From the IMG/VR virus record IMGVR_UViG_3300017987_000362, positions 1 through 23,735 of that record: DNA of 23,735 nt, one strand, 5' to 3'. Both the position numbers and the translations under genes were made by a program. Position 1 is the first letter of the stretch; every line of letters starts with the position of its first letter. The notes beneath the pieces are model-generated. The model saw nothing but the letters and a program-made list of their open reading frames with translations, was not told the DNA's origin and did not search any database. Shown piece after piece: positions 1-23,735 of the stretch. This stretch comes from a virus.

Positions 1-9
1 AGTTTAGAC

Positions 10-44
10 AGTTTTGAGTTTTGAATCATTAATTTTTAATTAAG
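10..44. repeat. AT-rich period-7 repeat tract
   Basis: The only non-coding sequence before the first gene contains two exact AGTTTTG units (10-23) followed by degenerate AATCATT, AATTTTT and AATTAAG units, all in the same 7-base register. It is much more AT-rich than the rest of the window. Other gaps in this window also carry 7-base repeats with a different unit. A weak promoter-like pair could be read here, but the repeat explains the composition equally well. Confidence 0.5.
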
Positions 45-53
45 GGGCTGAAA

Positions 54-293
54 ATGCTGGGTAAAATATTAGGAGTTTTCTGGTTGCTGGCCGGCATCTT
101 TCGGGGCGATGTGATGGTGCAGGACCTGCCCTGGCTGCCGTGGTGGGCGTGGGTGCTCATCCTGATTTTGATCGTGGGCGTGGTGCTCTGGCAGAACTGG
201 CTGCCCGCGTGGGCGGATGTGATCGTGTGCGGGGTTTTGATCGTGTGGCTGCTTTTGAGCGCCGCGATCGGGGTGGTGCAAATCTTAGGTTAA
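54..293 (+). CDS. Small two-helix membrane protein, holin-like candidate
   Basis: This 79-residue protein is almost entirely hydrophobic. A first helix spans about residues 1-17, a second about 31-47 (rich in Trp, Leu, Ile, Val) and a third hydrophobic stretch about 54-77. I do not recognise a family. The ATG at 54 follows a purine patch (aaggggctg) that can act as ribosome-binding site. It sits just before another membrane protein and the packaging genes, where Mu-like phages keep lysis genes, so a holin or holin partner is a reasonable inference. No endolysin is visible because the window starts here. Nothing in the sequence proves a lysis role. Confidence 0.6.
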   Translation: MLGKILGVFWLLAGIFRGDVMVQDLPWLPWWAWVLILILIVGVVLWQNWLPAWADVIVCGVLIVWLLLSAAIGVVQILG

Positions 294-298
294 AGGCG

Positions 299-349
299 AA
301 AAGGTGATCCGGCGTCGCCCTGGCGGGCTATGCCGCGACAAGAAGGGGG
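299..349 (+). repeat. Leader repeat, copy A (degenerate hairpin before RBS)
   Basis: These 51 bases match 5334-5384 at 47 positions. Both copies lie between two genes and end in the purine-rich ribosome-binding site of the next gene. The core folds as a GC-rich hairpin (311-334). In this copy the stem has a mismatch (T329 where copy B has G). Because copy B is clearly non-coding, the reading frame that could run from a GTG at 304 is better ignored and the next gene started at 355. Confidence 0.75.
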
Positions 350-354
350 CGCAG

Positions 355-777
355 ATGGGCATGTGGGCTGCGATCAAGAGTCTGTTCGTTTCGGAAAAAG
401 TGGTCGAGACCGGGCTGGATCTGGCGACGCGGGCGGCGGACGCGATCGACGCGGTGTTCTACACCGACGAGGAGAAGGCCGAGGCGCGCCGGGGATGGTG
501 GACGGACGTGTTTCTCCCGCTTGAAAAGACGCTCGCTCCCCAGGGGGCGATCCGGTCGGTGACGCGGCGGATGCTTGCGAGGGCGTTCTGCCAGACGTTT
601 CTGTTTTTGATCATCGCGGCGTTTGTCGTTTATCCGATCAATCCGGGCTGGTCGAAATACGCGATCGGACTGGTGAAGATCCTGGCCTATCCGGTGAGCG
701 GGATCGTGCTGTTCTTCTTCGGGGCATACGGGGTGGGAACGTATCTCGTCAACAAGAAAAACGGGGAGCAGTCGTAA
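355..777 (+). CDS. Holin-like membrane protein
   Basis: This 140-residue protein has an amphipathic N-terminal half with an acidic patch (YTDEEKAEARR, about residues 36-46). Two hydrophobic segments follow, at about 78-94 (LFLIIAAFVVYPI) and 103-132 (IGLVKILAYPVSGIVLFFFGAYGVG), and the C-terminus is charged. The arrangement, including the 'DEEKAEA' stretch before the membrane part, resembles the 3TM holin family found near Mu-like and GTA-like packaging genes, but I assign it by resemblance only. The start at 355 is preceded by agaaggggg; the upstream GTG at 304 lies inside a repeated leader. The next gene starts directly after its stop. Confidence 0.6.
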   Translation: MGMWAAIKSLFVSEKVVETGLDLATRAADAIDAVFYTDEEKAEARRGWWTDVFLPLEKTLAPQGAIRSVTRRMLARAFCQTFLFLIIAAFVVYPINPGWSKYAIGLVKILAYPVSGIVLFFFGAYGVGTYLVNKKNGEQS

Positions 778-1140
778 ATGGAGACGGTCGGGCTGACGAT
801 CGCGCTGTGCGTGTTCTCCGCGCTTTTGACCTTCGCCACGTTTTACTTGCGCGAGATCAAGAAATCATTCGACAAGGGGCAGGACGACCAGAACAAGCGG
901 CTGGATAAAATCGAGGGCCGGGTCGACGCCGACATCAACCGGGTCGAAACGCACCTGGGCGGCCGGATCGACAAGGTGGAGGAGCGGTTCGAGAAGCTGC
1001 CCGAAACCTATGTGTTTCGCGACGACTTTGTCCGGTGGTCGATTTCCATCGACAAAAAAATTGACGATATCCGCGACGATATCAAGGAGCTGTTAAAGCA
1101 GGAGGGCAAACCGTGCCGACCTCAGAAAACCGGGAAATAA
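778..1140 (+). CDS. Membrane-anchored coiled-coil protein, DUF2730/Mu gp25-like
   Basis: This 120-residue protein has one N-terminal membrane segment (about residues 4-23) and then a long charged helix with heptad spacing (about 27-110, e.g. RLDKIEGRVDADINRVE). That is the plan of the DUF2730 proteins encoded by Mu and its relatives directly before gp26/gp27; the following genes here match that order. Such proteins could also act as inner spanin-like or lysis-accessory factors. The ATG immediately follows the TAA of the previous gene, with ggggag upstream as RBS. Its 3' end overlaps the next gene by 28 bases, so the two are translationally coupled. Confidence 0.6.
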   Translation: METVGLTIALCVFSALLTFATFYLREIKKSFDKGQDDQNKRLDKIEGRVDADINRVETHLGGRIDKVEERFEKLPETYVFRDDFVRWSISIDKKIDDIRDDIKELLKQEGKPCRPQKTGK

Positions 1141-1409
1141 GAGGCTGGATCTTGAAAATCTGCCACAGGGCGCAGCCTTACGGGGCGAGCTTCCGGATCA
1201 TCGAGGAGACCCTCGTCGATGTGGGGTTTCACCTGAGCCTGAGCGAGATCAAGGCCCAGCTCAAGTATCTCCAGCACAAGGAATATATTCACTACGAGGA
1301 GCTGGAAAAAGAGGGAATCAAGCGGAGGCTCAACTGGATCACCCCGAAGGGGGTGGACCTGGTCGAGGGGACCATCGACGCCGATCCGGGGGTGATGCTG
1401 GATGGCTAG
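1113..1409 (+). CDS. Mu gp26-like small winged-helix-type protein
   Basis: This 98-residue protein opens with PTSENREIRGWILK and contains a helical region followed by a KGY-like wing segment (KEYIHYEELEKEGIKRRLNWITPKGVDLVEG). This looks like a winged-helix fold, ending in the common 'TPKGVDLLEG' motif. In Mu-like phages a protein of this size and layout sits between gp25 and gp27 (DUF3486). The start is GTG at 1113, chosen because a strong aggagg lies eight bases upstream, although this means a 28-base overlap with the previous gene. Role is probably DNA binding linked to packaging, which is inference. Confidence 0.65.
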   Translation: MPTSENREIRGWILKICHRAQPYGASFRIIEETLVDVGFHLSLSEIKAQLKYLQHKEYIHYEELEKEGIKRRLNWITPKGVDLVEGTIDADPGVMLDG

Positions 1410-1947
1410 GCGGCGGAACCGGCGAAGCAAGAGCCACCTGCTCAAGCTGCCGAAAAGCGTGCTCGCGCAGGTGCACGAGATGCTGACGGCGGTGGGCGAG
1501 GAGCGAAAGACCTACCAGGAAATCGCCGACTGGGTGAACGCGCAGGGATACCGGACCAGCAAAAGCGCGGTGGACCGGTACGCAAAATTTTTTTACGCGC
1601 TCGAAAAAGTACGGTTTGTCGGCGAGCAGGCGCGGACCATCATCGAGGCCGCGGGCGAGGACCCGCTGAAGATCGAGGAGGCGACGAGCAAGCTGGGAGC
1701 CGTGGTGATGATGGAGGTGTTTCAGGAGGCCATGCGGCCCGAGGGGGACATCGACGTCAAGCATATCGGGCGGCTCCTGGGGGACTTTGCGAGGCTTCAA
1801 AAATCGAGCGTGGACCGGGAAAAATTCAAGGCGGATTTCGTGGAAAAGGCCAAGAAGATCATGGCCGACGCGGAAAAGAAAAGCCCGGAGGCGAGCAAGG
1901 AGGAACTGCTCGAATTCATTAAGGATCGGGTGTATGGCCTCAAGTAG
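1402..1947 (+). CDS. DUF3486 (Mu gp27-like) small terminase subunit
   Basis: This 181-residue protein has a basic N-terminus (ARRRNRRSKSHL), then 'KLPKSVLAQVHEML' and a helix-turn-helix segment TYQEIADWVNAQGYRTSKSAVDRYAKF (about residues 33-60). This is the hallmark of DUF3486, the Mu gp27 group thought to act as small terminase. A long helical C-terminal half follows. It recognises phage DNA and feeds the large terminase at the packaging start. It overlaps gp26-like upstream by 8 bases and the large terminase downstream by 14 bases, so the three packaging genes form one coupled unit. Confidence 0.85.
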   Translation: MARRRNRRSKSHLLKLPKSVLAQVHEMLTAVGEERKTYQEIADWVNAQGYRTSKSAVDRYAKFFYALEKVRFVGEQARTIIEAAGEDPLKIEEATSKLGAVVMMEVFQEAMRPEGDIDVKHIGRLLGDFARLQKSSVDREKFKADFVEKAKKIMADAEKKSPEASKEELLEFIKDRVYGLK

Positions 1948-3244
1948 CGCGATCGCGCTTTACGACTATCAAAAGCGCTGGATGACGGACACGGCGCGGT
2001 TCAAGGCGGGGATGTGGGCGCGGCAGACGGGAAAGTCGTTTGCGACGGCGGGCGAGATCGTGCTGGACAGCCGCGAGCAGGACCACAACAAGTGGGTGAC
2101 GATATCCTCCGGGGAGCGGCAGGTCAAGGAGCTGATGGAAAAAGTGCAGCTCCACGGCGAGATCACGGGGATGGCGATCCGGTGGGCCGAAGAAATGATG
2201 GGCTACCGGCTGCCCACGGGGGAAAAAGACGAGTACAAGGTCGTCGAAGCCCGGTTCCACAACGAGAGCAAGATCATCGGAATACCGGCGAACCCGGACA
2301 CGGCGCGGGGCTATTCGGCGAACGTTTACCTGGACGAGTTTTCGGTGCACCGGGGGAGCCGCGAACTGTGGGCGGCGGTGTTTCCGATCATATCGCGGAC
2401 AGGCTACCGGCTGGTGACGACGTTTACGCCGAAAGGCAAGCAGAACAAGGCTTACGAGGTGTGGAACAACCCGATTTTCACCCGGCACAAGGTGGATATT
2501 TACCGGGCGGTGAAAGAGGGCTGCCCGCACGATATCAAGCTGCTGAAGGACGCGATCGACGACCCGGATCTGTGGGCGCAGGAATACGAGCTGGCCTTCC
2601 TGGACGAGGCCACGGCTTTCCTGACCTACGACATGATCAACGAGTGCGAGAGCGACAAGGCGGGCCGCCCGGAACTGTACGCGGGCGGCCGGTGCTATGT
2701 GGGGAACGACATCGGCCGGAGGCGGGATTTGGCGGTGATCTGGGTGCTTGAGGAAGTGGGCGACGTGCTGTGGACCCGCGAGGTCTGCGTGATGAAAAAG
2801 AAATCGTTCGCCGAGCAGGACGCGGAGTTCGACCGGGTGATGGAGAAATACAACGTGGCGCGGGCCTGCATGGACCAGACCGGCATGGGAGAAAAGCCGG
2901 TGGAGGACGCAAAGCGCAGGCACGGGGAGTACCGCGTGGAGGGGGTTTTGTTCACGGGGCCTGCCAAGCTGGATATGGCGATGCCGGTGCGGCGGAAGTT
3001 CGAGGACCGGCTGGTGCGGGTGCCGATGGACCGGCAGATCCGGGATGACCTGCACAGCGTAAAAAAGATCACGACGTCGGCGGGCAACATCCGGTTTGAC
3101 GCGGAGCGGTCGCAGGACTCGCACGCCGACCGGTTCTGGGCTCTGGCCCTGGCCGTGCACGCGGCGGGAGAAGGATCGGCTGTGCCGAGCATATACACGC
3201 TGGGGGGCCTGATGGAAGCGGCGAAAAAGGCGGTCGGCTTATGA
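1934..3244 (+). CDS. Terminase large subunit, Mu gp28-like
   Basis: This is the packaging ATPase and nuclease that drives DNA into the procapsid through the portal. From the ATG at 1934 it is 436 residues. The open frame extends upstream, but that part is only the shifted shadow of the small terminase. Visible motifs are a deviant Walker A WARQTGKS (28-35), a Walker B VYLDE (131-135), a nuclease-type VGNDIGRRRDLAVIW with Asp259, and a C-terminal DSHADRFWALALA with Asp395/Asp399. The protein is shorter than many large terminases but has both halves. The TGA overlaps the ATG of the portal gene. The Mu-type partner set suggests headful packaging, which is inference. Confidence 0.92.
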   Translation: MASSSAIALYDYQKRWMTDTARFKAGMWARQTGKSFATAGEIVLDSREQDHNKWVTISSGERQVKELMEKVQLHGEITGMAIRWAEEMMGYRLPTGEKDEYKVVEARFHNESKIIGIPANPDTARGYSANVYLDEFSVHRGSRELWAAVFPIISRTGYRLVTTFTPKGKQNKAYEVWNNPIFTRHKVDIYRAVKEGCPHDIKLLKDAIDDPDLWAQEYELAFLDEATAFLTYDMINECESDKAGRPELYAGGRCYVGNDIGRRRDLAVIWVLEEVGDVLWTREVCVMKKKSFAEQDAEFDRVMEKYNVARACMDQTGMGEKPVEDAKRRHGEYRVEGVLFTGPAKLDMAMPVRRKFEDRLVRVPMDRQIRDDLHSVKKITTSAGNIRFDAERSQDSHADRFWALALAVHAAGEGSAVPSIYTLGGLMEAAKKAVGL

Positions 3245-5295
3245 GGTGGCTGAAACGGACGATCGACCGGGTTTTGTGGAAGATGGGGCTGATCAAGATA
3301 CCGTCGGGATACGGCGGGACGCACTCGGCCCTGCTGGGATTCTCGAACCTGGGCTCGGCCCGGAAGCAGTGCGAGGCATACCAGTCGCACGTGTACAAGT
3401 GCGTGACCCTGATTTACCGCCGGGCGATCAGCGTGCCCTGGGCTCTGAATAAAATGCGGGGCGACGAAAGCGAGGAAATCAAGAGGCACCCGTTTATTGA
3501 CCTGATGGCGCGGCCGAACCCCTATTTTACGGCCCGGCAGATGAAGGGGCTGACCTTCATGCACCTGGACCTGACCGGCCGGGCCATGTGGCTGATCGTG
3601 CGGAACGGGCTGGGCCGGCCGGCGGAAATCTGGCCGCTTCCGATAGCGAACTTTTCGGAACTGGTTTTTAACAAGGAAAAGACCGACCTGACGGGCTTCA
3701 GATTCGCGAACGATGCGGGCGGGACGATCGTGTATCCGGCCGAAGACGTTGTGTATTTCCGATACCCTCACCCGATTTACATGCTGGAGGGGGCGAGCCC
3801 GATACAGGCGATGGCGTACGCCTACGACACGGACCTGGCGGTGAGGGTGTACCAGCGGAATTTTTTCCAGAATTCGGCCCGGCCGGACGTGGTGTTCGAG
3901 ACCGAGCAGAAGATCGAGCCCGAGGACGCGCAGCGGCTTTTGCTGGCCTGGAAGCAGGCGCACCAGGGCGTGGACAAATCCTGGGAACCGGCCATGCTGG
4001 ACCAGGGTTTGAAGATCAACAAGGTGTCGCTTTCCGCGAAGGATTTCGAGTTCGCGGCCCTGGCCGGGTGGACGAAAGAGGACATCCTGGAGGCGTACAA
4101 CGTGCCGCCCGGCAAGCTGGGGACGGTGACGGACGTGAACCGGGCGAACGCCCTGGGGATCGACATTACGTTTAACTCCGAGTGCATTTCGCCCCGGCTG
4201 GATCTGTTCGACGAGACGGTCTCGCAGGCCCTGCTGCCGCTTTACGACACGGGGCTTTTGATCAAGCACGCGAGCTGCATCCCGCGGGACCTGGAGTATG
4301 ACCTGAAAGAGCGGGACAGCAACCTGAAAAACAAGTACACGACGATCAACGAGGAACGGGCCAGGGCGGGGATGGACCCGGTGGCATGGGGAGACGCGCC
4401 GTTCGTGGCGATCAACGAGATGCAGTGGGGGGACGACCTGGGAATTGTCGATACGGAGAGCCGCAGCGGCGGAAAAGCGGAGATAAAATCCCCCCCGGCC
4501 CCCCTTTACGAAAGGGGGGAGAAAGGCCGGAGGGAGCAGGCCCAGGCGCTGCACGAGCGGAAGGTGGCGGCGCGATCGCGGGCGATGCGGGCGTGGCTGA
4601 GGAAGTTTTTCGGCAGGCAGAAGGCGGGCGTTTTGGAGCGCCTGGAAATGATGTGGCCCAGGATCGAGGGGGCGACGGCCGGAATGAGCCGGAAAAAGGT
4701 TGAGGACTGGATCAAGGAAAACAAGGGCCTGGTGGAGGATGTCAACATCAACCTGGCCGAGGCGAACCGGGAGCTGGCCGACGGGGCCGGGCCGTACATG
4801 GAGGGCGCGGTGCTGGCGGGCGGCGAGGACGCCCTGGGAACCCTGGCCGACGACATCGTTTTCGATTTGAGAAACCCGAGGGTGATCGGGTTCATGGAAG
4901 ACAAAAACCTGCAAATATTGGACATCAACCGTACCACTCAGGAGCAGATCAAGAAGCAGTTGACGGAGGCGATCGAGCAGGGCGAGCCGGTGAAAAAGGC
5001 GGCGGATCGGGTGCGGAAGGTTTTCAGGCACGCCGACGACGTGCGGAGCCTTCGGATCGCACAGACGGAGGTGAACTCCGCGGCGAACTTCGGGACGCTC
5101 GAAGGGTACCGGCAGTCGGGTGCGGTGACCGGAAAGGAATGGCTGGCAGGCCCCGACGCGCGGCCCACGCACCAGGAGGCCGCGAGAAGCTACTCGGGCG
5201 ACGGGGCGATCCCGCTGGATCAGGACTTTGTCGTGGGCAGCGGAAGCGGGCCGGCACCGGGGAGCATAGGGATTCCGGAGGAGGACATCAACTGA
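3241..5295 (+). CDS. Portal protein fused to Mu F-like minor head protein
   Basis: This 684-residue protein joins two head proteins normally made separately. Residues about 1-400 are an HK97-type portal: HVYKCVTLIYRRAISVPW, HPFIDLMARPNPYFTARQ, GASPIQAM and a VPPGKLGTVTDVNRANA segment. Residues about 450-684 are a Mu F/SPP1 gp7-like head morphogenesis domain with the RIAQTEVNSAANFGTLEGY motif. The linker carries a dispersed palindromic element (4485-4530), kept in frame. The domain normally ends in a conserved NCRC motif. Here the frame reaches IN, then TGA, then RCTMLPVVRE and a second TGA at 5326, so the stop falls exactly on the first Cys. Nonsense mutation, readthrough or selenocysteine are all possible. 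Confidence 0.9.
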   Translation: MRWLKRTIDRVLWKMGLIKIPSGYGGTHSALLGFSNLGSARKQCEAYQSHVYKCVTLIYRRAISVPWALNKMRGDESEEIKRHPFIDLMARPNPYFTARQMKGLTFMHLDLTGRAMWLIVRNGLGRPAEIWPLPIANFSELVFNKEKTDLTGFRFANDAGGTIVYPAEDVVYFRYPHPIYMLEGASPIQAMAYAYDTDLAVRVYQRNFFQNSARPDVVFETEQKIEPEDAQRLLLAWKQAHQGVDKSWEPAMLDQGLKINKVSLSAKDFEFAALAGWTKEDILEAYNVPPGKLGTVTDVNRANALGIDITFNSECISPRLDLFDETVSQALLPLYDTGLLIKHASCIPRDLEYDLKERDSNLKNKYTTINEERARAGMDPVAWGDAPFVAINEMQWGDDLGIVDTESRSGGKAEIKSPPAPLYERGEKGRREQAQALHERKVAARSRAMRAWLRKFFGRQKAGVLERLEMMWPRIEGATAGMSRKKVEDWIKENKGLVEDVNINLAEANRELADGAGPYMEGAVLAGGEDALGTLADDIVFDLRNPRVIGFMEDKNLQILDINRTTQEQIKKQLTEAIEQGEPVKKAADRVRKVFRHADDVRSLRIAQTEVNSAANFGTLEGYRQSGAVTGKEWLAGPDARPTHQEAARSYSGDGAIPLDQDFVVGSGSGPAPGSIGIPEEDIN
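4485..4530. repeat. Dispersed palindromic element inside the portal/F linker
   Basis: A perfect 9-bp inverted repeat (CCCCCCTTT at 4499-4507 and AAAGGGGGG at 4511-4519, loop ACG) is flanked by aaatcccccccgg and by gaaaggccgg. It is translated as KSPPAPLYERGEKGR on the + strand. Peptides of this type and their reverse (PPFVKGGRGGF) come from short GC-rich palindromes scattered through many bacterial genomes. It lies in the low-complexity linker between the two domains and does not break the frame, which suggests a tolerated insertion. Confidence 0.7.
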
Positions 5296-5328
5296 AGGTG
5301 CACGATGCTGCCCGTGGTACGGGAGTGA
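5293..5328 (+). other. In-frame TGA at a conserved Cys position with read-on frame and SECIS-like hairpin
   Basis: TGA at 5293-5295 replaces the Cys codon expected in the terminal NCRC motif of the Mu F-like domain. The same frame continues as RCTMLPVVRE to TGA at 5326-5328. Bases 5311-5323 form CCCGT-GGT-ACGGG, a 5-bp stem with a GGT loop whose first base is G. Twenty bases separate the TGA from the loop, inside the spacing range I recall for bacterial SECIS elements. CAC 5301-5303 can pair with GTG 5325-5327 below it. A simple nonsense mutation remains the default explanation. Confidence 0.45.
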
Positions 5329-5333
5329 GGGGC

Positions 5334-5384
5334 AAAAGGAGATCCGGCGTCGCCCCGGCGGGCGATGCCGCGACAAGAAGGAGG
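5334..5384 (+). repeat. Leader repeat, copy B (11-bp hairpin directly before RBS)
   Basis: This is the second copy of the 51-base leader found at 299-349 (47 of 51 positions match). Here the stem is intact: 5345-5355 pairs with 5360-5370 over 11 base pairs including one G-T pair, with the four-base loop CGGC. The repeat ends in aaggagg, the RBS of the protease gene, six bases before its ATG. It may control access to the RBS, act as an RNA-processing site, or be a mobile palindromic element. Confidence 0.75.
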
Positions 5385-5389
5385 AAATC

Positions 5390-6313
5390 ATGAGTTTGAC
5401 GCACAAGGCGATACCGTTTGAGATCAAGGAGGTCGACGAGGAGGGCCGGACGTTCCTGGCGGTGGCTTCGACCGAGGACGAGGACCGGGACGGCGACCGG
5501 ATCATGGCGGACGGCTGGAACCTGGAAAACTTCCGCAAAAACCCGGTGATCCCCTGGGTGCACCGCTATTCCGACCCGCCCGTGGCCCAGGCCGTGGACG
5601 TGTTCGTGGAGGGCAAAAAGCTGATGTTTCGCCCGAAGTTCGCCTCGGCGGACGAGTATCCGTTTGCGGACACGATTTTCAAGCTCTACAAGGGCGGGTT
5701 TCTTCGGTCCTTTTCCGTGGGGTTTGATCCGAAACGCCACGAGGTGGTCGACCGGGGAAAGGGCCGCCGGGGGTATGACTTCCTGGAGCAGGAGCTGTGG
5801 GAGATCAGCGCCGTGACGGTGCCGAGCAACCCGAACGCGCTGGTGGCCGCGGCGAAAAAGGGCGTGATCAACGAGGACGAGGCCGAGGCGGCGAGGGAGG
5901 CGTTCGAGGAAAAGAAGACGGAAGACGGAAGACGGAAGACGGAAGAAAAAACTGACCCGGAGGACCCGGCTTCGCCGGAGGAAATTGAGCGGGAAATTGA
6001 CAGGCACGAAACGGTGAAAACCGCCGGGGAATGGCTGTCGTCGGCGATGGAAAAAGGGGCGCTTTTGAAGCGCCTGGACGATATGGAAACGAGGCTGGCG
6101 GCGATGGAACGGGCCGCAGGGCAAGAACACGAGACAGCGGACGGAGGACAGCAGGCGGAGGTCGGCCCGGCGGAGCCGGGCGAGGATGAAACCCGAACCG
6201 GGGACAGCGAAGAAGTGCCCGCCCTGATCAATGCCGCGGTGGCTGCCGCGGCAAAACGACTGGGCGGAATGGTCGAGAGCATGATCGAGAAAAAACTCGG
6301 CATCGTAAGATAG
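5390..6313 (+). CDS. Prohead serine protease (peptidase S78) with C-terminal scaffold-like region
   Basis: This 307-residue protein cleaves scaffold and capsid N-termini during HK97-type head maturation. The protease domain covers about residues 1-160: it starts FEIKEVDEEGRTFLAVAS, has catalytic His58 in WVHRYSDPP, and a nucleophile Ser in RSFSVGFD (Ser107 or Ser109), followed by LWEISAVTVPSNPNA. The remaining half is charged, acidic and helical (about 165-307), with coiled-coil character (LLKRLDDMETRLAAMERA), and could be a fused scaffold. That region contains a 4-fold 7-base repeat giving the peptide TEDGRRKTE. RBS aaggagg is ideal. It precedes the capsid gene, as in HK97. Confidence 0.92.
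   Translation: MSLTHKAIPFEIKEVDEEGRTFLAVASTEDEDRDGDRIMADGWNLENFRKNPVIPWVHRYSDPPVAQAVDVFVEGKKLMFRPKFASADEYPFADTIFKLYKGGFLRSFSVGFDPKRHEVVDRGKGRRGYDFLEQELWEISAVTVPSNPNALVAAAKKGVINEDEAEAAREAFEEKKTEDGRRKTEEKTDPEDPASPEEIEREIDRHETVKTAGEWLSSAMEKGALLKRLDDMETRLAAMERAAGQEHETADGGQQAEVGPAEPGEDETRTGDSEEVPALINAAVAAAAKRLGGMVESMIEKKLGIVR
5917..5944 (+). repeat. Four tandem GACGGAA units within the protease gene
   Basis: Four exact copies of the 7-base unit GACGGAA lie in the charged linker of the protease. Because seven is not a multiple of three, the repeat is read in all three phases and gives KTEDGRRKTE. Gain or loss of one unit would shift the frame and remove the scaffold-like half. Confidence 0.85.
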
Positions 6314-6327
6314 CCGGTATGGAGACA

Positions 6328-6350
6328 TGCCCGGCGGCTATATCCGGGCA
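6328..6350 (+). promoter_or_regulatory. Hairpin directly upstream of the capsid RBS
   Basis: TGCCCGG (6328-6334) and CCGGGCA (6344-6350) form a perfect 7-bp stem with a nine-base loop. The capsid RBS gggagg starts at the very next base. It could protect the 5' end of a processed capsid mRNA or tune translation; no poly-T follows, so it is not a typical terminator. Confidence 0.55.
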
Positions 6351-6364
6351 GGGAGGATTCAAAG

Positions 6365-7591
6365 ATGGAACAAAAAGAAATTATCGCATTGATTGAGCAG
6401 GCGGTGGACAAGGCGCTGAACGAGGATACGGTCAAGCAGTTTGTCGACGCGCGGATCGAAAAAATGCTGGAACCGCTCCGCAAACAGCAGGTCGTGATCG
6501 GGGAGCTGCCGGAGGACGTTCACCGGCCGAAATCGACATTCAGCCAGTTCCTGGGAGACCTGGCGCGGGTCGGCAAGGGCGGTCAGCCGGTCTGGTGTAA
6601 GGGGCAAAATGATTTTATCCCCGTCCAGACCAATATCGACCCGGCATTCTTGAGGTCGCTGATGCCGGAACAGAAAAGCCTGTATGAGGCCACGAACGCA
6701 TCGGGCGGCTACCTGGTACCGACAGAGGAAAGCAGGCAGCTTCTGGACTTGACCTCGAGCTGGGAGGTGATCCCCGGCCTGTGCAACACGGTGCCGATGA
6801 AAACGAACCAGATCACCTTTCCGACGCTTTCGGCGGGCCTGACGGCGTACTGGATACCGGAGTCCCAAAGCATTTCCGGCACGCTTCAAAGCGAGGGCGT
6901 GAAGCAGGAGAGCGACCCGACGTTCGGCCAGATGACCATCACGGCGCATGTGCTGGCCGTGCTGGTGTACGTGTCGAACCAGCTTCTGGACGACTCCGAC
7001 CCGGCCGTGGACAGGGTGCTCTATAACCTGTTTGCAAAAACCCTGGGTAAGCATTTCGACATCGCGTGCGAAAGAGGCACGGGTGCCGCTACGGACCCGG
7101 TGACCGGACTGAACAGTCTGATCACCACAAACGCACTGGCCTGCGGGGCGATCTTCAATTACGACGACATCCTGGACCTGATCTATGAGCCGCTGGACAA
7201 CGGCGACGCCTCCTCAAGGACCATTGACGTGCTCGGCCATACCAAAGCGGAACGGAAATTGCTGAAGGTCAAAGACGACGACGGGCAGTACCTTTTCAAA
7301 ATGCCCGCGGACAAGGTCAAGGGGACGCCTACCATCTGGACGGAGCCCTGGCACCGGGACAACAATATCCAGACCACCCTGGGGGGCGGAACGGATACCC
7401 GGCTTTATTCCGGGGACTTTGAAAATTACGCCTATGTCGGCCAGCGGCAAAGCGTGGTGATAAAGGCGAACCCCTGGGGGAACGCCCAGTTTACCCGGAA
7501 CATGACGGCGTTTCTGGCCGAGTTCCGGAAGGGCTTCAGCGTCTCGAACGAGGCGATGTTTGCCAAAATGGACGGGGTGCCGACCAAGTAA
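6365..7591 (+). CDS. Major capsid protein, HK97 fold
   Basis: This 408-residue protein forms the icosahedral shell. Residues about 1-100 are helical and charged, as in the delta domain removed or used as scaffold in HK97. From about residue 115 the family signature begins: SGGYLVPTEESRQLLDLTSSWEVIPGL, then VPMKTNQITFPTLSAGLTAYWIPE, and the helix FAKTLGKHFDIACERGTGAATDPVTGL. It ends in a basic FSVSNEAMFAKMDGVPTK. Size and position right after the S78 protease fit PF05065. A hairpin and a strong RBS precede the ATG, in line with the high expression a capsid needs. Confidence 0.93.
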   Translation: MEQKEIIALIEQAVDKALNEDTVKQFVDARIEKMLEPLRKQQVVIGELPEDVHRPKSTFSQFLGDLARVGKGGQPVWCKGQNDFIPVQTNIDPAFLRSLMPEQKSLYEATNASGGYLVPTEESRQLLDLTSSWEVIPGLCNTVPMKTNQITFPTLSAGLTAYWIPESQSISGTLQSEGVKQESDPTFGQMTITAHVLAVLVYVSNQLLDDSDPAVDRVLYNLFAKTLGKHFDIACERGTGAATDPVTGLNSLITTNALACGAIFNYDDILDLIYEPLDNGDASSRTIDVLGHTKAERKLLKVKDDDGQYLFKMPADKVKGTPTIWTEPWHRDNNIQTTLGGGTDTRLYSGDFENYAYVGQRQSVVIKANPWGNAQFTRNMTAFLAEFRKGFSVSNEAMFAKMDGVPTK

Positions 7592-7601
7592 ACAGCAGGC
7601 C

Positions 7602-7636
7602 GTGAAAGGGAAAAAGCAAAAAGTGAAAAAATAAAC
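7602..7636 (+). repeat. Purine-rich period-7 tract after capsid gene
   Basis: Five consecutive 7-base units follow GGCC: GTGAAAG, GGAAAAA, GCAAAAA, GTGAAAA and AATAAAC. The same register and unit type recur at 8359, 12525, 13217 and 14206. The tract fills most of the gap between capsid and the next gene. Confidence 0.65.
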
Positions 7637-7640
7637 AACG

Positions 7641-7664
7641 GCCCTCGATGAAGCCGCGGAGGGC
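7641..7664 (+). promoter_or_regulatory. Hairpin directly upstream of RBS
   Basis: GCCCTC (7641-7646) pairs with GAGGGC (7659-7664), a 6-bp stem with a twelve-base loop. The strong RBS aaggaggt begins at the next base, eight bases before the ATG at 7680. This repeats the hairpin-then-RBS layout seen before the protease and capsid genes. Confidence 0.5.
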
Positions 7665-7679
7665 AAGGAGGTAAACGAG

Positions 7680-8351
7680 ATGAAAATCAGGGAAATGATC
7701 AGAGGAAAAACGTCATGGGGACCGAAGCTGGCGGCGTTGTCGGCGCTTTTCGCGATTTTGGCCATGCTGCTGGCACCTGTCCAGGCGTTGGCGCTTGACC
7801 CGATTTTTACGAAAAACGCCACGGGCTCGTCAAGCCACGTGACCCTGGGAACAACGGCGAACGTGGGCGCAGTGGCAATGATCCCCGGAGACAACAATAG
7901 CCAGGTGGTCGTCACGTCGATCAGCATGACATCGGACTGCTCATCGAGCACGTCGGACGCCTTTATCTACGATAAGGAAAACGAGGCGTCCGTAAACAGC
8001 ACGAGCGCGGCCGGGCAGACGGAGATCGGGATTTCAAGCGGCGGCGCGAATTTCGATCAGTTTGACATCATCGTGATCCAGAATGCCAGCGGAAGCCGGA
8101 TTTTTTACGAGACGGTTTCGAGCGTGGGGGCCACAACGATTGCAACCGTCGGCGCCCTGGATTACAGCGTGGGGACCGGTTACACGGTTTATGAGATGGA
8201 GCACATCGGGACGATCCCTGTGGACAATGCGACCGTTTCATTCAACTCGGACGTGGCGGTCGTCGCCGGAGCGACGGATAGCCCTCTGTTGATCTGGTTG
8301 GGCGGCGCGACGGCATGTTCCATTAACTTCGCCTCCGGACATTACAAGTAG
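7680..8351 (+). CDS. Secreted or exported protein of unknown function, possible head decoration
   Basis: This 223-residue protein starts with a clear signal peptide: basic MKIREMIRGK, a hydrophobic core at about 17-34 and an ALA motif, with likely cleavage after Ala38 (before LDPIF). The mature part is about 185 residues, rich in Ser, Thr, Gly and Val, with beta-strand character and two Cys (TSDCSSS and ATACSIN) that could form a disulfide in the periplasm. I do not recognise a family. Its position straight after the capsid gene is where decoration proteins usually lie, but an export signal does not fit cytoplasmic head assembly. Either it is a lysogenic-conversion or superinfection-exclusion type cargo, or the hydrophobic N-terminus has another job. 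Confidence 0.8.
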   Translation: MKIREMIRGKTSWGPKLAALSALFAILAMLLAPVQALALDPIFTKNATGSSSHVTLGTTANVGAVAMIPGDNNSQVVVTSISMTSDCSSSTSDAFIYDKENEASVNSTSAAGQTEIGISSGGANFDQFDIIVIQNASGSRIFYETVSSVGATTIATVGALDYSVGTGYTVYEMEHIGTIPVDNATVSFNSDVAVVAGATDSPLLIWLGGATACSINFASGHYK

Positions 8352-8358
8352 ACGGGCG

Positions 8359-8379
8359 GCAAAAGGCGAAAGGCCAAAG
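8359..8379 (+). repeat. Three period-7 units (GCAAAAG, GCGAAAG, GCCAAAG)
   Basis: Three 7-base units with the pattern GCNAAAG follow the stop of the secreted-protein gene and lead into the hairpin at 8384. They belong to the same period-7 family as the tracts at 7602, 12525, 13217 and 14206. Confidence 0.65.
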
Positions 8380-8383
8380 GAGA

Positions 8384-8407
8384 CCGGGGCGGGATGCCCC
8401 GTCCCGG
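8384..8407 (+). promoter_or_regulatory. GC-rich hairpin between capsid-side and accessory genes
   Basis: CCGGGGCGGG (8384-8393) pairs with CCCGTCCCGG (8398-8407) over ten base pairs with one G-T pair and loop ATGC. It is followed by cttcctt, which is only weakly T-rich, so it might attenuate transcription but is not a clear intrinsic terminator. The RBS aggaggt follows 13 bases later. Confidence 0.5.
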
Positions 8408-8431
8408 CTTCCTTAAATAGAGGAGGTAAAA

Positions 8432-8680
8432 ATGAGCGTAATAATTGTAAACGAAGCTCGGTTCAACGGCAAGGACGCGGGCACGGTGCACGAGGCCGAC
8501 AAGGCCGACGCCGAAAAATGGACCGCGATGGGCCTGGCCCGAAAGGCTACGAAAAAAGAAATCGAGGCGGCCTCGGCAGCAGGGGAAAGCCCTAAGGGGG
8601 ACGGCGAAGACGGGGAAAAGGGCTTAGACGGCGGCCCGCCCGCGGACAAGGCGAAAAAGGAGGCGGACAAAAAGAAATGA
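8432..8680 (+). CDS. Small charged protein downstream of capsid
   Basis: This 82-residue protein begins with a short folded part (MSVIIVNEARFNGKDAG, then ADAEKWTAMGLARKAT) that resembles the small 'W-x-x-x-G-L-A' proteins found between capsid and connector genes in many siphoviruses. The rest (about 45-82) is disordered and dominated by Gly, Asp, Glu and Lys, ending KKEADKKK. It could be a head or neck accessory protein. The RBS aggaggt is strong. Its stop overlaps the start of the next gene (ATGA), coupling an assembly gene to an O-antigen-ligase-like gene. Confidence 0.7.
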   Translation: MSVIIVNEARFNGKDAGTVHEADKADAEKWTAMGLARKATKKEIEAASAAGESPKGDGEDGEKGLDGGPPADKAKKEADKKK

Positions 8681-9975
8681 CGGCACGGGCGATTAAATTG
8701 CGATGGACGTGCTCGGACTTTGCAGGGCACGCCCATCGTTATCGCTGGACGGCATGGGCCTGCGGGAGGGCCCAGCGGCTGCGGGACGTGGTTGGGCGGC
8801 TGGCCGTGTCCGGATCTCTTGCGCGGGCCGGGCTGCTTTTTGTCGCGGCGGCGATCATCCTGGGAGCGGTGCCGGGGTTTCAGAGTATGGACGGGCACAA
8901 TTTCCTCGCCTATTACGGCATCGTGATCCTGGGCGCATGGCTGATGCCGGTGCCGAAAAGCATCCGGTTTTTTGTGACCGTGGCGGCGGCGAGCTGCTGG
9001 TGGCTGCAATTCATGGTGGCGAATGTCGATAGGAAATACACGTTTACCTTTGTGCGGCTTTATACGAGTGCGAATTCGGATTTTCAGTTTATCGTTTTGT
9101 TCGCCGGGCTTTATGCGGTGGTGCGGTATTTGCGGCCGGGGCAGAAACTGTGGCTTGACTTTCTGTGCTGGGTCGCGTTGATCGAGTGCCTGCGGATCTC
9201 CTGCCAGCGGTTGGGGTGGGACCCGGTGTATGTGCCTATGAACGCCGGCCGGACGATCACCGAGGCCGCGGGGAGCCAGGGGAACATCGGCTGGACGGGG
9301 ATGGTGCTCGCCATGTGTGCGCCGGGGTTTTTCCGGCCGCGGATCTGGTGGGGCCTTTTGCCTGTCGCGGCGGCGCTTTATATCCAGACGTCTATCACGC
9401 CGGTGGTCGCGCTGTCCGGGGGGACGTTTGTTTGGGCGTGGATCAGGTTCGGGCGCGTCCACGCGCTCACGGCGGCGCTTGCGGGCGTTTTGCTGCTGGC
9501 CCTATATAACCTATACGTGGACCCGATCTATGCGCCAGGCGGCGGTTTGTGGGCCAGGGGGCCGAATTGGGCGCGAGCGGTCGACCTTTGCGTGGGCCGC
9601 GAGGCGTGGCTTTTGGGTTACGGGCTCGGGAGCTGGCGCTTTTTGTTTCCCACAAAAGAATTTTCTTTTTTCCGGGCGCATTGCGATCCCCTCCAGGTAT
9701 GGTTCGAGCTGGGGTGGTTCGGAGTGCTGGCGATGCTTCTTTATGCACGGTTTTTGATCCTGCGGGTCGCAAAGGTTTTTGAGGCGAAACGACTCGGCTT
9801 CAGGCGCACGACCGAGTCCGGGGCCGTGGCCGCCGCGGCCGTGGCGATCGTGATCCTGTGCAGCCTGGGCAACTTTCCTTTTCACACAGCCGGGTGCGCG
9901 GTGATCGCGGTGGGGTGGCTGGCGATGTTCGACGGCGCGACATCGTTTAAAATCATGCAGGCGGGGGACAGGTAA
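8677..9975 (+). CDS. O-antigen ligase/polymerase-like polytopic membrane protein
   Basis: This 432-residue protein has a basic 45-residue N-terminus and then roughly ten hydrophobic membrane segments. Near residues 195-205 it has a GSQGNIGWTGMVLA segment, and at about 335-350 HCDPLQVWFELGWFGVLAMLLY. The latter matches the 'H...L..ELG..G' pattern in the periplasmic loop and following helix of Wzy/WaaL-type proteins. Such enzymes join or polymerise lipopolysaccharide sugars in the inner membrane. In a phage the likely job is changing the host surface, or blocking re-infection by the same phage; this is inference. It is not a usual head or tail protein, yet it is locked in the operon: ATGA overlap upstream, and its TAA directly followed by the ATG of the connector. 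Confidence 0.75.
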   Translation: MTARAIKLRWTCSDFAGHAHRYRWTAWACGRAQRLRDVVGRLAVSGSLARAGLLFVAAAIILGAVPGFQSMDGHNFLAYYGIVILGAWLMPVPKSIRFFVTVAAASCWWLQFMVANVDRKYTFTFVRLYTSANSDFQFIVLFAGLYAVVRYLRPGQKLWLDFLCWVALIECLRISCQRLGWDPVYVPMNAGRTITEAAGSQGNIGWTGMVLAMCAPGFFRPRIWWGLLPVAAALYIQTSITPVVALSGGTFVWAWIRFGRVHALTAALAGVLLLALYNLYVDPIYAPGGGLWARGPNWARAVDLCVGREAWLLGYGLGSWRFLFPTKEFSFFRAHCDPLQVWFELGWFGVLAMLLYARFLILRVAKVFEAKRLGFRRTTESGAVAAAAVAIVILCSLGNFPFHTAGCAVIAVGWLAMFDGATSFKIMQAGDR

Positions 9976-10590
9976 ATGGCGGTCGGAACATACGCACTGA
10001 CGACGCTGGCGAAGCTGAAGGCATTTCTGAGCATCGGGCACACGACGAGCGACACGCTGCTGGAGGACTGCATCGACCGGACCACGGCGATTTTCGAGGA
10101 ATACACGCGCAGGAACCTGAAGGCGCGGGATTATCACTACGACAGCGACGACGGGGACTACGATGCGGACAACGCGATCCTGGACGGCACGGGGACGGAT
10201 ACGGTCAACCTGCCGCAATACCCGGCGGTGTCGCTCACCACGCTGCGGGTGAACACGACGGCGATTACGGAGCGGGACACGATCCTGAGCGTGGGATGGG
10301 TGCTGGACAAGCAGAACGGAATCGTGACGCTGGTCGGATATATTTTCACCAAAGGGGTGAAAAATATCGAACTGGCGTATAACGCGGGGTTCGCCACGAT
10401 CCCCGAGGACCTGGAGCAGGCGGCGATCGAGCAGGCGGCGTGGATGTTCAAGCAGAGCGCGCCGGGCGGGAACATGCTCGGGGTGCAGGCCAAGAACCTG
10501 GCCGACGGGTCGATCACGTACACGGCGCGGCACCTGCTGCCGGGGGTGAAGGATACGCTGGAGGTTTACAAGAAACGCTTCGCGTATTAG
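9976..10590 (+). CDS. Head-tail connector (gp6-like)
   Basis: This 204-residue protein matches the phage gp6-like connector family that forms a ring below the portal. It starts TYALTTLAKLKAFLSIGHTTSDTLLEDCIDRTTAIFEEYTRR, the typical helix pair of the family (residues 5-46). A beta region follows (about 70-130) with the QYPAVSLTTLRVN motif, then GFATIPEDLEQAAIEQAAWMFKQ (about 140-160) and a C-terminal GVKDTLEVYKKRFAY. The ATG directly follows the previous stop. It was probably adjacent to the gp10-like gene before the methylase was inserted. Confidence 0.87.
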   Translation: MAVGTYALTTLAKLKAFLSIGHTTSDTLLEDCIDRTTAIFEEYTRRNLKARDYHYDSDDGDYDADNAILDGTGTDTVNLPQYPAVSLTTLRVNTTAITERDTILSVGWVLDKQNGIVTLVGYIFTKGVKNIELAYNAGFATIPEDLEQAAIEQAAWMFKQSAPGGNMLGVQAKNLADGSITYTARHLLPGVKDTLEVYKKRFAY

Positions 10591-10611
10591 GGCCAAAGGT
10601 TAGGGAGAAGG

Positions 10612-11391
10612 ATGGCTAAGCGGAATGAACAAATAAATTCCGTGCTCAACTGGGTCGGGGGAAAGCGATTGTTGAGAAAAAAGATCCTGCCGGTGATTCA
10701 GGGGGACATTGATTGCTACGTGGAACCCTTTGGGGGTGCGGCATGGATTTTGTTTGCAAAAGCAAGGTGGGCGCGGGTGGAGGTATATAACGATTTAGAC
10801 TCTCGGCTGGTAAATTTTTTTAAGGTAGTCAAATACCATTTTGATGCCCTGCAAGGCGAATACTCCATGCTGATATCAAGCAGGAGTTTATTTAAAGAGT
10901 TCTTAGATCAGAAGGGGCTGACGGACATTCAGCGGGCCGCTCGGTTCTTGTATTTAATAAAAAACAGTTTCGGTGGCAAGGGGAGGGATTTCGGCATAAC
11001 GAAAAGTTCAGGGGGGGGGGCGGTAACTTCAACCGCAGGGACTATGGCGCTGGCTGAAAAGGTCTCGCGTCGGTTGGACAAAGTGATAATTGAGTGTCTG
11101 GATTTTCAAGAAATTTTCAATCGATACGATGCCGAAAAAACGTTTTTTTATTGTGACCCGCCCTATTTCAAAGGGGCGAGATATTACCAGGGTCCGGAGT
11201 TTAAACACGAACGCTTGGCCGAGGTGCTGAGGCAGACAAAAGGCCGGTGGATGTTGAGCATCGACGATTGCGAGGCGAGCCGCAAAATGTTCGGAGGTTG
11301 GAAATTTAGCGAAGTATCCAGGAATACCGGGATCAACAAAAGGAAGATTAAAAACCCCATGTTTAAAGAGCTGTTGATACGGAATTATTAA
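10612..11391 (+). CDS. DNA adenine N6-methyltransferase, D12/Dam class
   Basis: This 259-residue enzyme transfers a methyl group from S-adenosylmethionine to adenine N6 in DNA. Motifs are NWVGGKR (13-19), EPFGGAAW for cofactor binding (about 37-44), and catalytic DPPY at 182-185. Length and order fit Dam-like D12 methylases. The gene is clearly foreign to its surroundings: a 60-base line inside it (10801-10860) has 24 G/C, against 39 of 60 in the connector gene upstream (10441-10500). It separates two neck genes. A run of ten G lies at 11011-11020 (codons 134-137) between the cofactor and catalytic motifs; slippage would switch the gene off. Likely roles are protection from host restriction or changed host methylation. 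Confidence 0.92.
   Translation: MAKRNEQINSVLNWVGGKRLLRKKILPVIQGDIDCYVEPFGGAAWILFAKARWARVEVYNDLDSRLVNFFKVVKYHFDALQGEYSMLISSRSLFKEFLDQKGLTDIQRAARFLYLIKNSFGGKGRDFGITKSSGGGAVTSTAGTMALAEKVSRRLDKVIIECLDFQEIFNRYDAEKTFFYCDPPYFKGARYYQGPEFKHERLAEVLRQTKGRWMLSIDDCEASRKMFGGWKFSEVSRNTGINKRKIKNPMFKELLIRNY
11011..11020 (+). repeat. Homopolymer run of ten G in methylase gene
   Basis: Ten consecutive G interrupt the methylase reading frame region around codons 134-137 (translated SGGGAV). With ten G the frame is open. Losing or gaining one G would shift the frame before the catalytic DPPY motif. Long G runs in methylase genes are a known phase-variation signature in bacteria. Confidence 0.9.
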
Positions 11392-11392
11392 C

Positions 11393-11857
11393 ATGCTGGA
11401 AGTCAGGATAAAACTTGATCGGAACGCGGTGCAGCGGCTGAGGCGAAAGCCCGAGGAGATGCGCCGGGCGCTGATACCGGCGATGGAAAAGTGCATGGCC
11501 GTGGCGGAGGGCACCGCGAAACGGGAGTACCTGAGCGGGCCGGGGCCGTCAAAACTCCAGCGGAGATCCGGGCGGCTGCGGGGGAGCATCACGACGGAGG
11601 TTTCGGCCACGCCGACCGGGGTGGAAGGGGCGCTGGGAACGAACGTGATTTATGCGCGCATCCATGAAAAGGGCGGCGTGATCCGCCCGAAAGTTGCAGA
11701 TGCTTTGAGATTTATGGTCCCCGGAGTCGGATGGCGGACGGCGCAAAAGGTGGTGATCCCGCCCAGGCCGTTTATGCGGCCTTCGGTGGCGGGAAACCTG
11801 GACCGGTTCAAGGGGGTTTTCGCGGACAGTTTGATTGAAGCGTTCGGGGGGCGTTGA
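11393..11857 (+). CDS. HK97 gp10-like head-tail/tail completion protein
   Basis: This 154-residue protein fits the HK97 gp10 family that completes the neck. It has an N-terminal helix (LDRNAVQRLRRKPEEMRRALIPAMEKC), the common RRSGRLRGSITTEV segment (about 56-69), GTNVIYARIHEKGGVIRPK (about 83-101), and an IPPRPFMRPSV motif (about 122-132) followed by a C-terminal helix. The ATG begins one base after the methylase stop and has no convincing RBS of its own. This suggests its natural upstream leader was displaced when the methylase inserted, and that it now depends on coupled translation. Confidence 0.88.
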   Translation: MLEVRIKLDRNAVQRLRRKPEEMRRALIPAMEKCMAVAEGTAKREYLSGPGPSKLQRRSGRLRGSITTEVSATPTGVEGALGTNVIYARIHEKGGVIRPKVADALRFMVPGVGWRTAQKVVIPPRPFMRPSVAGNLDRFKGVFADSLIEAFGGR

Positions 11858-11874
11858 AAAAGGAGGTGCCCGCA

Positions 11875-12063
11875 ATGAGAGTGAAAATCGGAAACGTTTG
11901 GCATAACTGCGAAGACGAGCCCATATGTATTCAGATTAGCAAGGGCGAGCAGGAACAAATCGCGAGCCTTGACCGAAGAATCGCGACAGAAGGCAAATAT
12001 GCCATTTTCCCGGATTCGTGTGGTCTAACGAAGGATCAAATGCTGGCATGGATGGAGGGATGA
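11875..12063 (+). CDS. Small phage protein of unknown function
   Basis: This 62-residue protein begins RVKIGNVWHNCEDEPICIQIS and continues with a helical GEQEQIASLDRR segment and LTKDQMLAWMEG at the end. It resembles a small uncharacterised phage protein type that starts 'MKVKIG...EPI...', known only as hypothetical. I chose the ATG at 11875 because aaaaggaggtg lies at the right distance; an open TTG frame from 11854 overlaps the previous stop and is unlikely. Base composition is lower in G/C than its neighbours (26 of 60 at 11881-11940), so it may have come in separately. Its TGA is one base before the next gene's GTG. Confidence 0.72.
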   Translation: MRVKIGNVWHNCEDEPICIQISKGEQEQIASLDRRIATEGKYAIFPDSCGLTKDQMLAWMEG

Positions 12064-12064
12064 A

Positions 12065-12514
12065 GTGGCGGCGATATCGACACGGGAAACGGTGATCAAG
12101 AGCCTTTTGACGACGCTCGGAAACATTACCGTCGTAAACGGGTTCGCCTCGACCGTGCTCAAGGTGCTGCGGGGCATCCAGCCCGAGCAGGCGTTCGCCG
12201 GGAACATGCCCGGCCTGGCGCTCTGGAACGAGAAGGGGCCGACCGAGATCGGGACCCAGGGGAAATCAAAAAGGCGGCTGGTTCTCCACGTGTGGGGCTA
12301 TGTGAACGTGGAGGCCGACGAGGGGGACTACGACAACCTGGACAAGCTGCTGGCCGACGTGGAAACGGCGCTGCTGGATTCGACCTGGAACTCGTACTGG
12401 GGCTCGACCGAGGTGAAAAACTTCACGGTGTACGAGGGCGGCGTGGATATGCCGATCGGGATGTTCGACATGGAGTTCGAGGTGTATTATTTTTACAATT
12501 TCGCGACGCCGTAG
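12065..12514 (+). CDS. Tail terminator/completion protein
   Basis: This 149-residue protein has a pattern typical of tail terminators of siphoviruses. There is an N-terminal helix (TRETVIKSLLTTLGNI), a beta strand GLALWNEKGPTEIGTQGKSKRRLVLHVWGYV (about 56-86), a central helix DNLDKLLADVETALLD (about 95-110) and a final strand MPIGMFDMEFEVYYFYNF. Such proteins cap the finished tail tube and make the joint with the head. The GTG start at 12065 is supported by the ggagggatgaa patch and by near-contact with the previous stop. It lies between the gp10-like gene and the tail tube genes, as expected. Confidence 0.78.
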   Translation: MAAISTRETVIKSLLTTLGNITVVNGFASTVLKVLRGIQPEQAFAGNMPGLALWNEKGPTEIGTQGKSKRRLVLHVWGYVNVEADEGDYDNLDKLLADVETALLDSTWNSYWGSTEVKNFTVYEGGVDMPIGMFDMEFEVYYFYNFATP

Positions 12515-12545
12515 GCCGAAGGCCGTGAAAGGTAAAGGGTGACAA
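12514..12545 (+). repeat. Stop-adjacent GGCC hairpin plus period-7 units
   Basis: GGCC-GAA-GGCC starts on the last base of the terminator gene's TAG. It is followed by GTGAAAG, GTAAAGG and GTGACAA in one 7-base register and then by an ATG two bases later. A near-identical module (taggccgacggccgtgaaaa) sits behind the first tail tube gene. Confidence 0.65.
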
Positions 12546-12546
12546 G

Positions 12547-12777
12547 ATGACGCCGTACAAGGGGATTATCAGAATCGAGTGCCGGGCTGAGGGTGCGTGC
12601 CCGAAAGGGGTGAGGGAAAACGTAATGGCGTCGTGCATGGACTGCCCGGAGGCCGCGGCGCTGGTGCTGGACCTGGAGGGGAAAACGGTGCACGAGCACC
12701 GGGTGAAAAGGAAGAAAAAACGCAAAGCAAAGCGCTCTCCCGCCGCTAAGGCTGCGGGGGGCAGGCGGAAAAAATAA
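12547..12777 (+). CDS. Small Cys- and Lys-rich protein, possible zinc-binding
   Basis: This 76-residue protein has four Cys in two pairs, IECRAEGACPKG (C-x6-C) and ASCMDCPEA (C-x2-C), which could hold one zinc ion. The tail is extremely basic (about 54-76, RVKRKKKRKAKRS then GGRRKK), suited to nucleic-acid binding. I do not recognise a family. It lies between the tail terminator and the first tail tube gene, a place where structural phages rarely keep a nucleic-acid-binding protein. RBS is the aaagggtga repeat upstream. A small virion or regulatory protein are both possible. Confidence 0.65.
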   Translation: MTPYKGIIRIECRAEGACPKGVRENVMASCMDCPEAAALVLDLEGKTVHEHRVKRKKKRKAKRSPAAKAAGGRRKK

Positions 12778-12789
12778 AGGAGGAAAGTC

Positions 12790-13206
12790 ATGGCTTATAA
12801 TGCAACGCCGTTTCACGGAAAGTTGTGCCGGGTCGAGAAAAATGACGTGGCGATGGACTACAGCCTGGGCTGGACGATGGAGATCGACCTGGACATGGCC
12901 GACGCCTCGCGCGTGGGCCAGCACTGGAAGGAGGCCCTGCCGGGACAGGCCGGGTGGCGGGGGACGTTCGAGATTTATTTCGTGGCGGGCAACACGGAGC
13001 AAAAGGCGTTTTTCGACAACCTGGTAGCGGCGACGCCGGGGACCAAGCTGACGGACGTCAAGTTCCTGCTGGACGCGAGCACGAACGCGTTTGACGGGGA
13101 CATTTTTATCACGGGGATATCCGTGCCCGCGACCATCGGCGACGTGGTCAAGGCGACGGTGAGCTATCAGGGCAACGGGGCGGTGAGCCTGACGGATACG
13201 GCTTAG
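12790..13206 (+). CDS. Tail tube protein 1 (short form)
   Basis: This 138-residue protein is the shorter of two paralogous tail tube proteins. It has an N-terminal HGKLCRVEKNDVAMDYSLGWTMEIDLDMADASRVGQHWKEALPGQAGWRGTF stretch in several pieces, a central helix NTEQKAFFDNLVAA and beta-rich C-terminal half (FLLDASTNAFDGDIFITGISV, then GDVVKATVSYQGNGAVSLTDTA). That plan fits the TP901-1/lambda-V type tube fold stacked in hexameric rings. RBS aaaggaggaaag is strong. The second paralogue follows directly, with a 69-base stretch matching at 63 positions. Confidence 0.82.
   Translation: MAYNATPFHGKLCRVEKNDVAMDYSLGWTMEIDLDMADASRVGQHWKEALPGQAGWRGTFEIYFVAGNTEQKAFFDNLVAATPGTKLTDVKFLLDASTNAFDGDIFITGISVPATIGDVVKATVSYQGNGAVSLTDTA
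12886..12954 (+). repeat. Direct repeat shared by the two tail tube genes, copy 1
   Basis: These 69 bases encode DLDMADASRVGQHWKEALPG plus QAG and match 13864-13932 at 63 of 69 positions. Most of the six differences are at third positions. They mark a duplication of the tube gene or later gene conversion. Confidence 0.9.
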
Positions 13207-13244
13207 GCCGACGGCCGTGAAAAGCGAAAAGTAAAACGTGAAAA
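13206..13244 (+). repeat. Stop-adjacent GGCC hairpin plus period-7 units
   Basis: GGCC-GAC-GGCC starts on the last base of the TAG. It is followed by four 7-base units, GTGAAAA, GCGAAAA, GTAAAAC and GTGAAAA. The layout copies the module after the tail terminator gene (12514-12545). Confidence 0.65.
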
Positions 13245-13284
13245 GCCGACCCGCTGAATGACGGCGGGCGGCGGGGAGCGAATT

Positions 13285-14190
13285 ATGGCAAGCCCGACAG
13301 CACCGACGCACGGCAAGCTGGCGGCGATCTACCGGCTGAGGCCGAACGGATTCAAGGGAAACGGCCTGAACGACGCGACCTGGGGGACGGGGTTCGCCGG
13401 CGCGGCGTCGGCCTATTACGAGGTGGTGATCGACGGAGAGCTGGCAGGCGGCGGCGGCGTCGACACGTTCAAGTGGCGGAAGAACGGCGGGGGGTGGACC
13501 GCGGGCGTGGATATCACGGGCGCGGCGCAGACCCTGGACGACGGGCAGAAAATCACGTTCGCCGCCACGGTCGGGCACACCGCGGGCGACCAGTGGACCA
13601 TCGGGAATTTCAAGGACGAGGCCACGACCGAGGCGGCCGACGAGGCGCAGATCACGGACAGCGACCTGCGGCTTTTGAACCCGAACGCCACGCCGACATT
13701 CACCGACGACGGAGGCAAGAACGTCCTGATCGTGGACCACACCCGCGGCAAGGCCGCGTTTGACGGAAACGTGGGAAACGTGGACGTGGACGGCAACAAC
13801 GGGTTTGTGGTTGAAGGCGGGCTGGAAAAGTGCGGGTATCTGATCGACTGGGAATACGCGATCGACCTGGAGATGGCGGACGCATCGCGCATGGGCCAGC
13901 AGTGGAAGGAGGCCCTGCCGGGGCAGGCCGGGGGCGAAGGGCACGCGAACGGGTATTTTATCGCGGTGGATTCCTTCTGGGACGCCTTCGAGGACTGCGC
14001 GGACACGACCCAGGACTATTTCCTTCTCCAGCTTTTCAACTACGACCCGGACCAGGACCAGACGGGGGACCATCTGCTGGTGTGGGTGTCGTTCAAGGCG
14101 TTCGGTGCGGTGGGGCAAAAGGGCGAGGTGGTCAAAGAGCGGGTGGAGTTTGTGATGCACGGCATCCCGTCGTTTGTGGCGAACGTGTAG
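13285..14190 (+). CDS. Tail tube protein 2 with inserted beta domain
   Basis: This 301-residue protein shares its N-terminus (HGKL) and its C-terminal half (DLEMADASRMGQQWKEALPG and onward) with the preceding tube protein. Between them sits an extra region of roughly 160 residues (about 30-185). It contains DTFKWRKNGGGWTAG and GHTAGDQWTI, a beta-sandwich motif common in phage tail and fibre proteins, and a TPTFTDDGGKNVLIVDH segment. The start is the ATG at 13285 with ggggag upstream; an earlier ATG at 13258 is poorly placed. It may form the main tube with surface decoration, or a minor ring, with the short form as the other subunit. Which one dominates cannot be told from sequence. Confidence 0.82.
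   Translation: MASPTAPTHGKLAAIYRLRPNGFKGNGLNDATWGTGFAGAASAYYEVVIDGELAGGGGVDTFKWRKNGGGWTAGVDITGAAQTLDDGQKITFAATVGHTAGDQWTIGNFKDEATTEAADEAQITDSDLRLLNPNATPTFTDDGGKNVLIVDHTRGKAAFDGNVGNVDVDGNNGFVVEGGLEKCGYLIDWEYAIDLEMADASRMGQQWKEALPGQAGGEGHANGYFIAVDSFWDAFEDCADTTQDYFLLQLFNYDPDQDQTGDHLLVWVSFKAFGAVGQKGEVVKERVEFVMHGIPSFVANV
13864..13932 (+). repeat. Direct repeat shared by the two tail tube genes, copy 2
   Basis: Second copy of the 69-base stretch found at 12886-12954, six differences. It encodes DLEMADASRMGQQWKEALPG plus QAG. Confidence 0.9.
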
Positions 14191-14233
14191 GCCGCTGCGC
14201 GGCAGGTAAAAGGTGAAAGGTAAAAGGTGAAAG
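14190..14233 (+). repeat. Stop-adjacent hairpin plus alternating GTAAAAG/GTGAAAG units
   Basis: GCCGC-TGC-GCGGC just after the TAG is followed by GTAAAAG, GTGAAAG, GTAAAAG, GTGAAAG at 14206-14233, the cleanest period-7 array in the window. Each AAAGGTGA junction resembles a ribosome-binding site, and the last unit serves the chaperone gene starting at 14237. Confidence 0.75.
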
Positions 14234-14236
14234 GGA

Positions 14237-14569
14237 ATGAAGATCGACCTGAAAGCGTGTTCCTACGAGGGGCGGTGGTTTGATTTTGAGGATTGCCGGC
14301 TGAAGGTCAGGCCGTGCCCGGAGTCGATGGCCGACGTCGTGGTGCAGGACGGGGCGCTCGTGGTGGCCGGGAACCGCCAGGCGAAGATTTTCTGCTACTG
14401 CCTGGAGGACTGGGAAAAGGTGGCGGACGCCGACGGAAAGCCGATCGTGTGCACGGACGAGGTGAAAAAAAAGATATTCGATTTCGATCTGGGCGGCGGG
14501 ATGGTGGCGTTCGTGCTTCAAAAGGCGCGGGAGCTGAAGCTCGGCCGGGAGGCGCTTGAAAAAAACTGA
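14237..14569 (+). CDS. Tail assembly chaperone G-like protein
   Basis: This 110-residue protein lies between the tail tube and tape measure genes, the place of lambda gpG. It has an N-terminal beta part (KIDLKACSYEGRWFDFEDCRLKVRPC) and a helical end (VAFVLQKARELKLGREALEKN). The chaperone coats the tape measure and guides tube assembly. It ends at TGA directly after the slippery heptamer A AAA AAC (14560-14566), so a fraction of ribosomes can slip by -1 into the next frame and make a longer G-T fusion. RBS is supplied by the period-7 repeat. Confidence 0.83.
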   Translation: MKIDLKACSYEGRWFDFEDCRLKVRPCPESMADVVVQDGALVVAGNRQAKIFCYCLEDWEKVADADGKPIVCTDEVKKKIFDFDLGGGMVAFVLQKARELKLGREALEKN

Positions 14570-14592
14570 TTGACTGGGTGCGCTGGAACAGC
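14547..14592 (+). promoter_or_regulatory. -1 programmed ribosomal frameshift site
   Basis: The heptamer A AAA AAC at 14560-14566 is in the exact X-XXY-YYZ phase of the G-like frame, followed at once by TGA. An RBS-like GGGAGG (14547-14552) lies seven bases upstream, as in the dnaX-type stimulator. A short GCTG-GAA-CAGC hairpin (14582-14592) lies downstream. Slipping back one base continues as LIDWVRWNSLDTK and on to 14934. Confidence 0.85.
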
Positions 14593-14934
14593 CTGGACAC
14601 GAAAATGACCTGCGGGATCTGCAAGCGCATCCAGAGAGACGGAAACAAGCCGACGTGTCCGGGGATCGAGGGCGTGCCGGAGTGCCCGGACGGGGCCGTG
14701 CCGAAACTGGACGAGGCGCTCTGTCCGTTTGTCGAGTTTTTCAACCGGATCGCGTGCGGAGTGTTCGACGGCATGGGCGGCGCGAGGCTGGAGTCGATCA
14801 ATACCGGAATGGAGATGTCCCGCGTGCCGGAGGCGCAGCGGGAGGGGGTCTTCGACATGTGCCTCGCCGCGATTCACGCGGTGGGCGAGGCGAGAGAGGC
14901 GAACAGGGAAAATGGCGGACCAGCTCAGACTTGA
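14566..14934 (+). CDS. T domain of the G-T tail chaperone fusion (made by -1 frameshift)
   Basis: After the slip at 14560-14566 the -1 frame stays open for 122 residues, giving a fusion of about 232 residues with the G-like part. A GTG at 14578 could start it alone, but no RBS precedes it. The T part begins with a Cys-rich segment (TCGICKRIQRDGNKPTCPG then PECPDG), a possible metal-binding motif, and ends in a helical region (PEAQREGVFDMCLAAIHAVGEAREANREN). In lambda the T part binds the tube protein while G binds the tape measure. It overlaps the tape measure start by 23 bases. Confidence 0.8.
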   Translation: MIDWVRWNSLDTKMTCGICKRIQRDGNKPTCPGIEGVPECPDGAVPKLDEALCPFVEFFNRIACGVFDGMGGARLESINTGMEMSRVPEAQREGVFDMCLAAIHAVGEAREANRENGGPAQT

Positions 14935-16795
14935 ACTGATCGTCGACGACAAGGGAAACGCCGTGGTCAAAAGGTTCGGCAAGGACGCCGAAAAGGCCCT
15001 GGGCCGGACCGAGAAAAAGGCCAGGCAGACGACGTCGACCATGCAGGGCCTGGCAAAGGCCGTGGCCGGGGTGTTCGCGGCGGCGACGATCAAGCGGGCC
15101 ATGACCGAGTGGGTGCAGCTCGCGGGCAAGCAGCAGCAGGCCGTGGCGGGCCTGGAGCAGGCCATGCGATCAATGGGACGGTACAGCACGGAGTTCCGGG
15201 ACCAGTTGCTATCGCAGGCCAAGGCGCTCCAGGAGGTGACGACATTCGGGGACGAGGCCACGATCGAGGGACAGAAGTTTTTGATGACCTATCGCGACAT
15301 CACGGACGACCTGATGCCCAGGGCGACAAAGGCCATGCTGGACCTGGCGGCGCTCATGGGCGGCGACACCCGGCAGGCGGCGAACATGCTGGGCAAGGCC
15401 AGCATGGGGCTCGCCGGGGAGCTGCGGCGCGTGGGGATCACGATCGACGAGGACGTGGCGCACTCGGGAGACTTTGCGGCGATCCTGGGCGAGATCGAAA
15501 AACAGGTGGGCGGCCAGGCCAGGGCGCTGGCCGCGACCGGGTACGGCGGATTGCAGCAGCTCGGGAACATCATCGGAGACACGAAAGAGGGCCTGGGCGA
15601 AGTGGTGATGTTGATTCTTTCCGACATGCTGCCCACGCTGAAAAAATGGTCGGGCGAGGTGGACGAGATTTCCTACGCCCTGGCGACGGTGGCGGACGTG
15701 GGGCACTCGGCCTGGACGATCGTGAGCCGGGCCTTTCAGATAACGGGGACCTACTGGGCGGCGCTGGCCGCGAGCTGGGTGTCGCTCACAAAGGGGGAGT
15801 TTTCGCAGATCGGGGCGATCTGGGCCGACTGGGCGGAGCGGGCCAAGAAGGCCATGAACGATGTTTTGATGTCGGGCGACTACTACCGGCGAAAGCTGCT
15901 GGCGCAGCAGGGCAGGCCCTCCGGCGGGCCGGGCGGCGGGCTCACGCCGGGCGGGGGAACCGCAACGGGCGCGAAGGTTGCCGGGACGACCGGTGCCGAT
16001 TACGTCAGCGAGGCGTTTGCCGCCGAGGTGAAAAAGGCCCAGGCGATCGGTGCGCTGGCGGTGCTGGAGCAAAAGCACCGCGAGGAGAAGTGGGACGCGA
16101 TCCTGGAGATGGAAAGGGAGGCGGAGCAGAAAAGCCTGGACCAGCTTCAGGAGGCGATGAGCGAGCAGGATTATTACATCAAAAAGGGTCTGGCCGACCT
16201 GGAGAAGAATGCGAAAGATGCGTTCCGGGAAATCGAGGACGCCGGGAAGCAGGCGGCCTACGGCATGGAGTTCGGGTTTCAGGGGTTTTTTGATTTTATG
16301 GATGAGGATTTCGGGCGGCTGGAGGCCCTGGCGAACAACGTGCTTTCCGGGATCAGCAGGGGGATATCGAGCTATATGTCGAGCTGGGCCACGGCCGCGG
16401 TGACCGGCGAGGGCGGGCTTTTGAGCCTGTTTAAGAGCGCCGAGGGGAATGTGTTCAACCGCGGCCGGGTCGTGGCGATGGGCAAGGGCGGCGTGGTGGA
16501 CCGGCCCGTGTTGTTTCCGCTGGCGCGGGGCGCGGGCCTGATGGGTGAGGCGGGACCCGAGGGGGTGCTGCCGCTCGCGCGGACCCGGAGCGGGGACCTG
16601 GGCGTGCGGACGACGGGCGGGGGAGAAAAGCGGATCGTGGTGCAGTTGATCAACGAGACCGGCACGCCGATGCAGGTGGAACAGGCGGGCGAGCCTACGG
16701 AAACAAACGACGAGATTTTCGTCAAGATGTATCTGAAAAATATTGCCACAAACCGGCTGATGCAAAACGCGACAAAGGGGGCGGTGAGCCAGTAA
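14912..16795 (+). CDS. Tail tape measure protein
   Basis: From the ATG at 14912 this protein has 627 residues; the frame is open further upstream but that part overlaps the T domain. It sets tail length and is ejected ahead of the DNA. N-terminal helices (ADQLRLELIVDDKGNAVVKRFGKDAEKAL), a central hydrophobic helical region, a Gly/Pro-rich break (about 328-345) and a coiled-coil segment (about 370-440) are visible. The C-terminal FNRGRVVAMGKGGVVDRPVLF and GLMGEAGPEGVLPL segments (about 520-550) are typical of lambda-like tape measures. By the usual 1.5 angstrom per residue, a tail near 90-95 nm would follow. Its TAA overlaps the next ATG by one base. Confidence 0.9.
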   Translation: MADQLRLELIVDDKGNAVVKRFGKDAEKALGRTEKKARQTTSTMQGLAKAVAGVFAAATIKRAMTEWVQLAGKQQQAVAGLEQAMRSMGRYSTEFRDQLLSQAKALQEVTTFGDEATIEGQKFLMTYRDITDDLMPRATKAMLDLAALMGGDTRQAANMLGKASMGLAGELRRVGITIDEDVAHSGDFAAILGEIEKQVGGQARALAATGYGGLQQLGNIIGDTKEGLGEVVMLILSDMLPTLKKWSGEVDEISYALATVADVGHSAWTIVSRAFQITGTYWAALAASWVSLTKGEFSQIGAIWADWAERAKKAMNDVLMSGDYYRRKLLAQQGRPSGGPGGGLTPGGGTATGAKVAGTTGADYVSEAFAAEVKKAQAIGALAVLEQKHREEKWDAILEMEREAEQKSLDQLQEAMSEQDYYIKKGLADLEKNAKDAFREIEDAGKQAAYGMEFGFQGFFDFMDEDFGRLEALANNVLSGISRGISSYMSSWATAAVTGEGGLLSLFKSAEGNVFNRGRVVAMGKGGVVDRPVLFPLARGAGLMGEAGPEGVLPLARTRSGDLGVRTTGGGEKRIVVQLINETGTPMQVEQAGEPTETNDEIFVKMYLKNIATNRLMQNATKGAVSQ

Positions 16796-17460
16796 TGGCC
16801 CTGACACTTCAAGCGACCGTGGCGGCCGCGAAAAACAAGCTCTCAGATCCGGGGGCGTGGATTCCGACGCTGGAGATCCAGAACGCCGCCGGCGTGACGC
16901 AGTTGCGGCTGTGCCTGAACACCGAGGATATCACCTGGGGCGGGCATACGTGGGCGGCGTTTCCCTTCGACCTGGATGAAAGCAAACAGGCGGCGGACGG
17001 GAGCATCGAGGAGCTGGCGATCCGGGTCGGAAACTCGAACCGGGCCGTGCAGACCCTGGTGGAGGCTGAAGACGGGGCGTCGGGCTGGATCGTGATTTTG
17101 CGGGTCCTTTACTCCGGCGACCTGGCAAGCGGGGTGGCCGTGCTCACCGAAACGCGGACCGTAAAAAACGTGCGGTGCACCGAGGAGCTGGTCGAAAATG
17201 CCGTGCAGATGTGGGTGGTGTTTACGCTGGGGGCGGAGAGCCTGCTGGCGCGGCGGTTTCCGAGACATACCTACGACCGGCAGACGTGCATGTGGGATTT
17301 CAAGTCGACAGAGTGCGGGTACGCGGGCGCGGAAACAGCGTGCAACCGGACGCTGACCCGGTGCGAGGCGCTGGCGAACCAGGACAGGTTCCTTTCGTTT
17401 CCCGGAATTCCGGGCGAAGGGTTCGACCCGGACAACACGAAGATCAGCACGGCGGAGTAA
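16795..17460 (+). CDS. Minor tail protein L-like, probable Fe-S cluster protein
   Basis: This 221-residue tail tip protein has a beta-rich N-terminal two-thirds (PTLEIQNAAGVTQLRLC, WGGHTWAAFPFDLDE, ELAIRVGN) and a C-terminal Cys domain. Cys165, 174, 183 and 190 lie in TCMWDFKSTECGY and TACNRTLTRC, followed by NQDRFLSFPGIPG, a close match in spirit to lambda gpL, whose C-terminal Cys residues hold a 4Fe-4S cluster. It joins the tape measure end to the tip hub. Position between tape measure and the K-like peptidase is the lambda order. Confidence 0.85.
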   Translation: MALTLQATVAAAKNKLSDPGAWIPTLEIQNAAGVTQLRLCLNTEDITWGGHTWAAFPFDLDESKQAADGSIEELAIRVGNSNRAVQTLVEAEDGASGWIVILRVLYSGDLASGVAVLTETRTVKNVRCTEELVENAVQMWVVFTLGAESLLARRFPRHTYDRQTCMWDFKSTECGYAGAETACNRTLTRCEALANQDRFLSFPGIPGEGFDPDNTKISTAE

Positions 17461-17472
17461 ACGGCGGGAAGC

Positions 17473-17868
17473 ATGGAGCGCGAAATAAAAATAGCGGACC
17501 TGGTGGGCAAGCCGTATTGCAAAGGCGCGGCGGGTCCGGACGCCTGGGGGTGCTCGGCCCTGGCGGCCGAGATGGTGCGCCGGGCCACGGGCGCGGAGAT
17601 ACCGAAAAACGACATCATCCACCGCGCGCCGCTGCTGGGGGGCGGCACGACAAACGGATGGAAAAGGATTTCAAGCCCGGAACCGGGGTCGCTGGTCGTG
17701 ATGGCGTATCCGGTGCCGGGGATTTTCTCTCATTTGGGCGTGGTGATTGCCGGGGATCGTTTTATTCATGTAATCGAGGAGGTCGGCGTGCTGACGGAGC
17801 GGCTGTCGGAGCCTCGATGGCGGATCAGGGTCGGCGGGTTTTATCGGTGGAACGGATTACGGAAATAA
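17473..17868 (+). CDS. NlpC/P60-type tail tip peptidase (lambda K-like)
   Basis: This 131-residue protein is a compact cysteine peptidase. The likely triad is Cys27 in GPDAWGCSAL, His87 in FSHLGVVIAG and His99 in DRFIHVIEE, all in the spacing of NlpC/P60 enzymes. Such tail tip enzymes cut peptide cross-links of the cell wall while DNA enters, or take part in tip assembly. The usual partner Mov34-like domain of lambda K is missing. Its 3' end overlaps the J-like gene by 52 bases, leaving no separate lambda I-type gene; the first part of the next protein may do that job. Confidence 0.85.
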   Translation: MEREIKIADLVGKPYCKGAAGPDAWGCSALAAEMVRRATGAEIPKNDIIHRAPLLGGGTTNGWKRISSPEPGSLVVMAYPVPGIFSHLGVVIAGDRFIHVIEEVGVLTERLSEPRWRIRVGGFYRWNGLRK

Positions 17869-20800
17869 CGCCGGTCGAGGGCGGGTGGCAGACGCGGTGG
17901 GTCCTGGTATCGATCGTGCCGAACCCGTTTGACTGCTCGGAGGGCCGGGAAATCTTTTTCGTCGAGTGGAATCCGCGATTGACCGCGGGCGATTTCCTGG
18001 CGGAATACGCGCCGGAGAGGTTTCGGCGGGAGCACCTGGCGGTGCTGCGAAACGGCGGGCCGGTTGACGATGCCGCGCGGATCGCGCCGGGCGACAGCCT
18101 GGTGATCACGCCGCACCTGGGTTCGGGCGAGGCGCTCCGGACCGTGGCGGGGATCGGCATTATGGCAGCGGCCGTGATGACCGGAAACTGGGCGCTGACG
18201 GCGATCGGGAAAACCTTCTGGGGGTATTCGGCCGCGCTTCTCGCCGGGGGTGCGGTGACCATCATGGGCAAGGTGGCGATCAACGGGCTTTTGCCGTCGG
18301 CAAAGCCGGGAGACCTGTCCACGCCCGCCATTTCGGGCCTGAGCCAGGAGTCGGGCATGGGCGGATCGGCGAGCTACGGATGGAGCGGCCCGCAGACGTC
18401 GTGGTCTCCGGGGCTGGCGATCCCCGAGCTTTTCGGCGAGTTCCTGCTGGCCGGGCAGGTCATCAATTATTATATCGACACCAACAACGCGACCGACGAG
18501 CAGACGGCGAAGCTCCTGCTCTGCATGTGCCGGGGCGAGGCGGCGACGCCCGTGGCGAGCGCGGACGATATTTACATCAACGGGGATATCCGGCTTTCCA
18601 CGCTGGATAAGTATTCTTTTCAAACGACGAAGGGGACGACCGGACAGGCGGCGCTGGACGGCTTTGAGAAACTGCACCAGTACAGGGAAATGCCGACGGA
18701 AATGACCACGAAAACCGTGCTGCTGCTGCACGCCGACGCGGACACGCCTTTTGTGGATTCATCGCCCTCCGGGAAGACGGTTACCACCGTCGGAAACACC
18801 TTTGCCGACAACACGGAAAGCAAGTTCGGCGGAAAGTCTGCATATTTCGACGGGGCGGGCGATCAGCTCACCCTGGCGGACTCGGCGGACTGGTATTTCG
18901 CGGAAAAGGATTTTACGGTCGATTTATGGGTGAAGCCCGACCAGCTCAACACCTGGCAATGGCTGGTGGGGCAGTATGTGGACGCCGGGAACTTCTGGTG
19001 TCTGAGCCTCTATACGGACAACAAGATTTATTTCACCTATTACAAGGCCGGGGTGCGGCCGCTGGGCTCGTCGCCCGTGTCCACGACTGTGCTGGACACG
19101 AGCAAGTTCTACCACGTCGAGCTGTGCAGGAGAGGGAACGACTACTATCTGTTTGTCGACGGCGCGCTGGAAGACCAGGAAACGGATGGCACGACGGACA
19201 CGGATTTTCAGGACCTGGCGGCGACGCTTCAGGTCAGCCTGGCGGCGGCGGTCGCGGGCATCAACGAGTTCAAGGGGTGGATGGACGAAATCCGGGTGCT
19301 GAAGGGGCAGGCGGCCCACACGGCGGGCTTTACCGTGCCGACGGCGGCGTATGACGATGACGCCCTGGACTTTTACGTCACGACAAAGGGCGAGGTTGAC
19401 GAGGCCGTGCTGCAAATGACCTTTCCGAACGGGCTCTATGAAATTAACGCCGCCGCTCAATTAATCAATAACAGTTGCGATTTCTCGATCCACTACCGGG
19501 CCGTGGGAGACGCGACCTGGATTCTTCGCCAGGCGCAGCTCGGATATACCAGCGGCGGCGGCGGGGGGATCAGCGAGCCGGACGTGGGGGACACGATCAC
19601 CGGGGCCGCGAGCGGGGCGTCGGGGACGTATGCGGGCCGGGCGGCAAGCGGCGGAGCCTGGGCCGCGGGCACGGAGACGGGCGACCTGTGGGTCAAGGAC
19701 GTGAGCGGGACGTTTCAGACGGCGGAAAACCTGAACAATACGACAAAGGCCGAAAACAACATCGCCACGACGGCGGCGGCGGCCGGGGACATCGTGCACG
19801 GGGAGCGGGTGACGCAGAACAAGCGCACGCCCGTGCGGCGGCAGTACCCGATCGTTTTCCCCGCCCGGGACGACTATGAGATCAAGCCGACGCGGATCAG
19901 CGCGGAAGACGCCGACACCACGCACGTGAGCGTGCTTTATTTGCAGGCCCTGGACGAGATCCTGGACGTTGAGCTGAAATACCCCTACATGTCGCTTTTG
20001 GGCGTCCACGTGGATGCGAGCGAGCGGCTGAGCGGCGGGATCAATGACGTGGCGGCGATATGGGACCGGGGGAGCATCGACGTAAGCAACTGGGCAGGGG
20101 GGACGACCAGCCGGGCGTCTTCGAACTGCGCCTGGGCGGCGATGTTCCTTTTGTGCGACCGGGAGGGCGTGGACCCGGACGACATCGACGAGACGACCTG
20201 GACGGCATGGGCGACAAACTGCGACGGCGGCGTGGACGGAAACACGCGGGTGACGCTGAACGGGGTGCTGGACAGCCAGATGAGCGTGCAGGCGGCGCTG
20301 GAGAAGATCGAGCAGATCGGCCGGGCGAAAATCATCAAAACGGGCAGCGAGTATTGGGTGGCCGTGGAAAAGCCCGACGCCACGCTGGTGCAGGGCTTCA
20401 GCGTGGGGAACGTGAGCAAGGGGAGTTTCGAGCTGGAATTTCTGGACCGCACCGACCGCCCGGATGTGTATATGATCGAGTTCCGAAACAAGGACAAGAA
20501 TTTTCGGCGGGACAGCGTGCCGATATACTCGGCGGGTTACAGCAGCCTGACCCGCGAGCCGAAAATCGAGGAGGTATTCCTCTGGGGCTGCACCGAGGAG
20601 GACGTGGCGAGACGGTACGGCCTGCTCCGGCAGCAGATGAGCGACAAGCTGAACCGGCTGATCACCTTCGGGGCGGACATCGACGCCGTGCGGATGCAGG
20701 TGGGCGACAACCTTCCTTTTCAGCACGACGGAAACGTGCTGACCTTCGGCGGCAGGCTGGAGGTGCAGGGCTTCCGGTCGAGCTATGCGGTGGTGCTGGA

Positions 20801-21884
20801 CCAGCCGATCCTGCTGGATTCGGGCGAGTTTTTGACGGGGTCGGCGTATACCGGCACCGTTACCGATTCGGACAATATACGGATCGTGACGGTCGACGGC
20901 GCGGCGGCGATTTATATCGACGGGGTGGATTTCTCGGACCACGTCGGGAAAAAGATCACGCTGACGGACAGCGCCGGGAAGCAGCTCACGGGCTACATCC
21001 GGACCACGGACACCGCCGAGGCGAAAGACAGCGAGCTTTTAACCAGCGACAACGCCTGGCGGACGGACGTGGCCGACACGAACGCCACGACGGGCATTAC
21101 CGGCGACGATATGACCGTTACCTCGCAGGCCGGGAACTGGGGCGGAGGGCTCGGGGCGTGGCATATCAAGGGCACGCAGACGGCGGGCAACGGAAACATG
21201 TATCTTCCGATAACGCTGGTCGAAGGGGCGCTATATTATTTTGAGGGGTACCGTAAGAATGACGCGGGGAGCCTGTCGAAAATCGACGTCCTGGAAGACG
21301 GCGGCGGGATATACCACCGGCTCGCCGAATACACGGGCCTGCATACCGCCTGGAACAAAGAAACCGGATATTTTACGGCGGAATACGCCTCGTCGCAGTT
21401 GAAGTATAAGGGCAGCCACACGGGACCGGCGGACGTGATCTATGGGGATGATTTTTCGTTGAAACGGGTCACGCACCTGGGCGCGACGGCCGGGCTGATC
21501 GTGTCGGAGCGGACGGGGGATGTGAGATCGTGGGCCGGCATGGACGCGGGTTTTGATGTGAACGACGACGATATCGACTATGAGATCGAGGCGGACAGCA
21601 ACTGCAAGCTGTGGACGCACCGGGCCGGGGACGACGACGTGGTGGAGCGCACGGTGACCGGGCCGTGGGACCAGGCGGTGGACACGATTGCGCTTTCGGC
21701 CGAACTGGCGGATATCGCCCTGCACGACGTGTGGATGATCGCGCGGGCCACGGGCGAGGCGGTGACGTACCGGGCGAGCCTGGTGTCAAGGGCGAAGGAC
21801 GGCAAAATGCGGCTGGCGGCGCTCGAATACAACAGCAACGTTTTTTATCACAGCGATTACGACGCAGGAGGCACGGCGATCTGA
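17817..21884 (+). CDS. Tail tip hub / host specificity protein J-like, with extra sugar-binding-like domains
   Basis: From the ATG at 17817 the protein has 1355 residues; the open frame upstream is a shadow of the L- and K-like genes. The first 130 residues include a beta part and two hydrophobic helices (about 107-160), as in the lambda I-type protein, so an I-J fusion is likely. J-type hub segments follow (ELFGEFLLAGQVINYYI; FPNGLYEINAAAQLI; SLLGVHVDASERLSGG; EDVARRYGLLRQQMSDKLNRL). Three domains are inserted: a LamG-like jelly roll (about 300-508), a GDTITGAASGASGTY domain (about 589-640) and a CBM-like beta domain (about 1096-1218). These probably bind cell-surface sugars. A GTG at 17847 is an alternative start. 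Confidence 0.87.
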   Translation: MADQGRRVLSVERITEITPVEGGWQTRWVLVSIVPNPFDCSEGREIFFVEWNPRLTAGDFLAEYAPERFRREHLAVLRNGGPVDDAARIAPGDSLVITPHLGSGEALRTVAGIGIMAAAVMTGNWALTAIGKTFWGYSAALLAGGAVTIMGKVAINGLLPSAKPGDLSTPAISGLSQESGMGGSASYGWSGPQTSWSPGLAIPELFGEFLLAGQVINYYIDTNNATDEQTAKLLLCMCRGEAATPVASADDIYINGDIRLSTLDKYSFQTTKGTTGQAALDGFEKLHQYREMPTEMTTKTVLLLHADADTPFVDSSPSGKTVTTVGNTFADNTESKFGGKSAYFDGAGDQLTLADSADWYFAEKDFTVDLWVKPDQLNTWQWLVGQYVDAGNFWCLSLYTDNKIYFTYYKAGVRPLGSSPVSTTVLDTSKFYHVELCRRGNDYYLFVDGALEDQETDGTTDTDFQDLAATLQVSLAAAVAGINEFKGWMDEIRVLKGQAAHTAGFTVPTAAYDDDALDFYVTTKGEVDEAVLQMTFPNGLYEINAAAQLINNSCDFSIHYRAVGDATWILRQAQLGYTSGGGGGISEPDVGDTITGAASGASGTYAGRAASGGAWAAGTETGDLWVKDVSGTFQTAENLNNTTKAENNIATTAAAAGDIVHGERVTQNKRTPVRRQYPIVFPARDDYEIKPTRISAEDADTTHVSVLYLQALDEILDVELKYPYMSLLGVHVDASERLSGGINDVAAIWDRGSIDVSNWAGGTTSRASSNCAWAAMFLLCDREGVDPDDIDETTWTAWATNCDGGVDGNTRVTLNGVLDSQMSVQAALEKIEQIGRAKIIKTGSEYWVAVEKPDATLVQGFSVGNVSKGSFELEFLDRTDRPDVYMIEFRNKDKNFRRDSVPIYSAGYSSLTREPKIEEVFLWGCTEEDVARRYGLLRQQMSDKLNRLITFGADIDAVRMQVGDNLPFQHDGNVLTFGGRLEVQGFRSSYAVVLDQPILLDSGEFLTGSAYTGTVTDSDNIRIVTVDGAAAIYIDGVDFSDHVGKKITLTDSAGKQLTGYIRTTDTAEAKDSELLTSDNAWRTDVADTNATTGITGDDMTVTSQAGNWGGGLGAWHIKGTQTAGNGNMYLPITLVEGALYYFEGYRKNDAGSLSKIDVLEDGGGIYHRLAEYTGLHTAWNKETGYFTAEYASSQLKYKGSHTGPADVIYGDDFSLKRVTHLGATAGLIVSERTGDVRSWAGMDAGFDVNDDDIDYEIEADSNCKLWTHRAGDDDVVERTVTGPWDQAVDTIALSAELADIALHDVWMIARATGEAVTYRASLVSRAKDGKMRLAALEYNSNVFYHSDYDAGGTAI

Positions 21885-22309
21885 TGGCGACTTTTCCCGT
21901 ATTATCCGGAAACCCGAGTTATCCGCTGGACCCGGACGGCGAGCGGGAGGAAAACGCGGTAAAGACCGCTTCAGAGTTCGGCTACGTGCACGGACGGATG
22001 CGGTATACCATGACGCGGCTTTTTTTCGGGCTGAATTATCCGGGCACGCTGACGGCAGCCGACAAGGTCCTGCTGGAAACGCTGATCGACATCGTGAACA
22101 CGGCACTGGCGTTTTACTGGACGCACCCGAACAGCGGAATCACCTACAAGGCGCGGTTTCAGGCCGTGCCGAGAATTGGGTGGGTGCGGCCGTCGTACTG
22201 GGCTGCGAGTTTTAAGCTGCTCACCGAACGGCGGGTCTACCGGGATGAATGGGGCGGCGACCCGGACCTGTGGGGCGGCGATCCCGATTTATGGGGGTAT
22301 GACAGTTAA
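21884..22309 (+). CDS. Small tail tip protein with WGGDPDL repeats
   Basis: This 141-residue protein follows the hub gene with TGATG overlap and aggag upstream. It starts ATFPVLSGNPSYPLDPDGEREEN, has a helical core (MTRLFFGLNYPGTLTAADKVLLETLIDIVNTA) and a beta part with WTHPNSGITYKARF. The order after J suggests a small tip or fibre-attachment protein; I do not know a named family. The C-terminus holds two and a half copies of a 7-residue repeat (WGGDPDL), coded by 21-base units at 22250-22291. The second unit uses different synonymous codons, which suggests the peptide itself is kept. Confidence 0.75.
   Translation: MATFPVLSGNPSYPLDPDGEREENAVKTASEFGYVHGRMRYTMTRLFFGLNYPGTLTAADKVLLETLIDIVNTALAFYWTHPNSGITYKARFQAVPRIGWVRPSYWAASFKLLTERRVYRDEWGGDPDLWGGDPDLWGYDS
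22250..22291 (+). repeat. Two 21-base tandem units coding WGGDPDL
   Basis: Units at 22250-22270 and 22271-22291 encode the same seven residues, followed by a partial third (WGYDS). The DNA differs mainly at third positions: GACCCGGACCTG in the first unit against GATCCCGATTTA in the second. Confidence 0.85.
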
Positions 22310-22321
22310 GGGAGGCTGAAC

Positions 22322-23735
22322 ATGGCGGCACTGACAACGTATAATTGCACGGCGCTCACGGGCGGGGCGACGAGGGCGCTGGACGCTCTTTCGGTGGATG
22401 ACCTGAGCGCAGGCGACCGCGCGATCGCGATGATCAGCGGGGACAAGGCGCTGCTTTTCGAGTATGACGCGACCGCGACGGACTCGGAAAACACCACCGT
22501 CCACCCGTACAAGGTGCGACCGGACGATTACGCGACCGCCGGGGTGTGGATCGAGCAGGAAGGGGTCTCGTGGGAAATGCTGGCCGGGGTGAACACCGAG
22601 GCCCTGGCGGCGGCGAAAACGCTTGCCGTGACGGACGACCCGGTGCAGTTCCTGGACCCGGGAGGATCGGACCGGGACGTGAACCTGCCCGCCGAGGCCG
22701 ACGCGGAAAAAATGCTGTTTTTTATCATCAACACTGCCGACGCGGCGGGCGAAGACCTGACGATAAAAAACGACGGCGGCGACACCATCGACGTGCTGCT
22801 GCCGGGCGAAGCAGGTTTGTATTCCTGCGACGGCACGAATTGGAAATCCGGAAAAATGACACCTGCGAATGGCCCGGTATATATCGACGCCATAAACGGT
22901 TACGTGGGTATCAACACAGCCGCCCCGACCAAAGAGCTGGACGTCCACGGGGACATAAACTTAGAAGGTGCCGGTATGTTTTATGTTGGCGGGGCAAGCA
23001 GTTATTTATGTAACGCGGGGTTGTTTTTTTACAAAGGCGCAGGGGCTACAATCAGGAACTCAGCGGGAGATTTATCAGTCGATACGCACGCCAGCTATGA
23101 TTTAATTTTGCAAGATGCCGCGGGGAATGTCGGGGTAAACACAAATAGCCCAACGGCAAAAATGGACGTTAATGGGGTGATGGTGTGCCGCTTGTATTCT
23201 TGGGCAGAGGATTTCGATGAAGAGGCCAGTGGGGTACAGTTGGGAGCCGGTCTCCGGGCGGATGAATGGACCCAGGGGGGCACGAATCATGGCGCTGCCA
23301 ATATCGTGTATGCGGCCGGAGCTGGCGGCACGCTTGCCATGACGACCACGGGCGGCGACGACGACAGCGAGTTTGTCCTGGGCATCGGCAACTGGCGCGT
23401 GGATGAGAACCCGATTTTGGAGGCGCGCGTAAAGGTGGACAACATCGCCACCTGTTATTTTGGCATCGGGTTCGCCGAGGGCTCGTTTGTGGACAAGGCC
23501 GCCCCGGACGACGACATAATTTTGGTGGGGATCGATTCGGACAACGGCCACGGCCACGGTGCGAATCATCTGGTGATCTTCAGCAATGACGACAACGGCG
23601 GCCTTATCGTGGACGACACGGACGTTGTGGCGGTGAACGATACTTATGTTAAAATTAAGATCGACTGTACGGATACGGAGCAGCCTCGTGTGTGGATCAA
23701 CGACACGGAGGTGGCGGCAGTTAATATCACGGGAA
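22322..23735 (+). CDS. Tail fibre/receptor-binding protein, partial (runs off the window)
   Basis: The frame from the ATG at 22322 (RBS gggagg) stays open to the last base, giving at least 471 residues. The N-terminal 170 residues are beta-rich, ending with a GEAGLYSCDGTNWKSG segment often seen in fibres. Two copies of a fibre motif follow, YVGINTAAPTKELDVHGDI (about residues 197-215) and NVGVNTNSPTAKMDVNGVM (about 270-288), like the 'VGIGT.SP..KLDV.G' motif of trimeric tail fibres. The last part (about 295 onward) is a beta-sandwich, LamG-like region with ILEARVKVDNIATCYFGIGF and VWINDTEV. Around 22981-23040 G/C falls to 27 of 60, which suggests an exchanged segment. It would recognise the host surface. 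Confidence 0.85.
   Translation, partial: MAALTTYNCTALTGGATRALDALSVDDLSAGDRAIAMISGDKALLFEYDATATDSENTTVHPYKVRPDDYATAGVWIEQEGVSWEMLAGVNTEALAAAKTLAVTDDPVQFLDPGGSDRDVNLPAEADAEKMLFFIINTADAAGEDLTIKNDGGDTIDVLLPGEAGLYSCDGTNWKSGKMTPANGPVYIDAINGYVGINTAAPTKELDVHGDINLEGAGMFYVGGASSYLCNAGLFFYKGAGATIRNSAGDLSVDTHASYDLILQDAAGNVGVNTNSPTAKMDVNGVMVCRLYSWAEDFDEEASGVQLGAGLRADEWTQGGTNHGAANIVYAAGAGGTLAMTTTGGDDDSEFVLGIGNWRVDENPILEARVKVDNIATCYFGIGFAEGSFVDKAAPDDDIILVGIDSDNGHGHGANHLVIFSNDDNGGLIVDDTDVVAVNDTYVKIKIDCTDTEQPRVWINDTEVAAVNITG

Follow-up and report, generated by a model that had tools for sequence, protein, structure and literature searches.

An in-frame UGA at a conserved cysteine position of phage MuF head proteins as a probable selenocysteine codon

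RESULTS

The portal-MuF fusion gene contains an in-frame TGA codon

The analyzed stretch of DNA (the window) corresponds to a virus record of 23.7 kb in IMG/VR. Positions 3241–5328 of its forward strand hold a portal-MuF fusion gene, which encodes 684 residues, a proposed selenocysteine (Sec685), and a further 10 residues when the UGA is read through. Residues 50–375 match the Phage_portal family (PF04860; E 1.5e-59, 202.2 bits, cut-off 39.1), and the protein also belongs to the portal family phrog_2662. The MuF domain (Phage_Mu_F, PF04233; E 6e-10, 40.2 bits, cut-off 29.6) comprises residues 569–689, encoded at 4945–5307. Because both matches are above the curated cut-offs, membership in the portal-MuF fusions is met. 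When the TGA is read as Cys, the PF04233 model spans this codon and continues up to residue 689.

The in-frame TGA at 5293–5295 occupies the first Cys position of the motif D-I-N-C-R-C. We propose it as a selenocysteine codon on the basis of the sequence and of the codons that relatives carry at this position. It is followed by the codons AGG TGC ACG ATG CTG CCC GTG GTA CGG GAG and then by the TGA at 5326–5328, at which the extended frame truly ends and which has no comparable hairpin behind it. The tail RCTMLPVVRE (5296–5325), including the second Cys codon TGC (5299–5301), is read as translated because of its conserved motif and purifying selection. The first-pass annotation had described a TGA replacing the Cys of N-C-R-C, with the frame running on as RCTMLPVVRE, and the sequence agrees with this description. 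It had also listed TGA as a normal stop at 3242, 8678, 11855, 12061, and 14567; this was confirmed, and no such hairpin lies behind any of these codons. The next head gene (5390–6313, forward strand) is an ordinary neighbor with its own ribosome-binding site, AGGAGG.

The same TGA is present in a 100%-identical 10.3-kb stretch of another IMG/VR record (L001/L022). A random base error is unlikely because this second contig shows the same base, with the reservation that it is possibly not an independent sample. A TGC or TGT at this codon upon resequencing had been named as a refutation of the selenoprotein idea; this is not met, as the base recurs.

The portal part of the gene carries an in-frame palindromic insert at 4486–4525 (CCCCCC...TTTACGAAAGGGGGG, translated SPPAPLYERGEKG), which is absent in the relative L002 and largely absent in L003 and L004. 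A similar palindrome (CCCCCTTTGCAAAGGGGG) is located just 3′ of the portal-MuF gene of L004. The insert looks like a dispersed repeat, perhaps one that is common to hosts too. Among the head genes of the window there is also a Dam-like adenine methyltransferase gene (10612–11391), judged by its sequence (WVGGKRLLRKKILP, DPPYF) alone.

TGA recurs at the first Cys codon in divergent relatives

Three independent relatives (L002, L003, and L004) share 54–60% identity with the window over the portal-MuF protein. In L002 and L003, the first Cys of N-C-R-C is encoded by TGC. L004, which is 54% identical to the window, has TGA at the same codon, followed by RCSILPVVRKE and a stop. Pattern scans for I-N-TGA-R-C retrieved two more MuF proteins with TGA at this codon, L024 and L027; the other matches to this pattern were dismissed as chance, as their upstream frame was closed.

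The profile scan covered 80 MuF loci that were picked via two short peptide patterns. One of these patterns was EDINCRC, so the scan is biased toward Cys. The first-Cys codon was TGA in three of the 80 loci (L004, L024, and L027), and the rest had TGC or TGT. With the window included, TGA was found at this codon in four divergent phages, and all other relatives whose codon was read have TGC or TGT. Elsewhere in the same MuF domains, a single genuine stop is present among 10,660 codons (TAG, in L072); what looked like two stops in L088 proved on inspection not to be stop codons. The excess of TGA at the Cys codon over these 10,660 codons had a p-value of 1.6e-6 (80 profile-scan relatives). These codons were the control for stop placement, without a collection-wide control for TAA/TAG or for Arg-to-TGA changes. 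When TGA is counted as Cys, C-R-C is invariant in 64 of the 64 aligned relatives.

In the tree, the TGA phages fall into two small groups, each beside Cys neighbors. Descent of the four TGA lineages from one origin was neither shown nor rejected (p-AU 0.13); the domain is short and resolution at the forks is poor, and a common origin followed by losses is not excluded. The GTDB genome scan gave no TGA at the MuF Cys site, and its two TGA-pattern matches were due to chance, with closed upstream frames. In the host search, the portal query had no match among the genome contigs, and none of the few isolate phages examined has TGA at the MuF Cys site.

A second MuF family has TGA at the second Cys codon

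A scan for TGA at the second Cys was planned as a negative control, but instead revealed another family of TGA-containing proteins. L115, L118, and L121 are true MuF proteins with the sequence GITDINCR-TGA-TYSPVIEVQ-stop. Over the C-terminal domain, L118 and L121 are 89% and 82% identical to L115, respectively, and the identity between the L115 family and the window family is about 19–26%. In 11 other members of the L115 family with readable tails, the second-Cys codon is TGC or TGT. In L115 and L118, the extended frame and the gene behind it share bases at their stop and start (ATGATG), as coupled genes do. Most matches of the TGA-pattern scans overall were attributable to chance by a closed upstream frame.

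Judged from these alignments, UGA has replaced each cysteine of C-x-C, in different lineages. The Cys/UGA pair criterion for a bacterial selenoprotein is met, with TGA in four and three distinct phages of the two families, respectively, and TGC/TGT in the rest.

The sequence behind the TGA is maintained as coding

In the post-TGA codons of the pairs window/L004, L024/L027, and L115/L121, pS was 0.71 and pN was 0.14 (p = 2.7e-7). The post-TGA tail is under purifying selection, some of which could go back to an ancestor that encoded Cys. In L024, 353 open codons follow the TGA, beginning with a Pro-rich linker, and the first 100 of these contain no ATG, GTG, TTG, or CTG. At the composition of L024, the chance of 353 open codons is ~1.5e-7, and that of the first 100 is ~0.01. 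The purifying selection and the 353 codons of L024 meet the selenoprotein criterion of coding conservation past the UGA. The pseudogene criterion, that is, decay past the stop and stops spread through the gene, is not met. Relatives that end naturally at this point would have refuted the selenoprotein idea; this was checked and is not so.

Behind the TGA and the Pro-rich linker, L024 encodes a C-terminal domain of ~340 residues (7402–8463, reverse strand). It has no Pfam match above the cut-off and shows distant similarity to a protein of the Pelagibacter phage HTVC026P. By its look, the sequence NEFAHHIHQ within this domain is metallopeptidase-like.

SECIS-like hairpins follow the TGA codons at near-constant spacing

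The published bSECIS rule (PMC13188914, Fig. 2A) requires a loop of 3–9 nt, a stem of 4–16 bp, a G in the first two loop positions, a spacing of 16–37 nt, and an MFE of ≤ −7.5. The SECIS-like hairpin of the window (5311–5323, forward strand), with a 5-bp stem and the loop GGU starting 20 nt past the UGA, passes this rule at −8.8 kcal/mol. The rule is also passed by L024 (loop AGUU at +20, −8.6 kcal/mol), L027 (10-bp stem, AGUU at +20, −13.6 kcal/mol), and L115 (9-bp stem, GGU at +20, −7.7 kcal/mol). L118 (9-bp stem, GGU at +20) and L121 (8-bp stem, AGGUG at +19), both at −6.8, miss the −7.5 energy limit by 0.7 kcal/mol. The hairpin of L004 is weaker, with the loop GGUC at +17, and fits only when an internal stem mismatch is allowed. 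The loop therefore starts at +19 or +20 in six of the seven TGA phages, including the two slightly short of the energy cut-off. The stems of the window and the L115 family are unrelated in sequence, but their loop and spacing agree.

In both families, the hairpins are more stable in the TGA phages than in the Cys relatives (p = 0.008 and 0.004). The loose bSECIS rule is also passed by 10 of 79 Cys relatives. When codons were shuffled synonymously for comparison, the hairpin was unusual in L115 (0.003), L118 (0.009), L121 (0.02), and L027 (0.02), but not in the window (0.18) or L004 (0.38). In L024, the SECIS-like hairpin is not the best free fold, as a different fold is preferred. The shuffle and stability tests were not corrected for the number of tests. 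Within the window, a hairpin as stable is preceded by 5 of the 582 TGA triplets and by none of the six ordinary TGA stops checked. A search of Rfam gave no match. The hairpin CCCGT/GGT/ACGGG with 20 nt between UGA and loop, to which the first-pass annotation had pointed, is present, but it is weak evidence by itself (shuffle value 0.18).

No SECIS-like hairpin was stronger than that of L003 (3580–3609; GGU at +20, −14.2 kcal/mol), a relative with TGC. In form it is the window hairpin with a stem of 8 bp, and it is unusual against synonymous shuffles (0.004). L003 may represent a recent Sec-to-Cys reversal, with the hairpin as a fossil of the former Sec codon.

DISCUSSION

Decoding of the UGA

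We consider it probable, at roughly 80%, that the UGA at 5293–5295 is decoded as selenocysteine in the MuF domain via the host machinery and a short SECIS hairpin. The initial suggestion of a selenoprotein or readthrough has gained support from the recurrent TGA, the selection on the tail, the open frame of L024, and the near-constant hairpin spacing. The recoding must depend on local context because UGA still serves as the stop of other genes in these genomes, and the Cys/UGA exchange together with the SelB-type hairpin spacing therefore points to selenocysteine. No tRNA-Sec was found in the nine phage records examined, so the host would have to supply the Sec machinery. That the inserted residue is Sec is inferred, as there are no direct data on selenium or on host Sec genes. 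In the proposed mechanism, host SelA, SelB, SelC, and SelD would decode the UGA with the help of the bacterial SECIS loop that starts 20 nt downstream. Since termination is in competition with decoding at the UGA, the inference is that portal rings would mix full-length subunits and subunits without the tail; in L024, the shorter subunits would miss the 353-residue extension. With moderate confidence, we extend this reading to a class of tailed phages with selenoprotein virions, in which Sec has been gained and lost at one or the other cysteine of the MuF C-x-C and the UGA sets the fraction of subunits that bear the tail or domain.

A programmed leaky stop, at which a near-cognate tRNA (e.g., for Trp or Arg) reads the UGA at a low rate and gives a minority of tailed subunits without selenium, would also be compatible with a tail conserved as coding sequence and with the entire extra domain behind the UGA of L024, and the hairpin could stimulate such readthrough. 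However, the UGA is found only at codons of invariant cysteines, in different families, a preference for which a leaky stop offers no reason, and the loop and spacing of the hairpin fit the SelB type. We regard this explanation as unlikely, without dismissing it. Reassignment of TGA to a sense codon throughout the genome has precedents in phages with reassigned stops, but the extended gene and several other window genes end in TGA. Recoding of the whole code, already deemed unlikely in the first-pass annotation, can for practical purposes be set aside.

Fresh nonsense mutations from TGC to TGA, which would have independently broken the gene end in a few phages, need one base change each. The small number of lineages with TGA and the weak hairpin of the window would suit such an origin, and the conservation of the tail could be inherited. 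It is nevertheless very unlikely that such mutations would recur at two Cys codons as compared to one other stop in 10,660 codons, that one would be common to three phages of the second family (82–89% identical) with tail and hairpin kept, and that 353 codons would still be open in L024. The proteins might instead end naturally at the UGA with a dispensable C-R-C tail, and for the window, L004, and L027 this would mean the loss of only about 10 residues. This possibility is hardly tenable in view of a C-R-C that is invariant in all aligned relatives, the purifying selection on the tail, and the loss of 353 residues that it would entail in L024.

Relation to known systems

The selenocysteine reading places the MuF proteins beside bacterial selenoproteins such as the formate dehydrogenases of E. 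coli, in which an in-frame UGA aligns with the Cys of homologs and TGA is otherwise a stop. A hairpin 16–37 nt downstream with a G in the first loop positions is a further point of resemblance (PMC13188914, Fig. 2A), with the full rule passed by the window, L024, L027, and L115 only. Known selenoprotein families, in contrast, are cellular and mostly redox enzymes, and here the candidate is a portal/head protein of the virion. The domain, the N-C-R-C motif, and the portal fusion are those of MuF/SPP1 gp7 minor head proteins and MuF polymorphic toxins (PF04233; PMC5576092, PMC6316719), and C-terminal extensions past N-C-R-C also occur in some MuF proteins and toxins. What differs is the UGA in place of the first Cys (window family) or the second Cys (L115 family). 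The MuF toxin paper (PMC5576092) mentions neither cysteine nor selenium. Code-15 phages also read a stop as sense in phage genes (PMC9523058), but here the recoding concerns one codon only and TGA remains a stop elsewhere.

A link between phages and selenocysteine has been claimed for Basilisk-like Bacillus phages, which were reported to have a tRNA-Sec (PMC6145125). The claim is a tRNA gene call, and the passages on it name no phage selenoprotein; here, conversely, the phage has a candidate selenoprotein but no tRNA-Sec was found in the phage records examined. It was the only such claim found in the open-access literature without preprints, and prior reports may exist. Phage, virus, and capsid all go unmentioned in a 2026 review of prokaryotic selenoproteins, and the relevant passages of other selenoprotein reviews and surveys contain no phage selenoprotein. 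Selenoprotein decoding as such is known; as far as could be seen, a phage head protein that uses selenocysteine is undescribed. If our reading is true, these proteins form a phage virion selenoprotein family that is missing, as far as seen, from the current prokaryotic selenoprotein catalog. A practical warning is that such proteins are cut short by gene callers, which in the case of L024 miss the whole C-terminal domain.

Possible role of the C-x-C site

The AlphaFold2 model of the region encoded by 4693–5319 has a mean pLDDT of 93. No relative of the MuF domain was found in the PDB by sequence or fold, and the matches in BFVD were MuF proteins, minor capsid proteins, and portal fusions. Arg641 (codon 5161–5163) and His644 (codon 5170–5172) are each kept in 62 of 64 relatives, and His644 is a candidate partner of the C-x-C pair. 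In the two exceptions, L101 and L103, Arg-x-x-His is replaced by C-x-x-C, and the resulting arrangement C-x-x-C...C-x-C looks like that of a four-Cys zinc ribbon. Conservation of this kind suggests, by inference only, that C-x-C and the conserved Arg/His form a metal or redox site. An exchange of one Cys or the other for Sec is what redox-active or metal-binding pairs typically show. In the phages with the first-Cys UGA, U-R-C may act as such a pair together with the conserved Arg/His.

The findings offer a handle on the unexplained role of the invariant C-x-C in MuF head proteins. The MuF protein gp7 of SPP1 travels in the virion and helps infection to begin (PMC6316719). If the virion-selenoprotein reading is true, C-x-C would be a redox or metal site of a protein carried in the phage head, and the fraction of portal subunits bearing the tail or the L024 domain would be tied to the selenium supply of the host.

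The first Cys of N-C-R-C is also the exact starting point of intein-like insertions in L039 (2067), L135 (3859), L137 (394), and L138 (4367). They are present in both MuF families, with INC-FIDPQVPIFTNQG and INC-LPGDSYLDNNSFCEKL as examples, and in L135 the tail picks up again as NCRCTYSPIIEVQ after the insertion.
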